IMG/VR virus record: IMGVR_UViG_3300020172_003900
Span: 1-52,423 of that record
Strand: one strand, 5' to 3'
DNA length: 52,423 nucleotides
From: a virus
In this document: one piece after another, positions 1 through 52,423 of the stretch
Layout: the number at the start of each line of letters is the position of its first letter
How positions within the stretch are numbered: position 1 is the stretch's first letter
Position numbers and translations under genes: made by a program
Notes under the pieces: generated by a model
Told to the model about the DNA's origin: nothing
What the model saw: only the letters and a program-made list of their open reading frames with translations
Database searches by the model: none

Positions 1-1237
1 ATAATAAAGCCGTTAATTCAGCTTCAGCATCGATGTTGTGGAAAGCCGCAACGTCTTGAGCTAACTCAGGAGACCATTGTGCTCTTAATTTTCTTTCAGT
101 TACAGAAACAGTTACTGATTCTAAGTCGAAAGAAACCTCACCAATTTTATCTTCAAATTCAAGTTCTTCATATCTTCTGTAAACACCGATGAAAGAATCA
201 CCTGATGCTGCAGTTTCAATAGTAGTACCTGTGTAACCGTCAAGAGAATCTTGACCACAAGTAGCACATACTGGACACTGTAAGTCAACTTCTAAGTAGA
301 TACAACCTGTAGCGTCACAGATATCGTAGAATGAACCACCGTTACCTGCTGGATTACTACCACTTGTTCTTGGGAAGTTAGTTTTAGTATTTTCACCGTA
401 TTGAACGATTCCTTTACCGTATTGTTGAGTTACTACTCTGAATGATAAAGAAGTAGCAGCTTCTACAGTACAAGTACTTGCAGTACTAACTTCTAAACCA
501 GGACCTGCGATAATGTGTAAGTCAGAAAGGAATGCTTCGTTATCCATTTCGTTACCATCAGGACCGATTAATTTACCAGCACCTGCGTTAGCGAAACCAC
601 ATAATTTCATAATTACTTTTCTAACGTTTACTCCATCATACTCGTCAGTAGCGTTTACTAAGTTACTGTTAGACCAAACTTGTAATGTAGTGTTAGCCGT
701 AATAACTTCAAATCTACCTTTTGAGTAGTCGAATAAACCTGCTGGGTTTAATGTTGGTTCAGAACCTTCATAGAATAAATCGTAAAGGTTTTTAGTGTAA
801 GCACCTGTACCTTGGTAACCTGCGTCAGGGTTTCCAGGATAGTTTCCAGGAGAACCGATTGGAGCGTAGTGGTCACCAGATGTTGTAGTACCTGTGTTAT
901 AACCTTGGATTTTAGGTACGAAGTAGAACAATTTACCGATTGGTAAGTTCATTGCTTGTACTGATACGATGTCATTCGCTAATAATTTAGAGAATACTCT
1001 TCTTACGATAGGAAATACAACTGTTTCGAATGAACCAGATGAATCTGTCGCAGAAGCTTCGTTGATTAAGAAAGAAGCTTGGTTTTCATATAACTGAGCT
1101 ACGTTCTCTTTTAAGTGACCTTTAAGACCCTCTAAGAATCCTAATTTGTCCCATTTGTTGATTGTGTCTTCTTTAATAACTTTAAGGTGTTTTAAACCAA
1201 TGTTACCAACAAGACCGCTTTCTAATAATGCACCCAT
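1..1237 (-). CDS. 23: Major capsid protein, T4 gp23-like (3' end cut by window edge)
   Basis: This gene encodes the shell protein of a T4-type head; the first 412 codons are visible. I translated it by eye from ATG at 1237. The stretch VTERKLRAQWSPELAQD...HNIDAEAEL matches the gp23 signature (LKAEYSLELAQDL...GLDADAEL in T4). Near the N-terminus FLINEAS (residues 56-62) aligns with FLTEAE of T4 gp23, where the prohead protease cuts, so cleavage after Glu60 is likely. Unlike T4 gp23 as I know it, the middle carries clustered cysteines (DICDATGC and CPVCATC). It is the last visible gene of a minus-strand run portal, protease, scaffold, capsid, as in T4. The identification is firm; the cysteine role is unknown. 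Confidence 0.95.
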   Translation of the reverse strand, partial: MGALLESGLVGNIGLKHLKVIKEDTINKWDKLGFLEGLKGHLKENVAQLYENQASFLINEASATDSSGSFETVVFPIVRRVFSKLLANDIVSVQAMNLPIGKLFYFVPKIQGYNTGTTTSGDHYAPIGSPGNYPGNPDAGYQGTGAYTKNLYDLFYEGSEPTLNPAGLFDYSKGRFEVITANTTLQVWSNSNLVNATDEYDGVNVRKVIMKLCGFANAGAGKLIGPDGNEMDNEAFLSDLHIIAGPGLEVSTASTCTVEAATSLSFRVVTQQYGKGIVQYGENTKTNFPRTSGSNPAGNGGSFYDICDATGCIYLEVDLQCPVCATCGQDSLDGYTGTTIETAASGDSFIGVYRRYEELEFEDKIGEVSFDLESVTVSVTERKLRAQWSPELAQDVAAFHNIDAEAELTALL

Positions 1238-1264
1238 TTTAGTATTTTTTTTTTAAGTTTTATT

Positions 1265-2743
1265 TTATTTAATGATGTTCATTTTTGACATCAAATCCTT
1301 CATTCTTAAGAATTGAGGATTTTCGTAAGTTTTAGACTCAATTAAGTTAACTGCCGAACCTGAAGATGGATTTCTTTCCATTTTTTCTTGTAATGATTCT
1401 TTAACAACTGTTGCACTTCCTTGAGTAGATAACTCATCTTTTATTGTTTTATAAAGAGATTTAGACTCTTTTAAAGATTCAATGGAATCAAATCTTCTTA
1501 AAATGTTGATTTTTTCGTTTTTAGTTGTTGAATGTTCTGTGAATAATCTTGTAGCGTATGCTAAATTTGAATTAAACACTGCAACTTCATTTAACTTACT
1601 TCTGAAAATGTTTAAAGCTTTTCTATACTCTTCGTTTCTTTCTCTTAAAGTAACTAGCTCTTTTTCTACGTTCTCAACTTTTAAGTGACGTGGTGCTGCT
1701 TTTGGTTTATCTAAACCATTTCTACCCCATCTTTTTCCATTACCTAAGGTTCTTGATGCTTCAGAAGTTTCACCGTCTTGTTTAACAGTCTTTTTCATTT
1801 CCATCTTTTTACCTTCTTTGTATTCGAATTTAGGTTTACCCATTCCCATACCTTTTGGTTTCATTGTCATAGAACCTTCTTTAGTTTCCATCTTTTTACC
1901 TTCTTTGTATTCGAATTTAGGTTTACCCATTCCCATACCTTTTGGTTTGAATCCTTCTTTTGTTTCTGATTTTTTAATATCAGCGTTTTCGTTCCAGCCT
2001 TCATTGAATTCAAATTCTTCTTCAGATTCTTCGTCATCGAAGCTTCCTAAGTTTTCTAAGTTGTCAAAGTTGATTTCAAACTCTTCGTCTTCATCTTCAT
2101 CGTCCATAGAAATTTCTTCGAAATCTTCCATATCGTCATCCATTTCAATTTCAAACATAACTTCAGAATCATCGTCATCATCAGATTCTTCAATGTCTAA
2201 TTCAACATCGAAATCATCTTCACTTTCACCTAACGAAATTTTATATTCAACGTCTTCATTAGCATCTTCAAGGTCAATTGTATCACCGTCTTTTTTTACA
2301 ATAATACCGTCTTCCTCACCCATTGCTTTGAACACTTTTAAAATTTCTTCGTCAGATGCCATAGTTAAATCGATTGGTTCTTCGTCATCCATATCCATAG
2401 ATGTGAAATCGAACTCATCATCAGCAGACATATCATCCATATCTTCAGTATCGTCCATACCTTCAATATCTTCTAAATCGTCCGCCATATCATCGTCCAT
2501 TTCGTTATCATCTGAATCCTCGTCTTCTACATCTTCAATATCAGTATCCAATTGTTCGTCAACTTCCATTGTGATGTCTTCAAGGTCAGAATCTTCTTCA
2601 GTCTTTAAAGACTCTTTTACTAATTCGCTGATTTCTTGCTTCATTGTTGAAGCTAGTATTCCTTTTGCATTTTCAGCAACTACATTTTCCAAACTTTTCA
2701 TTTGGATTAGTGCCTCTTCTACAAGATTTTGTTTTTCTGCCAT
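1265..2743 (-). CDS. Acidic prohead core/scaffold protein (gp22 position)
   Basis: Likely the internal scaffold around which the capsid assembles. The call rests on position (between gp21-like protease and gp23) and composition, not on clear sequence identity to T4 gp22. I chose ATG 2743 (MAEKQNLVEEAL), 13 codons inside the longest frame, because the upstream codons lie in an AT-rich leader. Residues about 45-250 are extremely rich in Asp/Glu. A basic part follows, with two copies of a KPKGMGMGKPKFEYKEG block that come from an exact 64-base direct repeat. The C-terminal third is helical, with LIES near the end, a possible (L/I)xE prohead-protease site. The gene is separated from the upstream operon by a terminator and should have its own promoter. 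Confidence 0.7.
   Translation of the reverse strand: MAEKQNLVEEALIQMKSLENVVAENAKGILASTMKQEISELVKESLKTEEDSDLEDITMEVDEQLDTDIEDVEDEDSDDNEMDDDMADDLEDIEGMDDTEDMDDMSADDEFDFTSMDMDDEEPIDLTMASDEEILKVFKAMGEEDGIIVKKDGDTIDLEDANEDVEYKISLGESEDDFDVELDIEESDDDDDSEVMFEIEMDDDMEDFEEISMDDEDEDEEFEINFDNLENLGSFDDEESEEEFEFNEGWNENADIKKSETKEGFKPKGMGMGKPKFEYKEGKKMETKEGSMTMKPKGMGMGKPKFEYKEGKKMEMKKTVKQDGETSEASRTLGNGKRWGRNGLDKPKAAPRHLKVENVEKELVTLRERNEEYRKALNIFRSKLNEVAVFNSNLAYATRLFTEHSTTKNEKINILRRFDSIESLKESKSLYKTIKDELSTQGSATVVKESLQEKMERNPSSGSAVNLIESKTYENPQFLRMKDLMSKMNIIK
1798..1948. repeat. Exact 64-base direct repeat inside the scaffold gene
   Basis: Positions 1798-1861 and 1885-1948 are identical, with a period of 87 bases, so the repeat is in frame and duplicates a Gly/Met/Lys-rich peptide block. 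Identity at every base, including third positions, points to a recent duplication or ongoing homogenisation. Confidence 0.95.
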
Positions 2744-2910
2744 TTTTGATTTTATTTGTATATAAATATTTCCAAATATCAAAAAAGATTAAGATAACGA
2801 TATTGTTAAATTAATTTTTTTAGATTATTGGGTTTATTTTTTTATTTTTTTATAAATTAACGTCAGATTTAAGTATATAATACAACAAATATAAATATCA
2901 CCATAAACGA

Positions 2911-2940
2911 AAAAAGGAGGACTATTGTCCTCCTTTTAAA
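2911..2940 (-). terminator. Intrinsic terminator between the DUF4494-like gene and the scaffold gene
   Basis: A perfect stem AAAGGAGGAC / GTCCTCCTTT with a 4-base loop is followed on the minus strand by a run of T. It should end transcripts coming from gp17-gp20-gp21, so the scaffold and capsid genes need their own promoter within 2744-2910. Confidence 0.9.
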
Positions 2941-2955
2941 TAATTTATCTATTGA

Positions 2956-3168
2956 TTAGTCTTCGATAACTTCATCAATTTTACTTTCAGATACTGAAGT
3001 GATTCTCCAATCTTGGCTAAATGATTCATATCTTTTAGTAACTTTAGCCTCAACGTCTGTTACTGAAAAACCTTTAACCAATTTTTCTTCTCTGATTTTT
3101 TTAATCTTCCCTGTATTCTCGTCAGGTAAATCGTACTGAATTTTTGCTACAAAATATTTTTCGTCCAT
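2956..3168 (-). CDS. Small DUF4494-like protein
   Basis: A 70-residue protein, MDEKYFVAKIQYD..., with a pattern (short beta start, charged turn, KLVKGFSVTDVEAKV, then an acidic tail) that recalls the DUF4494 family common in Bacteroidota and their phages. The function of that family is not known to me. It sits five bases downstream of the prohead protease gene and directly before the terminator at 2911-2940, so it is the last gene of the packaging and head-protease transcript. The family call is from memory of the motif and is moderate. Confidence 0.6.
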   Translation of the reverse strand: MDEKYFVAKIQYDLPDENTGKIKKIREEKLVKGFSVTDVEAKVTKRYESFSQDWRITSVSESKIDEVIED

Positions 3169-3173
3169 AATAA

Positions 3174-3902
3174 TTATTTTCCTAAATAATCGGATAATTT
3201 TTTCATTAAGTCAAGCGATTTGTTTCCTGAATTAACATTCATACCTGTTGCCCTTGCCATTTGCATCTTTTTTTCCTCATCTAAATTCTCTTCATAGTTT
3301 GTTCTATCTTCAGGATTTAAAAATAAGTAAGCTCCTGGTGTTGATGGTGATGATACTAAATCAAAACAAATTAATTCGAAATCGTCTTGTACTTCATTTT
3401 GTTCTCCCTTTTTTGCTAAAGACCCAACCCCTCTTGAAGAGATACCTAAAGTAACTCCTTGTCTTAGATAGTTTGCGGCCATATCTCCTTTACAGGAAAT
3501 TACCCCTCTTTCGTGAAAACCTGGTGATGTTAATAATTTAATCTTACCCATTAGGATATTACCTTCCCACCAAATATCGGTAATTGAGTGGGACACTCTG
3601 TCTAAATCAATTAAAGATGATTCAGGGTGATTTAATTCTGAAAGTGCGGTACCTTTAGCAATTGCTTTTTTATAATTATCCGCTTCTCTTTTTAATATTC
3701 TTTCAGGATAAACTCTACCATTTCTATTTGGTGTATTGTATTTCTGTAAAACCGCATAGAATTCAAATGGTTTTGAATAATCTAAAAAATTCTTAGATTC
3801 TTTGATTATCTCTGAATTATATTTGTCGTTTGGTGACACATATCCAGCATCCCATTCAATCAGTATTCCTTTACCTGTTTCGCTTGGTCCTAATATTTTC
3901 AT
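3174..3902 (-). CDS. 21: Prohead core protease, T4 gp21-like
   Basis: A serine protease that matures the prohead by cutting scaffold, capsid and internal proteins after (I/L)xE. The 242 residues follow T4 gp21 closely: NRNGRVYPERIL (60-70), ELNHP with the candidate catalytic His92, IWWEGN (110-114), and GISSRGVGSL with the candidate nucleophile Ser155 or Ser156. Length and order of motifs fit the family (212 residues in T4). It lies between portal-side genes and the scaffold, the T4 order. A TATTTATT motif precedes the start, as for other late genes here. Confidence 0.93.
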   Translation of the reverse strand: MKILGPSETGKGILIEWDAGYVSPNDKYNSEIIKESKNFLDYSKPFEFYAVLQKYNTPNRNGRVYPERILKREADNYKKAIAKGTALSELNHPESSLIDLDRVSHSITDIWWEGNILMGKIKLLTSPGFHERGVISCKGDMAANYLRQGVTLGISSRGVGSLAKKGEQNEVQDDFELICFDLVSSPSTPGAYLFLNPEDRTNYEENLDEEKKMQMARATGMNVNSGNKSLDLMKKLSDYLGK

Positions 3903-3946
3903 TTTTTTCTTTTCTAAATAAATATACAGTAATTTGGATATTATAT

Positions 3947-4393
3947 TTAAACCTTTGAAGTTTGTTTTTTGGTTAATGTAAAACTAAAGTCTTCATTTTT
4001 AATAAAATTGTTTTTAATGATTTCGTCTGATATTGATTTTATACTATGTTTTAAGTCTATTGATTTAAAATCATTGTCAGGTTCTTTAAGATATAAGTAA
4101 CATTCTAAATTTAAAAAAGATTTTTTATTTAATTGTATCCCACTTGACCTAAGGTCTAAATCTACAATAAATTTATCTTCAAAAATACTTGTATTTATTG
4201 ACTCAAGGACTGAATGTTTTATTGACCTTGAGAGGTTATTTACAACCCTATTAGGTGATTCAATTTCAATCTTAGGTTCCGCCCAAGTTTGAATGTTTAT
4301 GTAAATTGACTTTAAATTTTTTGAATCTACCGTACCATAATTAACTTTGTAATTTCGGTACCCCGAAAGTTTTGCACTTTTGCCTTTTTTCAT
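3947..4393 (-). CDS. Conserved-position hypothetical head protein
   Basis: I do not recognise this 148-residue protein. It has a basic N-terminus (MKKGKSAKLSGYRNYKVNYG) and alternating beta-type and polar segments; no membrane segment or catalytic motif is visible. It lies between the portal-side gene at 4662-5366 and the protease gene, where T4 has small head genes 67 and 68, but there is no visible sequence link to them. A role in prohead assembly is only inferred from position. Confidence 0.6.
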   Translation of the reverse strand: MKKGKSAKLSGYRNYKVNYGTVDSKNLKSIYINIQTWAEPKIEIESPNRVVNNLSRSIKHSVLESINTSIFEDKFIVDLDLRSSGIQLNKKSFLNLECYLYLKEPDNDFKSIDLKHSIKSISDEIIKNNFIKNEDFSFTLTKKQTSKV

Positions 4394-4438
4394 TTTTTTT
4401 CATATTGTGTACTGTTTATGTTTAGTAAAAAAATACAC

Positions 4439-4464
4439 AATATTTTGTCATTAGTCAAAATATT
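4439..4464. promoter_or_regulatory. Operator-like inverted repeat upstream of the bS21 gene
   Basis: AATATTTTG (4439-4447) and CAAAATATT (4456-4464) are perfect inverted arms. The core TTGTCATTAGTCAAA closely matches TTGTCACAAGTCAAA at 14767-14781, upstream of the Clp ATPase gene. Both downstream genes are rare plus-strand genes. No clean TAnnTTTG box was found; GATATTTG near 4478 is a partial match. Confidence 0.5.
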
Positions 4465-4489
4465 TTTATATTAGCAGATATTTGTAATT

Positions 4490-4678
4490 ATGTTAATAGT
4501 AAAGATAGACCAAAAGACCCCTATTGAGAAGGCACTTAAAACTTTAAAGAGTAAAGTTATTAAGACAAAACAAAATGAGAATTTAAGGGAAAGAAAAGAG
4601 TTTGTAAAAAAATCAGTTCAAAAAAGAACGATTAAGAAAAACGCTATTTTTAGACAAAAAATTAAAGACTCTCATTAA
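4490..4678 (+). CDS. rpsU: Ribosomal protein bS21 homologue
   Basis: A 62-residue, strongly basic protein that aligns along its full length with bacterial S21: MLIV start, IEKALKTLKSKVIKT, LRERKEFVKKSVQKR, and a C-terminal RQKI. S21 is a small-subunit protein at the mRNA exit region; in Flavobacteria it helps cover the 3' tail of 16S rRNA. A phage copy could enter host 30S subunits and change which messages are translated. The gene is alone on the plus strand inside the minus-strand head operon, and its end overlaps the convergent neighbour by 17 bases. It has its own operator-like inverted repeat. The family call is strong; the effect on translation is inference. Confidence 0.88.
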   Translation: MLIVKIDQKTPIEKALKTLKSKVIKTKQNENLRERKEFVKKSVQKRTIKKNAIFRQKIKDSH

Positions 4679-5366
4679 GATTTTTCAATTTCAATAATGA
4701 CACTGAATCCATAGTGTCATTTTTTATTTTTGAAATTGTCTCATCTATTTTAGACTTAGTTTCTTTGTCTGAATTTTTAGATAAAGTTTCTAATTTTTCA
4801 ATAACCATTTCGCTCAACACCTCATATCTTTTAGATATTTCACTCTCTGACAATGTAGAATATTTTTTAATTTGTTCTAAATCAGATTCGTTTAAATTTT
4901 CTAAATAATTTTTAATAGTTGAGTTAGCAACTTCTACCATTTTTTCTAACGGTATATTAATACTTTCGGTCTGAATTTTTTTAGAACTAAGAGTGTTAAC
5001 AATGTTTTGTTTACTTGCAATTATATTTTCAATGATAAATGTATTTTTATTTAATACATTATCAATATCTTTATATTGATTTTCAGACTTAACATTTTTA
5101 GTCCATTCTACTAATTTAGAAATGGTATTCTCATTAATGTTTAATCTTTGGTATATGTCAACACATTCCGATAAGTAATCATCGGCAAAATCCTTAGAAA
5201 ACCCTTTTTCTTTTGATAACTCATCATAGATATGATAAGCCATATTAAGTAGTTCGTTTTCTAAAACTAATTTTTTAAATGTTTTAATTTCATTATTAAA
5301 CGTATTAGTTTTATATGATTCAACTAATTTAGTTTCTATTTTAGATTTTAAGTGTCCAAATTCCAT
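4662..5366 (-). CDS. Hypothetical helical protein next to portal
   Basis: A 234-residue, Lys/Glu/Ser-rich, mostly helical protein that I do not recognise. The longest frame starts at a TTG at 5393; ATG 5366 (MEFGHLKSKIETKL) is the better start because it avoids overlap with the portal stop and leaves an AT-rich leader with TATTTATT. Position directly after the portal suggests a head or prohead core role, such as the T4 gp67/gp68 slot, but no motif supports this. The C-terminal tail overlaps the end of the bS21 gene on the other strand. Confidence 0.6.
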   Translation of the reverse strand: MEFGHLKSKIETKLVESYKTNTFNNEIKTFKKLVLENELLNMAYHIYDELSKEKGFSKDFADDYLSECVDIYQRLNINENTISKLVEWTKNVKSENQYKDIDNVLNKNTFIIENIIASKQNIVNTLSSKKIQTESINIPLEKMVEVANSTIKNYLENLNESDLEQIKKYSTLSESEISKRYEVLSEMVIEKLETLSKNSDKETKSKIDETISKIKNDTMDSVSLLKLKNLNESL

Positions 5367-5389
5367 ATCAATATTTTTATTAATAAATA

Positions 5390-7225
5390 TCAACTATTTA
5401 GAAGTTTATCCAAAGCATCTCCTATTTCACCTAAAGAGTTTCTTCCTCTTGATAAATCAATCACTTCCTCTTCTGTTAAAAAGTCATCACTTTCAAGTAA
5501 AATATTTAAATTTTCTCTTTTAGATTCTGGGGTAATTCCCGCTGGTTCTGTTGTAGGTTCAGATGCAATAGGAGGTTCTTCTCCTCCACCTAAATCACTC
5601 ATCCCACCTAACGATGATGGTGATGTTTCCCCACCTGTATCATCTCCTGTTTCAGAAGTAGATGTTGTTCCAGTAGTACTACCATATAACTTGTCTACAG
5701 TATCAAAAATACCTGTTTTTGAAATTACTGTTGGGGTATCTGTTAATTCTTTACCAACTGCTCTTTCGAGTCTTTGTTGTTGTAAATCAAGTCTAATTTC
5801 CTCGTCAGAGAACCCAAGTACGTGTTTCTTAGCCCAAGATACTGATACAGGAGCAATACCTTCAATTGCGGTTACCGCATCTTTGTATAATAGTATTTTT
5901 TCTTTCCAAACATCAACTTTTAATAAATCTGCTTGTGTTGACGGATTAGTTAATGTTAATGTGAAATTAGATAATTCATCTTCAAACCCTAATAAAAATA
6001 AATGAATGATTGCAACTTTATTTAATTCTTGCAACATACTTTTTTGTATTCTATTAATAGTTCTTGCAAAACGAATATCTAATAATGATAAGTTTTTACC
6101 GTCTCCTACAGATTCTTCAAATCCTAAATAAGCTTTAGGTATTCTTAACGCGGTTACTAATTTCTTTTGAATATATTCAATATCCGCAATTTCTGAAAGG
6201 TTCTGAGCTCCTGGTAATGTTGTAATAGGGTCAGGTGCCGCCATATCACGAACAGGAATGAAGTAATCTTGGTCAACCGCCATTTGATTGAATCTCATAT
6301 CGACATTACCTGTTTTAGAGTCCACAACTTGGTCTCTTTTGAATTTGTTAGCAACACGTTGCACATACGGTTCAACGTCTTTATCATCCATATTACCGAC
6401 AAAGACTTTAAATATCCTTCTTTCAGGTGCACGTGATGTACGATATATTAACATAGCGTCTTCAGATAACAATAATTGTTTCCAAATACGTCTGGCTTTT
6501 TCCAACATAGAAGTACCATATGGGAGTTTTCTATCATCACCTAATAATCTAAAGTGAGCGATTTCCCAAGTATTAAATTCCATATCTCTATTTTTCCAAT
6601 TAAATCTTAACGCTTTTTGGTCAGATTCGTTATTGTCCAAATTAGATTTACCTTTCATACCCCTTTCAATCCTTTCGATTTCAATGTTAGGTAATTGCAT
6701 ACAACCAACAACTCCTTTGTCAGGGTCTAATTTTAAATAAACAAAATTATCACCATATTTGCAAGTGTTTCTTGTCCACATTGCTAAATTGGTATTGATG
6801 TCTAAATTATTATTAAATAAATCCGTTAATACTGATTTAATTCTTTTTGACTCTGAATATATTTGTAAAATGTAACCATTTTGGTCTGCAGTTGTAGATT
6901 CTTCAGCGTAGATATCTAAAGCCGCAGATATTTCAGGTGTATACTCCATTGATTCATAATCATAGTATGAGGCTAATCTTGTAGGTTCAAAGTAAACCCC
7001 TTGAGTATATAAATTGTTTTCAATTTTAGTCCACTGATTCGCTAAATAAACAGTTTGTTGAGCCTGTAATTTGGCTTTCTCAAATTCTTGTTGATTAGTA
7101 GTCTTAAGTAACTCTTTCTTATCATATCTAAAAGTCGGGTAATCCTGATTCAATAATGAATTAGGACCAAAAGTTTGTGATAACCTTTGCCAAACAGTTA
7201 AATTGTTATTTTTATTATTTTCCAT
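5390..7225 (-). CDS. 20: Portal vertex protein, T4 gp20-like
   Basis: Forms the dodecameric portal through which DNA is packaged and ejected. The 611 residues contain the T4 gp20 pattern: SYYDYESMEYTPEISAALDIYAEE (about 85-110), KYGDNFVYLKLD, a long helical region with RAPERRIFKVFVGN, and PKAYLGFEESVGDG (about 370-385). The length is somewhat above T4 gp20 (524), explained by a Gly/Ser/Thr/Glu-rich C-terminal tail. It starts 36 bases after the terminase stop, consistent with one packaging transcript. Confidence 0.95.
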   Translation of the reverse strand: MENNKNNNLTVWQRLSQTFGPNSLLNQDYPTFRYDKKELLKTTNQQEFEKAKLQAQQTVYLANQWTKIENNLYTQGVYFEPTRLASYYDYESMEYTPEISAALDIYAEESTTADQNGYILQIYSESKRIKSVLTDLFNNNLDINTNLAMWTRNTCKYGDNFVYLKLDPDKGVVGCMQLPNIEIERIERGMKGKSNLDNNESDQKALRFNWKNRDMEFNTWEIAHFRLLGDDRKLPYGTSMLEKARRIWKQLLLSEDAMLIYRTSRAPERRIFKVFVGNMDDKDVEPYVQRVANKFKRDQVVDSKTGNVDMRFNQMAVDQDYFIPVRDMAAPDPITTLPGAQNLSEIADIEYIQKKLVTALRIPKAYLGFEESVGDGKNLSLLDIRFARTINRIQKSMLQELNKVAIIHLFLLGFEDELSNFTLTLTNPSTQADLLKVDVWKEKILLYKDAVTAIEGIAPVSVSWAKKHVLGFSDEEIRLDLQQQRLERAVGKELTDTPTVISKTGIFDTVDKLYGSTTGTTSTSETGDDTGGETSPSSLGGMSDLGGGEEPPIASEPTTEPAGITPESKRENLNILLESDDFLTEEEVIDLSRGRNSLGEIGDALDKLLNS

Positions 7226-7261
7226 ATTTTAAATTTAATCAATCAAAAAAAATTATAAAGG

Positions 7262-9031
7262 TTATCTTTGAGAACCCCCGAACAACCATAAATATTTTTG
7301 ATAATCATTTTTAGTCGCTTCATTATTATAATTATGGTGATTTGGTATTCCAGCTGGCATTACAGGATTAAACGCAATATTTCGACTAGATTCTTCGTTA
7401 TTATTAATAGTCCAAGAACTTAACATCGCCTTTGTTTGTTCAGTAACTTTAGTTAATTGATTAAATGAATTTTCACCCACATAAGTCGCCATTGCAATTG
7501 CCATAATTAAATCATCGTGATGACCTTTTTGATGGTCAGGTCTACCATTTACGTAAATAAAAGTATTCATTTCATTGAACAATCTATTACTGTAAATTTT
7601 AAATCCGTGTCTCATTGACTCTTCAAAGGATGAAATAATTTGAACACGTTTATTGTTAAAATTAAGACCTGGAATTTTGTCTAACGCTTTTGGGTCGTAT
7701 TTCCATTTATTACCCATTTCAACACCGTCAATATACAAGTTTTTATAGTTCATTTCTTGTAATTTTCTTGCGGTTGAAACCCCCATACCACCTGTGATAT
7801 CGATTACTATAAACGCATTATACATCATAGCCCATTTGTACGCAATCTCAGCAGCAACGTCTGGCGGTATTTTACCAATATATTCTAATACTTGTTCTCT
7901 CTCATCAAAATCAATAATAATCATTGATGTAAAGTCTTCAGAATCACCTCTTGATACGTCAACTCCCATAATGTATTTGTGACCTTCAACAGGTTCTTTC
8001 CACATCCATAAAGCACCACCCATCATTTTGTTGTTTGGTTCTTTTAACATATTTTGTTTAATATCCTGTAACTGTTTTGAGTCAAATACGTTATCACCTG
8101 AACCTAAGAAATTACATTCCAACTCCTGAGATACTTTACGTTTGTCGTATTTAAGTTTTTTAACCATACTTTCAAACCAAGATGAAGTTGGTTTAAACCC
8201 ATCCGAAATTTTTTGTTTTATTTCTTCAAAATCTCTAGTTCTTGGGTCGGTCTTCGATAAATCAATAATTTCTAAATCTTTATAATCTTCACGATTTAAG
8301 AAATAGTGAATTAAATCTTCAACTTTAATTAATTGTAAATCTTTTGTGTATCTTGGGTCTTTAAACCAAAACATCTCAGAGATTTTGAAATCGTTCATAC
8401 CTCTTAATGCTTGGTCATAAATCTCATAATAAATTGGGTCGTATCCGTTTGGAGTTGATACCACAATAACCTTACCCCCTGTAGATAGGGACGCCATACA
8501 CGCTGACCAAAAATCTCCGTCAGCCTCAATAAACGCGGCCTCGTCAAATATAAGAATTGTTGGGGTATATCCCCTTAACGCATCTCGTGATGTTGCTACG
8601 GCTTTAACTTCACATCCGTTAGTTAACTTATAATGTCTTTGTGAATTTTTTTCATTCGAGAATCCAACACCAGTCCAATTTGGCCACTGTTCTGTAAATC
8701 CTCTAATTTTGTTAGCCATCTCCATTGATGTATCTAACTTGTTGGCAATAATTAGAATTTTTTCAGGTTTCTTTTTAGATGCAAAAACTATTTTTTTTGA
8801 AGCCCAAGCGGCGGTAACTGTAGACACACCTGCTTGACGGTATTTTAAAGCAATATTTTCGTTATAATTTTCGTAGTCTTCAAGTAATGATACTTGGTCA
8901 GGGAATAATTCTAATGGTACATACTGTGACACAGTATTATCGTAAGTTTGTAGATAAGTTTTAAGTGCGTAAGGAGTATTCTTTACGCACTTAGTATATT
9001 CTAATATTAATTGTTCTTTTGTGAATGACAT
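7262..9031 (-). CDS. 17: Terminase large subunit, T4 gp17-like
   Basis: The ATPase-nuclease motor that packages and cuts DNA. The N-terminal ATPase shows a variant Walker A, KYRQAGVST (63-71), in which the usual GKT lysine is missing and a lysine sits earlier, as in many phage terminases, and a Walker B, ILIFDEA (159-165). The C-terminal RNase H-type nuclease is marked by IMGVDVSRGDSEDFTS with Asp358, and further acidic residues follow (IDITGG, HHDDLIMA). At 589 residues it is near T4 gp17 (610). No small terminase is recognisable nearby. Confidence 0.94.
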   Translation of the reverse strand: MSFTKEQLILEYTKCVKNTPYALKTYLQTYDNTVSQYVPLELFPDQVSLLEDYENYNENIALKYRQAGVSTVTAAWASKKIVFASKKKPEKILIIANKLDTSMEMANKIRGFTEQWPNWTGVGFSNEKNSQRHYKLTNGCEVKAVATSRDALRGYTPTILIFDEAAFIEADGDFWSACMASLSTGGKVIVVSTPNGYDPIYYEIYDQALRGMNDFKISEMFWFKDPRYTKDLQLIKVEDLIHYFLNREDYKDLEIIDLSKTDPRTRDFEEIKQKISDGFKPTSSWFESMVKKLKYDKRKVSQELECNFLGSGDNVFDSKQLQDIKQNMLKEPNNKMMGGALWMWKEPVEGHKYIMGVDVSRGDSEDFTSMIIIDFDEREQVLEYIGKIPPDVAAEIAYKWAMMYNAFIVIDITGGMGVSTARKLQEMNYKNLYIDGVEMGNKWKYDPKALDKIPGLNFNNKRVQIISSFEESMRHGFKIYSNRLFNEMNTFIYVNGRPDHQKGHHDDLIMAIAMATYVGENSFNQLTKVTEQTKAMLSSWTINNNEESSRNIAFNPVMPAGIPNHHNYNNEATKNDYQKYLWLFGGSQR

Positions 9032-9034
9032 ACA

Positions 9035-10306
9035 TTACTTAGGTCTTGAGATACCCAAGCCACCTAAGAAATCGTCAAGTCCGTCATCGTCATCTTCGTC
9101 GTCATCTTCATAACTACCTAAAGAATCTTCTAGGTCACGTTTCTTTAAATCAGAGATAATATCGTTTACCATATCTTTAACGAATTTCTGACCTTCAGGA
9201 CTACCTGATAATATTTTTTTAGCAACATTAAAAAACTCTTCAGTTTCTAATGCTGAAAATCTTGCAAATAGATAGTGTTGGATATGTTTTTTATCGTCAT
9301 CGAATAACTCAATAGGATATGCTTGTAAGAATTTCTCCCAAATAACAGGTCCTAATCTTAAATCCCATATTTCGTTTGGTAGAGTATCAGTACTACCCAT
9401 AATCATTTGTTGTGATTTAGGGTCGTCAGGTAATCCGTGAGTACCAAAAACTTCCATAACACCTTTAATTAATTCGTGAAGTAATACAGGAAAAAATACT
9501 CCTCTGGCAATAATTGTAGGAGGGTCAGTTTGGTCGTCAATTTCCTCTTTACCTGCCATACTTTGTTCATTACCCGCCATCATCATAACCGCTTCGTCAG
9601 GCATCAACCAATAAATTAAATCATTAATTGACATTAAAGTACCATACAAACTAACTAAATCAGGATTTATTTTATTTAAAGACTCTCTACTTAACTCAAA
9701 CATATAATGACCTTTTTTAGAGGACCCTTGAATTAACGCATTAATAAATCTACGTTTAGCCTTTTCTCTATCAAATTTTTCCATTGCGGACATAAAATCT
9801 TCAAGGTCTTCTTCGGCTTTTTGTCCAAATTGAGCTTCAATTTCTTCTTCCTCAGGTTCTTCACCTTGTTTTTGAAATCTACTTTGGTCAATACCTCCCA
9901 TTGGTACTAATTTAGCGTCAAATTGAAATTGGTCAGTAATACCCATCTCATCTTTAACTAACTTTACCGCTAATTTTTCTAAATATTCTTTGTTTTGAGA
10001 TTCTATTTGTAATACCTTTTGAACTGCTCCCATTAACGCTCTTTGTAATTGCATAAAAGCGTTTTGGCCAGTTATTTCCTGCATACCTGTATATCTCTTA
10101 ACTTTTTCTACAACATCTTTAAACCTTTTAGACGCCACTAATTCTTCAAAATTATCAGGTGTACCATTTTTATCTACATCTGGAAATGCAGGGTTTTTAG
10201 ATAATGTAGTCTGTTGTAATTTAAGCTTTTTTTCTAAATCAGGGTTCATTCTTTCAGAACCTGAATATTCAATAGCCTCTTTTGTATCTTTTTTTAATTT
10301 TGCCAT
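9035..10306 (-). CDS. Hypothetical acidic structural-type protein
   Basis: A 423-residue protein I cannot name. It has an N-terminal helical part, a Glu-rich stretch (EEPEEEEIEAQ), a central helical domain with a HELIKG sequence, and a C-terminal DDDEDDDDGLDDFLGGLG tail. It begins upstream of the terminase with a 3-base gap, so it is co-transcribed with the packaging genes. HELIKG is not the HExxH of zinc peptidases. A virion or packaging accessory role is inferred from position. Confidence 0.7.
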   Translation of the reverse strand: MAKLKKDTKEAIEYSGSERMNPDLEKKLKLQQTTLSKNPAFPDVDKNGTPDNFEELVASKRFKDVVEKVKRYTGMQEITGQNAFMQLQRALMGAVQKVLQIESQNKEYLEKLAVKLVKDEMGITDQFQFDAKLVPMGGIDQSRFQKQGEEPEEEEIEAQFGQKAEEDLEDFMSAMEKFDREKAKRRFINALIQGSSKKGHYMFELSRESLNKINPDLVSLYGTLMSINDLIYWLMPDEAVMMMAGNEQSMAGKEEIDDQTDPPTIIARGVFFPVLLHELIKGVMEVFGTHGLPDDPKSQQMIMGSTDTLPNEIWDLRLGPVIWEKFLQAYPIELFDDDKKHIQHYLFARFSALETEEFFNVAKKILSGSPEGQKFVKDMVNDIISDLKKRDLEDSLGSYEDDDEDDDDGLDDFLGGLGISRPK

Positions 10307-11034
10307 TATTTCTTAAATTTAATTCCTAGTGAGTCAAATGACATCCAACTTGGCATCGTTTTATTAGCCTTTGGAGCTGGTGATGTTTTTGGTTTGTAAG
10401 GACTATCCTTATCAGGTTTTGTAGGTGTTTTGACAGGAGTTTTAACAGGAGCTTCTTTAGTGTCCTCACTAACTTTACCCATCGACATTAATTTACCAAT
10501 AGGTAAATTCATTTTTTTCTCTTCCACCATATTAATTAAATCTCCTTTTTTCATTTTAGGTTGAATGTATTTTTCAACCAAAGATACGATTTTATTTTCC
10601 AAAATCACGTCAAAAGGTAATTTATTTTCATTCATAGATTTTTTAATTGCTTGTACACATCTTTCAAATTTAGGTGTTTTTTTAGGGCCTAATTGACTAT
10701 GACATATTGCCCAAGGATTTGGTTCAAATTCTTTTTTAGACTTCTTCTTTTTAGTTTCTGTCATTTCACCCTCATTTTGAGTTGCGTAAATATTACCTGA
10801 AGAATCTTGTTTAATTGAAACTCCATCTACAACCGCTCCTGTTGTTTTTGCAGCTGAAGCAGGTATTTTGGTAGTTTTCACTTGTTTTGTAGTTTGAGTT
10901 ACTTGTTCCTTAGTTTCTTTTTTACTCTCAATTAAATTTTTGTGTAACTTATCAATCTCTGACTCACTTAAAGTCATTAGTGTTCTTTGGCTAAGACCAA
11001 ATTTAACTAGATTCGCATATTTGTTAGTTTTCAT
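10306..11034 (-). CDS. Hypothetical protein with NPWAIC motif
   Basis: A 242-residue lysine-rich protein with low-complexity Pro/Lys/Thr tails. The central block FEPNPWAICHSQLG...KFERCVQAIKK (about 110-140) resembles a short Trp-Cys...Cys motif seen in many phage proteins of unknown role. The N-terminal region contains LSES and LIES, possible prohead-protease sites. Its stop overlaps the start of the next gene by one base. Confidence 0.65.
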   Translation of the reverse strand: MKTNKYANLVKFGLSQRTLMTLSESEIDKLHKNLIESKKETKEQVTQTTKQVKTTKIPASAAKTTGAVVDGVSIKQDSSGNIYATQNEGEMTETKKKKSKKEFEPNPWAICHSQLGPKKTPKFERCVQAIKKSMNENKLPFDVILENKIVSLVEKYIQPKMKKGDLINMVEEKKMNLPIGKLMSMGKVSEDTKEAPVKTPVKTPTKPDKDSPYKPKTSPAPKANKTMPSWMSFDSLGIKFKK

Positions 11035-11434
11035 ATACTACTTTTTTTTCAAATTCAAGAACGATATCTCGTTCATATAATTTATCTTTAATTTCTTGTT
11101 CTGATTCACCAAATCTAAAAACAAGTCTTTTTGTTGTGGTAAAATCAATATCTTCGTTTTCTTTCTCCCAAGCTAATGCTACAACATCATCCATAGAATC
11201 CATAAAACTAAAAAAATCAGAGTTCTGAATTAACTCAAATTCTAGTGAGGTGTTTTTCAGTACTCCAACTTTTTTTATAAACTCAAGTTCAGGTGGTTTT
11301 GGATAACCATTAGATGGTTTTGACTCCCAAGATTCTCCCCAAACATTTTTTATATCGTCAGAAAAAATAAATTCATACATATTATCACCTTTATAATTAG
11401 GACCTAATCCATTAACATAAACTAAGTGAATCAT
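11024..11434 (-). CDS. Hypothetical protein
   Basis: A 136-residue, weakly acidic protein with no motif I recognise. It overlaps the genes on both sides (11 bases downstream, 4 bases upstream), which supports it as a real member of the operon. Soluble, mixed alpha/beta appearance; no membrane segment. Confidence 0.65.
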   Translation of the reverse strand: MIHLVYVNGLGPNYKGDNMYEFIFSDDIKNVWGESWESKPSNGYPKPPELEFIKKVGVLKNTSLEFELIQNSDFFSFMDSMDDVVALAWEKENEDIDFTTTKRLVFRFGESEQEIKDKLYERDIVLEFEKKVVYEN

Positions 11435-12792
11435 AGAATTTGACCTTTAGGTGTAACTTTATATTGTTTGTTATTTATTTCAAAAACTAAATTTTTCTTA
11501 TTAGTTTTACCAACTAAAGTAGCCGATTTTTTTTCTTGTAAAAATTTTCTAGCCGCTATTTCTTGGTCGATACTTTCAGATAATCTTTTAATCTCACTAT
11601 TACGTTTACTGATTTTTTGTTTGTTTTCGTTAACTCTTTGTTTTGACAAATCATCATTAAATTTTTTCTCAGATTCATTAATACTAAAATATTTCATAAG
11701 AACATTTTCAATTTTAGCTTCCATAAAGATAGAATCTGCAATTTTACCTACGTGGTTAAATTCATCTTCCTCTTCACTGAACTGACCTGGTGTCATACCT
11801 TTCATAAGTGTTTTGTCTGCAATATCTTGAGCTAAATCTGCCCAAGTTTCACCAACTTCACCAAAACCAAGAGGTTCTTCAGTTTCAACATCATCTGCAG
11901 GTACTTCTTCTTCACCTTCTTCTTCATCCCCAAAATCCATATCTTCTTCATCCCCAAAATCCATATCTTCTTCGTCTTCAATACCTTCAAATTTATTAAG
12001 AATATCTTCTCTATCATCTTCATCAAGATTATTTAAATCTAATGCAGACAATATAGAATTAATAACATACTTAATATCTTTAGAAGACATTTGATTTTCT
12101 TCATCAGAATTAAGAGTTCTTAATTTTTGACCTAATTTACCTGTAAGTTTTTGGATTAATTTAAAAGTAACTACATCATCTTTATCGTCGTCACCAACTG
12201 GTTCTGTAGTACCTTCTTCGTTACCTCCCATATCCATATCATCCATAGGTGGTTCTGGCATATCCATATCATCCATAGGTGGAGGAGGTACATCTCCTCC
12301 TTCTGTAGGTGGAGCTGGTGGGGGTGGTAATGTTGCCGCAGGTGATGCAGGTGCAGGTGGTGCGGGTACATTTTCTACGTCTTCGGTAGGGTTAGTATTT
12401 TTTTTTTCAGCGTTTGGTGTTTTCAAAACGAATTTTTTTTGTTCAGAAAACAAAGAAACACCTTCCTTATTATTATGTAATTCATTCATTTCTTTAGTCA
12501 TTAAATTTAATCTTTTTAATGCTTGTGAATATGAATTAAAATATTTTCTATCTTGAATAGGTGCGATATATCCTGTTTCAGATTCAGAAATTGTTTGTTT
12601 AATAATATAACCAGACTTTTCTCTTATGATTTGATATTCATTTCCATCGGCTAGTGTTAAACTATACTCACCTTTGGACGTTTCATTAATTGATGAAGGA
12701 ACGTTTTCTCTAAATTTAGATAATTCAATTATCCTTTGAATTTTATCCATTCCTTGAAGTTTTTCACTCCCTAGTGGTTTTAAATCTCCCAT
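11431..12792 (-). CDS. Hypothetical Pro- and Asp/Glu-rich structural-type protein
   Basis: A 453-residue protein with three parts: an N-terminal region with a short amphipathic helix (MDKIQRIIELSKF) and a small beta domain; a central low-complexity stretch of Pro/Ala then repeated PPMDDMDM and EDMDFGDE blocks; and a C-terminal coiled-coil-like region ending in a short beta segment (NKKNLVFEINNKQYKV). The repeats are visible in the DNA near 11925-11970 and 12235-12285. It is the first gene of the operon that leads to the terminase. I infer a virion or assembly role from context only. Confidence 0.65.
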   Translation of the reverse strand: MGDLKPLGSEKLQGMDKIQRIIELSKFRENVPSSINETSKGEYSLTLADGNEYQIIREKSGYIIKQTISESETGYIAPIQDRKYFNSYSQALKRLNLMTKEMNELHNNKEGVSLFSEQKKFVLKTPNAEKKNTNPTEDVENVPAPPAPASPAATLPPPPAPPTEGGDVPPPPMDDMDMPEPPMDDMDMGGNEEGTTEPVGDDDKDDVVTFKLIQKLTGKLGQKLRTLNSDEENQMSSKDIKYVINSILSALDLNNLDEDDREDILNKFEGIEDEEDMDFGDEEDMDFGDEEEGEEEVPADDVETEEPLGFGEVGETWADLAQDIADKTLMKGMTPGQFSEEEDEFNHVGKIADSIFMEAKIENVLMKYFSINESEKKFNDDLSKQRVNENKQKISKRNSEIKRLSESIDQEIAARKFLQEKKSATLVGKTNKKNLVFEINNKQYKVTPKGQIL

Positions 12793-12897
12793 TGTATTGT
12801 TAATTTAATTTTTTTCTTATTTATTAGTCTTACTTATTTAGGTTATTGACTATAATATTTTTTTCTTTATAAATATATCAATATGCCCATTATTTCA

Positions 12898-13650
12898 TCA
12901 ATCGTTTATCTTATTTTCCATAGATAAACGTTTATCCATAAGTTCATTCTCAAAATCGTATAACTTTTCGATATATCCATTTCTTCTAAGAACTTTAAAA
13001 ACCAAGTTTTCTGTTGAGTACTCTCCTCCTTTGTCTAAACCACACTTTCTAAATTTCTTAATTTTATCTTTATATTTTTGGATTAATTTTTTAGAATCTT
13101 CAAGCTCTTCATCTGACGCATTTTCAATAACACCATCAATTATATCCATCCATTGTTTAGATTTTGACTCAATTTCTTTTTTATTTATCTCAACATCTTC
13201 TTTCTTAGGTTTTTTAATCCAATCATCATATAAAATAGAATAAACCCCAGTACTTTCGTGAGGTTCGTTTTCATCTTGAGCATATAACTCAACTTCATAA
13301 TTCTTAATCTTAATATCGTGATTAGAATTAAATAATAATTTTTTTAGATTAAATAATTTTTGATATAATTCTAAAGATTCTGTTGGGAATTGATTAAAGT
13401 CAATCAATATGTGTAAATCAAAATCAGAATATTTTGACCAATTGTAATTTGATAATGACCCTGTTAGTATGATATCATTAACAAAAACAGGAACATCTAA
13501 GAATTCTATAAACTCATAAGCAATCTCAAGTAACCTTTCTCTTATTTCAGGTTTCATTTTTTCAACACCGCCTTTAGACAAATCCCATACAAAAGGGTTG
13601 AGTTCGTCTTGTAGTAAAAAACTTTTTAAAATGCTCTGATTAGATTCCAT
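12898..13650 (-). CDS. Predicted nucleotidyltransferase
   Basis: A 250-residue protein with the polymerase-beta-type nucleotidyltransferase signature: ILTGSLSNYNWSKYSDFDLHILID (about 60-84), with the GS pair and the two metal-binding Asp in DFDLH. The C-terminal part is helical and charged. Members transfer a nucleotide to RNA, protein or small molecules; the substrate here is unknown. A TATTTATA motif lies four bases before the ATG. It is upstream of the head operon on the same strand. Confidence 0.75.
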   Translation of the reverse strand: MESNQSILKSFLLQDELNPFVWDLSKGGVEKMKPEIRERLLEIAYEFIEFLDVPVFVNDIILTGSLSNYNWSKYSDFDLHILIDFNQFPTESLELYQKLFNLKKLLFNSNHDIKIKNYEVELYAQDENEPHESTGVYSILYDDWIKKPKKEDVEINKKEIESKSKQWMDIIDGVIENASDEELEDSKKLIQKYKDKIKKFRKCGLDKGGEYSTENLVFKVLRRNGYIEKLYDFENELMDKRLSMENKIND

Positions 13651-13679
13651 AAATATAAATACCTAAAAGTTTAACTTTG

Positions 13680-13922
13680 TTAAACCTTTTTGTATTTATG
13701 AATTTTTGAAATGTTTGAGTTAAAGAATTTACCTTGCGATTCGGCCATTCTAAATTGTGTGTAAGTCTTATGAGGAACGTCATCATATTCATATTTCGCT
13801 CCGTTTTTAAATTCTACGACTAATTTACTTGTTTCAGTGTCGTATTCTGCTCTTACTAAATTACTTGAATCTATTTCATTAATAATTTTAGTACCGTCAA
13901 TAATTTCTTTTTTAATTGCCAT
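13680..13922 (-). CDS. KTSC-domain protein
   Basis: An 80-residue protein whose C-terminal 60 residues fit the KTSC domain (SNLVRAEYDTETSKLVVEFKNG..YEYDDVP...FRMAESQGKFFNSNI). The domain is widespread in phages and bacteria and its biochemical role is not settled. It lies in a row of small genes before the nucleotidyltransferase. Confidence 0.85.
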   Translation of the reverse strand: MAIKKEIIDGTKIINEIDSSNLVRAEYDTETSKLVVEFKNGAKYEYDDVPHKTYTQFRMAESQGKFFNSNISKIHKYKKV

Positions 13923-13937
13923 AATTTACTAATTAGG

Positions 13938-14231
13938 TTAGTTTAATGGAGTTTCATCATCAATGTGTTTCATCTCTTTTTTAAGATAATCTACAAATTC
14001 GTTATGGTCAATATCAAAATACATTCTTATCTCATTAAATAATCTTTTGTGTTCTTGACTAAATTGTTGATAATAAGCCATTATATCTTTTGGGTAATAA
14101 GGTGGTTTTACTAAATCTTCTTCAGACCATCCCTCTCTTTTGAAACAGTGTCTAAGATTACGGTATATAGATTGTAATTCTTTATCCGAATCAAGTTGTT
14201 TAATATATTTTTCAAAAGGTCTCATAGTCAT
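13938..14231 (-). CDS. Hypothetical small protein
   Basis: A 97-residue helical, aromatic-rich protein that I do not recognise. Two start codons are possible (MTMRPFEKYI); the second begins at 14225. TATTTATG lies just upstream of the first. It is bounded upstream by the terminator at 14245-14272. Confidence 0.6.
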   Translation of the reverse strand: MTMRPFEKYIKQLDSDKELQSIYRNLRHCFKREGWSEEDLVKPPYYPKDIMAYYQQFSQEHKRLFNEIRMYFDIDHNEFVDYLKKEMKHIDDETPLN

Positions 14232-14244
14232 AAATATAATAAAA

Positions 14245-14272
14245 ATAAAAAACCCCCAATTTGTGGGGGTTT
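14245..14272 (-). terminator. Intrinsic terminator after the UVR-motif gene
   Basis: ACCCCC (14252-14257) pairs with GGGGGT (14265-14270); on the minus strand a T-rich run follows. It lies four bases after the stop of the gene at 14276-14683. Confidence 0.88.
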
Positions 14273-14275
14273 AAA

Positions 14276-14683
14276 TTATGACCTTAATTTTTTTAACTCG
14301 TCTCTAATTTCGATTGCCTTTTCAAAATTTTGTTCATCAATCATTTTTTTAAGTTCCAATTCTAATTTCTCAAGATTTTTCAAATTCTTTTCAAAATTTT
14401 TAATTTGGTCTCTTAATTTAACCGCTGATTCAAAATCTTCACTTTCAATAGCAACCTCTAATTGTTTCTTCAATTTCATTAAACCATTTTTATCATTAGA
14501 TTCAGGTTTAAATTTTTTAGTAAATGTAGTAATTTGAAGCGAACCGTCTTCATTTTCATAAACTTGTTTATCCCAATTTTTTAAATCTAAATTGGATTTC
14601 CAAGTCGAATTAAATTGATTGTCAAATTGAGACATCATTTTGTCAAAGTCTCTAAAAAAATCATTAAAATCTCTTCCAAACAT
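14276..14683 (-). CDS. Protein with two UVR motifs (McsA-like adaptor candidate)
   Basis: A 135-residue protein. Residues about 62-132 hold two UVR motifs in tandem: LEVAIESEDFESAVKLRDQI and LKKMIDEQNFEKAIEIRDEL. Such helical hairpins occur in UvrB/UvrC, in the ClpC middle domain, and in McsA, an adaptor that works with ClpC. Here the gene is divergent from a ClpC-like ATPase whose middle region carries a similar motif ([13 protein letters not shown]). A role as Clp adaptor is therefore plausible but unproven; no zinc-finger cysteines typical of McsA are present. Confidence 0.7.
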   Translation of the reverse strand: MFGRDFNDFFRDFDKMMSQFDNQFNSTWKSNLDLKNWDKQVYENEDGSLQITTFTKKFKPESNDKNGLMKLKKQLEVAIESEDFESAVKLRDQIKNFEKNLKNLEKLELELKKMIDEQNFEKAIEIRDELKKLRS

Positions 14684-14766
14684 AATTTTTAAATTTTTTA
14701 TTAATTTTATTTTTTATTTTCAATAATTCTATCTAATTTTGTTCCATTATAATAATATTAGAAAAA

Positions 14767-14834
14767 TTGTCACAAGTCAAATACATAATATGACTTTTTG
14801 TCATATGTAAATATTTTGTACTGACAATTTGTCA
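14767..14834. promoter_or_regulatory. Cluster of TGTCA-type palindromes upstream of the Clp ATPase gene
   Basis: Three sites occur in a row: TTGTCACAAGTCAAA (14767-14781), the perfect palindrome arms TATGAC/GTCATA (14789-14805) and TGACA/TGTCA (14822-14834). The last ends just before the -33 element. The first closely matches the core of the inverted repeat upstream of the bS21 gene. This looks like an operator array for one regulator. Confidence 0.55.
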
Positions 14835-14838
14835 AATG

Positions 14839-14869
14839 TTGAATTTTTAAAATAATTTTAGTATCTTTG
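14839..14869 (+). promoter_or_regulatory. Bacteroidota-type promoter for the Clp ATPase gene
   Basis: TTG (14839-14841), 20 bases, TATCTTTG (14862-14869), matching the TTTG / TAnnTTTG consensus of the host primary sigma factor. The start codon is 17 bases downstream. Confidence 0.82.
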
Positions 14870-14886
14870 TATAAAATAACGAACAT

Positions 14887-16911
14887 ATGATAGAGTCAAT
14901 GGATAACGAAAACCAAAAAGAAAACAAAAGAACCTCAGATTCATCAACACCCGCGTTAGATAATTTTAGTCGTGATTTGATTAAATTGGCGGAGCAAGGT
15001 AAATTAGACCCTGTTGTTGGTAGAGAAAAAGAAATTTTGCGTATCGCACAAATTCTTTCTCGTAGAAAAAAGAATAACCCAATTATTATTGGTGAACCTG
15101 GTTGTGGTAAAACCGCAATTGTCGAGGGTTTGGCTATGAAAATATATGAAGGGGATTGTCCAAGAAATTTAGCAGATAAAAGAATTTTATCCTTAGATAT
15201 GACATCTATTGTTGCTGGTACAAAATATAGAGGTCAATTTGAGGAAAGAATGAAAGTGGTTATTGAAGAGTTACAATCAAACCCTGATATCATTGTGTTT
15301 ATAGATGAAATTCACACTATAGTTGGTGCGGGTAATTCGTCAGGTTCATTAGACGCTTCTAATATCTTTAAACCAGCACTTGCTCGTGGAGAAATCCAAT
15401 GTATTGGGGCTACTACTTTAGACGAATACCGTAAAAATTTTGAAAAGGATGGGGCGTTAGAACGTAGATTCCAAAAAGTGATTGTTGATGGAGCAACTAA
15501 GGAAGAAACTTTAGTAATTTTACAAAACTTAAAAGATAGGTATGAGAATTTTCATAAAGTATCTTTTAGTGATGAAGTACTTCAAACTTGTGTTAATTTA
15601 GCTGAGAGATATATTACTGACCGAGAATTTCCTGATAAGGCTATTGACATATTAGATGAAGTTGGTGCTCGTAGTCAAGTTGATATTAAATTACCTGAAA
15701 TTATTGAGGAGTTAAAGTTGAAGGCTCTTGATATTAAAAATCAAAAAGTTGAGGTAGTTAAAAGTCAGAAGTATGAGGAAGCTGCTCAACTTAGAGACAA
15801 AGAAAGAAAAATCACGTCTAAACTTGAAGACGAAAAAAAGAAATTTGAAGAAAGTTTAAATACCAAAAAGAAAGAGGTTACTTTGGAATTGGTTTACGAT
15901 GTGGTTTCAAATATGACTAAAATACCTGTTAGTAAATTAAATGCCGATGATACTAAAGCATTAGTTGATTTGGATGTTAATTTAAATAATAAAGTTATTG
16001 GTCAACCTGAAGCGGTTAAGCGTATTGCAAAATCGATTCGAAGAAATCGTTTAGGTATTAAGGACCCAAATAGACCAATTGGTTCATTTATATTCTTAGG
16101 GTCGACTGGTGTTGGTAAAACATATTTGGCAAAACAATTAGCCAGAGAAGTTTTTGGTAGTGAAGATAATCTTATCCGTGTTGATATGTCCGAATACCAA
16201 GAGAAACACACAGTATCTCGTTTGATTGGGGCTCCTCCAGGATATGTTGGGTATGATGAAGGTGGTCAATTAACCGAACAGGTTAAAAACAAACCTTATT
16301 CTGTAATCTTATTTGATGAGATTGAGAAAGCAAACAAAGACATCTTCTCATCTTTACTTCAAATGTTGGATGACGGTCATATGACTGATGGTTTAGGTCG
16401 TAAGATTAACTTTAAAAATTGTATCATCATTATGACATCAAACTTGGGTGTTAAAAAACTACAAGATTTTGGTAATGGTGTTGGTTTTTCAAATTCAAAT
16501 AACGCATTTGTTAATGAAGAATTAAGAAAACAAACATTACAAAAAGAGTTAAAGAAATTTTTTGCACCTGAATTCTTAAACCGTATTGACGATACTATTA
16601 TCTTCAATAGCTTAGGTCAAAATGATGTTGATAAGATTGTTGCAATCGAATTAGATAAACTAAAAGTTCGTTTAGATAATATGAAATATCAAATTACATT
16701 TGATGATTCAATTTCTAAGATGATTTCTAAAGTTGGATTTGATGAGATGTATGGGGCTCGTCCTTTAAAAAGAGCGATTCAAGACAAAGTTGAGGACTTT
16801 ATTTCGGAAGAAGTACTTAAAGGGAACATTAAAGAAGAAATTACTTATGTCCTAATTACGGAAGATGGTGAAAATGTAACCATCCAAACTAAAAAGAAAA
16901 AAGGGGTTTAG
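14887..16911 (+). CDS. clpC: ClpC/ClpA-type AAA+ unfoldase lacking the N-domain
   Basis: A 674-residue unfoldase with two AAA+ domains. D1 Walker A is GEPGCGKT (69-76) with Walker B IIVFIDE; the middle region carries a UVR-type motif ([13 protein letters not shown]); D2 Walker A is GSTGVGKT (405-412), with the ClpB/ClpC-type [13 protein letters not shown] and FLNRIDD sequences. A VGF tripeptide at 532-534 lies where ClpC proteins dock ClpP. The usual ~150-residue N-terminal adaptor-binding domain is missing: the D1 domain begins by residue 20. A phage ClpP is encoded at 44482-45153. Host-type promoter and palindromic operators precede it; MDNENQ (ATG 14899) is an alternative start. The stop codon lies in the loop of the terminator. 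Confidence 0.95.
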
Positions 16912-16929
16912 TACCCCTTTTTTTTTATA
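16901..16929 (+). terminator. Intrinsic terminator of the Clp ATPase gene
   Basis: AAGGGGT (16901-16907) pairs with ACCCCTT (16913-16919), followed by a long T run. The TAG stop codon is inside the loop. Confidence 0.92.
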
Positions 16930-16931
16930 TA

Positions 16932-16962
16932 TAAAAAAACCCTCAATTTGAGGGTTTTTTTG
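16932..16962 (-). terminator. Bidirectional terminator between Clp ATPase and peptidase genes
   Basis: CCCTCAA/TTGAGGG stem with A run on one side and T run on the other, so it can work on both strands. It follows the stop of the minus-strand peptidase gene. Confidence 0.9.
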
Positions 16963-16963
16963 T

Positions 16964-17794
16964 TTACCAGTATTTGAATGTCACAGATTTCTGAGGACTA
17001 TGATGATATTTGTTATAACCTAACAAATCTATCATTTTCTTACCCATTTCAATCCCATTAAAAGTATCTTCCACAACAACATATTCATTTTTAGTGTGGT
17101 AGTTATAATATCCTATTGAAAAGTTTATACAAGAAAAATCAAATTTAGTTTTAAGGGCATAAACATCGGTATATGGGTGTATCATATACTGTCTTTTAGG
17201 GTTCATATTTTCACTGATGACTTTATCACATTTTTCAAAAAATTCACTATCTCTACTGAATAGTTTTGCTCCAAAACAAGTTTCGGTAATCATCCAACTT
17301 TCAGGAGCGTCAAACTGTATGGCGTATCCCACATTTGTAAAAAAACTTGGGTCTGCATATCTTGAGCCGTGACAACCAGTTTCTTCTGAAACAAAAAACG
17401 CTGCTTTTAAATTAGGTAATTCTTCGAGTAATTCAAGACAAGCGAAAACTCCACATTTGTCATCACCACCAATACCTGTAGGGTTTCCTTGGTCGTTATA
17501 AGCTTTTAAAGATAATTTTAATTCTCCATCGGTATTTGGTAACATTTCTTCCCTAACATTAATACTATCTAACTTATGTACAGTATCGGTATGTGAAACA
17601 ACGCAAGGAAACATAAAATCTTCAGAGATTTCACCACTTTGTTTAGTGGCGTAAACATTCAAATGTTCGTCAACGTAATATTCGATATTTTTACTTTTTA
17701 ACCAATCAACTATGAATTGGACCATTTCCTCTTCTTGGTAAGTATAAGTAGGGACCGATAACACCTCTTTGAGTAATTGCAAATTTCTTGCCAT
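16964..17794 (-). CDS. M20-type metallopeptidase (PepT-like)
   Basis: A 276-residue zinc peptidase. Metal-site motifs of clan MH are present in order: SHTDTV (67-72), GGDDKCGV (109-116), SEETGCHGS (136-144) and, near the end, NYHTKNEY. PepT-type enzymes remove N-terminal residues from tripeptides. At 276 residues it is shorter than typical PepT (~410) and appears to lack most of the inserted dimerisation domain. It is convergent with the Clp ATPase gene, and could finish the breakdown of peptides made by Clp; this link is inference. I saw no signal peptide. Confidence 0.85.
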   Translation of the reverse strand: MARNLQLLKEVLSVPTYTYQEEEMVQFIVDWLKSKNIEYYVDEHLNVYATKQSGEISEDFMFPCVVSHTDTVHKLDSINVREEMLPNTDGELKLSLKAYNDQGNPTGIGGDDKCGVFACLELLEELPNLKAAFFVSEETGCHGSRYADPSFFTNVGYAIQFDAPESWMITETCFGAKLFSRDSEFFEKCDKVISENMNPKRQYMIHPYTDVYALKTKFDFSCINFSIGYYNYHTKNEYVVVEDTFNGIEMGKKMIDLLGYNKYHHSPQKSVTFKYW

Positions 17795-17832
17795 AATTTT
17801 TGTATATATTAGACAAATATACGAAAAATATT

Positions 17833-18864
17833 TTAATCAAACAATTCAGGATGATATAAAAAATTATTAAATTGTTCTAAATCGTAATTACCCTTTTTAA
17901 AATCCATTGTACCCTTTTTCTTATATTCAATTTCAATATTATTGGTTTCGGGATTAACTCTGATAACTTTAAACATCATTTTACTTTCATCCTTAGGTCT
18001 GCCATACCAAACATTAAATTTAAATTTTTTAGTAACGTATGATACAATATTTTTATATTGTTCTAAATCGGCAAATTTATCATCATCTTCCATATCTGAA
18101 ATAATATTGTCTAATTGATATGAGATACTTCGATTAAACGAATCATAATCAAATTCATCAGATGTAAAATATTCATATATTTCATTATAGTAATCACCAT
18201 TAACTGATTTAGTATGTCCTATAGTTTTTAATAGAGTTAATAAATCACTATTTTTATCACCATACTTATCGTAAAGTTTTATTAAGTTATCTACAGTTGT
18301 CACATATCTATTAAAACAACCTTGACTGTTATGGATACCTTCATCATAGAAAATTTCACACAATTCTTTGGTAATTTCTTTTTCCATAGAAGATTTATAA
18401 GCCCCGTCCATTTCCGATTCATAATCCCCGATAATGTAATCGATTCTATTATTAAATAATTCCTCTAATAGTTTACAAAATTCTACGTTTTTCCCATCAT
18501 CATCAAGATTTAAATTTGGGGCAATGAGTCTTTTAATTTCCTCCATTTTTTCACGATTTTCTTCATTAAAATAATGAGGAAAAACATACCCTTCTCTCCA
18601 ATCTTCTTCCGCTCTGTAGTTATCAAACAATTCTAATCCACTGTAAGTTGAAAAAAGATGGGTTAAGAACCAAATATCATCGTTATGAAAATCAAATAAT
18701 TTAAAATATTGTTCGTCATTTTCAAATCTTAAACTAATAATTCCATTTGGTCTTACATTAAAAATTAAATCGTCAGTTAACTTATCTCCGTCTAACAATC
18801 CTCGTTTAAACATATGCAATTGCATATATAACCAATCAGGATTTGACTCTTTTAATATTTTCAT
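17833..18864 (-). CDS. Hypothetical protein with possible capsid-targeting N-terminus
   Basis: A 343-residue acidic protein I do not recognise. The start MKILKESNPDW contains LKE within six residues, a possible (L/I)xE prohead-protease site. AGTATTTATT lies 17 bases upstream of the ATG. No membrane or catalytic motif is evident. Confidence 0.65.
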   Translation of the reverse strand: MKILKESNPDWLYMQLHMFKRGLLDGDKLTDDLIFNVRPNGIISLRFENDEQYFKLFDFHNDDIWFLTHLFSTYSGLELFDNYRAEEDWREGYVFPHYFNEENREKMEEIKRLIAPNLNLDDDGKNVEFCKLLEELFNNRIDYIIGDYESEMDGAYKSSMEKEITKELCEIFYDEGIHNSQGCFNRYVTTVDNLIKLYDKYGDKNSDLLTLLKTIGHTKSVNGDYYNEIYEYFTSDEFDYDSFNRSISYQLDNIISDMEDDDKFADLEQYKNIVSYVTKKFKFNVWYGRPKDESKMMFKVIRVNPETNNIEIEYKKKGTMDFKKGNYDLEQFNNFLYHPELFD

Positions 18865-18897
18865 CTATATTTACTTTAACAATAAATACTTAAGATG

Positions 18898-18929
18898 TTT
18901 GGATATTTACAAAACTATTAGTATCTTTG
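18898..18929 (+). promoter_or_regulatory. Promoter of the tmRNA gene
   Basis: TTTG (18898-18901), 20 bases, TATCTTTG (18922-18929): a full match to the Bacteroidota promoter consensus, about 20 bases before the mature tmRNA 5' end. Confidence 0.88.
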
Positions 18930-18932
18930 TAA

Positions 18933-18945
18933 TGTTCTTTGAAAA
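18933..18945 (+). promoter_or_regulatory. boxA-like element in the tmRNA leader
   Basis: TGTTCTTTGAAAA resembles the NusB/S10-binding boxA of rRNA leaders (TGCTCTTTAACA in E. coli). It lies between promoter and mature RNA. Close copies precede several tRNA units in this window. Confidence 0.6.
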
Positions 18946-18948
18946 TAT

Positions 18949-19333
18949 GGGGATGAATGGAATCGATTGGCATAGTTGGTTATCGGTGGCACGTAGGAAC
19001 TGAGTTAATTCCTTAAAAACTGATTCAAACGATTAGACGGCAACGTTCTAGACAAAATGGCTCTATTAGGTCTTGTTAAACAAGATGAGCTTGTAGCGGT
19101 AGCGTAAGCACAACTACATTCGGGTCGGCAGACATATAACCCAGGAACAGGAGTCTTTGATGGGTTTGGTTTCTACCCTAAAGAAACTAAGTGGAGGAAT
19201 AGTTCTCAGTAAACCGAACCACTTTAAAAATAAGGGAATTGTGAATTTCGGAGTATTAGAAAATACTGACCTAAACGTGTAGTCACCTATAGTCAAGATG
19301 AACAAGACGAGAGTTCGAATCTCTCCATCTCCA
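18949..19333 (+). ncRNA. ssrA: Transfer-messenger RNA (tmRNA)
   Basis: Rescues stalled ribosomes and tags the unfinished protein. The 5' end GGGGATG pairs with CATCTCC at 19326-19332, discriminator A, giving the tRNA-like acceptor; the T arm GAGAGTTCGAATCTCTC is complete. The 5' domain has AATGGAATCGATTGG. The reading frame after TTAGAC starts with GGC at 19039 and ends at TAA 19105-19107: it begins GNVLDKMALLG and ends DELVAVA, 22 residues; a shorter 17-residue tag would follow the second TAGAC. CCA is not encoded. Host tags in this phylum are usually short and end ALAA, so this tag is unusual. A terminator follows. Confidence 0.92.
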
Positions 19334-19341
19334 CTAAAATG

Positions 19342-19372
19342 TTAAGGGGGTTTATCGCCCCCTTAATCTTTT
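19342..19372 (+). terminator. Terminator of the tmRNA gene
   Basis: TTAAGGGGG (19342-19350) pairs with CCCCCTTAA (19358-19366), followed by TCTTTT. Confidence 0.88.
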
Positions 19373-19382
19373 AAAACCAGTA

Positions 19383-19412
19383 TTGACAATTTCTATGGAT
19401 ATACTATATTTA
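19383..19412 (+). promoter_or_regulatory. Candidate promoter for the small lipoprotein gene
   Basis: TTG (19383-19385), 19 bases, TATATTTA (19405-19412): the host consensus with A in place of the final G. The ATG is 50 bases downstream. Confidence 0.5.
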
Positions 19413-19461
19413 TAATCTGAAATTATAATAAATCAAACTATAAAACAAAAACAAAACAAAA

Positions 19462-19626
19462 ATGAAAAATTTAATTTTCGCAATCGGTGTAGTAGCAGTA
19501 TTATCTTCTTGTGGTGGTAACACTAAAACTGAAGAAGTATCTAAAACAGATTCAACTGCAGTTGTTACTGACTCTACAAAATGTTGTGCAGATTCTACTA
19601 TGGTAGACACTACATCGGTAAAGTAA
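19462..19626 (+). CDS. Small predicted lipoprotein
   Basis: A 54-residue protein read directly from the sequence: MKNLIFAIGVVAVLSSCGGN..., a short signal peptide with lipobox LSSC and Cys17 as the likely lipidated residue. The mature part is Thr/Ser/Asp-rich with a CC pair. It is the only open frame between a promoter-like element and the terminator at 19652-19671. Phage lipoproteins of this size often act in superinfection exclusion or at lysis; neither is shown here. Confidence 0.8.
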   Translation: MKNLIFAIGVVAVLSSCGGNTKTEEVSKTDSTAVVTDSTKCCADSTMVDTTSVK

Positions 19627-19649
19627 TTTTTTAATTACTTAGCCAATAA

Positions 19650-19678
19650 AAAACCCTCAAATTGAGGGTTTTTTTTAT
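19650..19678. terminator. Bidirectional terminator between lipoprotein and M15 peptidase genes
   Basis: AACCCTCAA (19652-19660) pairs with TTGAGGGTT (19662-19670), with A and T runs on the two sides. It serves the plus-strand lipoprotein gene and the minus-strand gene ending at 19675. Confidence 0.9.
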
Positions 19679-20337
19679 TTTGAAAAGAATGATAAAAAAT
19701 CTTCTAAGGCTTTAAGTAAATCTCCACCATCAATTAAGTCTTTAATCTTTTTACCGTTATATTCTTGATTTAAAATGTTATTTAATAATTCATTCTCATC
19801 GTCACTACCACCGTATTCACCACTTAATTCTTCTTCAGATGCCCCCGCTTTATTTGATACGTGTAAGTGATTATAGTGATTTCCACCTGTATTTGTTTGC
19901 CATAACACCGCTTTATCATTACCTGACTCAGTATTCCAAATATACCCCAAATCAACTAAAGCATCTTTGACTTTAAAACCTAATTCTCTAAATTTTGAAT
20001 TTCCGTTTGTTGAGTTTGTTGCTCCTCCTGAACCTATACCATCTAAAATTGCAACGTCTACTCCTGTACCATTCATATGTCGGCTAATTCTATCAGTACC
20101 TGCAACATTTTCATTATGACCTGATTTAGCCGTAGTTATAGTTAAAATAACACCAGTCGCTTCACCAGCTTTCTGTAAATCGTCTAACAAACCTTTATTT
20201 ACTTTATCGTTTTTAGTTGCATCATTATCATATTTAACGTTAGAATATGACGTATCTTCCAACTCAACAAACTCAAGTTCATTAAGTAACATCAATTTTC
20301 TAACCTTATTAATATCTTCAACTAATATTTTACTCAT
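19675..20337 (-). CDS. M15-type peptidase (peptidoglycan-cutting endolysin or virion enzyme)
   Basis: A 220-residue protein with the M15/hedgehog-type zinc site: SRHMNGTGVDVAI (His87, Asp94) and NHYNHLHVS (His157, His159). Members cut peptide bonds in peptidoglycan. No signal peptide is visible. The N-terminus, MSKILVEDINKVRKLMLLNE, has LVE at residues 5-7 and an amphipathic helix like those of several virion-type proteins here, so it may be a packaged enzyme. Alternatively it is the cytoplasmic endolysin. AGTATTTATT lies four bases before the ATG. Confidence 0.82.
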   Translation of the reverse strand: MSKILVEDINKVRKLMLLNELEFVELEDTSYSNVKYDNDATKNDKVNKGLLDDLQKAGEATGVILTITTAKSGHNENVAGTDRISRHMNGTGVDVAILDGIGSGGATNSTNGNSKFRELGFKVKDALVDLGYIWNTESGNDKAVLWQTNTGGNHYNHLHVSNKAGASEEELSGEYGGSDDENELLNNILNQEYNGKKIKDLIDGGDLLKALEDFLSFFSK

Positions 20338-20354
20338 AATAATAAATACTTTAA

Positions 20355-21062
20355 TTATACTAAATCTATAAAAATTCTAAAATTCTCCATCATCCAGTTT
20401 GGTATATTATCTGATGGGTCGTCAAGATAAAAATTTCTAGGCCATTCATCTAAAGTTAACGTTAGAGCATTTTGTATTTGGGAATACTCTTCAAAATTTC
20501 CACTTATAAGCTCTTCATCAACGTCCCCAACTAAATCATTAGGATTATATTCCATAACAGGATTTGTTTCAGTAATCCTAAAAGTTAAATTTAAATACAA
20601 TTCATCTTTGAATTCACTAACGTTTATTCTCGGTATAAATTTACCTAATAACTCAACATACTCCTTTTTACCGTTATGAAATCCTATAGGTAATTTATTA
20701 ATATTTTGTAAATTATCTAATAATGAAAGTTTAAACGATTTCGTTAAATGTAATATTTGATTAAATGGTATTGAACCGTAAGCATAAAAAACATCAAAAC
20801 CTACAGGTTGTTTAACATATGAAATAATAATATCGTTAGGTTCAAATGAAATATATTCCGAATATTTTATAATTTCATTTTTTAAATTAATACCTATTAT
20901 GATTAAGTTATATGGTACATCACTCTCATTAATAATATCAAAAACAACTTTAACATTGTCATACATATCAGTATCGACTTCAACTATTTTAATAATTAAA
21001 CCTGGTGAATATTCTTTACCGTCAATAAAATGTCTTATTATTTTTTCTAAACCTTTAACCAT
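20355..21062 (-). CDS. Hypothetical protein
   Basis: A 235-residue, beta-rich looking protein with no motif I recognise. It begins MVKGLEKIIRHFIDG and is divergent from the CxxC-rich gene on the plus strand; the spacer holds two opposed TATTTAT motifs. The M15 peptidase gene follows 17 bases downstream, so the two are probably co-transcribed. Confidence 0.65.
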   Translation of the reverse strand: MVKGLEKIIRHFIDGKEYSPGLIIKIVEVDTDMYDNVKVVFDIINESDVPYNLIIIGINLKNEIIKYSEYISFEPNDIIISYVKQPVGFDVFYAYGSIPFNQILHLTKSFKLSLLDNLQNINKLPIGFHNGKKEYVELLGKFIPRINVSEFKDELYLNLTFRITETNPVMEYNPNDLVGDVDEELISGNFEEYSQIQNALTLTLDEWPRNFYLDDPSDNIPNWMMENFRIFIDLV

Positions 21063-21066
21063 ATGT

Positions 21067-21087
21067 TATAAATACTGGTATTTATTA
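21067..21087. promoter_or_regulatory. Back-to-back TATTTAT motifs in a divergent spacer
   Basis: TATAAATAC (minus-strand sense GTATTTATA) and GTATTTATTA (plus-strand sense) face away from each other, each upstream of its own gene. This supports the idea that GTATTTATW is a directional start-site element, perhaps a phage late promoter or a translation-start element. Confidence 0.45.
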
Positions 21088-21103
21088 TTAAATTATTAAC
21101 TTA

Positions 21104-21886
21104 ATGAAACTTATCGCACTAGCCAAATCACTAAAACCTTTTTTACAAAAAGAGATTACTTTAGAAGGGATTTATAAAGAAATTCTAACTAATAGTTCAA
21201 TACCATTTAAATCTATGTTAACACCTGTTGAGGTTGTTAAATTAGTATTCATTACTAAAAAAGTTTTAAATAACGAGGACCCTAGAACTATTATGTCTAA
21301 ATTGGATAATAATTTATTTTTATTTTCAACAGTAGAATTTGGTGATAATACTCAAGAAGAAGAATGTGAAGAGTGTTATGGTGATGGTAGATACGATTGT
21401 CGTAATTGTGATGGTGAAGGTGAAGAAGATTGTCCTGAATGTGATGGTGATGGCGAAGATTCAGACGGACATACTTGTTCAGAGTGTCAAGGAGGAGGTA
21501 AAGTAACGTGTGGTGAATGTGATGGTGAAGGTAGAATAGATTGCGATTATTGTGATTCTAATGGATATGTTAGTACTGATGAATATGTTCCTTATGATTT
21601 AGGTGGATACATTTCGTATGATGAAAATTTAAAAAATGAAATTCAATCTAGAATAATGAGAAATGATTTTGAAGACCCTAAATTTAATTCAAAAATGACT
21701 TTTCTACTTAGTGTTGACCAAGTAGAAATGAAAGAAGGTGAGAGTGAATCAATTAAACCCGAATTTGAAAACAGGGAATTTTACCTTGAGATAATAACTG
21801 ACGATGTATATGAAAGTTTATTGTATGGTAATAATAGAATTATATCGTCTCAATTTGATACAACTCCTTTAGAGAGATTTACCTAA
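21104..21886 (+). CDS. DnaJ-type zinc-finger protein with six CxxC pairs
   Basis: A 260-residue protein. Residues about 85-160 hold six CxxC pairs, most followed by Asp/Glu-Gly repeats (CEEC, CRNC, CPEC, CSEC, CGEC, CDYC), like the central CxxCxGxG region of DnaJ but with more pairs and no J domain. The region is very acidic. Such modules bind zinc and often unfolded protein. The C-terminal part is not recognised. Its stop touches the stop of the convergent gene. Confidence 0.75.
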   Translation: MKLIALAKSLKPFLQKEITLEGIYKEILTNSSIPFKSMLTPVEVVKLVFITKKVLNNEDPRTIMSKLDNNLFLFSTVEFGDNTQEEECEECYGDGRYDCRNCDGEGEEDCPECDGDGEDSDGHTCSECQGGGKVTCGECDGEGRIDCDYCDSNGYVSTDEYVPYDLGGYISYDENLKNEIQSRIMRNDFEDPKFNSKMTFLLSVDQVEMKEGESESIKPEFENREFYLEIITDDVYESLLYGNNRIISSQFDTTPLERFT

Positions 21887-22492
21887 TTACTTTTCTAAGT
21901 GACCCATTAAAACACCACCTATTGCCGTGGCGTGAACTTGTAAATGATTAATAGATTCCATATCAAGTTTTGTTTTTCTCTTACTATAATCTAATCCTAA
22001 AGTACCGATAAATTTATTATCAATCGTTTTAATTGCAAATAAATAACCTGATTTACAATTTGTATCTTCAGCAATATACTTTAAACCGTAAGTTGCAATA
22101 TTTTCGTCTTTAAAATCAGAAATTTCAATAACGTCATTTTCTAATAATTGATTGATTGATTTACTAAATAAATTAACTGGAATATTTTGAAAATTTAATT
22201 GTATTGAATTTGTGTTTTGGGATACCGTTTCATAGATTATACTGAATTTTGCCATAGATTTTCCTGTGGGATAGAAATGACCTCCATTATGAAATTGCGT
22301 TATCCAAACTCTATCAGCTTTAAATTCTTCTTTAACGTGTTCAATTTTTGAAGTTATAAGTTCACTAACTTGTAGAGCGTCTTTAACCATATCAGGTTTT
22401 TGTTTCTTTTCTAACTTATTTTTAACGTATAATAACGCTAAGGGTCCTATTACACCTGTTATAAAGGCTACGATAACTTCACTCGACATCAA
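21887..22492 (-). CDS. Membrane-anchored GAF-like protein
   Basis: A 201-residue protein with one N-terminal membrane segment (VIVAFITGVIGPLALLYV, about 6-23), a charged linker helix, and a cytoplasmic domain (RVWITQFHNGGHFYPTGKS...FIGTLGLDY) that looks like a GAF fold. GAF domains bind small ligands. The family occurs in several phages without known function. It ends directly against the convergent plus-strand gene, with no spacer. Confidence 0.65.
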   Translation of the reverse strand: MMSSEVIVAFITGVIGPLALLYVKNKLEKKQKPDMVKDALQVSELITSKIEHVKEEFKADRVWITQFHNGGHFYPTGKSMAKFSIIYETVSQNTNSIQLNFQNIPVNLFSKSINQLLENDVIEISDFKDENIATYGLKYIAEDTNCKSGYLFAIKTIDNKFIGTLGLDYSKRKTKLDMESINHLQVHATAIGGVLMGHLEK

Positions 22493-22537
22493 TAATATTT
22501 TTTTAAAAATTAATTTATTATAAATATATGTTTATAA

Positions 22538-22566
22538 AAAAAAATACGACATAATGTCGTATTTTA
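22538..22566 (-). terminator. Terminator of the RNA ligase gene
   Basis: A perfect 10-base stem AAAATACGAC (22541-22550) / GTCGTATTTT (22556-22565), followed on the minus strand by a long T run. It lies at the end of the gene ending at 22564. Confidence 0.88.
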
Positions 22567-23646
22567 AAGTTTTTCAAACTTAGGTTTGAGGTATTTCCAT
22601 ATAATATGGTCATATGGTTTTCTATCCCACATTGCAAAACATAGTGATTTAACTTTAGGATGTACTTTATTAAGTTCTAAATGTTCTGCAAATTCTTTCT
22701 TAGTAGGTTCAACTTCTCTATCACCATACTTTCCATATCGGAAATAGTCGTGTAGTTTTCCCGCATACTCAGAATAACGATAATGGTTATAATTTAAAGT
22801 TGAAACGTACTGTTTTACTTTTTTATAGAATTCATCAGGAACGTCCTTCAAATAATCCTCCATTTTACCTCCAGTACTTAAAACCTCCCAAACACCAGTA
22901 GTAGATAGGTTAGTCATTATTTTATGAAGACGAAGATATTCTTCACCTTTTATCTTCATTCTATCTCCATTAGAGAATCTAACCACAAACCCTTCTTTAT
23001 TATCTGCAATTGCGTGTTTTAAGTAAGTGTAGTCAGATATACCATCATATTTTCTAACGATATTAAACCCTAAGTTGTTTAAAAGGTTTTTGAACCTAAC
23101 ATCTACATTATTACCTGAGTGTATGTTAACCTCGTAACCATCTTTAGTGTGTATCATTCCTAATAATACCAAATCTTCAAAATCGTAAGAACAAACTATT
23201 CTATTCTCAGGATAGATTATTTCAAACAAATAAGTATAGTCAGGGTTTAATCTCTGATATTCATATTTTTGAAGTAACTCAGTACCTTTAACCGATTGGT
23301 CAGAAGTAAAAGAACCACGAGTCGCAAGAACCCACTCACCTTTGTAGTTGAATAAGATTCCCAAAGAACCGTCCATTTTTTCATACACATCAAAATCCTC
23401 AGTTGGAGTGTGTTGGTTTTCTTCTATGTTGAAGAATTTCTTAAATGGTCTTGCAACAACATTACCCTCATTGTCAGTAACCAATCCACGGCATTGTTTG
23501 GTAACATCATCCCAAAATTTATATTGGTTATTACCTTCACCGTATTGAACCTTTGGAGTATAGTTCCATATAGTCAAAGGAAGGGTAGGATGCACTTGTT
23601 TTTGCACCAACTCTTTCTCGTAATATTTGTTCAATTGCTCTAACAT
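22564..23646 (-). CDS. RNA ligase, T4 Rnl1-like
   Basis: A 360-residue ATP-dependent RNA ligase. Motif I is YEKMDGSLG with nucleotide-accepting Lys90; downstream are RGSFTSD, YLFEIIYP, EGFVVRF and the motif V lysines in RMKIKGEEY. In T4 this enzyme repairs tRNA cut by host defence nucleases. With 28 phage tRNAs nearby, the same job is likely. A perfect host-type promoter ends five bases before the ATG, so the message is probably leaderless. Confidence 0.88.
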   Translation of the reverse strand: MLEQLNKYYEKELVQKQVHPTLPLTIWNYTPKVQYGEGNNQYKFWDDVTKQCRGLVTDNEGNVVARPFKKFFNIEENQHTPTEDFDVYEKMDGSLGILFNYKGEWVLATRGSFTSDQSVKGTELLQKYEYQRLNPDYTYLFEIIYPENRIVCSYDFEDLVLLGMIHTKDGYEVNIHSGNNVDVRFKNLLNNLGFNIVRKYDGISDYTYLKHAIADNKEGFVVRFSNGDRMKIKGEEYLRLHKIMTNLSTTGVWEVLSTGGKMEDYLKDVPDEFYKKVKQYVSTLNYNHYRYSEYAGKLHDYFRYGKYGDREVEPTKKEFAEHLELNKVHPKVKSLCFAMWDRKPYDHIIWKYLKPKFEKL

Positions 23647-23650
23647 TTTA

Positions 23651-23682
23651 CAAAGATACTAATTTTTTATTAATTAATCAAA
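23651..23682 (-). promoter_or_regulatory. Promoter of the RNA ligase gene
   Basis: On the minus strand TTTG, 20 bases, TATCTTTG. The final G (23651) is five bases from the A of the ATG (23646), the expected start point of transcription. Confidence 0.85.
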
Positions 23683-24015
23683 ATGATTTTCTATTTTCCA
23701 CACACTAAAGTGGTCATATTCGTCTTCACTACCGCTACCATATAATCTTCGACTAACCTCATATTTAGTTTTATACGATAATTGTTTTGCTATTAAAATT
23801 CTGGAGTTTGGATGAATCATCTGTACCATTGAAATAAAATTAGAACCTTCATTTTCTAAGTTTTTGATTCTGTTTACTTTCTCATCAACATAATCAGAAC
23901 CATCTTCTTTAAAACAAACAGTCCAAAATTTAAGGCAAGCTCTTTTTAACTCATCAAAGACCGAATCTTTAGGAGGAGTATAAAAAAGTTTAATATCTTT
24001 ACCAAGAGTCAACAT
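23674..24015 (-). CDS. Hypothetical protein
   Basis: A 113-residue protein with no motif I recognise. Its 5' end overlaps the next upstream gene by 17 bases, and its 3' end overlaps the RNA ligase promoter. Part of a run of tightly packed small genes typical of phage early regions. Confidence 0.6.
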   Translation of the reverse strand: MLTLGKDIKLFYTPPKDSVFDELKRACLKFWTVCFKEDGSDYVDEKVNRIKNLENEGSNFISMVQMIHPNSRILIAKQLSYKTKYEVSRRLYGSGSEDEYDHFSVWKIENHFD

Positions 24016-24217
24016 CTGTTAAATCTAATTCTGTTCTTGTATGGTGACTATAAACCGTAATTCCACTACCAATACCTGTTGGTGTTATTCTCCAAGTGAA
24101 TGTACCGTATTCACCATAAATTGCTTTAATGTGTGATAACCACTCATCATACATTTTTTGTTGTTTCTCTGTGAGTTCCTCGTGTATCACGGTTTTTCTC
24201 GTATTCTTTCCTCCCAT
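23999..24217 (-). CDS. Hypothetical small protein
   Basis: A 72-residue protein (MGGKNTRKTVIHEELTEKQQKMYDEW...) with an acidic N-terminal helix and a beta-type C-terminal half. It overlaps both neighbours; the upstream overlap is 71 bases, so one of the two reading frames may be shorter than drawn. Confidence 0.5.
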   Translation of the reverse strand: MGGKNTRKTVIHEELTEKQQKMYDEWLSHIKAIYGEYGTFTWRITPTGIGSGITVYSHHTRTELDLTDVDSW

Positions 24218-24365
24218 TACATTTAGTTTTTTCGTTTATATTCCAAAGTTCTTTTCCACCATTTATCATATGACAGTTGTGGGGTCTGTCCATTTTTTTA
24301 GAAAACCCCACAATCATATCATTATGTTTATTCCTTACCGACCAAGGACATTCTTTACAAGCCAT
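24147..24365 (-). CDS. Small CxxC protein
   Basis: A 72-residue protein starting MACKECPWS with a later PHNCH: a short zinc-binding-type pattern seen in small phage proteins. The start overlaps the upstream stop as TAATG. The C-terminal half is basic and shares 71 bases with the next gene. Confidence 0.55.
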   Translation of the reverse strand: MACKECPWSVRNKHNDMIVGFSKKMDRPHNCHMINGGKELWNINEKTKCNGRKEYEKNRDTRGTHRETTKNV

Positions 24366-25024
24366 TACCCGACTACCCCCGTTAATTCGTCTAAGTGATG
24401 GTCATTACCAATTTCAGACACTTTTTCTCTGTGACGTAATAATGGAACTATTTCTCTCATAACGTTGTACGGTCTGAACTCAGGGTGTCCATCCATCCCA
24501 ACATCCATACGTTGTCCTTTACCAAAACGTAAGTTTGTTGGTAAATGACAGTGTCCGTGAAGGTGCATAACACCCTTATTTAAACCGTCCCAAGAACTAA
24601 TTGGGTAGTGCATCAAACGAAAAGTATGTTCATCAAGTTTTAATGTGTTATAATGTGAAACACTTTTAAAATAACCCTGACATCCTTGTCGGTTGTTTTC
24701 AATGTGGTGGTCGTGATTACCTAAAACCAAGTGAATATTTTTACAAACAATTCGGTCCCAAAATTCTTTGATTGATTCAAAACCTCCAAACGACCAATCA
24801 CCAAGACAGATTAGTATGTCGTCTTGCATAACATTTTCGTTAATGTTATTAACAATTTTTGCATTCATTTTATCCAAGGTTTCAAAATCACGAGTTTGTG
24901 AAATTGGGATTGACCCATCGGGCATACGCCAGTTTGTCGTACCACGACATATATTTTTGTGATTATAGTGAGGGTCTGAAAAAATCCACACATCACCTTT
25001 AAAATCTTTATCTATCTTAATCAT
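24365..25024 (-). CDS. Calcineurin-type metallophosphoesterase
   Basis: A 219-residue enzyme with the two-metal motifs in order: FSDPHYNHKN, LGDWSFGG, LGNHDHH (about 102-108), MHYP and HLHGHCH. Such enzymes hydrolyse phosphodiester or phosphomonoester bonds; the substrate is unknown. It lies next to a CYTH protein and not far from RNA ligase, which suggests RNA-end or nucleotide chemistry. Confidence 0.85.
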   Translation of the reverse strand: MIKIDKDFKGDVWIFSDPHYNHKNICRGTTNWRMPDGSIPISQTRDFETLDKMNAKIVNNINENVMQDDILICLGDWSFGGFESIKEFWDRIVCKNIHLVLGNHDHHIENNRQGCQGYFKSVSHYNTLKLDEHTFRLMHYPISSWDGLNKGVMHLHGHCHLPTNLRFGKGQRMDVGMDGHPEFRPYNVMREIVPLLRHREKVSEIGNDHHLDELTGVVG

Positions 25025-25025
25025 C

Positions 25026-25487
25026 TTATTCTGCTAATTTCTTATTACTAAATTCTTTAATACCTGTTACCTCATATAAAATTTCTTTTTCAATGTATTT
25101 TGGAAAATTGATTTTATCGTTAATATCTTTTAACTCAACTTCAAGGATTATTATATTAATCCCGTTGTACTTATCAATCTCAAATTTAAGTCCTCTATAT
25201 TTGATTACTGTTCTTGTCTTATTTATGTGTAACGAATTACTTAAATTTAATTCGTTAAATTCTTCTTGAGTTAATGTTATTTCTTCTTCCTGATTTACAC
25301 CTTTAGAGATATTAGTTTTCTTTGTTTTGAATATCTGTATATCACCTGTTGGTGTTTCAACTTGATACCTATAACGATACCCATCGGAGTGATACCACTG
25401 TTCAATTTGATAAACAGTATTAATTCTCTCTAACCTTGGGAATCTTTTTAACAAAAATTTTCTTTCTATCTCTTTAAATGTTTTCAT
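25026..25487 (-). CDS. CYTH-domain protein
   Basis: A 153-residue protein with the CYTH start EIERKFLL (ExExK), and later basic and acidic strands (RYRYQVE, FEIDKYNG, EVELKD). CYTH tunnel enzymes act on triphosphates, for example as inorganic triphosphatases, RNA triphosphatases or class IV adenylyl cyclases. Which reaction applies cannot be told here. It overlaps its upstream neighbour by four bases. Confidence 0.8.
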   Translation of the reverse strand: MKTFKEIERKFLLKRFPRLERINTVYQIEQWYHSDGYRYRYQVETPTGDIQIFKTKKTNISKGVNQEEEITLTQEEFNELNLSNSLHINKTRTVIKYRGLKFEIDKYNGINIIILEVELKDINDKINFPKYIEKEILYEVTGIKEFSNKKLAE

Positions 25488-25972
25488 ACTAATTCTATTT
25501 CTTTTTTAAACCATTTAGGGGTATCTCTGTTTTTCCATACCGCAAATCCTGATTTTGCTCCAATATAATAATTTCGATACGACTCAACAACAGATTTAAC
25601 TTTATACTCGTCAGGCATTGCTTTTGGTGGTTCAGTAAATCCTTTGTCACAAATGTTTGCTTTATTTGTGACACACCACTCAATCACATCCTGTGATTTA
25701 TGTCGTTTTCCATATCGGTAAGTATATTCTTTACATAACTCTAAACCCAGTTCACAAAGATACAAATAATTTGTCAAACTTTCACGAGTCCATATAGCAC
25801 AAGGATGATTTTTATGTGATAATTTATACGGAACTTGGGGAGTAACTTGGGGGGTCAAATGATGAACCCCACATAAAAGTTGAGCAGTCTCAAGTATCAT
25901 TTTAACTACGTGTTTATCACAATGATATTCGGCACATTTTTTTACATCTAAATCAAGAAAAAATATATTCAT
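25484..25972 (-). CDS. Conserved phage protein with CDKHVVKM motif
   Basis: A 162-residue protein with strongly patterned sequence: FLDLDVKKCAEYHCDKHVVKMILETAQ..., HPCAIWTR, FTEPPKAMPDEY and SYRNYYIGAK. I recall close relatives in many phages, annotated as hypothetical. The conserved His, Cys, Lys and aromatic residues suggest an enzyme. No function is assigned. Confidence 0.75.
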   Translation of the reverse strand: MNIFFLDLDVKKCAEYHCDKHVVKMILETAQLLCGVHHLTPQVTPQVPYKLSHKNHPCAIWTRESLTNYLYLCELGLELCKEYTYRYGKRHKSQDVIEWCVTNKANICDKGFTEPPKAMPDEYKVKSVVESYRNYYIGAKSGFAVWKNRDTPKWFKKEIELV

Positions 25973-26205
25973 TATTTATCAAATTGTCCCCACCAAGTAG
26001 GAATGTTAACTAATATTGCAACTTCAACAATAACCATTAAAACACGACCAAAAGTTGTTGTAAATGCCCACCAATTATACGGATTCCAATCCCAAGCAAT
26101 AAAACTACCTAAAAGATAAAATATCCCGTTAGAAATAACTAACGGGAGTATTATCATCCACATAACATTTAAAATCGCCAATAACTTATATCTTAATTTA
26201 TCCAT
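25972..26205 (-). CDS. Small membrane protein
   Basis: A 77-residue protein with two hydrophobic, Trp-rich segments (about 6-34 and 45-66). I chose ATG 26205 (MDKLRYK) over the TTG at 26223 because the TTG start would overlap the upstream gene. The stop overlaps the next start as TAATG. Confidence 0.65.
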   Translation of the reverse strand: MDKLRYKLLAILNVMWMIILPLVISNGIFYLLGSFIAWDWNPYNWWAFTTTFGRVLMVIVEVAILVNIPTWWGQFDK

Positions 26206-26206
26206 A

Positions 26207-26647
26207 TTATACTGTATGTTCAATTTGTACTCTTACACAATTTTGAGGTAAACGATTGATGTGACGGTAATTGTTGATGTATCCCATCATATTTGCACTA
26301 CCGATAGCATTGGCTGAGTGAATTACAACATCAACAACAGGTTGTCCATCCATCCATTGGTCAACTAACCATTTAGTACAATCCATACCTGTTTTTTCAG
26401 TAATGTTATCGTAATTCAATTTGTAATTTTGATAAACATTTTTATGCCATTCCGCCATTGCAGTATCACCTAAATCGTGGTCCAAAGAAATTAAACTAAT
26501 ATTTTCTAATCCGATTTCAGTTACTTTTTCTACAAATTCTTCGTAAGAACGAACAATGACCCATTGGTCTTTTTCAATAGGAGTTCTTACATCATCCAAA
26601 TATATTCTTTGTTTCATACTATAATTTTTTTTACTAATTCTTTTCAT
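26207..26647 (-). CDS. cREC (cyclic-phosphate-processing receiver-like) domain protein
   Basis: A 146-residue protein with RIYLDDVRTP, LISLDHDLGD and GMDCTKWLVDQ, the pattern of the receiver-like domains linked by comparative genomics to RNA-end processing. ATG 26647 is five bases from the promoter's last G, the same spacing as in three other leaderless candidates; MKQRIYLDD (26617) is the alternative start. Confidence 0.7.
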   Translation of the reverse strand: MKRISKKNYSMKQRIYLDDVRTPIEKDQWVIVRSYEEFVEKVTEIGLENISLISLDHDLGDTAMAEWHKNVYQNYKLNYDNITEKTGMDCTKWLVDQWMDGQPVVDVVIHSANAIGSANMMGYINNYRHINRLPQNCVRVQIEHTV

Positions 26648-26651
26648 TATA

Positions 26652-26682
26652 CAAAAATACTAATTAACTACCAACTCTCCAA
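26652..26682 (-). promoter_or_regulatory. Promoter of the cREC gene
   Basis: Minus strand TTG, 20 bases, TATTTTTG, ending five bases before ATG 26647. It overlaps the 3' end of the upstream gene. Confidence 0.75.
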
Positions 26683-27164
26683 GCTGAGTTTATAATCTTA
26701 CGAGTTTTTTTAGAATCCTCTAAGTTACCCATAACAACACCATCCTTTATTGTAAAGGCGTGACTTCTAACACAGATGACAAAAGTACCAATAGGGTATT
26801 TTTTAATAAAAGTACCCACGGTCATTTGTCGATTAGTTTTTTGACCCTTAACCTTAACTTCATAATCCAAAGTATAAAAAGAACCTGAAGTATTTGGTTT
26901 TCCAACGGGTTTGCAAGTTTTACGACCGATACGAGTACGTTCTCTTGAAATTTTATTCATACCCCCAATAAAGTTGTAGGTTCCTTGTCGGTCTTTACGG
27001 AAAAAAGTTTCTTTAATGAATGTATGAGCCCTATCGTATTCAATTCCAAATGCCGACGCAATTGCTCGAACAACACAATCGTTAGTTTCACTTTTAGCGA
27101 TTATAGATTCAGAATATCCTTTAATCGCTTCAGATGTATTACAATAAGGGAGTTGATTTTTCAT
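26664..27164 (-). CDS. Papain-like fold candidate protein
   Basis: A 166-residue protein with SETNDCVVRAIASAFG (Cys about residue 30) and, near the end, CVRSHAFTIKDGVVMGN (His about 135, then Asp/Asn). The Cys...His...Asn order and the NDCxxRAI block recall C39/papain-type peptidase folds seen in phage and plasmid proteins. Activity is not shown. The ATG is five bases from the promoter. Confidence 0.55.
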   Translation of the reverse strand: MKNQLPYCNTSEAIKGYSESIIAKSETNDCVVRAIASAFGIEYDRAHTFIKETFFRKDRQGTYNFIGGMNKISRERTRIGRKTCKPVGKPNTSGSFYTLDYEVKVKGQKTNRQMTVGTFIKKYPIGTFVICVRSHAFTIKDGVVMGNLEDSKKTRKIINSAWRVGS

Positions 27165-27168
27165 ATAA

Positions 27169-27199
27169 CAAAGATACGAAAAATTTTTTATCTGGCAAA
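27169..27199 (-). promoter_or_regulatory. Promoter of the papain-like candidate gene
   Basis: Minus strand TTTG, 19 bases, TATCTTTG, with the final G (27169) five bases from the A of the ATG (27164). Confidence 0.83.
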
Positions 27200-27200
27200 A

Positions 27201-28448
27201 TTAAATAATCCAGGAATTAACTTCAGATATTGATTTAACACATATTTTTTCTAAGGATAATACAACCTCATCAATATTTTCAATATCAACACCACCAAGA
27301 GACATTCTAAACCAACCTGCGTTTTTATTAGACCCAAAATATTCGAATGGTACCAACCCAACACCACAATGTTTAATTAAAAATTGTACATAGTTTTCAA
27401 CGTTACCAAAAAATTGAGATTCTCCTAAATAAATCGAAATATAGATACCCCCTTCAGGTTTTTGATAATCAATTCTAAACCTTCTTTGTTTTAACTCTTC
27501 AATTTTTTCACAGATTATATTTGATATTTCAGAATACTGTTTCACTTTATTAGAAACAAATTCATTCATTGAATTATAATCATTTAGATACTTTGCAACT
27601 GCCGTTTGTTCAGGTTTAGGAGACCAAGCTCCGATGTGAGAGAATATTTCGGTCATTTTAGAAATGATTGATTTAGGACCAAAAACCCAACCAACTCTAA
27701 CACCTGTGGCACATAAGGATTTAGATATTCCATCAACACAAATTAAATAATCACGTATTTCAGGACAAACTTCTAATGGATGAGTAAATAAACCATCAGA
27801 AACTAAGTCAGAATATATTTGGTCAAAAAACAAATATGTTTTTTTAGATTTTTCTTTATTAACCTCAACAATCTCATCACAGATTTGTTTTAGTGTTACT
27901 TTATCTATAACACGACCTGTAGGATTTTGTGGCGAACATAAACAAAGTAATCTTGTATTGTGTAGTTTACCTTTAACATCTTCAAAAGTTGGGAAAAACG
28001 AGTTTTCAGGTTTACATTCTATAGGGATTTTTATTGCTCCGTGTAAAAAAGAATAATGATTGTTATTCCAAGATGGTACAGGGTACATTACAGAATCGTC
28101 TGAATCAACAATAGTTTTAAATATTGTGTAAATTAATGGTCTAACGCCACACCCGATTAAAATTTCGTCTTCAGAATAACTAATCCCTCTTTTTTTATTA
28201 AGATATTCACTAACAGATTTTCTCAAATCCAATTCACCTGGAGACATTGGATAATTTGTTAAATCATTTTCGTATGACTCAACAATATACTCTTTAAGTT
28301 TTTTTGGAATTGGATTTATTTTAGGGTTAAAATCACCAATACTGAAGTTTTGTACTGGTTTTGTTTTTGATACCTCTTTAATTTGTTGTGAAATTTTAAT
28401 AATTTCAGAACCAACAATATTGTTTCCTACGAATGATAAATTTTGCAT
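27201..28448 (-). CDS. PLP-dependent aminotransferase, class I/II
   Basis: A 415-residue fold-type I enzyme: NYPMSPGELDLRKSV, SPQNPTGRV (Asn175), FFDQIYSDL (Asp209) and VDGISKSLCATGVRVGW with the PLP-binding Lys243, then WFRMSLGG near the end. Length and motifs fit a complete aspartate-type aminotransferase. The substrate cannot be read from the sequence. It is an uncommon gene for a T4-like phage and sits between early-type genes and the tRNA array. Confidence 0.88.
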   Translation of the reverse strand: MQNLSFVGNNIVGSEIIKISQQIKEVSKTKPVQNFSIGDFNPKINPIPKKLKEYIVESYENDLTNYPMSPGELDLRKSVSEYLNKKRGISYSEDEILIGCGVRPLIYTIFKTIVDSDDSVMYPVPSWNNNHYSFLHGAIKIPIECKPENSFFPTFEDVKGKLHNTRLLCLCSPQNPTGRVIDKVTLKQICDEIVEVNKEKSKKTYLFFDQIYSDLVSDGLFTHPLEVCPEIRDYLICVDGISKSLCATGVRVGWVFGPKSIISKMTEIFSHIGAWSPKPEQTAVAKYLNDYNSMNEFVSNKVKQYSEISNIICEKIEELKQRRFRIDYQKPEGGIYISIYLGESQFFGNVENYVQFLIKHCGVGLVPFEYFGSNKNAGWFRMSLGGVDIENIDEVVLSLEKICVKSISEVNSWII

Positions 28449-28490
28449 AAGGTAAGTATAAATCTTTGTATGAACTTAGTCAACTTTTTG

Positions 28491-28576
28491 CGGAAGATGT
28501 TGGGCTCGAACCAACGCGACCTTTCAGTCCTACCTGTTTAGCAAACAGGCCCCTTCACCAACTTGGGTAATCTTCC
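28491..28576 (-). tRNA. tRNA-Ser(GCT)
   Basis: Acceptor GGAAGAT/ATCTTCC, discriminator G, anticodon loop TTGCTAA, long variable arm, T loop TTCGAGC. Confidence 0.93.
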
Positions 28577-28581
28577 AATAG

Positions 28582-28655
28582 TAGTCCCTGAGGGATTCGA
28601 ACCCCCAACCTTTTCGTCCGTAGCGAAACGCTCTAATCCGTTGAGCTAAGGGACT
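28582..28655 (-). tRNA. tRNA-Arg(ACG)
   Basis: Acceptor AGTCCCT/AGGGACT, anticodon loop CTACGGA between TTTCG and CGAAA, T loop TTCGAAT. Full use of CGN codons would need A34 to inosine. Confidence 0.93.
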
Positions 28656-28894
28656 AAAAAACGTTCAGCTCTTTTGAGTTGTCCCCAATACCGAATTTCA
28701 GCGGCAACCCACTTTCGTGAGGGGTTAGAACTAGTGTGTTAACTTACTCCTGCCACTGGTACACTAACCAACCGACTTAGACTCAAGTAATCGGCTCAGG
28801 TCCCTGTGGTAGTGACACCACTTCTCATCATACGGGAGCATATTAGGCGGGAACTACCTCTTTTTTTATATTTCCGAAACACGGAAACCACGTG
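28656..28894 (-). other. Structured 239-base spacer between tRNA-Arg and tRNA-Ser
   Basis: No gene recognised. Potential stems include CAGCTC/GAGTTG, TAGTGT/ACACTA, CCGA/TCGG, GTGGT/ACCAC and TTTCCG/CGGAAA. It is more GC-rich than ordinary spacers here and lies within the presumed tRNA transcript. It may hold one or two small structured RNAs. Confidence 0.4.
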
Positions 28895-28982
28895 CGGTGA
28901 GAGTAGGATTCGAACCCACGGTACCCTTTCAGGTACTTCGGTTTTCAAGACCGACGCAATCGACCAACTCTGCCATCTCACC
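28895..28982 (-). tRNA. tRNA-Ser(TGA)
   Basis: Acceptor GGTGAGA/TCTCACC, discriminator G, anticodon loop CTTGAAA, long variable arm, T loop TTCGAAT. Confidence 0.94.
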
Positions 28983-29018
28983 GTATAACCGACCTAGCTC
29001 GGTAAACACATCGGATGG

Positions 29019-29092
29019 GGTAACTAACGGGAATCGAACCCGTGACACCTTGAACCACAATCAAGTGCTCTACCTACTGAGCTATAGCCACC
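29019..29092 (-). tRNA. tRNA-His(GTG)
   Basis: Acceptor GTGGCTA/TAGTTAC with two G-U pairs, discriminator C and an encoded extra 5' G opposite it (histidine identity), anticodon loop TTGTGGT. Confidence 0.93.
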
Positions 29093-29099
29093 ATATTAG

Positions 29100-29232
29100 T
29101 AGTCAAGGTCGGACTCGAACCGAATACCGTTCAAGACGGAATAGACAACCTTACAACTTCTCGCGTCCAAAGGGTTATGGACCGTGGTGTCTTCAGGACT
29201 CGGGTACCATCCCTCATTACGCCCACTTGACT
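29100..29232 (-). ncRNA. 133-nt tRNA-like RNA without a usable anticodon
   Basis: Ends AGTCAAG and CTTGACT form a perfect 7-base acceptor-like stem with an A following, and a T arm with loop TTCGAGT sits directly inside it, as in a tRNA. The middle is about 60 bases too long and holds hairpins (GGG/CCC, GTCCA/TGGAC, ACGGTAT paired with ATTCCGT) but no 7-base loop with U33 and a clear anticodon. It could be a decayed or interrupted tRNA, or a distinct tRNA-like RNA. Confidence 0.45.
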
Positions 29233-29307
29233 AATTACCCCACTTCACCAGATTAACGGACTGGCTGCCATATGGGAGTGGGGGTTTCCCGTTAATTCGG
29301 GACTCCG

Positions 29308-29380
29308 TGGAACGGGGCGGAATCGAACCGCCGACACCTTGCTCTTCAGGCAAGTGCTCTACCAACTGAGCTACCGTTCC
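29308..29380 (-). tRNA. tRNA-Phe(GAA)
   Basis: Acceptor GGAACGG/CCGTTCC, anticodon loop CTGAAGA, T loop TTCGATT, discriminator A. Confidence 0.95.
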
Positions 29381-29722
29381 AAGTATGATAATGATGGAGT
29401 ACCCGTCTCGCTCCAATCTTAACGGCTTCTTCTGAGTTTTATCAGTGCACTGGCCGAGGGTGCTGAATTCCGATTCCACTCTGGATTGTCGACATCCATT
29501 GAATGGGGAAAACCATTATCAATATTATTAAAATAAATCACTTTCGCCCCCTGTATATAGTTTACAGTAAACTATCTACTGTAAACCTTGGATGCTTAAG
29601 GTCATCCTTAACTATTAAGGGAGCCACCCGTGATTTAATATTTTTTTCTTCAAAGAACTCACTTTTCAGGGGGAGTAGGTCACCATCCTACCAACTACCC
29701 ACTCCCCCGTCCAACTACAATA
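29381..29722 (-). other. Long leader between a promoter and tRNA-Phe
   Basis: About 340 bases with no recognised gene. From the promoter it holds a large hairpin (GGGGGAGTGGGT with ACCTACTCCCCC, 29669-29708) whose 3' side reads as a tiny frame MVTYSP, then a boxA-like element (29647-29660), an inverted repeat GTTTACAGTAGATAGTTTACTGTAAAC near 29562-29588, and a possible GTG-started 40-codon frame at 29419-29541. I do not call these frames as genes. The region may be an attenuator or a structured RNA. Confidence 0.45.
29647..29660 (-). promoter_or_regulatory. boxA-like element before tRNA-Phe unit
   Basis: Minus strand GAGTTCTTTGAAGA, close to the GTTCTTTGAAA element of the tmRNA and tRNA-Leu leaders. 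Confidence 0.5.
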
Positions 29723-29754
29723 CAAATGTACTGCGATTTTTTTAATTAACCAAA
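29723..29754 (-). promoter_or_regulatory. Promoter of the distal tRNA unit
   Basis: Minus strand TTTG, 20 bases, TACATTTG; full match to the host consensus. It reads toward tRNA-Phe, the 133-nt RNA, tRNA-His and the Ser/Arg tRNAs. Confidence 0.85.
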
Positions 29755-29812
29755 CATTTTTTATTCACTTCCGAGTTTGGACGTGTTTTACTTCCGAGTT
29801 TGGCATTTTTTG

Positions 29813-29885
29813 TAGTTCCTGTAGGAATCGAACCTACGACATCTTGTATGTAAAACAAGCGCTCTCCCAACTGAGCTAAGGAACT
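29813..29885 (-). tRNA. tRNA-Val(TAC)
   Basis: Acceptor AGTTCCT/AGGAACT, anticodon loop TTTACAT, T loop TTCGATT. Confidence 0.95.
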
Positions 29886-29890
29886 GTAAG

Positions 29891-29962
29891 TACCGATGGG
29901 TGGTATCGAACCACCGACAACTTCCGTATGAAAGAAGTGCTCTACCACTGAGCTACATCGGT
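29891..29962 (-). tRNA. tRNA-Met(CAT), elongator type or Ile2
   Basis: Acceptor ACCGATG/CATCGGT, anticodon loop TTCATAC. CAT could be methionine or, if C34 is lysidine-modified, isoleucine. A separate tRNA-Ile(TAT) makes methionine more likely. Confidence 0.9.
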
Positions 29963-29968
29963 ATTTTG

Positions 29969-30039
29969 TTGTCCCTGAAGGATTCGAACCTCCACTAGGT
30001 GGACCAAAACCACCTGTCCTGCCATTAGACCAAAGGACA
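29969..30039 (-). tRNA. tRNA-Gln(TTG)
   Basis: Acceptor TGTCCTT/AGGGACA, anticodon loop TTTTGGT between GGTGG and CCACC. Confidence 0.93.
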
Positions 30040-30046
30040 ATTTAAG

Positions 30047-30127
30047 TGGGAGTGGAGGGATTCGAACCCCCAATGTCATAAGACCACTGATTTACAGTCA
30101 GCTAAGCAACCGTTGCTCAACACTCCC
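30047..30127 (-). tRNA. tRNA-Tyr(GTA)
   Basis: Acceptor GGGAGTG/CACTCCC, anticodon loop CTGTAAA, long variable arm of bacterial tRNA-Tyr. Confidence 0.95.
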
Positions 30128-30130
30128 AAT

Positions 30131-30258
30131 TTAGGAAAACAGAAGATGGTCGAGTGGACATCTGTTTTTACGATTAGCATTACTTGGGTGAATACCTGCC
30201 AACTCCGATTGTACTAGTCAGTATTCACTCTCGAACTATCAGTACAATCATTCCCTAA
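30131..30258 (-). ncRNA. Compact RNA with a predicted H-type pseudoknot
   Basis: Between tRNA-Tyr and tRNA-Asn. GTGAATAC (30188-30195) pairs with GTATTCAC (30221-30228), and GATTGTACT (30207-30215) pairs with AGTACAATC (30241-30249); the two perfect stems of 8 and 9 bases interleave, a pseudoknot. A hairpin AAAACAGA/TCTGTTTT (30136-30143, 30161-30168) and closing arms TTAGG/CCTAA complete it. Strand is assumed from the tRNAs. Function unknown. Confidence 0.5.
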
Positions 30259-30275
30259 TCAACCTAATTTTTTTG

Positions 30276-30347
30276 CGGCCAGGGAGAATTACGATATCTC
30301 GACCTATCGCTTAACAGGCGATTGCTCTTCCTCTGAGCTACCTGGCC
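30276..30347 (-). tRNA. tRNA-Asn(GTT) with atypical T loop
   Basis: Acceptor GGCCAGG/CCTGGCC, anticodon loop CTGTTAA. The T loop reads ATCGTAA instead of TTCRANY, with A54 and U58 exchanged. The 16 bases of its T arm are repeated exactly in tRNA-Trp. The gene overlaps the end of the HNH gene by 10 bases. Confidence 0.9.
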
Positions 30348-30980
30348 AATTTTTTACTTATTGAGTAACCATTATGTTCTAAAATTTTAATACACCACAT
30401 TAATAATTCGTCAGTTGTTAAGTCACCTTTCATATTGTTAACAGTCGGAGTTAAAATCCCCAAATTTTCAAGGGAGTTATTCCCCCCTCTACTAACAGGT
30501 ATTATGTGGTCAAAATGATATTCGTCTTTAAATAAGTTAATATCAATTCCCGTCAAATAACATTTAGCATCCTCACCAAATTTTTCAATAACCGTCTCCC
30601 AAGTAAATGTAGTTTCAAAGTCTTTATTAATTTTACCCTGAACGGAATTATCACGTTTATTAAATTTTCGAACACATTCTTTTTTATACCTATTTTTTCT
30701 GTATTTATAAGTTTCTAATTTTTTTAGAATAATGTTTTCTCTTCGTTTTTTAGTTCTATCCTTAACTTTTTCTTTTTGACCTACACCACAATAATATGAA
30801 ATTGTTGATTTAGAACAATTTAGTATTTCCTGTATTTGTTTGTAAGTTTTACCTTCTTCTCTAAGTTGTAATATTTTTTCTTTCATAATACTCTTTATTA
30901 ATAAATATTACATTACTCTAAAAAGTTCGATACAATCATTAAAAATTCGAACTATTGCACGGGTGGAGAATTACGATATC
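30283..30980. repeat. Identical 16-base repeats flanking the HNH gene
   Basis: GGAGAATTACGATATC occurs at 30283-30298 (T arm of tRNA-Asn) and 30965-30980 (T arm of tRNA-Trp), 682 bases apart, on either side of the free-standing HNH endonuclease gene. Confidence 0.85.
30338..30886 (-). CDS. Free-standing HNH endonuclease with HTH N-terminus
   Basis: A 182-residue homing-type endonuclease. The N-terminus has a helix-turn-helix (EEGKTYKQIQEILNCSKSTISYYCG, about 11-35), then a basic linker, then an HNH domain: CYLTGIDIN...YHFDHIIPVSRGGNNSLENLGILTPTVNNMKGD. It sits between tRNA-Asn and tRNA-Trp and its last codons run into the tRNA-Asn gene. Such genes spread by cutting cognate sites near their own position. 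The 16-base repeats in the flanking tRNAs may mark its target. Confidence 0.85.
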   Translation of the reverse strand: MKEKILQLREEGKTYKQIQEILNCSKSTISYYCGVGQKEKVKDRTKKRRENIILKKLETYKYRKNRYKKECVRKFNKRDNSVQGKINKDFETTFTWETVIEKFGEDAKCYLTGIDINLFKDEYHFDHIIPVSRGGNNSLENLGILTPTVNNMKGDLTTDELLMWCIKILEHNGYSISKKLAR

Positions 30981-31029
30981 CCGACACCTGGTTTTGGAGA
31001 CCAGTGCTCTGCCCCTGAGCTACACCCGT
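30958..31029 (-). tRNA. tRNA-Trp(CCA) with atypical T loop
   Basis: Acceptor ACGGGTG/CACCCGT, discriminator G, anticodon loop CTCCAAA. It carries the same unusual T loop ATCGTAA as tRNA-Asn. Confidence 0.9.
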
Positions 31030-31034
31030 ATTAG

Positions 31035-31108
31035 AGGTCAGAGTCGGATTCGAACCGACGAATACTTGTTTTGCAGACAAGCCCCTTAAACCACTTGGGT
31101 ATCTGACC
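31035..31108 (-). tRNA. tRNA-Cys(GCA)
   Basis: Acceptor GGTCAGA/TCTGACC, discriminator T as expected for cysteine, anticodon loop CTGCAAA. Confidence 0.95.
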
Positions 31109-31112
31109 GTAG

Positions 31113-31187
31113 TGTCCCCGAAGAGATTCGAACTCTTGACCCCTCCATTAAAAGTGGAGTGCTCTAAACCAACTGAGCTACGAAGAC
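31113..31187 (-). tRNA. tRNA-Lys(TTT)
   Basis: Acceptor GTCTTCG/CGGGGAC with G-U pairs, anticodon loop CTTTTAA. Confidence 0.94.
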
Positions 31188-31193
31188 ATTAAG

Positions 31194-31267
31194 TTGTCAC
31201 AGATGGGCTCGAACCATCGACCTTTCGCGTATCAGGCGAACGCTCTAACCAACTGAGCTATGTGACA
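31194..31267 (-). tRNA. tRNA-Ile(GAT)
   Basis: Acceptor TGTCACA/TGTGACA, anticodon loop CTGATAC, T loop TTCGAGC. Confidence 0.95.
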
Positions 31268-31335
31268 ATGTTTAGTTTTACAAAACAAATATAACCATTT
31301 TTTGGTATATAACGCTCTATTTTACTAATTTTTTG

Positions 31336-31407
31336 TCGGGGTAGCAGGAGTCGAACCTGCCGCCTCTTGGTCCCAAACCAAGCGTCTCTCCCCGAGACTA
31401 TACCCCG
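31336..31407 (-). tRNA. tRNA-Pro(TGG)
   Basis: Acceptor CGGGGTA/TACCCCG, anticodon loop TTTGGGA, T loop TTCGACT. Confidence 0.95.
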
Positions 31408-31424
31408 ATTATTTACTTACCAAT

Positions 31425-31437
31425 ATTTCAAAGAACA
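31425..31437 (-). promoter_or_regulatory. boxA-like element before tRNA-Pro unit
   Basis: Minus strand TGTTCTTTGAAAT; the 17 bases GTTCTTTGAAATATTGG are identical to those before tRNA-Glu. Confidence 0.6.
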
Positions 31438-31440
31438 CAT

Positions 31441-31476
31441 AAAACAAAAAACCCCGAACCTAAGTTGGTTCGGGGT
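31441..31476 (-). terminator. Terminator after the 36-codon ORF
   Basis: CCCCGAACC (31452-31460) pairs with GGTTCGGGG (31467-31475), followed on the minus strand by TTTTTTGTTTT. It lies between the short gene and the tRNA-Pro unit. Confidence 0.92.
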
Positions 31477-31512
31477 CTCGATGTTTGTTATTTGTCTAAC
31501 TTAATCTTATCC

Positions 31513-31623
31513 TTAATTTGTTTCATCAACAACCGAACCAATAAATGCCATACGCGGATACCAACAGTTACTAAACTGTTTTACCACGTTAATAATCGAC
31601 ATATGTTGTTTATTAGTTCTCAT
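31513..31623 (-). CDS. Short protein of 36 residues with its own promoter and terminator
   Basis: MRTNKQHMSIINVVKQFSNC...VVDETN, read directly. It is not recognised. Support: a host-type promoter about 40 bases upstream, the only frame in the transcript, and a strong terminator downstream. It could be a small regulatory peptide, or the transcript could act as RNA. Confidence 0.5.
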   Translation of the reverse strand: MRTNKQHMSIINVVKQFSNCWYPRMAFIGSVVDETN

Positions 31624-31661
31624 TATTTCTAATTTTATTGTTGTTTTACTTATAACTATTA

Positions 31662-31691
31662 CAAAGGTACAAAAAGTTTCCTGATTGTCAA
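31662..31691 (-). promoter_or_regulatory. Promoter of the 36-codon ORF
   Basis: Minus strand TTG, 19 bases, TACCTTTG. Confidence 0.78.
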
Positions 31692-31707
31692 ATAATTTTC
31701 TGTTTTT

Positions 31708-33306
31708 TTATGCTCCGCCAGTATTTTTCTTATCAATATCCTTTGCGGCGTTCATTGCGTAGGATTTAGTTTGACCCTTAACATACTTACCAACCGCCTT
31801 TTTATTTGTTAGTTTAATATCAACACCTGTTTTCTCTTTAATCTTATCCGCTAAAGCATCCTCACCTTTATTTTTAGCAATATTCATCATCTCTTGAACT
31901 GTTTTATTACTACTTTGTTTTTTAATAAAATTATCGGTAAGTGTCTCAATTTCTTTTTTATGATTATTAATTGTTTGAACAACTTTAAGTTCTTCAGGAT
32001 TAAATGGTATTTTATTAATTGTTTTTTCGGCAATTTTTTCAAAGGTTGCCGAACCAATACCTTTAAGTGCAGGTATTTCGGATGCAAATGGTAAAACACT
32101 AAATGCCATTGTAAGACCAGCTTCGGCGTTTTTACCTTCTGAGAAATATATTGCAGAATCGGCAATTCCAAGACCTGCCGCTAATAAAGGTCCAACAAAT
32201 GGTATAAACATACTTGCAATTTGTAACCCTTCAATAACTTTGTGACCTTCTTCTGCAGTTAATCCTCCCCCAACACAAGTAGGTTTTGCTCTATCGTAAA
32301 CTCCCTTAATTTGGGAAGCATTTACCGAGTCGTAAAAAGACGCCATAAAGTTATAAACCCCTTCAGGGAAATATACGGTTGCATTATTATTTGTACTGGC
32401 AACTACGTCTTGTAATAATTTACCCCATTGAAAATAAAAATCGGATAGAATAAAGTTGGCATATAATGGAGTAATTTTATTTTTATTGTGTGTCCATATT
32501 GCAGATTGTGGATTATTTATTAAATCTTTTATTGAGGTACCATAAGATGTTAATTTTTTACTTACCATTTTAACATTACCTAAACTAGACAAACCTATTT
32601 GTAAACATTCTGTATTATTCCACCCAACTCTATTTGTTTGGATATCGGTTAAATATTTTATACTAAAAAGAGCGGCTAAGTTATAGTGTTGGTTAGGACT
32701 ACTTGGAGTTGGGAAAGTATATCCTCCAAAACTATCGACAATAAGTCCTTGTGATTTTAAGAATTGATAATTTTTTTGATATTCTGTACTTGTTTCATAA
32801 CAAGCCTTTTTACCTTTAGAATCAACATACTGACCGTTTTTAGAACAAGCCTCACTTCTTTCTTTCTTTTCTTTTTGCTCTTGCCAAGTTGCTAAGTTTT
32901 CCCAATAATATTGGTCTCCATATGATTTACCACATAAATTTTTAGATAGATAACCTGACAAAACTTTTGTTTTATCGTAAAACCAAGAATTTGCAGAACT
33001 ATTCCAAAACTTACCAGCGTTTTGACCGTCACAATAATAAACAGTTGATGGTTTTATTTTTTTACCAACAACTCTATCAACAGATGCGGTAAATGATGCT
33101 CCTCCTGTGGATTTATCTTTCTTATCTCCATATTGGTGAGCGGTGAATCTTGTTCCTTTAGGTATTTTAATTTGACCACCAAGCATAGTATTTTTAGTCA
33201 AAATTCTATCTTTAACTAACGTATACGTTTGATTAACAGGCTTATTAGTTTTAGTTGCCTGTTCAATAATACTTTTAAATTGATTTTCGGTAATGATTAC
33301 TCTCAC
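31708..33306 (-). CDS. Putative virion/ejection protein with glycine-rich membrane-active segment
   Basis: A 532-residue protein of unknown family, starting at GTG (MRVIITENQFKSIIEQ). ITE at residues 5-7 fits a prohead-protease site. The middle has several cysteines and aromatic residues; residues about 365-420 form hydrophobic Gly/Ala-rich helices (FIPFVGPLLAAGLGIADSA...AGLTMAFSVLPFASEIPA), a layout shared with the protein at 49808-52423. Such segments occur in proteins that phages inject or in toxin pre-domains. The C-terminus is helical and basic. AGTATTTATA lies directly upstream of the start. Confidence 0.6.
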   Translation of the reverse strand: MRVIITENQFKSIIEQATKTNKPVNQTYTLVKDRILTKNTMLGGQIKIPKGTRFTAHQYGDKKDKSTGGASFTASVDRVVGKKIKPSTVYYCDGQNAGKFWNSSANSWFYDKTKVLSGYLSKNLCGKSYGDQYYWENLATWQEQKEKKERSEACSKNGQYVDSKGKKACYETSTEYQKNYQFLKSQGLIVDSFGGYTFPTPSSPNQHYNLAALFSIKYLTDIQTNRVGWNNTECLQIGLSSLGNVKMVSKKLTSYGTSIKDLINNPQSAIWTHNKNKITPLYANFILSDFYFQWGKLLQDVVASTNNNATVYFPEGVYNFMASFYDSVNASQIKGVYDRAKPTCVGGGLTAEEGHKVIEGLQIASMFIPFVGPLLAAGLGIADSAIYFSEGKNAEAGLTMAFSVLPFASEIPALKGIGSATFEKIAEKTINKIPFNPEELKVVQTINNHKKEIETLTDNFIKKQSSNKTVQEMMNIAKNKGEDALADKIKEKTGVDIKLTNKKAVGKYVKGQTKSYAMNAAKDIDKKNTGGA

Positions 33307-33330
33307 ATATATAAATACTTTAAGAGTATA

Positions 33331-33379
33331 AAAAAAGAAAGGTTCTAAATCATCCCCACGCCATTTTGGGAGAACCTTT
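33331..33379 (-). terminator. Terminator of the large noncoding RNA
   Basis: AAAGGTTCT (33338-33346) pairs with AGAACCTTT (33371-33379), with an inner CCCA/TGGG stem, followed on the minus strand by TCTTTTTTT. Confidence 0.88.
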
Positions 33380-33862
33380 CAAAGTTAAGTATATCTTGGC
33401 GACATAATATCCCACACCATTATGACTAAGATTTGTTAGCCCATAGTAACCATCCTTGGTGGGTTTCTACTCTCACACTCCGTCCATATTTACTAACCTA
33501 ATCGATGTGTCATAGATTTTCAGATATTGCGTTCAGTGTTACCCTCAGGACATCTTCACCCTACCCCCAAAGTTACGTGGCGAGTCTCACTCGGAAGCTG
33601 AGTGTGTATTGTAGAATTGTCCAGTATTTCTACAACTTGTGGATTGTATTACGACTAATTAAAGCCCCCTTACCCCCTCTATCCATAATGGGGAATCCTA
33701 TCTAACCTGTGTAGCCTCCCCCATAGCCTTGAAGCCTTCAAGTCAGGTTCACACACCATAACAGTCGGATATCTCTGTTAATCGTGGGGTCTTAAATAGA
33801 GTATGACGTATGCTCGTTTTATAGTTGTTTCCATCCGCAAACTCACGGTTCTCTCTATTTCT
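33331..33862 (-). ncRNA. Large structured noncoding RNA (~530 nt), unclassified
   Basis: A transcription unit without a protein frame: host-type promoter at 33867-33897, terminator at 33331-33379. The RNA is rich in long-range and local pairings: AAATAGAG near the 5' end with CTCTATTT about 60 bases later, hairpins CTTGAAGGCTTCAAG, TTGTAGAA/TTCTACAA and CACTC/GAGTG, arms AACCTG/CAGGTT, and nested CCCA/TGGG. It lies inside the tRNA region. Size, setting and ornate folding resemble the GOLLD and ROOL classes of giant phage RNAs, but I cannot confirm either. Confidence 0.7.
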
Positions 33863-33866
33863 TTTA

Positions 33867-33897
33867 CAAATGTATGGATTTTTTTTTAATCTTCAAA
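33867..33897 (-). promoter_or_regulatory. Promoter of the large noncoding RNA
   Basis: Minus strand TTTG, 19 bases, TACATTTG; transcription should start near 33862. Confidence 0.85.
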
Positions 33898-33900
33898 CAA

Positions 33901-34485
33901 TTAAGATAAAAAAGACAAAACTTTTTCTTTAATTCCAGATTGTTTTAACCCTTCATTCGCGCTTGGAGTTAAGACAAAATTTTCTAATCCCCAATCGTGA
34001 GTAAACTTCATACCATAATACATACCTGTTTTACCCATATCAAGGTCATCTATTGAAACCCAATGAGTAACTTCGGGATGGTCGTGTAAGTACTGTTTAA
34101 TTTCAATTGTACGAGTTTGTTGTAAATCCCAATCTCTAGACCAAATAAAGTTATTTCCGTGTACCGTACATTCACTTAAATTAGGTGTAAAGGCGATTGG
34201 TTTTTTTGAAATACCTTTTGACTCATAGTACTCACCCATTTCCTCAACATTTGCCCATCTTTTCCAATCCGAAGATACAACAATCTCAGCACCAGTTTCT
34301 TCTAAAATTTTATTTAAAACTTTAACCGCCTTTTCGTTGAAGTTGTCAAATCTATACTCGATTGGCATACCTTTAACATCCATAGTAAGTTTATTACCTT
34401 CCCATTTTTGTCTTTTCTTGTAACGACCTCCCCACTCTGTGGATAAACAGATTACTCCGTCGTGGTCTAAAAATATAACTTTCAT
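33901..34485 (-). CDS. HAD-superfamily phosphatase (RNA-repair-type candidate)
   Basis: A 194-residue protein with the HAD nucleophile motif MKVIFLDHDGVI (Asp7, Asp9), motif II in EIVVSSDWKRW, and an acidic motif WVSIDDLDMG. The sequence pattern recalls HAD domains found in multi-domain RNA-repair proteins. A phosphatase acting on RNA ends would fit with the RNA ligase and cREC genes, but the substrate is unknown. The next gene upstream ends two bases before its ATG. Confidence 0.78.
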   Translation of the reverse strand: MKVIFLDHDGVICLSTEWGGRYKKRQKWEGNKLTMDVKGMPIEYRFDNFNEKAVKVLNKILEETGAEIVVSSDWKRWANVEEMGEYYESKGISKKPIAFTPNLSECTVHGNNFIWSRDWDLQQTRTIEIKQYLHDHPEVTHWVSIDDLDMGKTGMYYGMKFTHDWGLENFVLTPSANEGLKQSGIKEKVLSFLS

Positions 34486-34486
34486 A

Positions 34487-34654
34487 TTATTTTTTAATTA
34501 TATAACCTAAATTTTCAAAAATTAAAATCATCCCTACAAATGATAAGATAATACAAATTATCTTCATAAACAAATCTAAAGGTGTTTTTTTACTCCAAAT
34601 AACACCAAAAAAGAAAAACAATAGTGTTGCGATAATATTGAATATTAGTTGCAT
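34487..34654 (-). CDS. Small membrane protein (55 residues)
   Basis: MQLIFNIIATLLFFFFGVIW..., two hydrophobic segments separated by SKKTP, ending YIIKK. Read directly from the sequence. It fits exactly between the HAD gene and the membrane hydrolase gene. A holin-like role is possible but unsupported. Confidence 0.65.
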   Translation of the reverse strand: MQLIFNIIATLLFFFFGVIWSKKTPLDLFMKIICIILSFVGMILIFENLGYIIKK

Positions 34655-34659
34655 AGTTT

Positions 34660-35613
34660 TTATTTATTTATTAGGTCAAAGATACTAATTTTTTTGTAAG
34701 GTTTGTTAGGGATTATTGTAATTTTTTTAATTTTTTTCGATAATTCTACAGGGTCTTGGTTTGTTTCAAGATATTCTTTAATTAATGATTGTAATGGTTT
34801 TGCCAAACTATTATCAATATTAGTGTGAGTACAATTTGAAACTGCGTAATTTACAACTTTTGTCTTTTCTTTATTGATTGGGTAAGCGTTACCTCCTGAT
34901 AATAATTCTTCTTGGAATTCATCAATATCTCTAACATAATAATTTAAACACACTTTAACGTTAGATGGTATCATACAATTTAAAACTAACGTTTCTTGAA
35001 CTCTTCTAGTTTTATCCTTATACTGAGGGTCAATTGTTATTAACAAATCTACGTAAATATTTAAACTTTTAAGTTTTTCACAAGCTTTAATTAGATTATA
35101 AGAGCCTAAACTATGACCTAATAACACTACTTTACCGTTAGGATTTAATTGTTTGAAATAATAAACCTCTTGTATAATGTCTTCAGTTGTCAAAAGTAAA
35201 TTGTGTGTACCAGTGTAGGTAGATACGTGGGTACTATCATTAAAATATTTTTTTTCGATTTCACCTAAACCTGGAATATCTCTACTATCGTGATTTTCAA
35301 CCATTGTTTTATTTTTACTTAAAACATCTTCGTGAGGACTAACAAAAGTTCCTTGGGCAATAATAACTAAAGTGTTTTCACTCTTTTTGAGATAATTCAT
35401 ATCATACGGAGTTAGTTCAACTTTATTACTATAATAAGTTAACTTCATTTCGTGTGCGGTTATTAAAAACCCTAAAATCCCTAACAAAAATAATGGGATT
35501 GATTTTAATTTTAATTTGGTAACTTTAATTAAAAACACAAATAACACTAATGTTGCACATAGGTTAAATATTAATTGTGAGTGTACTAAGAAAGATGATA
35601 TAATTTCTGTCAT
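34660..35613 (-). CDS. Membrane-anchored alpha/beta hydrolase
   Basis: A 317-residue protein with two N-terminal membrane segments (about 9-30 and 38-55) followed by a hydrolase domain with nucleophile elbow LLGHSLGSYN (Ser about 169), an acidic candidate in ITIDPQYKD and a late His in NCTHTNID. This is the lipase/esterase layout. The topology would place the enzyme at the membrane surface. It might alter lipids or exclude other phages; the substrate is unknown. Confidence 0.75.
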   Translation of the reverse strand: MTEIISSFLVHSQLIFNLCATLVLFVFLIKVTKLKLKSIPLFLLGILGFLITAHEMKLTYYSNKVELTPYDMNYLKKSENTLVIIAQGTFVSPHEDVLSKNKTMVENHDSRDIPGLGEIEKKYFNDSTHVSTYTGTHNLLLTTEDIIQEVYYFKQLNPNGKVVLLGHSLGSYNLIKACEKLKSLNIYVDLLITIDPQYKDKTRRVQETLVLNCMIPSNVKVCLNYYVRDIDEFQEELLSGGNAYPINKEKTKVVNYAVSNCTHTNIDNSLAKPLQSLIKEYLETNQDPVELSKKIKKITIIPNKPYKKISIFDLINK

Positions 35614-35689
35614 ATTTGTTTTTTTATTTTAATTATAATAAAAAATTACAGTAAATAAATTATGGAAATGAGTTTGTTAGAATGTTTTG

Positions 35690-35763
35690 TAGTGACGATG
35701 GGATTTGAACCCATAACCTTGACCGTATAAGAGTCCTGCGCTCACCAATTACGCCACGTCACT
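35690..35763 (-). tRNA. tRNA-Ile(TAT)
   Basis: Acceptor AGTGACG/CGTCACT, anticodon loop CTTATAC with U33 before TAT, T loop TTCAAAT. One mismatch tops the anticodon stem. TAT is a rare bacterial anticodon for AUA. Confidence 0.85.
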
Positions 35764-35768
35764 ATATG

Positions 35769-35842
35769 TGGTCCCTGTAGGGTTCGAACCTACGACCCCC
35801 TGATTATGAGTCAGATGCTCTAACCGACTGAGCTAAGGGACC
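35769..35842 (-). tRNA. tRNA-Met(CAT), elongator type
   Basis: Acceptor GGTCCCT/AGGGACC, anticodon loop CTCATAA as in bacterial elongator tRNA-Met, T loop TTCGAAC. Confidence 0.92.
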
Positions 35843-35853
35843 TAAATAAAAAA

Positions 35854-35953
35854 GTAGTCAGAGGTTGGTGGGACTATTACCTAGGGGCTAGCACCCGTTC
35901 CCTAATAATCGGTGGACACCGATTGCCCAAATTAGGTACACCAACTTGACTAC
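35854..35953 (-). ncRNA. Cruciform structured RNA with T run
   Basis: Nested perfect arms: GTAGTCA/TGACTAC, GTTGGTG/CACCAAC and TACCTA/TAGGTA, enclosing two hairpins (AATCGGT/ACCGATT and a GGG/CCC stem). On the minus strand the outer stem is followed by TTTTTTATTT. It starts just after the 56-residue ORF. It may be an elaborate terminator, a 3'-end protecting structure, or a separate RNA. Confidence 0.55.
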
Positions 35954-35960
35954 AGATACC

Positions 35961-36131
35961 TTAGAACACTATTAAATCTCCGTGGCAATTATCCCACTCA
36001 TCAATCCAATTTCTAATTGGTTCAATATTAATGTTTTCGGTATCAAATCTCTCGACTTGAGTACCTTGTTCTTCGGTGTTAACTTTTTCAGTTATATTTT
36101 TATTTTCGTTTGGGTCAAATACATAATACAT
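35961..36131 (-). CDS. Hypothetical small acidic protein (56 residues)
   Basis: MYYVFDPNENKNITEKVNTE...LIVF, read directly from the sequence. Not recognised. It fits between tRNA-Thr and the cruciform RNA and is the only open frame there. Confidence 0.55.
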   Translation of the reverse strand: MYYVFDPNENKNITEKVNTEEQGTQVERFDTENINIEPIRNWIDEWDNCHGDLIVF

Positions 36132-36153
36132 TTTATTTGTGTGGGTTTTTTTG

Positions 36154-36227
36154 AGCCTCCAGTCGGAATCGAACCAACGACCTGCTGATTACAAATCAGC
36201 CGCTCTGACCTGCTGAGCTATGGAGGC
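36154..36227 (-). tRNA. tRNA-Thr(TGT)
   Basis: Acceptor GCCTCCA/TGGAGGC, anticodon loop TTTGTAA, discriminator T. Confidence 0.94.
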
Positions 36228-36240
36228 AATTACCATATAA

Positions 36241-36525
36241 TTATTTGATTTTCTTATATATGTAAGTTATAGTATCTCCGATTTTATAGATATCTGACCT
36301 ATCTGTTGAAAATCTTTGACCACACTCTGTTTTGTAGTAATACTTTGGAGTTAATTCGTTGATAGCGACAGGTTGTTTAACCCAAGAACTGTCAATCACA
36401 CACTTAACTACTTTATCACCAGGTTCAATTTTATTACGGTTTTCACATCCAACTAAAAAGAAGGCAACAAAACTAATCAATACGAACCAAAGAAGTGCTA
36501 ACAAGATAGGGATATTTTTTTTCAT
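36241..36525 (-). CDS. Predicted lipoprotein (94 residues)
   Basis: Signal peptide with a long hydrophobic core and lipobox FLVGC (Cys27), then a short beta-rich domain with two further cysteines (VVKCVID, KTECGQ). Probably lipidated and placed in a cell-envelope membrane. A perfect host-type promoter ends five bases before the ATG, so the message may be leaderless and made early. A role in exclusion is a guess. Confidence 0.8.
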   Translation of the reverse strand: MKKNIPILLALLWFVLISFVAFFLVGCENRNKIEPGDKVVKCVIDSSWVKQPVAINELTPKYYYKTECGQRFSTDRSDIYKIGDTITYIYKKIK

Positions 36526-36529
36526 ACAA

Positions 36530-36561
36530 CAAATTTACAACATATTTTTTAAACCGCCAAA
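36530..36561 (-). promoter_or_regulatory. Promoter of the lipoprotein gene
   Basis: Minus strand TTTG, 20 bases, TAAATTTG; final G five bases before the ATG. Confidence 0.85.
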
Positions 36562-36797
36562 TACTTAATTGAATTTTTCTTAATCCATTCAGGGTCGTGT
36601 TTAAACTCTTTCCAATTATCAAAATCTTTTAATTCTTCCAAAACCTCAATCGGTATTAAAGTAAATCCATCAGGAGCAATACCGTCAAATTTATGATACG
36701 ATGCGTATTCAATTTTTTCTTTAATCATTTGACAAAATAATTCATCATTAATAAAATTATTATGTTCTTGTTCTAAAAAGTCTTCGTTAGTATTCAT
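36549..36797 (-). CDS. Hypothetical small protein (82 residues)
   Basis: MNTNEDFLEQEHNNFINDELFC..., acidic and helical, not recognised. The frame is open further upstream into tRNA-Arg, but ATG 36797 is the first start outside the tRNA and is taken as real. Its last codons overlap the promoter of the next gene. Confidence 0.65.
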   Translation of the reverse strand: MNTNEDFLEQEHNNFINDELFCQMIKEKIEYASYHKFDGIAPDGFTLIPIEVLEELKDFDNWKEFKHDPEWIKKNSIKYLAV

Positions 36798-36811
36798 AAT
36801 CAATTGATAAG

Positions 36812-36885
36812 TGACCTCGGAAGGATTCGAACCTTCGACCCACAACTTAGAAGGTTGTTGCTCTATCCATCTGAGCTACGAGGCC
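36812..36885 (-). tRNA. tRNA-Arg(TCT)
   Basis: Acceptor GGCCTCG/CGAGGTC, anticodon loop CTTCTAA, T loop TTCGAAT. Confidence 0.94.
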
Positions 36886-36890
36886 ATATT

Positions 36891-37067
36891 TTATATTTTT
36901 TTAATGTTATATTTATGACCTGAGTCTGAATTTAATTCAAATATTTTCCTCATTTGATTAGCCTCGTCCTCAGTCTCAAATTCCCATATCTCATTTTGAG
37001 AATTCAATATTATTACGGGCAATTCAACACCGTTTAAATTTTTAATAAATTTTATAATAACCCACAT
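36891..37067 (-). CDS. Hypothetical small protein (58 residues)
   Basis: MWVIIKFIKNLNGVELPVIILNSQNEIWEF..., ending NIKKI; read directly. A beta-beta then helix appearance, of the kind found in short phage accessory proteins. A host-type promoter lies 23 bases upstream. Confidence 0.65.
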   Translation of the reverse strand: MWVIIKFIKNLNGVELPVIILNSQNEIWEFETEDEANQMRKIFELNSDSGHKYNIKKI

Positions 37068-37089
37068 AGTTTTTTTGTTTCTTTCATTA

Positions 37090-37121
37090 CAAAGGTACGG
37101 ATTAAATATGAATTAATCAAA
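37090..37121 (-). promoter_or_regulatory. Promoter of the 58-residue gene and tRNA-Arg
   Basis: Minus strand TTTG, 20 bases, TACCTTTG. Confidence 0.82.
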
Positions 37122-37275
37122 TAAGTCCAAGTAAAATTAGTGATTTATGGATTAATAACAACATTAATATGAATACGCCAAAAATCACAGTATATCCAAA
37201 AACACGATTATTACCCATCACTTGTTTTTTTGAACGTCCTTGCCATTCATCAGAATCCCAATCATCATTACTCAT
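37117..37275 (-). CDS. Small membrane protein (52 residues)
   Basis: MSNDDWDSDEWQGRSKKQVMGNN then a single hydrophobic segment (YTVIFGVFILMLLLI) and a short tail. Read directly. Acidic N-terminus and one membrane helix; not recognised. Confidence 0.6.
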   Translation of the reverse strand: MSNDDWDSDEWQGRSKKQVMGNNRVFGYTVIFGVFILMLLLIHKSLILLGLI

Positions 37276-37302
37276 ACCTATAAGTATTTAATTGTTTATT
37301 TG

Positions 37303-37374
37303 CGGTCCCACGGGGAATCGAACCCCGAACTCAGCCGTGACAGGGCTGCATTATAGCCGTTTAACTATGAGACC
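37303..37374 (-). tRNA. tRNA-Asp(GTC)
   Basis: Acceptor GGTCTCA/TGGGACC, discriminator G, anticodon loop CTGTCAC. Confidence 0.94.
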
Positions 37375-37379
37375 TTTTG

Positions 37380-37452
37380 AGCGGATAGTGAGAATCGAAC
37401 TCACATCTTCAGCTTGGAAGGCTGAAGTAATGAACCATTATACGATATCCGC
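37380..37452 (-). tRNA. tRNA-Gly(TCC)
   Basis: Acceptor GCGGATA/TATCCGC, anticodon loop CTTCCAA, discriminator T. Confidence 0.94.
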
Positions 37453-37461
37453 TTATTATTG

Positions 37462-37534
37462 AGCGGTAGACAGGATTCGAACCTGCGACCCTAACCTTGG
37501 CAAGGTTATGCTCTACCAACTGAGCTACTACCGC
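37462..37534 (-). tRNA. tRNA-Gly(GCC)
   Basis: Acceptor GCGGTAG/CTACCGC, anticodon loop TTGCCAA, discriminator T. Confidence 0.94.
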
Positions 37535-37619
37535 GTTTAGATGAGTCGTGGACTTGTGTACCACTTTTGTCCCCCTTTAAATTATTCACTAACCCCAGGT
37601 GTAGGGAAACCCATCTTAG

Positions 37620-37694
37620 TTGCGGGGGCGGGATTCGAACCCACGTAGTTTGGCTTATGAGACCAAGCTGGAACCAACTCCAGTCCACCCCGCG
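37620..37694 (-). tRNA. Initiator-like tRNA-Met(CAT), divergent
   Basis: Acceptor CGCGGGG/CCCCGCA with an unpaired C1-A72, the hallmark of bacterial initiator tRNA, and anticodon loop CTCATAA. The D arm is unusual and the anticodon stem has only two of the three conserved G-C pairs (TTGGT/GCCAA). Confidence 0.75.
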
Positions 37695-37798
37695 ATATAT
37701 CTTTGTCATCACTTCGGCCACATCGTGAAAGCCGCCCCTCACGCGTTGTTTAAAGGAATCCGATTGCGGCCTCATCCTACCGAGTTATGATAACTTTG
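37695..37798 (-). other. GC-rich spacer between the two initiator-like tRNAs
   Basis: About 100 bases with no recognised gene, including GATGTGGCCGAAGTGATGAC and CGTGAGGGGCGGC. Its base composition is unlike ordinary spacers here. It may hold a structured RNA or processing signals. Confidence 0.35.
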
Positions 37799-37871
37799 TT
37801 GCGAGAGGAGGATTCGAACCTCCGACCTCAAGGTTATGAGCCTTGCGAGCTACCACTGCTACTATCTCGCG
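37799..37871 (-). tRNA. Initiator tRNA-fMet(CAT)
   Basis: Acceptor CGCGAGA/TCTCGCA with unpaired C1-A72; D arm AGCAGTGGTAGCT and loop CTCATAA match bacterial initiator tRNA closely. Anticodon stem CAAGG/CCTTG. Confidence 0.88.
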
Positions 37872-37877
37872 ATGTTG

Positions 37878-37951
37878 TGGAGATGGTGAGAATCGAACTC
37901 ACCTCAGATTGATTGCAAATCAATCTCGTCGGCCTTGAGACATACACCCCC
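37878..37951 (-). tRNA. tRNA-Ala(TGC)
   Basis: Acceptor GGGGGTG/CATCTCC with the G3-U70 pair that marks alanine, anticodon loop TTTGCAA. Confidence 0.93.
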
Positions 37952-37957
37952 ATCATT

Positions 37958-38239
37958 TTAAACGTTGTACTTATCTCCTAATTTATTAATTAGGTCAAGT
38001 TCTTCGTTACTCATTCTATGATAAGAATTGGCAATTCTATCACAAAACATTCTGTGGTCTTTTTCCATCCAACCCATTTTAGTGTCTGACACTAAAATAG
38101 ATGTACTTGAGATATGACCGTCCTCGACCAAAGCTATAATAAGCTCTTTAAGTTCTCGAGGTGAACAAGCGGTTAAAAAGTCGTCAACACTAACTTCAAT
38201 TTCCGCCTCAACTTCCACATAATCCGAAAATTCTGGCAT
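37958..38239 (-). CDS. Hypothetical acidic protein (93 residues)
   Basis: MPEFSDYVEVEAEIEVSVDDFLTACSPREL..., an acidic, mostly helical protein I do not recognise. It lies between tRNA-Ala and tRNA-Glu in the same direction, so it is probably transcribed with the tRNAs. Confidence 0.65.
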   Translation of the reverse strand: MPEFSDYVEVEAEIEVSVDDFLTACSPRELKELIIALVEDGHISSTSILVSDTKMGWMEKDHRMFCDRIANSYHRMSNEELDLINKLGDKYNV

Positions 38240-38259
38240 AATTATTTTTTTTTAGTTTG

Positions 38260-38331
38260 TAGTCCGTGCGGGAATCGAACCCGCCTTTTATCCGTGAAAG
38301 GGATATGTCCTAACCGATAGACGAACGGACC
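38260..38331 (-). tRNA. tRNA-Glu(TTC)
   Basis: Acceptor GGTCCGT/ACGGACT with a terminal G-U pair, anticodon loop CTTTCAC, T loop TTCGATT. Confidence 0.93.
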
Positions 38332-38346
38332 ATTTAAAATCTTTAA

Positions 38347-38377
38347 CAAAGATACAACCAATATTTCAAAGAACAAA
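38347..38377 (-). promoter_or_regulatory. Promoter of the tRNA-Glu unit
   Basis: Minus strand TTTG, 19 bases, TATCTTTG. A boxA-like GTTCTTTGAAAT overlaps the upstream element (38363-38375), so that boxA could act only on transcripts from farther upstream. Confidence 0.75.
38363..38375 (-). promoter_or_regulatory. boxA-like element before tRNA-Glu unit
   Basis: Minus strand TGTTCTTTGAAAT, part of a 17-base identity with the element before tRNA-Pro, and likewise just downstream of a short ORF plus terminator. Confidence 0.5.
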
Positions 38378-38394
38378 ATTTAAAACTCATTAAA

Positions 38395-38427
38395 AACAAA
38401 AAACCCATCTCTTTTGGAGATGGGTTC
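38395..38427 (-). terminator. Terminator after the 24-codon ORF
   Basis: AACCCATCTC (38402-38411) pairs with GAGATGGGTT (38417-38426), then a T run on the minus strand. Confidence 0.9.
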
Positions 38428-38450
38428 AGTGAATTCATAGTATAGGAATA

Positions 38451-38525
38451 TCACACCATCTCCATTGGAGTAGTCGCTTCAGTTCTATCTGTCCCACCTA
38501 TTAGTATGATATGTAATGTTTTCAT
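38451..38525 (-). CDS. Very short ORF of 24 residues before a terminator
   Basis: MKTLHIILIGGTDRTEATTPMEMV. The frame is short, but it has a promoter-like element upstream and a strong terminator 24 bases downstream, the same layout as the 36- and 35-residue ORFs next to stable-RNA units. Protein product uncertain. Confidence 0.4.
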   Translation of the reverse strand: MKTLHIILIGGTDRTEATTPMEMV

Positions 38526-38548
38526 TTGCAGTTTTATTCGTTTTTTAT

Positions 38549-38579
38549 TAAATATACCTATATAACGTAAAAAGTCAAA
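38549..38579 (-). promoter_or_regulatory. Candidate promoter of the 24-codon ORF
   Basis: Minus strand TTTG, 19 bases, TATATTTA; last base differs from the consensus G, as for the lipoprotein gene at 19462. Confidence 0.5.
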
Positions 38580-38586
38580 TTTTATT

Positions 38587-40404
38587 TTAAAAATTAAATC
38601 CAAGTTTACCTTTTAATGGTTTAAGTTTAGTTTTATTATTAGTTTTATTTGGTTTTTCTATTGGTTTTGTTTCATCTCGTCTATTAATTATAACATCCTT
38701 ATTATTACCAACATCTACCTTTCTAACAATTTTATTATTAGAACTAAGTAAAGATAACACGTTTTGTCTAACATTATTATTTGAAATGTTAGTCTCATCC
38801 ATTTTAAATTCTACGATAGTCTCAGGTTTTAAAACTTTTTCCTCAACAGGTTTAATATATTTTTTAATCTCAGGGTTTTTAGAATCTAAAACTCTAACTG
38901 AACTTGTTTTGTCTAATTTTTTAATTACTTCACTAATATTATGACTAACAATATCTTTGTTTTTTATAATATTTTTATTATTTGTTTCATTATTTAATAA
39001 TTTTACATATGTAAAATCTAAACAATTATAAATTGGTTCGAAATGTGAAGTTTTTAATTCTTCTAATGGTCCAAAATATTTTTTATTTCTGGACAATTGA
39101 ACATATTCTTTTCTTAAATCTGATTTAAAATTTGTTTTAGGGTCACTAGTTAAACCTTTACTGTGAAGTCTCCTATAAAATAAAACAGATTTAGTTAAAT
39201 TTATTTTAACTCCATTTTTTTGTATTCTACCCATAAAGTCAGAGTCCGCGGCGCACCTCCATCCTTCAAATCCATTTAAGTTAAGAAAAATTTCTTTATG
39301 TATACCAAAAACCCCTTCACCCCATAAATTATTATCTTTTTTTGATTTAATATTTTCTAAATTAAAATCACCTGAAAAATTATAAAATTTTGGTTTAACA
39401 CATTCAAATTCGGATAATTTACTAATTATTTCATTAATCATAGTTTTATCCATAATATCATCTGAATCAAAAAATAATAAGTTTTTTGATTTTGAATATA
39501 ATGTTAAAGTATTTTTAATGACATAAGGTCCTACATTTTCTTTGAAATAATAAAATTTAATATGAGGATTAAACTTATTTTGATTAACATATTTTAAAGT
39601 ATTTCTACAACTATCTATTCCCACCAAAACTTCAAAACTTATACTATCACCGCAAGACAAAATAACTGAATCTAAACATTCTTTTAAAAACTCAACATTA
39701 TCGTATGTCGGAACAATAATACTAATTTTCTTATCGGTTAAAACATCATTTGTTAATACTGTTTGTTTTAAGTCTGATTTATATTCATTATTATAAATTG
39801 ATTCGTTTATCATTTGTTGGGTAACAAACCCTGAATTATGTCTTACACAAATAATATCTATATTATTTTCAATTGCATATTTACCTACCCAAACATCTGC
39901 CATATTAGGTTCCCTAAAATAATCCATATTTACTTTAAATAAATCAGTATGAAAAGCCATAACACCAGTCCCTCCAAATTGGACTTTAGTGTCTTTATTT
40001 AAAAGTTGGTTAAAATGAAATAATTGATTTTTATCCGAATAATAACTTTTTATGGGAGGGTTGTTAAAATTTCTTCCGTGAATTGTTATAAATGATTTAC
40101 GTTTATATTCCTCAATTTTACCTATCATATATTCAGAATAATTTTCTGGATATATTAAATCATCATCAATAGTGAAAAAGTACCCTTCAGAATTTATTAA
40201 ATTGTAAAATTTATAGGCGTCTCCTTTATCATTATCACTAATAAATAAATTAATTTTTTTATCAAATAATTCCACAGGAATTTCATCATAATCATTTAAA
40301 GTCAAATTGATTATGTCGCATTGATTATATATCGAATTAATAGTATTAATTAAAGTATCTGCTCTTTTGTAGCTCGCTATGTTATATATTACTTTGTCTT
40401 TCAT
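38587..40404 (-). CDS. Two-domain glycosyltransferase
   Basis: A 605-residue protein. The first domain (IYNIASYKRADTLINTINSIY, then FTIDDDLIYP) is a GT-A-type fold; the second (SIIVPTYDNVEFLKECLDSV, then FFDSDDIMD and CAADSDFMGR) is a classic family 2 glycosyltransferase. The C-terminal 130 residues are polar and lysine-rich. I chose ATG 40404 because it overlaps the upstream stop as ATGA. With its neighbours it probably builds or alters a glycan on phage DNA, virion or host surface. Confidence 0.85.
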   Translation of the reverse strand: MKDKVIYNIASYKRADTLINTINSIYNQCDIINLTLNDYDEIPVELFDKKINLFISDNDKGDAYKFYNLINSEGYFFTIDDDLIYPENYSEYMIGKIEEYKRKSFITIHGRNFNNPPIKSYYSDKNQLFHFNQLLNKDTKVQFGGTGVMAFHTDLFKVNMDYFREPNMADVWVGKYAIENNIDIICVRHNSGFVTQQMINESIYNNEYKSDLKQTVLTNDVLTDKKISIIVPTYDNVEFLKECLDSVILSCGDSISFEVLVGIDSCRNTLKYVNQNKFNPHIKFYYFKENVGPYVIKNTLTLYSKSKNLLFFDSDDIMDKTMINEIISKLSEFECVKPKFYNFSGDFNLENIKSKKDNNLWGEGVFGIHKEIFLNLNGFEGWRCAADSDFMGRIQKNGVKINLTKSVLFYRRLHSKGLTSDPKTNFKSDLRKEYVQLSRNKKYFGPLEELKTSHFEPIYNCLDFTYVKLLNNETNNKNIIKNKDIVSHNISEVIKKLDKTSSVRVLDSKNPEIKKYIKPVEEKVLKPETIVEFKMDETNISNNNVRQNVLSLLSSNNKIVRKVDVGNNKDVIINRRDETKPIEKPNKTNNKTKLKPLKGKLGFNF

Positions 40405-41165
40405 TGAAAATACTCTGGGTACCAATTTTTAAATTTTTCAACTCTCCCTAAATTCGGGGTTCTTTGTTTTATTTCAGGATTTGTTTCATAGAAAAAAATA
40501 TCCCATAATGAGCCAATGTCTATTAAAAAATTATCATTACCATAATGAGGAAATAGTTCATCTATAAATACGTTTGTCGCCATAGACGATGAGAATAAAA
40601 CTATATTATCTTTAGTTAATACTTTTTTAATTTCACTTAAAATTTCCTCTTTTTTCTCATAACAATTCAAGGTAGGAACTTCAATAAACTCCTTAACCTT
40701 TAAAAACTTAATTTCTGATAGGTATTTTGGACCAACAATAATTAAATTATTTTCATTTAGAGTTGATACAAATTTGTTAAATGTATTATGGTCATCCCTC
40801 ATACTATGTTGTAAGAAATCTGAATATTGATAAACTCCATTCATCAAATCATTCTCGACTAACAATTTAGTATATTCTTTAAGGTTATCGTCATCAATCC
40901 ATTCCCCCAAATATTGTATAAAGTATTTTTTACCATCACTATGGTTTAAACTTTCATTAAGTTCCTTCCCCATTTTTGGAAAATAATCGTGATTATCACA
41001 GTTTTTAACAGAATTAATTTCAACACCGTCAAGTTGTTTAATTCCACATATTAATTCCCCATCATTAAATCTTGAATATGAGAAGTACTCTTTGTTAATT
41101 ATTCTATTCGTAAAATAATCCATATCATAATTAACGTATTTATTTTTTTTAAAATCCTCTATCAT
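40401..41165 (-). CDS. GT-D-type glycosyltransferase (DUF1792-like)
   Basis: A 254-residue protein with FSYSRFNDGELICGI near residue 28-42, the DGE motif region of the GT-D fold, plus LIIVGPKYLS and LIDIGSLWD later. GT-D enzymes extend protein-linked glycans in streptococci. It overlaps both neighbours by a few bases (translational coupling). Confidence 0.75.
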   Translation of the reverse strand: MIEDFKKNKYVNYDMDYFTNRIINKEYFSYSRFNDGELICGIKQLDGVEINSVKNCDNHDYFPKMGKELNESLNHSDGKKYFIQYLGEWIDDDNLKEYTKLLVENDLMNGVYQYSDFLQHSMRDDHNTFNKFVSTLNENNLIIVGPKYLSEIKFLKVKEFIEVPTLNCYEKKEEILSEIKKVLTKDNIVLFSSSMATNVFIDELFPHYGNDNFLIDIGSLWDIFFYETNPEIKQRTPNLGRVEKFKNWYPEYFQ

Positions 41166-41869
41166 TATTTAGCTATTAATTTTTCAGTTTTTCTTAACTC
41201 AGGAAGTAGTTTTGATTCGTGGTCTCCGTGAATTGTTAAGTTATTTATTACGTGATACATATTTAAATCTAAATTATATAATCGTTTACTAATTTGTTCT
41301 CCCACACCACTACTCAAATTAGGGTTTTTATCCCATCTTGATGGGTTTATTGGTAACATTTTAAACTCTAAAGATTTAAAAAAAGAATATTTACAAATAA
41401 ACACCAATTCACACCATTGTGTTTTATAATATTCATCATATTCTATAGGATATACTCCTGTCCATTTAGGTTGGTTTCTCTGACTGTCAATCATTAAAGT
41501 TCCTAATGAAATTTTAGTATCGTCAGGGATATTTTCAAAAATTCTAACACTTTCCTCAAAGAAATTTTCTTTTAATCTTAAATCATCTTGTAGGTAAACA
41601 TAATAATCGGCGTTAATTTTTCCGCAAAATTTAAAAGTGTCGTCAATAACTTTCCATAATTTTTTCAATCCATTGTTTTTTATGTATTTTATATACTTAA
41701 CATCATAATCCCCCAAATCATAAATGTCATTACTCGCATCATCAAAGACTACAACATATATTTTATAATTTTTATTTTTAAAAATGTCATCTAATAACAT
41801 CTTTAACATTTCTTGACGATTATGTGTGGTTATTACAACACAAAAATCATATTTCTCATCATTATTCAT
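41165..41869 (-). CDS. Family 2 glycosyltransferase
   Basis: A 234-residue GT-A enzyme: CVVITTHNRQEMLKMLLDDI at the start, VVFDDASND, and the metal-binding motif YLQDDLRL (about 95-102). Start overlaps the upstream stop as TAATG. Confidence 0.85.
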   Translation of the reverse strand: MNNDEKYDFCVVITTHNRQEMLKMLLDDIFKNKNYKIYVVVFDDASNDIYDLGDYDVKYIKYIKNNGLKKLWKVIDDTFKFCGKINADYYVYLQDDLRLKENFFEESVRIFENIPDDTKISLGTLMIDSQRNQPKWTGVYPIEYDEYYKTQWCELVFICKYSFFKSLEFKMLPINPSRWDKNPNLSSGVGEQISKRLYNLDLNMYHVINNLTIHGDHESKLLPELRKTEKLIAK

Positions 41870-42354
41870 TAATATAATATTGTAAATGTTTTATCATCAC
41901 AGTCTATTGAAAAAGTGATTCTTTTATCAAATTTTTCAGACAAAAATAAAGACATATTTTTATCATTTTCTCTATTAGTATCATCAATAATTATTGGTAT
42001 ATTTTTATTAAATATATCATAATGATTTATGATATTAATTCTATTTTCACCAATAGGGCCATCTATTAATAATAAATCGTATTCTTTAGGTAATTTATCT
42101 TTTAATATCTCAACATCATACCAACCATCAACTAACGGAGCGTGGATATAAGTTGATTCAGGTACTAAATCAACCCATTTAATATCGTGTTCTACACTAT
42201 AAACATTATAAAATTTTACTAATTCTTTAGTACCACCCCCACTACCTAATTCAAGTATTGTACTCCCTTTTGGTAAGTTAGACAATATCCAATCAAAGAG
42301 CTCTTTTGAGATTGACCATCCTCCGAATGATTCGTAGTTTACATCACTATTCAT
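41869..42354 (-). CDS. Class I SAM-dependent methyltransferase
   Basis: A 161-residue protein with motif I TILELGSGGGTKEL (about 32-45), an acidic residue in VYSVEHD, and LLLIDGPIGENR. Typical of small methyltransferases in glycan clusters. It is the first gene of the operon leading to the glycosyltransferases and is divergent from the sugar dehydrogenase gene. Confidence 0.82.
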   Translation of the reverse strand: MNSDVNYESFGGWSISKELFDWILSNLPKGSTILELGSGGGTKELVKFYNVYSVEHDIKWVDLVPESTYIHAPLVDGWYDVEILKDKLPKEYDLLLIDGPIGENRINIINHYDIFNKNIPIIIDDTNRENDKNMSLFLSEKFDKRITFSIDCDDKTFTILY

Positions 42355-42407
42355 TTAATTCTAATTCTTACTATAATTATAACTATAATTATTTGTAAAT
42401 CTATAAT

Positions 42408-43238
42408 ATGAAAAAAACAGTAGGAGTAGTAGGTAATGGATTTGTAGGTGAAAGTATTTCATTTGCTTTTAGTCCAACCTCAGAAGTTAAAATTTACGAC
42501 ATTAATCCATTAAAAAGTCTAAACACTTTAGATGAAGTTATGAAACAGGAGTTCATTTTTATTTGTTTACCAACACCAATGTTAAGTGATGGTACCCAAG
42601 ACATCTCATTTATTGAAGACTTTTTTGGTGATGTAATTTACAATGAAAATACCGTCTTCATTATCAAATCAACAGTACTACCAGGTACTACCGAGTCTTT
42701 AATTAAAAAGTACGGTCATAACATCGTATTTTCACCTGAGTTTTTAACTGAAAGGACCGCTAAGTTAGATATGTTAACACAAGCTAGAATTATTTTAGGA
42801 GGTGAACCATCTTTAACTAAACGAGTTGAGGAATTATTCAATGACCGTTTTATGAATAGACACATTATTCATACTGATTCTAAAACTGCTGAGTTTGTGA
42901 AATATATGAATAATACTTTTTTTGCAGCTAAAGTTAGTTTAATGAATGAATATTATAGACTTTCTAAATTAATTGGTGTAGATTGGGAAAAGGCGTTATA
43001 CGGATTTGCATCTGATGGTAGAATTGGAGATTCTCACTTACACGTTCCAGGTCCTGACGGTAAATTAGGATTTGGTGGTACTTGTTTTCCAAAAGACATA
43101 AATGCGTTAATATCGATGGCTTCTGAAGTAGGTTGTAATATGAATGTGTTAGAAGCCGCTTGGAAGACTAATTTAGAAGTTAGACCTGAACAAGATTGGA
43201 AAGAGTTAAAAGGTAGGGCAGTTTCTGAAAAAGAATAA
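42408..43238 (+). CDS. Nucleotide-sugar dehydrogenase, UDP-glucose/GDP-mannose type (short form)
   Basis: A 276-residue NAD-dependent dehydrogenase: Rossmann motif VGNGFVGESI (8-17), FICLPTP, KSTVLPGTT, and the active-site GGTCFPKD with Cys226. Full-length family members are about 390-450 residues; this one ends shortly after the central domain and lacks the C-terminal UDP-binding domain. It may still work with a short C-terminus as in some phage homologues, or have changed specificity. It probably feeds uronic acid-type sugars to the adjacent glycosyltransferases. Confidence 0.85.
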   Translation: MKKTVGVVGNGFVGESISFAFSPTSEVKIYDINPLKSLNTLDEVMKQEFIFICLPTPMLSDGTQDISFIEDFFGDVIYNENTVFIIKSTVLPGTTESLIKKYGHNIVFSPEFLTERTAKLDMLTQARIILGGEPSLTKRVEELFNDRFMNRHIIHTDSKTAEFVKYMNNTFFAAKVSLMNEYYRLSKLIGVDWEKALYGFASDGRIGDSHLHVPGPDGKLGFGGTCFPKDINALISMASEVGCNMNVLEAAWKTNLEVRPEQDWKELKGRAVSEKE

Positions 43239-43262
43239 TATTTATAAATAAAGAAAATCGTG

Positions 43263-43370
43263 ATGAATATGAAATCATTAAATATGGGTCTTTTAGTACA
43301 GGATTATATTACGTCGGCACTTTTATGTGTTCGAGGAGTGACCTTACGCGATTTAGATAAACAAAAATAA
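43263..43370 (+). CDS. Short ORF of 35 residues before a terminator
   Basis: MNMKSLNMGLLVQDYITSAL...RDLDKQK, read directly. TATTTATAAAT lies upstream and a strong terminator 31 bases downstream. Not recognised. Confidence 0.5.
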   Translation: MNMKSLNMGLLVQDYITSALLCVRGVTLRDLDKQK

Positions 43371-43400
43371 ATTAAACAGAAAAACTAAAACGTATAAAGA

Positions 43401-43430
43401 AAGGTCACAAGAAATTGTGACCTTTTTTGT
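43401..43430 (+). terminator. Terminator after the 35-codon ORF
   Basis: AAGGTCACAA (43401-43410) pairs with TTGTGACCTT (43415-43424), loop GAAA, followed by TTTTTTG. Confidence 0.93.
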
Positions 43431-43457
43431 TTTATTGGAAAAAAATTATTAAATTTG
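43426..43457 (+). promoter_or_regulatory. Promoter of the HNH gene
   Basis: TTTG (43426-43429), 20 bases, TAAATTTG (43450-43457). It begins inside the T run of the preceding terminator; ATG is eight bases after the final G. Confidence 0.85.
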
Positions 43458-43464
43458 CCAAGAT

Positions 43465-43968
43465 ATGGAAAGAGTGTTAGTATTAAATGCAGATTATACC
43501 CCGTTAAACGTGACATCCTCACAAAAAGGATTTAAACTCGTATTCAAGGGTAAAGCGGAAATCGTTAAGAGTTCCGAAAGTCCTATTATTGCAGGATACC
43601 AAAACTATGTGCGTCCATTAATCATCCGTCTATTCAAATACGTTAAATTTAGAGTTAGAAATATTCGGGTTAACAGACATAGGGTGTATAGAAGAGATGG
43701 TGGGGAATGTGTTTATTGTGGGTCAACAAAACAATTGACGTTAGACCACGTTATACCTAAATCTAAAGGAGGTTCTAATGAATGGACTAATCTTGTTACT
43801 TGTTGCCATAAGTGTAACCTCCATAAGGCAGATAGAACACCTCAAGAAGCTGGAATGGTACTACGTAAAAAACCTTATGAACCTTCATTGTTTATTGACG
43901 TGGTTAACAATTCGTTGGAAAGAATTTGGGAAGATTATAAAAATTCTTTCGGGGTGTTGACAGTTTAA
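43465..43968 (+). CDS. HNH endonuclease
   Basis: A 167-residue protein with a C-terminal HNH domain: CVYCGSTKQLTLDHVIPKSKGGSNEWTNLVTCCHKCNLHKAD, with the two CxxC zinc pairs and DH catalytic site. The N-terminal MERVLVLNADYTPLNV is typical of a widespread bacterial HNH family. It could act in defence, homing, or DNA processing. It has its own host-type promoter and precedes the tRNA-Leu/ClpP unit. Confidence 0.87.
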   Translation: MERVLVLNADYTPLNVTSSQKGFKLVFKGKAEIVKSSESPIIAGYQNYVRPLIIRLFKYVKFRVRNIRVNRHRVYRRDGGECVYCGSTKQLTLDHVIPKSKGGSNEWTNLVTCCHKCNLHKADRTPQEAGMVLRKKPYEPSLFIDVVNNSLERIWEDYKNSFGVLTV

Positions 43969-43987
43969 AAAATACGCCGTACATTTG
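43957..43987 (+). promoter_or_regulatory. Promoter of the tRNA-Leu/ClpP unit
   Basis: TTG (43957-43959), 20 bases, TACATTTG (43980-43987), overlapping the end of the HNH gene. Confidence 0.83.
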
Positions 43988-43990
43988 TAC

Positions 43991-44003
43991 TGTTCTTTGA
44001 AAT
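43991..44003 (+). promoter_or_regulatory. boxA-like element before tRNA-Leu
   Basis: TGTTCTTTGAAAT directly after the -7 box, the same arrangement as in the tmRNA leader. Confidence 0.6.
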
Positions 44004-44010
44004 GAAAATT

Positions 44011-44096
44011 GCTCGGGTGGTGGAATAGGTAGACACGCCAGACTTAAAATCTTGTGGGCCGTAAGGCCCGTGCGGGTTCGATTCCCGCCCCGAGTA
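44011..44096 (+). tRNA. tRNA-Leu(TAA)
   Basis: Acceptor GCTCGGG/CCCGAGT, anticodon loop CTTAAAA, long variable arm GGGCCGTAAGGCCC, T loop TTCGATT, discriminator A. Confidence 0.95.
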
Positions 44097-44381
44097 CTAT
44101 GAGTTAGAGATACTCAGAAAGATTGGTCACATTCTTTAAAAAAGTGATGGTAGTAAAAAAATCCTCGACCTTAATGGGGTTTCGATTCGGATAAAACGGT
44201 AGCAAGGTTCAGCACCGCCGACGTATTGAGCTGACGGGTTTTATGTGGTAAGACACTAATGAAAAAGACTTATTGAATGAGGTAACTATATAGGTTATCA
44301 AACAACTTTAAGGGATATGTTTCTTCAAAGAGAAAAGAAACCGTTAAAATCTACTCTCTGTAATCTCAGGAGGGGCCAAAT
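44097..44381 (+). ncRNA. Structured RNA between two tRNA-Leu genes
   Basis: No protein gene seen. Stems: ATAAAAC/GTTTTAT (about 44194-44244) enclosing TCAGC/GCTGA, and hairpin GTTTCTT/AAGAAAC. The stretch TAATGGGGTTTCGATTCGG (from about 44175) resembles the 5' domain of tmRNAs, including the one in this window (AATGGAATCGATTGG), but I find no T arm or closing acceptor, so it is not called a second tmRNA. It is co-transcribed with the tRNAs and ClpP. Confidence 0.5.
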
Positions 44382-44461
44382 ATCAGAGTGGTGGAATTGG
44401 TAGACACGTATGCCTTAGGAGCATATGCTACGGCGTGAGGGTTCGAGTCCCTCCTCTGATA
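44382..44461 (+). tRNA. tRNA-Leu(TAG)
   Basis: Acceptor ATCAGAG/CTCTGAT, anticodon loop CTTAGGA, variable arm present, T loop TTCGAGT, discriminator A. ClpP starts 20 bases downstream. Confidence 0.94.
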
Positions 44462-44481
44462 CTAAATTTTAAAATTTAAAT

Positions 44482-45153
44482 ATGGATTACGGAAAAGAAT
44501 TTAAGTCGTATTACACGAAACACTTGTACAAACCATCAAGTAATTTGGATTATTATTCAAAACAGATTGAGAACTCAATGACTCCATATATTTTGGAAGA
44601 AAGAGAGATGAGAGCAACTCAAATCGATATCTTTTCAAGATTGATGAGGGACCGTATTCTATGGGTCGCTGGTGAAGTGAATGATAATATGTCAACAATA
44701 GTACAGGCACAATTAATGTTCTTGGACTCTGCTGACACTTCAGACATCACAATGCACATCGATAGTCCTGGAGGTTCTGTTAAATCAGGTTTAAGTATGG
44801 TTGACGTTATGGATTATATCAAATGTGATATTCGTACCGTAAACACAGGTATGGCAGCTTCAATGGGTTCAATTCTATTGGGGGCAGGTACCAAAGGTAA
44901 ACGTTCTTCATTGAGGTTTTCTCGCACAATGTTACATCAGTCTTCAGGTGGATTCCGTGGTAACATTCAAGATGCGGAAATCGATATGAAAGAATGGAAA
45001 AAGATTAACGATACTTTATTTGAATTGTTAGGTTCTTATTGTGGTAAGACCGCCGCTCAAGTAAAGAAAGATGCAAGTCGTGATTTATGGTTATCTTCAG
45101 AAGAGGCTTTAAAATACGGAATCATCGATGAAATCGTAAAAACTAAGAAATAA
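44482..45153 (+). CDS. clpP: ClpP-type serine protease
   Basis: A 223-residue ClpP homologue. Catalytic triad candidates are all in place: Ser127 in GMAASMGS, His152 in MLHQSS and Asp201 in RDLWLS; HIDSPGGSV and the C-terminal YGIIDEIV also fit. ClpP rings degrade proteins fed by an AAA+ partner, and the phage encodes a ClpC-like partner with a VGF docking tripeptide. The N-terminal 35 residues differ from bacterial ClpP. It is transcribed with two tRNA-Leu genes, an unusual arrangement. An alternative role is prohead-type processing, but gp21 already fills that place. Confidence 0.92.
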   Translation: MDYGKEFKSYYTKHLYKPSSNLDYYSKQIENSMTPYILEEREMRATQIDIFSRLMRDRILWVAGEVNDNMSTIVQAQLMFLDSADTSDITMHIDSPGGSVKSGLSMVDVMDYIKCDIRTVNTGMAASMGSILLGAGTKGKRSSLRFSRTMLHQSSGGFRGNIQDAEIDMKEWKKINDTLFELLGSYCGKTAAQVKKDASRDLWLSSEEALKYGIIDEIVKTKK

Positions 45154-45154
45154 A

Positions 45155-45184
45155 AAAAAGGAGGTCAAATGACCTCCTTTTTCA
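45155..45184 (+). terminator. Terminator of the ClpP gene
   Basis: AAAGGAGGTC (45157-45166) pairs with GACCTCCTTT (45171-45180), loop AAAT, followed by T run. Confidence 0.92.
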
Positions 45185-45238
45185 CAGGAAAAAAATTACC
45201 CCTCCTTTTATTTATATTTATTTATAATAAACAAGCAA

Positions 45239-45928
45239 TTACGCCTGGATATTCATAGGGTTTGAAATCAATGAAGATTTCATTGTGCCAAGTTGTTCTG
45301 AGAACTTACCTGACATTCTCTCAACTAATGGACAAATAATACCTGAAATTTTACTTTCAATCTTATCTGCAAAATCACTTTGTTTGATTACATCATACAA
45401 AGAGTTTCTTACATAATCCATAAAATCACCACCCATTCCTTTTTCATATTCTAATTGTCTTAGATATGCTTCAGGAACTGATTCCGCAATTTTCTTAGTT
45501 AAGAATTCACATTCTGTGAAAAGTTTAGGAACATCTTTTAAATCTGTATTACCTAAAGCAGTTACTAAAAAGTTCTTTAGGAAATTATTATCATCAATTC
45601 CAAGTTTTTCTAAAATAAATTTAACCCCTTTTTCTTTGAAAAGTTCTATTACCGCATTTGTGGTACCTCCAAAAAGGTTACCCAATACGTTGAAAACACT
45701 TGATACATTCTCTTCAATTAAAGAATCATTAAATCCTTGTTTATGTAAATGTACCATTTCAGTTAAAATATTAACAAATACCTTATCAAGGTCTTTTTTG
45801 TTTTTAATTTTATTTGACTCAAGGATAAAATTAAATCTGTTTTTAATTATCGTTGACTCAGTTAAAACTTGTTTTTTAACTTCTTTAGTTTCAATTAAGT
45901 TTTTCTTTATTGTTTTTTTAAGACTCAT
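45239..45928 (-). CDS. Hypothetical virion-type protein
   Basis: A 229-residue helical protein, MSLKKTIKKNLIETKEVKKQ..., with LIE at residues 11-13, a possible prohead-protease site. A Gly-rich hydrophobic patch (VFNVLGNLFGGTTNAVIELF) is present. It follows the 550-residue gene on the same strand and is probably the last gene of that operon. Confidence 0.6.
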   Translation of the reverse strand: MSLKKTIKKNLIETKEVKKQVLTESTIIKNRFNFILESNKIKNKKDLDKVFVNILTEMVHLHKQGFNDSLIEENVSSVFNVLGNLFGGTTNAVIELFKEKGVKFILEKLGIDDNNFLKNFLVTALGNTDLKDVPKLFTECEFLTKKIAESVPEAYLRQLEYEKGMGGDFMDYVRNSLYDVIKQSDFADKIESKISGIICPLVERMSGKFSEQLGTMKSSLISNPMNIQA

Positions 45929-45936
45929 ATTTTAAA

Positions 45937-47589
45937 TTATTTTTTTGGTTGAGCATCATCAGGTTGTTGAGATGCGTCAGTTGAGTTAGGTTCAATTCTA
46001 AATCTTTGTTGAGATGGACTTGCCAATCTGTTGTAAACATTTTGTAATGTTTTGTCTTTGTCAAATACACCTGAGTTAGAACAGTCAACAAGTTTTTGTT
46101 TAATTTCTTGTTTCTTACGTGTGTCATATCCACTACAACTACCTACAGTCATTTCATCAGTATCGTCACCTTTAAATAACTTACTAAATAATCCTGGGTC
46201 TTCTTGTCTTAAGTTAGCACAATTAGCGGCGGTTCTTAATGTAGATTTACACCATTTACCTGTCACTTCGGTACTTTGTAAGAATGAATCTAATGATGTG
46301 ATATTTTGTTCTAAATCTTTTCTAGAACCACCTTCACCTCTTAAAACGTAAGCAACTATTTGTGAATTAGCCGCTGGGAAACTTGCGGTAATATCTTTTT
46401 GGTCATACATACTCATTCTTTCCGCCAAAGGATTTGACCAAGCGTCCCACTCAGTATTACCTTTTTGAGCAAATTCATTTTTAGCTTTATCACCAATTTC
46501 TTTTAAGATAGTTCTATTCTCATCAACAATAGTTTGTTGTTCAGGTTTGTTTGTAACTTTTAAGTAATCACTTAAAGCCTTTAACATCGATAAGTAAACT
46601 CTAAAGAAATAAGACCTTGCTTTATCCTGAGTAATATAATACTCAACAACATCTGTACCTCTATTCAATGCGTTTTCATCTAAATTACCATCTTCATCTA
46701 ATAACTCTAAACCACCAATGTTATATTTCTCAAACCTGTCTTTTAACATTGTTGCTTGGTCTTTTTGACCTCCTGATTCTCCACCAGTTGTTTGAGATGA
46801 CGATGATTGAGCGTCAATACTTCCACCAAATACAACTGAACCAATAATAACTTTACCTGTTATATCGGTAATTATAATTTGTTGGTCGTTGTTACCACAT
46901 TTGTAGTATCCGTTACCTAAATCAGTTTTACCGTCTGAAGAATATATTCTACAAACATACCCCTTAGCTTCTTTCTGATTAAAATAACTAATAACGTATT
47001 GTACTCCCGATTTATCCGAACCAAAACCAATAACATAATTGTTTGGTGGATTATAATATTGTTTTAAACCTCTAACACAAGTTGGGAATTTATCAATCCA
47101 TTCTCCTCCACCAGCTTGACCTGAATTAGTATTTGTATTAGTTTGAGTACTACTATAAGTAATATCATTACCATAACATTCCCATTTACCTGAACTTCCA
47201 TTTGTTGCCGAATATGTTTTATCAGAATTAAATGTAACCGTAACACCGTCTTGAGTTACTTTTGCAACATTACCACTTATCTGTATATTAAGAATTCTTG
47301 TTATACAAGTTGGGAACGCATTGGTTGCAGGTGATGGTGCAGGTGATGGTGCAGGTGATGGTGCAGGTGATGGCGAACCTCCTCTAGTTTGTTGTTCATT
47401 ATATTCACCTCCTGATTTAATTTTGTTTTTCTCAAAATCAGAAGAACTTAATTTAGACCCTCTAGTAATCTGTTCATTGTACTCATTTTCCACCTTAACT
47501 TTGTTTTTCTCAAAATCTACGGGACTTAACTTAGAACCTCTAGTAACAGGAGTTAATTGTTCCAATATTATTTTTTTAATATTTTTCAT
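45937..47589 (-). CDS. Hypothetical repeat-containing virion-type protein
   Basis: A 550-residue protein. It begins MKNIKKIILEQLTP with ILE at residues 8-10. Two ~26-residue tandem repeats follow (each TRGSKLS..DFEKNK...EYNEQ), then a PSPA repeat linker, two Cys-containing beta-type domains starting FPTC (CITRILNI, CVRGLKQY), and a helical C-terminal half with more cysteines. The repeats look like a docking or processing region. No enzyme motif is recognised. Confidence 0.65.
   Translation of the reverse strand: MKNIKKIILEQLTPVTRGSKLSPVDFEKNKVKVENEYNEQITRGSKLSSSDFEKNKIKSGGEYNEQQTRGGSPSPAPSPAPSPAPSPATNAFPTCITRILNIQISGNVAKVTQDGVTVTFNSDKTYSATNGSSGKWECYGNDITYSSTQTNTNTNSGQAGGGEWIDKFPTCVRGLKQYYNPPNNYVIGFGSDKSGVQYVISYFNQKEAKGYVCRIYSSDGKTDLGNGYYKCGNNDQQIIITDITGKVIIGSVVFGGSIDAQSSSSQTTGGESGGQKDQATMLKDRFEKYNIGGLELLDEDGNLDENALNRGTDVVEYYITQDKARSYFFRVYLSMLKALSDYLKVTNKPEQQTIVDENRTILKEIGDKAKNEFAQKGNTEWDAWSNPLAERMSMYDQKDITASFPAANSQIVAYVLRGEGGSRKDLEQNITSLDSFLQSTEVTGKWCKSTLRTAANCANLRQEDPGLFSKLFKGDDTDEMTVGSCSGYDTRKKQEIKQKLVDCSNSGVFDKDKTLQNVYNRLASPSQQRFRIEPNSTDASQQPDDAQPKK
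47329..47372. repeat. 12-base tandem repeats (PSPA linker)
   Basis: GGTGCAGGTGAT is repeated almost four times, encoding Pro-Ser-Pro-Ala repeats on the minus strand. Copy number may vary between related phages by slippage. Confidence 0.9.
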
Positions 47590-47592
47590 AAT

Positions 47593-49785
47593 TTAATTTG
47601 TTTTATCTTTAAATGTGGTTCCAGAATATTCATATTTATATATTGTTCCGTTAGCATCCTCAAAAGTATAAATATTATTACCTACCGATTTAATGTATGG
47701 TAAATCTTCTTGTGATAATTTCATTTTTTTAACCTCAGTAAACCATTTTATAAATCCAGGTATATCATTGGTGTAATTCTCACCTGTTGTTGACTCTTTT
47801 ATTTCATCAAAACCTTTAGTATCTTTATTATATTTCCATTTTATACCATCAGTGGTAACACCATAATTACCATTAGTGTCTTTAACCCACGATTGTTTAT
47901 TTTTACCTTTAGATAAACACCAAGCGGTAAAATAAATTTCATTATCACCTGCATTGCTTATATCTAAACCGTCACCAACAACTGGGTCCAACCCCTGCTC
48001 AATTCTTTCTCTTACTATTCTTAAATTTTCTTCTTGACTCTTATTAGTATCCCATCCTAATTCTTCTAATTTTTTTTGAGTTTTAGCCTCTAATAAATCA
48101 AACATATTTTTTAATTTTGATTCATCGTAGTCACCAAACATTGCAAATCCGCCAGCGTCTTTTAATGCTACAATCACTTCGTCTAAATAAGTCCAAAAGA
48201 ATGCGTTTTTTAATAAAGAACCGTCTTCACCGTAAGGATGTAAACCAAAATAATCAAATGGTAGACTTTCTTTAAAATACCTCCAATAATCGTCACTATT
48301 TGGTTTTGGGGTTACTGTTGGTAGACCTTTACAATCTTGACCTAATTGTTTTAATGTCTCACATAGTTCTTCTGCGATAGCATAATCCGCTTTGCTTGAC
48401 CAATGTTTATAATTTTGACCTGCGGTTTTCATAAAAGCAAGTATTGCGGGTATCATACCGTGTTGGAAAACTATAAACGTTATTATTTTAGACGTGATTG
48501 CTCTATTTCGACCGTATTGAGTTAACGCTCTTACAACTTCTGAATTTGTTCTAGGGTCTTTCCAAACAATTTGTTGTAATAATCTTTTAGGATTTGGAAA
48601 TAATATTTTCCACCAATCTTTAGTCTCAAACTTTTCTTTTGAAAAAACTTTTTCAAGAAAATTAGTAATAGGAAAACTTTGAGCCCAAGCTCTTGTTTGT
48701 TCTAACACTGGACCATAAGTGTTTTTAGCTTCAGATTGTGCCAATGCGTCCCAAGATGTTTTTATATTGTCATTCTGTAATAATTTTTTAACCTCAGGTC
48801 TTAATTTTGGGTTATTCATTATTAAAGTATTTAAAGTTTTTGTTACATCAGTTGTTCTACTTTTTCTAAGACCTAAAATCAACATATACAAATCTTCCAT
48901 ATCCACATCAACAACTTCAGGAGGATTTTTAGCCAATTTAGCCTCAATTTGTTTCATTTTATCCTCAATCTTAACTTGTAATATTTTATTATTTGTAAAG
49001 GCGTTTTTCCAATATTTTGTATAAAATCTTAACCAAGCAGGTAAATAAGTTTGACCTATGTTTTGAGACGGTTTTCCACTGTTTTCTTCATAAAGTCTAT
49101 TTAATTCATCAGTTGCCTCATCCGTGTTTTCTATAATATCAGGGTCATTTTCTAAAGTCTCTTCAACCGAAGGTCTATTTTGAGTAATCTCAGGTTCACC
49201 CTTAGATTTAATCTTCCAGTTTCCTAAATTGTCTTCAATAGCTTCTACGTTATCAAAATATTTTTCAAGAATTCTTGTATCTGATAATTCATCTTTAAGA
49301 ATATTCCTTAAAGTATTTTGGGCCTGTTCGATGTCTCCACCTGAATATCTAAGGGCTTGGGAATATAACTCGTCGAAAGCGTTTCTAATTTCAGAAGATT
49401 TTGCAGTAGTCGTAATTAATCTATCTACCTCTTGTTCAAAATTGGTCTCTAATTCTCTAAAAATTTGTCTTTGTATTTCAGTATTTTTTGATAAAAATTC
49501 AACAAATTCTCTTTCCGCGTTCGCAACACCTGTCCTACTAATATTTCTAACAATTGATTCTAAATATTGTTTACTCTCCCTATCAACTAAGGATTCAATT
49601 TTTTTCAAGGCATTTTCAATAGATTCTTCCGCAGTTCTTTCCCCTCCTCTAACAAATAATCTTTTAGCATAATTCCATAATTCTTCTGCAGTTTTTTCTA
49701 AAGCTGCGGTTTGTTCACTCAAAACTCTAACATTCATTAAAGTTTTCATTCTATTCATTTGTTCAAATAAATTCTTTCGCTTCAT
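47593..49785 (-). CDS. Hypothetical large virion-type protein
   Basis: A 730-residue, mostly helical protein that I do not recognise. MKRKNLFEQMNRMKTLMN at the N-terminus has LFE at residues 6-8 and an amphipathic helix similar to those of neighbouring proteins. One hydrophobic stretch (ITFIVFQHGMIPAILAFM, about 437-454) could be membrane-active. Position between two other large proteins with the same start suggests a set of internal or ejected virion proteins. Confidence 0.65.
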   Translation of the reverse strand: MKRKNLFEQMNRMKTLMNVRVLSEQTAALEKTAEELWNYAKRLFVRGGERTAEESIENALKKIESLVDRESKQYLESIVRNISRTGVANAEREFVEFLSKNTEIQRQIFRELETNFEQEVDRLITTTAKSSEIRNAFDELYSQALRYSGGDIEQAQNTLRNILKDELSDTRILEKYFDNVEAIEDNLGNWKIKSKGEPEITQNRPSVEETLENDPDIIENTDEATDELNRLYEENSGKPSQNIGQTYLPAWLRFYTKYWKNAFTNNKILQVKIEDKMKQIEAKLAKNPPEVVDVDMEDLYMLILGLRKSRTTDVTKTLNTLIMNNPKLRPEVKKLLQNDNIKTSWDALAQSEAKNTYGPVLEQTRAWAQSFPITNFLEKVFSKEKFETKDWWKILFPNPKRLLQQIVWKDPRTNSEVVRALTQYGRNRAITSKIITFIVFQHGMIPAILAFMKTAGQNYKHWSSKADYAIAEELCETLKQLGQDCKGLPTVTPKPNSDDYWRYFKESLPFDYFGLHPYGEDGSLLKNAFFWTYLDEVIVALKDAGGFAMFGDYDESKLKNMFDLLEAKTQKKLEELGWDTNKSQEENLRIVRERIEQGLDPVVGDGLDISNAGDNEIYFTAWCLSKGKNKQSWVKDTNGNYGVTTDGIKWKYNKDTKGFDEIKESTTGENYTNDIPGFIKWFTEVKKMKLSQEDLPYIKSVGNNIYTFEDANGTIYKYEYSGTTFKDKTN

Positions 49786-49807
49786 TTTTTTTTTATTAAT
49801 AAATATA

Positions 49808-52423
49808 TCATTTTATTGTAGTTGTTGTAGTGGTATCATCAAAATTACACCCTTCTATCTTAACAAACCAATCTCCATTACTATTTTTACCTACTTGACA
49901 CTTCTTTTCAAATTTATAATATCGTACTTCGGTAGTTGGTATTTTTTTCCAGTCTTTTTCATTAAGATATAATTTATCTAATTCTATAATGGCTTTATCT
50001 TTGATTCCTGCAATTTTTTGTTTTTCCAACTCAATCTCTTTTTTCTTTTTACTATACAAATCTTTATATTTTTTAACCTCAGCGTCTAACTCTGACTTAC
50101 TTTTTTCTGCGTATTTAGACATTTCTTCGGCACTTTTTATTTTATTTAATTCATTTGCATAATATTTTAGTTCAGGAACTTCTAATTTACTGAAAATATA
50201 TAATATGTTTTTTTCAAGATTTTTAATTTCTGCTTGAGTTTTATTTTGAGAAATATATTCTAAAATCTTGTGGTCTCTTTCCCCCCAAGTAATATCAATA
50301 CCTTTTTTCTTAAACTCCGTTTTTATAACATCATAAGTTTTTTCTACCGCAGGTATTGTGACCGCCAAATCAATAACCATATTAGATAAGAATTTTTTAG
50401 TTCCTGCAAATCTCGACATTTTTTGAGCTTCATACCAACTTAAATTTTTATAAACATTTCTTGATTGTGCAACTTCTTTACTTAACCCCTCTAACGATTC
50501 TTGGACTGCCTGTGGTTGTGTTTTTAAAGTTCTTAATACTTCCCTAAACACCGCTCTTTCACCTTTATCTAAAACTCCGTACATAAAAGAATTTAACGAT
50601 TGTGCACTATCAAATGTAATACCAGCCATTTTGGAAGCGATTGATGCCGAAACTTTAGAAAGTTCACTTCCTTTTAAAACAGTTTTAACACTATTATTAA
50701 CTACATTATATAGTTTGTGTAGTTGACCCATCCCCGCAAATATAAAATACATCAGAGCTTCTCTAGTGTTACCTCTACTAGCGTAATAAGTACCTAAACT
50801 TATGTTCAATAGTAAATCAGCAGCAACAATCCAAGTAGCTCCCTCAGTAAAGAACCCTGCAATCATTAATGCGGCAATTGCACCAAATTGAGCTAATTGA
50901 CCCCATCCACTATCCATAAATTTGTCAAAATCACTTCTACCGTCGTAACCGTAATACTGTTCTAACTCTTCAATTTTCAACTTTAATTTTTTGTATTCTT
51001 CTTTCTCACTACTAGTTAATAATTTCTCATCAAAATAATATCCCTCATCTTGTATTTTTTCTCTAACACCAAATTCGTCAGTCCAATATTTAGCTTTATG
51101 AGGTTTTTTATGTGCGTTTTGCCAATTAAGAATTTCTTTATTAACAGTTTCTTTTTGGGTATTAAAATCCTTTAAATCTTCCTTAGTAATACCTTTAGGG
51201 AATTTTCTATTACTATATTCGTTAAAAATTTCTTTTAATTTTGATTGACATCCCCATCTAACTTTCTCATCTTCGGTTGGTTTTGAAATCACACCTCCAC
51301 TTGGTGCCCCAATAACAGATTGTTCATTTATATAATCACCTAAGTTGGTATCTTCTCCGTTAACTAACTTATTATACACTCCACCTATTGATGATTTACA
51401 TCCCGATTGGTTTGATAGGTTTTTAACTTTACCTAAGAATTCATCATATTCAAATGGGCTAATCCCTTCAATAACTCTATATCCTCCAGGTACACTTAAA
51501 CCATTTTGCCAATTATCTAATGCTTTAACTTGTGCTTTAGTCGCATCAGTGTAATCAAATTTTAATTTTAACTTAATATTACCTAAATTAGTATTAATAG
51601 TTAAAATATCATCTTCCTGTTTTTTAGTCTTTAATAATTCTTTTTTAACTATTTCTGGTTTATATTTTGGTGCGACATATGTGTTATCAACAGGGGATGA
51701 ATTTTTTTCAGGTTTATATGTTGGGTCGAAACTCTTCACTATTTCACTTTTAACTGAAACAAAAACCTTACTTTGTCCACCTGAATTTATGGGTGTTTTA
51801 AAAAAATTAGTTAAAACTTTACCTTGTTCGTATGTTGATGTAACACTATTAATAGTTATTGGTGTTTTTGTGTTATTTTTTATAATAAAATATCCGTCAG
51901 ATTGGCCATTTTGAGTATACAACATTTTTTCACCCTTCCAAAGAACATTATCTTCAGTTCTATATGGTCCTGTAACTACAACTCCATTTGGGGACTCAAT
52001 TACTGTTGGTCCACTTTTTGATATACTATCAATTACTTTACCAACTTTACTAATTACACCATCACCTTTATACCCTTTTTGGTAAGAAGAATCGTAAGTG
52101 ACTAAATGATTAAATATTTGACCATATTCACTATCAATATCAGATATTTCATCATTAAGATAATCGGCTAATCCAACACCTTTGGATTTTTTAATAAACT
52201 GATTTACACCATCTAAGATATCTTTACTATTAATTCTTTTTATTTGTTTTAAAGCTTCCTCTTCATCATCATCAAACCAACCAGATAACGCTTCAATTAA
52301 TTTACGGGCAATATCTTGCGATACGTTATTAATTTGTTCATTAACAACATCTTTTTTATTTTCGGTTAAAGTTTTATCTAACGAATAACCTATTAATAAT
52401 CTAATTCTGTCTAAAGATTCTAA
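49808..52423 (-). CDS. Large virion/ejection-type protein (5' end outside window)
   Basis: Open from the right edge to the stop at 49808, at least 871 codons. I checked the frame through 51926-52423: no stop, starting LESLDRIRLLIGYSLDKTLTEN at the edge, a pattern like the N-terminal helices of the other virion-type proteins, so the true start is probably close. Features: repeated (F/L)-rich beta segments early, charged coiled-coil stretches (KKYKDLYSKKKKEIELEKQK), and a Gly/Ala-rich hydrophobic part (AQFGAIAALMIAGFFTEGATWIVAADLLL) like that of the protein at 31708-33306. Confidence 0.75.
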   Translation of the reverse strand, partial: LESLDRIRLLIGYSLDKTLTENKKDVVNEQINNVSQDIARKLIEALSGWFDDDEEEALKQIKRINSKDILDGVNQFIKKSKGVGLADYLNDEISDIDSEYGQIFNHLVTYDSSYQKGYKGDGVISKVGKVIDSISKSGPTVIESPNGVVVTGPYRTEDNVLWKGEKMLYTQNGQSDGYFIIKNNTKTPITINSVTSTYEQGKVLTNFFKTPINSGGQSKVFVSVKSEIVKSFDPTYKPEKNSSPVDNTYVAPKYKPEIVKKELLKTKKQEDDILTINTNLGNIKLKLKFDYTDATKAQVKALDNWQNGLSVPGGYRVIEGISPFEYDEFLGKVKNLSNQSGCKSSIGGVYNKLVNGEDTNLGDYINEQSVIGAPSGGVISKPTEDEKVRWGCQSKLKEIFNEYSNRKFPKGITKEDLKDFNTQKETVNKEILNWQNAHKKPHKAKYWTDEFGVREKIQDEGYYFDEKLLTSSEKEEYKKLKLKIEELEQYYGYDGRSDFDKFMDSGWGQLAQFGAIAALMIAGFFTEGATWIVAADLLLNISLGTYYASRGNTREALMYFIFAGMGQLHKLYNVVNNSVKTVLKGSELSKVSASIASKMAGITFDSAQSLNSFMYGVLDKGERAVFREVLRTLKTQPQAVQESLEGLSKEVAQSRNVYKNLSWYEAQKMSRFAGTKKFLSNMVIDLAVTIPAVEKTYDVIKTEFKKKGIDITWGERDHKILEYISQNKTQAEIKNLEKNILYIFSKLEVPELKYYANELNKIKSAEEMSKYAEKSKSELDAEVKKYKDLYSKKKKEIELEKQKIAGIKDKAIIELDKLYLNEKDWKKIPTTEVRYYKFEKKCQVGKNSNGDWFVKIEGCNFDDTTTTTTIK

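Follow-up and report, generated by a model that had tools for sequence, protein, structure and literature searches.

Phage tmRNAs are usually just counted in genome lists. Long tags on such RNAs are not new in themselves, the precedent being mycobacteriophage Alice. In surveys of huge phages, which used ARAGORN as their tool, tmRNAs were reported together with SmpB (PMC7162821), and phages carrying ssrA have been listed elsewhere (PMC4131195). A search of the literature, mostly of papers available without subscription, found no description of the long-tag tmRNA family that we characterize here or of its linkage to Clp genes.

We detected the tmRNA (ssrA) gene in a 52 kb virus fragment from IMG/VR (record IMGVR_UViG_3300020172_003900), all 52,423 nucleotides of which were analyzed and are called the window; it carries portal, terminase, and prohead protease genes of the T4 type and more than 25 tRNAs. 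The gene occupies 18949..19336 on the plus strand and matched Rfam model RF00023 over its full length (positions 1-374) with 86.5 bits, where the cut-off is 47 bits (Rfam cmscan, E 2.9e-32), so the covariance model confirmed the tmRNA named in the first-pass annotation. The tRNA-like ends and promoter that had been described there as clear were all found. The acceptor stem has seven pairs, GGGGAUG (18949-18955) with CAUCUCC (19326-19332), and reading from the sequence, the alanine identity pair G3-U70 is present (G18951-U19330) and the T-arm is standard (GAGAG-TTCGAAT-CTCTC). The 3' end is A-CTA at 19333-19336; CTA follows the discriminator base and CCA is not encoded, so the 3' end must come from tRNA nucleotidyltransferase. 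Upstream, TATCTTTGTA (18921..18932, plus strand) contains the Bacteroidota-type -7 promoter element TAnnTTTG, which precedes the gene in 93 of 106 related tmRNA loci. The host of this large virus is probably a member of the Bacteroidota.

A boxA-like leader element, GTTCTTTGA, lies just 5' of the tmRNA start (18934..18942, plus strand) and was seen in 86 of the 106 related loci. Four of its six copies in the window precede tmRNA or tRNA genes by no more than ~35 nt, and those at 18934-18942, 31428-31436, 38366-38374, and 43992-44000 stand just 5' of the tmRNA gene and three clusters of tRNAs, which suggests that these elements are antitermination-type leaders for the stable RNAs of the phage. 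The tRNA arrays are adjoined by a T4-type RNA ligase (22564-23646) and a Swiss Army Knife RNA repair-type HAD domain (33901-34485), possibly for tRNA repair against host nucleases. Directly 3' of the tmRNA terminator hairpin is a small lipoprotein-like open reading frame (MKNLIFAIGVVAVLSSCGG..., 19463-19626).

ARAGORN gave no tmRNA call in the window, which would be consistent with a pseudogene or a chance resemblance, but this reading is barely conceivable given the Rfam E-value, the G3-U70 pair, the conserved promoter, a covarying pseudoknot 1, and the more than 130 relatives described below. Run on 113 complete genes of the long-tag family, ARAGORN called 40 and placed the resume codon wrongly in about one-third of those. 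Because the program misses or misreads most of the family, these genes are probably under-reported.

The tag reading frame, GNVLDKMALLGLVKQDELVAVA plus stop, runs along 19039..19107 on the plus strand and opens with resume codon GGC (19039-19041) after UUAGAC; its 22 codons (19039-19104), closed by stop TAA (19105-19107), predict a peptide twice the usual bacterial length. Pseudoknot 1 (18996..19027, plus strand), 11 nt from the resume codon, consists of helices H3, GGAA (18996-18999) with UUCC (19009-19012), and H4, UGAGUU (19001-19006) with GAUUCA (19022-19027). When it was compared over 81 unique relatives, two forms were scorable at fixed columns (14 and 45 sequences), and 22 of the 81, some of them class C (see below), fell off those columns, apparently through one- or two-base shifts. 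Both helices were 95-100% paired in both scorable types (59 sequences), whereas shuffled partners paired in at most 91% (type 1 H3), 89% (type 2 H3), and 78% (type 2 H4) of cases; type 1 H4 is near-invariant, so covariation is uninformative there. Both forms end 11 nt before the resume codon and have an A at -4, although our tag parser demanded this A, and finding it in every other relative therefore adds no independent support. The tmRNA of E. coli (AAAAAAUAGUC) likewise has an 11-nt spacer from pseudoknot 1 to the resume codon and an A at -4 (PMC2481249), and we therefore take the first TTAGAC to be the resume signal.

The covarying pseudoknot and the constant spacing thus uphold the 22-codon frame after TTAGAC that the first-pass annotation had proposed, at the expense of its other option, a 17-codon tag (KMALLGLVKQDELVAVA) resumed at a second TAGAC. 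That motif does occur at 19049-19053, and ARAGORN chooses internal resume codons in some relatives, but the site corresponds to codons 4-5 (Leu-Asp) of the 22-codon frame and is not conserved, with LN, YN, IN, FA, or TIS codons there in relatives, whereas the first TAGAC keeps a constant, covariation-backed distance from pseudoknot 1. Resumption at the second motif is therefore very unlikely. We also checked for a model with another resume codon and an ALAA-type tag; the resume codon was 19039 and no ALAA-type tag was found. The RNA fold of the tag region was not unusually stable (z -0.95).

Searches with two independent baits, the tmRNA body and ClpP, brought in over 130 viral loci, nearly all with tags of 20-24 codons; many of these contigs are closely related, so the counts describe a clade and not independent events. 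A degenerate GNVLDKMA pattern was found in 44 viral stretches, 39 of which, along with the window, bear such a tag, and in ~85,000 cellular species genomes it had nine matches, none of them in a tmRNA. A pattern built on the tmRNA body, independent of the tag, detected at least 120 viral stretches. Nearly all tags were read as 20-24 codons across the 141 tmRNA loci parsed, ten of which were misread or left unread by the parser script; most of those ten that were checked by eye were also long. A whole-gene DNA search of a phage collection gave no match to the window tmRNA, and tblastn with the 21-aa tag gave no matches; matches to the L012 query were short stretches resembling terminator or tRNA sequence, not tmRNA. 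In the tmRNAs of L012 (6700-7100, minus strand), L015, L026, L031, and L049, the T-loop is GGCAGTA, not TTCGAAT, and the acceptor stem is intact.

Three classes of tag were distinguished. Class A, the majority pattern and that of the window, reads GN[VT]xx[KN][ML]xxxGL... and ends in V-small-A, and the minority classes read GNVYxxMExAG[IL]LATSxVA(V)A (class B) or end in FEDAMAFVGADYAVAA (class C). Long class C tags with near-canonical ends (EYALAA, ADYAVAA) were seen in L160 (near 1584-1655), L094, L142, and L115. In L165 (near 8952-9017), a window-type tag adjoins an ATPase of another branch, an arrangement that points to recombination between the tag and its flanking genes. Over ~60 unique tags of 20-24 aa, Gly11 was invariant and Leu12 near-invariant. 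The 58 unique 21-codon tag DNAs of classes A and B had invariant Gly11 and Ala21 and a nearly invariant Leu12, and pairwise differences among them favored codon position 3 (17123 vs 10717 and 9034). The extended N-terminal part of the tag is thus under selection. Ala21 is not universal, as ClpP-baited L337 and L341 end in VVTI and L334 in VTVS, which are less degron-like.

These unusual ends, and the fact that GNxxxKMxxxGL is strongly conserved whatever the C-terminus, would fit a tag that is mainly not a degron, in which the N-terminal segment would be an address or inhibitor peptide that binds an adaptor, scaffold, or host protein and leads to another fate. We regard this as improbable, since the great majority of tags end in A after V or A, Clp machinery adjoins the tmRNA, and the binding partner of an address peptide is only putative.

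Upstream of the tmRNA, the window encodes a ClpC-like AAA+ unfoldase (14887..16911, plus strand) with two AAA domains, no N-domain, and a VGF ClpP-docking loop (Pfam AAA_2 1.9e-68, ClpB_D2-small 2e-20; best PDB match ClpC, 2.7e-218). We found the [VIL]GF docking loop in all 36 full-length ATPases, and the Clp_N domain in none of 25 records (22 from IMG/VR and three huge phages). A ClpP-like serine protease (44482..45153, plus strand; Pfam CLP_protease 8.2e-59; PDB ClpP 7.7e-48) retains the Ser/His/Asp triad context, GMAASMG, MLHQ, and SRD, in alignment to PDB ClpP. PHROGs assigns this protein to a head maturation protease family, but a T4-type S77 prohead protease is encoded separately (3174-3902), which reduces the likelihood of a capsid function for ClpP.

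Linkage of these genes to the tmRNA was assessed in the same 25 records, consisting of the window, 21 other IMG/VR records, each 100 kb or longer, and three huge phages, with the ATPase present in 22 and ClpP in 18. Within the 22 IMG/VR records, all 19 with class A tags have the ATPase on the tmRNA strand, 2.1-5.0 kb upstream, and usually a ClpP further downstream; the three records lacking the ATPase have class B (two) or class C (one) tags. Loci with at least 6 kb of upstream sequence gave the same picture: the ATPase was there in 39/39 of class A, 0/4 of class B, and 0/8 of class C. In three class B records an ATPase is encoded elsewhere, not next to the tmRNA, and a search of class C records, one of them 132 kb long, detected no Clp ATPase. 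With ClpP as an independent bait, 20 further records yielded the tmRNA in 17, the ATPase in 18, and both in 16; in 16 of the 17 tmRNA-bearing records the two share a strand, the ATPase preceding the tmRNA by no more than 5 kb (~2.8-3.9 kb apart), and all 17 tags were class A-like. Class A tag differences were uncorrelated with ATPase differences (Mantel r 0.07, p 0.18), and tag identity tracked tmRNA body identity (Mantel 0.26, p 0.003). An SmpB gene was detected in none of the 22 IMG/VR records, which are fragments.

We suggest that this is a functional phage-encoded one-piece tmRNA whose tagged proteins are most likely degraded through the phage's own ClpC-like ATPase together with phage or host ClpP, a reading that we favor with moderate confidence. 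Host AlaRS would charge the RNA, as the intact G3-U70 pair implies, and the charged tmRNA would act with host SmpB on stalled ribosomes, so that an unfinished protein would gain Ala followed by GNVLDKMALLGLVKQDELVAVA. The tag may then serve as a degron with a small-hydrophobic C-terminus, and tagged proteins would be unfolded by the neighboring ClpC-like ATPase and degraded with phage ClpP (or host ClpP). Proximity and the docking loop together make the phage Clp pair the likeliest reader.

The proposal in the first-pass annotation that tagged proteins could be routed to a phage Clp pair stands in part. Such routing is plausible from the gene content: the pair is encoded, and its conserved linkage to the tmRNA strengthens the case. 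Against it, class A tags do not track the ATPase, VAVA or VAA ends are also seen on class B tags, even though class B phages usually have no ATPase in their sequenced part, and in L165 a window-like tag occurs alongside an ATPase that belongs to another branch. Since tag identity does not track the ATPase, either recognition may depend on the conserved residues or a host protease does the work, and degradation of tagged proteins by a host protease is possible. A stricter form of routing, in which reading of the tag would be confined to phage ClpP and the adjacent ClpC without an N-domain, directly through GNxxxKMxxxGL with no adaptor, and host ClpXP would ignore it, is a tentative and rather doubtful idea.

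The same observations bear on a further reading, in which the tmRNA is a supplementary copy with a drifted tag, the small-hydrophobic ends (VVA, VAVA, VAA) still suffice to send products to host ClpXP, and the neighboring Clp ATPase has other purposes. Most tags do end in small hydrophobic residues, tag-ATPase covariation is absent, and class C ends (ADYAVAA/EYALAA), which come from records lacking a phage Clp ATPase, are close to Bacteroidota-type NYALAA. We consider drift a real possibility but still unlikely, as the internal GN..K[ML]...GL is kept over very diverged phages, beyond the needs of a simple C-terminal degron, and the ATPase linkage is tight. A whole family that keeps a long tag and a linked unfoldase/protease offers a testable case for phages redirecting ribosome-rescue products to their own protease, and the conserved internal tag residues a natural series of candidate degrons for comparison.

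Compared with known systems, the window tmRNA resembles the Bacteroidota-type one-piece tmRNA in its G3-U70 pair, pseudoknot 1, 11-nt spacer, and in-frame tag with stop, and its tag opens with Gly as does GENNYALAA. It differs in a tag of 21-22 aa rather than 9, in an end of VAVA/VVA rather than NYALAA, and in its RF00023 score (86.5 bits vs 120-169 bits for the cellular type). Cellular tmRNAs of Bacteroidota type on provirus-like contigs, which we take to represent Bacteroidota hosts, had the 9-aa tags GENNYALAA, GETNYALAA, GEENYALAA, and GESNYALAA; they were drawn with a short-tag pattern, so this sample is biased to short tags and shows form, not frequency. Set beside this host-type GE[N/T/S/E]NYALAA, the 22 aa ending in VAVA bear out the earlier idea that the phage tmRNA has a long tag of its own. 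The phage ATPase is a close relative of the ClpC of ClpCP, with the [VI]GF loop and an M-domain region, and the phage ClpP keeps the triad context; unlike ClpC, the ATPase is without the N-terminal adaptor-binding domain. Bacillus phage G and Prevotella Lak phages are large phages that also have a tmRNA, but with short tags (AKLNITNNELQVA, 13 aa, and DDEIDFRMAA, 10 aa, the latter read by eye). In the huge phages LR745206 and LR756502 (L053, L054), we found SmpB and Clp genes and no tmRNA above the Rfam cut-off; the tmRNA gene may have been lost from them or have diverged strongly. Huge phage LR756504 (636 kb) has a related Clp ATPase and a long tag of ~24 aa (DNVNSFEQSILNELFAPVEMAVAA, read by eye), but it encodes its own SmpB, and its tag is unrelated except at the end. 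The length of 8-15 codons cited at first as usual is fair for bacteria, but phage tags can exceed it: the tmRNA of mycobacteriophage Alice (Bixzunavirus) is likewise phage-encoded with a long, non-ALAA tag (ATDTDATVTDAEIEAFFAEEAAALV, 25 aa), though its tag sequence is unrelated and its host is actinobacterial.

Follow-up and report, generated by a model that had tools for sequence, protein, structure and literature searches.

The locus and its boundaries

The window, by which we mean the whole 52-kb stretch of viral DNA that was analysed (52,423 nucleotides), encodes a T4-like portal and terminase, a tmRNA, and 27-28 tRNAs. Its closest named relatives by terminase, Flavobacterium phages, share only 28% identity with it. 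Judging from these distant relatives and from the promoter type described below, the host of this T4-like phage is probably a member of the Bacteroidota. The tmRNA (18949-19336, plus strand) matches all 374 positions of its model and lies on the strand opposite to the main tRNA array. The window also encodes a T4-type RNA ligase (22567-23646) and an RNA-repair-type HAD domain protein (HAD_SAK_2; 33901-34485). The gene for the HAD protein is directly upstream of the RNA that is the subject of this report; it is common among related phages, usually not adjoining the RNA.

The sequence-only reading of this DNA had proposed a noncoding RNA of about 530 nt with its own promoter and terminator, and this was borne out: an RNA of about 531 nt lies between a predicted promoter (33897-33867) and a predicted terminator (33379-33330), on the minus strand, which the reading had not specified. 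The main features are:

33867-33897, minus strand: Bacteroidota-type promoter, with TTTG (33897-33894), a 19-nt spacer, and TACATTTG (33874-33867); identified from sequence
33794-33861, minus strand: module A, an optional 5' element of 68 nt with 17 occurrences (13 distinct)
33334-33792, minus strand: module B, the core RNA, 459 nt (408-536 nt in homologues), known from 33 distinct homologues and a distant member (L269)
33330-33379, minus strand: 3' hairpin with an inner stem and then a T-run; at once an intrinsic terminator and a part of the fold, identified from sequence and covariation

The promoter fits the earlier description of a host-type element; we take it to be of the Bacteroidota -33/-7 type, and it places the predicted RNA start near 33860. 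The terminator that it had noted is likewise present, with arms AAAGGTTC (33379-33372) and GAACCTTT (33345-33338) followed by CTTTTTTT to 33330. GC content is about 0.39 across the RNA, versus roughly 0.25-0.34 in the adjacent protein-coding sequence.

The claim that the region has no plausible protein frame also held. There are stops in all sense frames. In the core, no run of sense codons free of stops is longer than 38 codons in the window, and the corresponding maximum is 29-72 codons in the homologues. No protein frame is shared among the homologues of the core, which differ by many frame-breaking indels.

The earlier reading had also noted several hairpins and long-range pairings. Single-sequence folding gave this part no support: the minimum free energy of the minus strand is the same as that of shuffled sequences (z = -0.05), and the plus strand scores z = -1.68. 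Because the energy is ordinary, we do not treat the single-sequence fold as evidence, and the case rests on comparison, which did back several of the pairings (see below). We considered the plus strand as the RNA strand and rejected it, because the counts of G-U versus A-C cells (37 versus 1 in the covarying helices), the promoter, the T-run, and the strand of the tRNAs all indicate the minus strand.

Homologues in uncultured phages

We searched IMG/VR with neighbouring proteins and short DNA patterns, and then with nhmmer. Counting the window's own copy, we found 33 distinct homologues of the core, with a mean pairwise identity of 0.78 and a minimum of 0.63. All of them are on uncultured IMG/VR contigs, from many independent metagenomes. 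With a covariance model built on the 3' domain, we identified the additional, much more distant member, on a 270-kb contig (L269; E = 1.2e-9). The RNA is missing from many relatives: of the 49 records that we examined, which are often fragments, 21 matched it.

Searches of phage and plasmid records with blastn found chance matches only and no homologue, and we encountered the RNA in no cultured phage. The covariance model of the 3' domain had no match in five related named phage records (Flavobacterium phage immuto, two huge uncultured phages, a Microcystis phage, and phage C48C1). A genome scan with CACGTAACTNTGGGGGTA gave one match in a bacterial MAG (L156), which we judged to be due to chance; its flanks had no similarity. 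Our literature searches found no description of the RNA; preprints and most subscription papers were outside their reach, so an earlier description is possible.

Covariation supports a conserved, pseudoknotted fold

For the comparative folding, we used an unguided MAFFT alignment and considered perfect antidiagonal helices of at least four pairs. As a null model, we simulated 100 alignments with AliSim along the maximum-likelihood tree, using site rates and keeping the gaps of the original. We observed 11 helices with at least two compensatory pairs, while the simulations had a mean of 0.1 and a maximum of 1. (Chance may account for one or two of the 11, as overlapping partners of real helices.) Seven helices had at least three compensatory pairs, versus none in any of the 100 simulations. 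When pairwise covariation scores were compared with the AliSim null, no individual pair was significant, which is why we adopted a helix-level statistic.

In the 3' domain, with a structure drawn by eye, 93.2% of 1120 cells are paired and 32 of 35 pairs have compensatory changes. The covariation score is 0.506, compared with 0.085-0.118 after a shift of the partners by 1 to 3 columns. Since this structure was picked after seeing the data, the helix-level AliSim test is the fairer one.

The RNA is a conserved, strand-specific, pseudoknotted noncoding family. It has what is expected of large structured noncoding RNAs in general, namely compensatory change beyond that due to phylogeny and no conserved protein frame. 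That the region is instead a coding gene or a sequence artefact we regard as practically impossible: nothing that we found favours it, and besides the interrupted frames, the indels, and the many independent metagenomes, covariation this far above the phylogenetic null already refutes it.

The helices and pairings, all on the minus strand, are, from 5' to 3':

33759-33780: hairpin P2 (33780-33775/33764-33759), 3 compensatory pairs
33770-33767 with 33698-33695: putative pseudoknot PKa, the P2 loop with a segment before P3, 2 compensatory pairs
33673-33694: hairpin P3 (33694-33690/33677-33673), 2 compensatory pairs
33653-33666: hairpin P4 (33666-33663/33656-33653), 2 compensatory pairs, 100% paired
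33608-33636: hairpin P5 (33636-33628/33616-33608), 6 compensatory pairs, 100% paired
33622-33619 with 33551-33548 (GUCC): putative pseudoknot PKb, from the P5 loop; pair 172/244 is AU:17, GC:15, GU:1
33588-33604: hairpin P6 (33604-33600/33592-33588), 1 compensatory pair, 100% paired
33475-33539: P7 (33539-33535/33479-33475), 3 compensatory pairs; encloses a variable insert of 8-58 nt
33412-33464: P8 (about 33463-33457/33419-33412), 7 pairs, 6 of them compensatory; encloses P9
33441-33436/33429-33424: hairpin P9, 99% paired, 5 of 6 pairs compensatory
33434-33430 with 33351-33347: putative pseudoknot PKc, the P9 loop with the terminator stem-loop, 5 of 5 pairs compensatory
33401-33397 (CGCCA) with 33362-33358 (GGCG region): putative pseudoknot PKd, with its 3' partner inside the terminator hairpin, 5 of 5 pairs compensatory

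The conserved body contains two inserts of variable size. P8 is paired in 100% of cells in 32 sequences. We had also considered an RNAalifold pairing of the 5' segment ACCCCACGAU with GGUGUGGGAU, which was dropped after divergent members were added to the alignment; the partner of the GGUG strand is a local one, in P8, and that of the 5' CCCCA is UGGGG, with one compensatory change.

Four predicted pseudoknots, PKa to PKd, are supported by the alignment. PKc is paired in 99.4% of cells in 32 sequences, and the distant member L269 retains the complementarity as GUGUC with GACAC. PKd is paired in 81% of cells, as computed on the uncorrected alignment; by eye, its replacements in relatives are of the UACC/GGUA, CGGAU/AUCCG, and UGGUA/UACCA types. 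PKa occurs as UCC/GGA and CUC/GAG. The support for PKb is mainly from its one strongly covarying pair. Alignments do not distinguish whether loop pairings form within or between molecules, and a covarying kissing loop in ROOL turned out to be intermolecular (PMC12286853).

An optional 5' module and the position of the promoter

In module A, a closing stem of 8 bp (33860-33853/33801-33794) is accompanied by two inner stems and by a hairpin with a GAAA cap. Across its occurrences, 99.5% of cells are paired, 6 of 17 pairs are compensatory, and its covariation score exceeds that of all 500 shuffles. The closing stem covaries (GC, UA, and AU types), as do the inner stems, and the unpaired nucleotides are near-invariant. 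The module lies 5' of the core in the window and in 14 of the homologues that we found, and is missing in others. On three contigs (behind L015, L021, and L270, the last with a divergent form), it is found between tRNAs without the core.

Where a promoter lies directly 5' of the RNA, the start of its -7 element is 83-86 nt from the core in members with module A and 20-21 nt from it in those without. The promoter therefore keeps its place relative to the leading module, be it A or the core, and this speaks for a defined 5' end. The pattern TTG-N18-22-TAnn[TC]TTG occurs within 140 nt upstream of 11 of the 33 homologues, versus 3.4% of background 140-nt windows; some of these members are closely related, so the matches represent fewer than 11 independent events.

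If the RNA were catalytic or processed itself, for instance with module A cleaving itself off or with the core as a ribozyme in aid of tRNA maturation, this would account for the near-invariant unpaired nucleotides and the GAAA-capped hairpin of the 68-nt module, for the compact pseudoknotted core, and for the close spacing to tRNAs (see below). We consider this unlikely, as Rfam models of ribozymes, RNase P RNA, and introns had no match in the window region or at the other loci that we searched, and module A is also found on its own. The tRNAs that flank the RNA are intact on both sides, which excludes a tRNA intron.

Comparison with known RNA families

A search of the window region with Rfam 15 at E up to 10 gave only a few chance-level matches, far below the cut-offs. 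No model matched the RNA of divergent relatives at E up to 5 or 1 (loci L145, L129, and L109; L269, L252, L266, and L221). ARAGORN and Rfam detected no tmRNA or tRNA-like domain within the RNA. The phage's tmRNA (RF00023) resembles it in being structured and pseudoknotted and in being encoded by the same phage, but is a separate gene.

The sequence-only reading had left two options, a member of the GOLLD or ROOL classes or a new class. A noncoding RNA of a new class is favoured by the strong covariation, the constant strand, the lack of a shared protein frame, and either a promoter of its own or a position beside tRNAs. Membership is not supported, as no Rfam family matched, these two included. 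The GOLLD model had no match in the window region or at the other loci. GOLLD RNAs are found in phages and prophages and are linked to tRNA islands, with a conserved 3' region and a more variable 5' part, and in all of this they resemble the new RNA; however, many GOLLD members are over 800 nt, versus 408-536 nt for the core.

ROOL RNAs are also phage-encoded and often near tRNA islands, and a solved example of 659 nt has multiple pseudoknots and a variable linker (PMC12286853). The new RNA is similar in setting, length, pseudoknots, and variable inserts. It differs in that the ROOL model finds no match in the window (E ≤ 10) or at the seven loci from relatives, in its optional and separable 5' module, and in being often wedged between tRNA genes. 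ROOL forms a homo-oligomeric RNA nanocage, and the new RNA may work likewise. Descent from GOLLD or ROOL, with divergence so great that the similarity has been lost, would explain the common setting in phages and tRNA islands, the ROOL-like size, the pseudoknots, and the variable linkers (PMC12286853). Yet models that combine sequence and structure found nothing, even at E up to 10 for the region and up to 5 or 1 for other loci, and we consider such descent quite improbable.

The freshwater-1 RNA (RF02979) is encoded within the same tRNA arrays as the new RNA on two contigs (L266:6397-6459 and L221:2331-2392), which places that family in the tRNA islands of T4-like phages. It is only 62 nt, lies elsewhere in the array, and does not overlap the new RNA. 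In the window, freshwater-1 is absent at the gathering threshold.

Genomic setting

Most of the homologues (27 of 33) have a tRNA within 1 kb, and the tRNAs that lie up to 3 kb from the RNA, 238 in number, are all on its strand. In many relatives, tRNA genes are 1-7 nt from one or both ends of the RNA. The placement in a tRNA region that had been proposed from the window is thus accurate for the relatives but looser for the window itself, where the nearest tRNAs are 1.9 kb off on either side.

The T-run is kept in most homologues. Two of them (L187 and L221) have no proper T-run and a tRNA starts 1-7 nt downstream, so in these the 3' hairpin probably serves as a structural end, and tRNA processing would produce the mature end.

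No downstream gene is constant: a tRNA follows in most homologues and a protein gene in the window. The window's arrangement, in which a 532-aa frame starts 24 nt after the T-run of the terminator, is in line with a cis-acting leader or attenuator of a downstream gene. We give that reading very little credence. The 532-aa protein has only two matches in viral contigs, the tRNA genes that follow in other phages are often within a few bases, and the 3' hairpin and its PKc contact are kept by compensatory change. Among the homologues we found no conserved alternative pairing that could act as an antiterminator.

Interpretation

There are few large ornate RNAs without an assigned function, the best known being GOLLD, ROOL, and OLE; two of these three build RNA-only cages. 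From the comparisons above, we conclude that the RNA represents a putative new family of large ornate phage RNA that is like GOLLD and ROOL in setting and complexity and is not demonstrably related to them. It is very probably a stand-alone structural RNA that acts in trans. We infer a discrete transcript expressed with the tRNAs; the promoter geometry and the predicted terminator are consistent with its being discrete.

Transcription from the minus strand would start at the host-type promoter and end at the RNA's own 3' hairpin. Alternatively, the RNA may be excised from a tRNA precursor, as the 1-7-nt spacing in relatives suggests. The transcript would fold into a compact, multiply pseudoknotted body with the pairings predicted from covariation, and the 3' hairpin would serve both as terminator and as structural element. 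The RNA would then work as a folded molecule, not as a message, leader, or antisense RNA.

Because the setting and complexity resemble those of GOLLD and ROOL, our preferred guess at a mechanism, a tentative one, is that the RNA might be abundant and associate with itself into an RNA-only particle for phage translation or tRNA handling. It is doubtful, though conceivable, that the full picture applies: an RNA that forms a defined protein-free particle, is excised as tRNAs are, has a detachable 5' module that also serves by itself between tRNAs, and belongs to a wider set of structured RNAs in the tRNA arrays of T4-like Bacteroidota phages.

An unrelated family in the niche of GOLLD and ROOL would suggest that such RNAs arose more than once in phages, and a new family would enable comparative tests of what large ornate RNAs do. 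The covariation is strong enough for a structural model that is ready for probing and cryo-EM.

Other conserved segments of the tRNA arrays

Between the tRNAs on the minus strand of the window are conserved segments that are not tRNAs, mostly GC-richer and kept among relatives:

28656-28893, minus strand: conserved segment, 8 distinct hits
29092-29306, minus strand: conserved segment, 28 distinct hits
29381-29811, minus strand: conserved segment, 34 distinct hits
30128-30274, minus strand: conserved segment, 18 distinct hits
37695-37797, minus strand: conserved segment, 9 distinct hits

This suggests that the tRNA arrays hold further unclassified structured RNAs, and some of the segments may be unusual tRNA-like genes. 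At six loci (L090, L109, L138, L149, L151, and L176), the RNA is flanked by odd units that resemble tRNAs in their acceptor stem (GTCAGG...CCTGAC) and T arm but have an unusual middle; ARAGORN often does not call them. At 37619-37694 of the window is a degenerate or atypical tRNA, to which ARAGORN assigns a two-base anticodon (ct) and which scores only 34 bits with Rfam.
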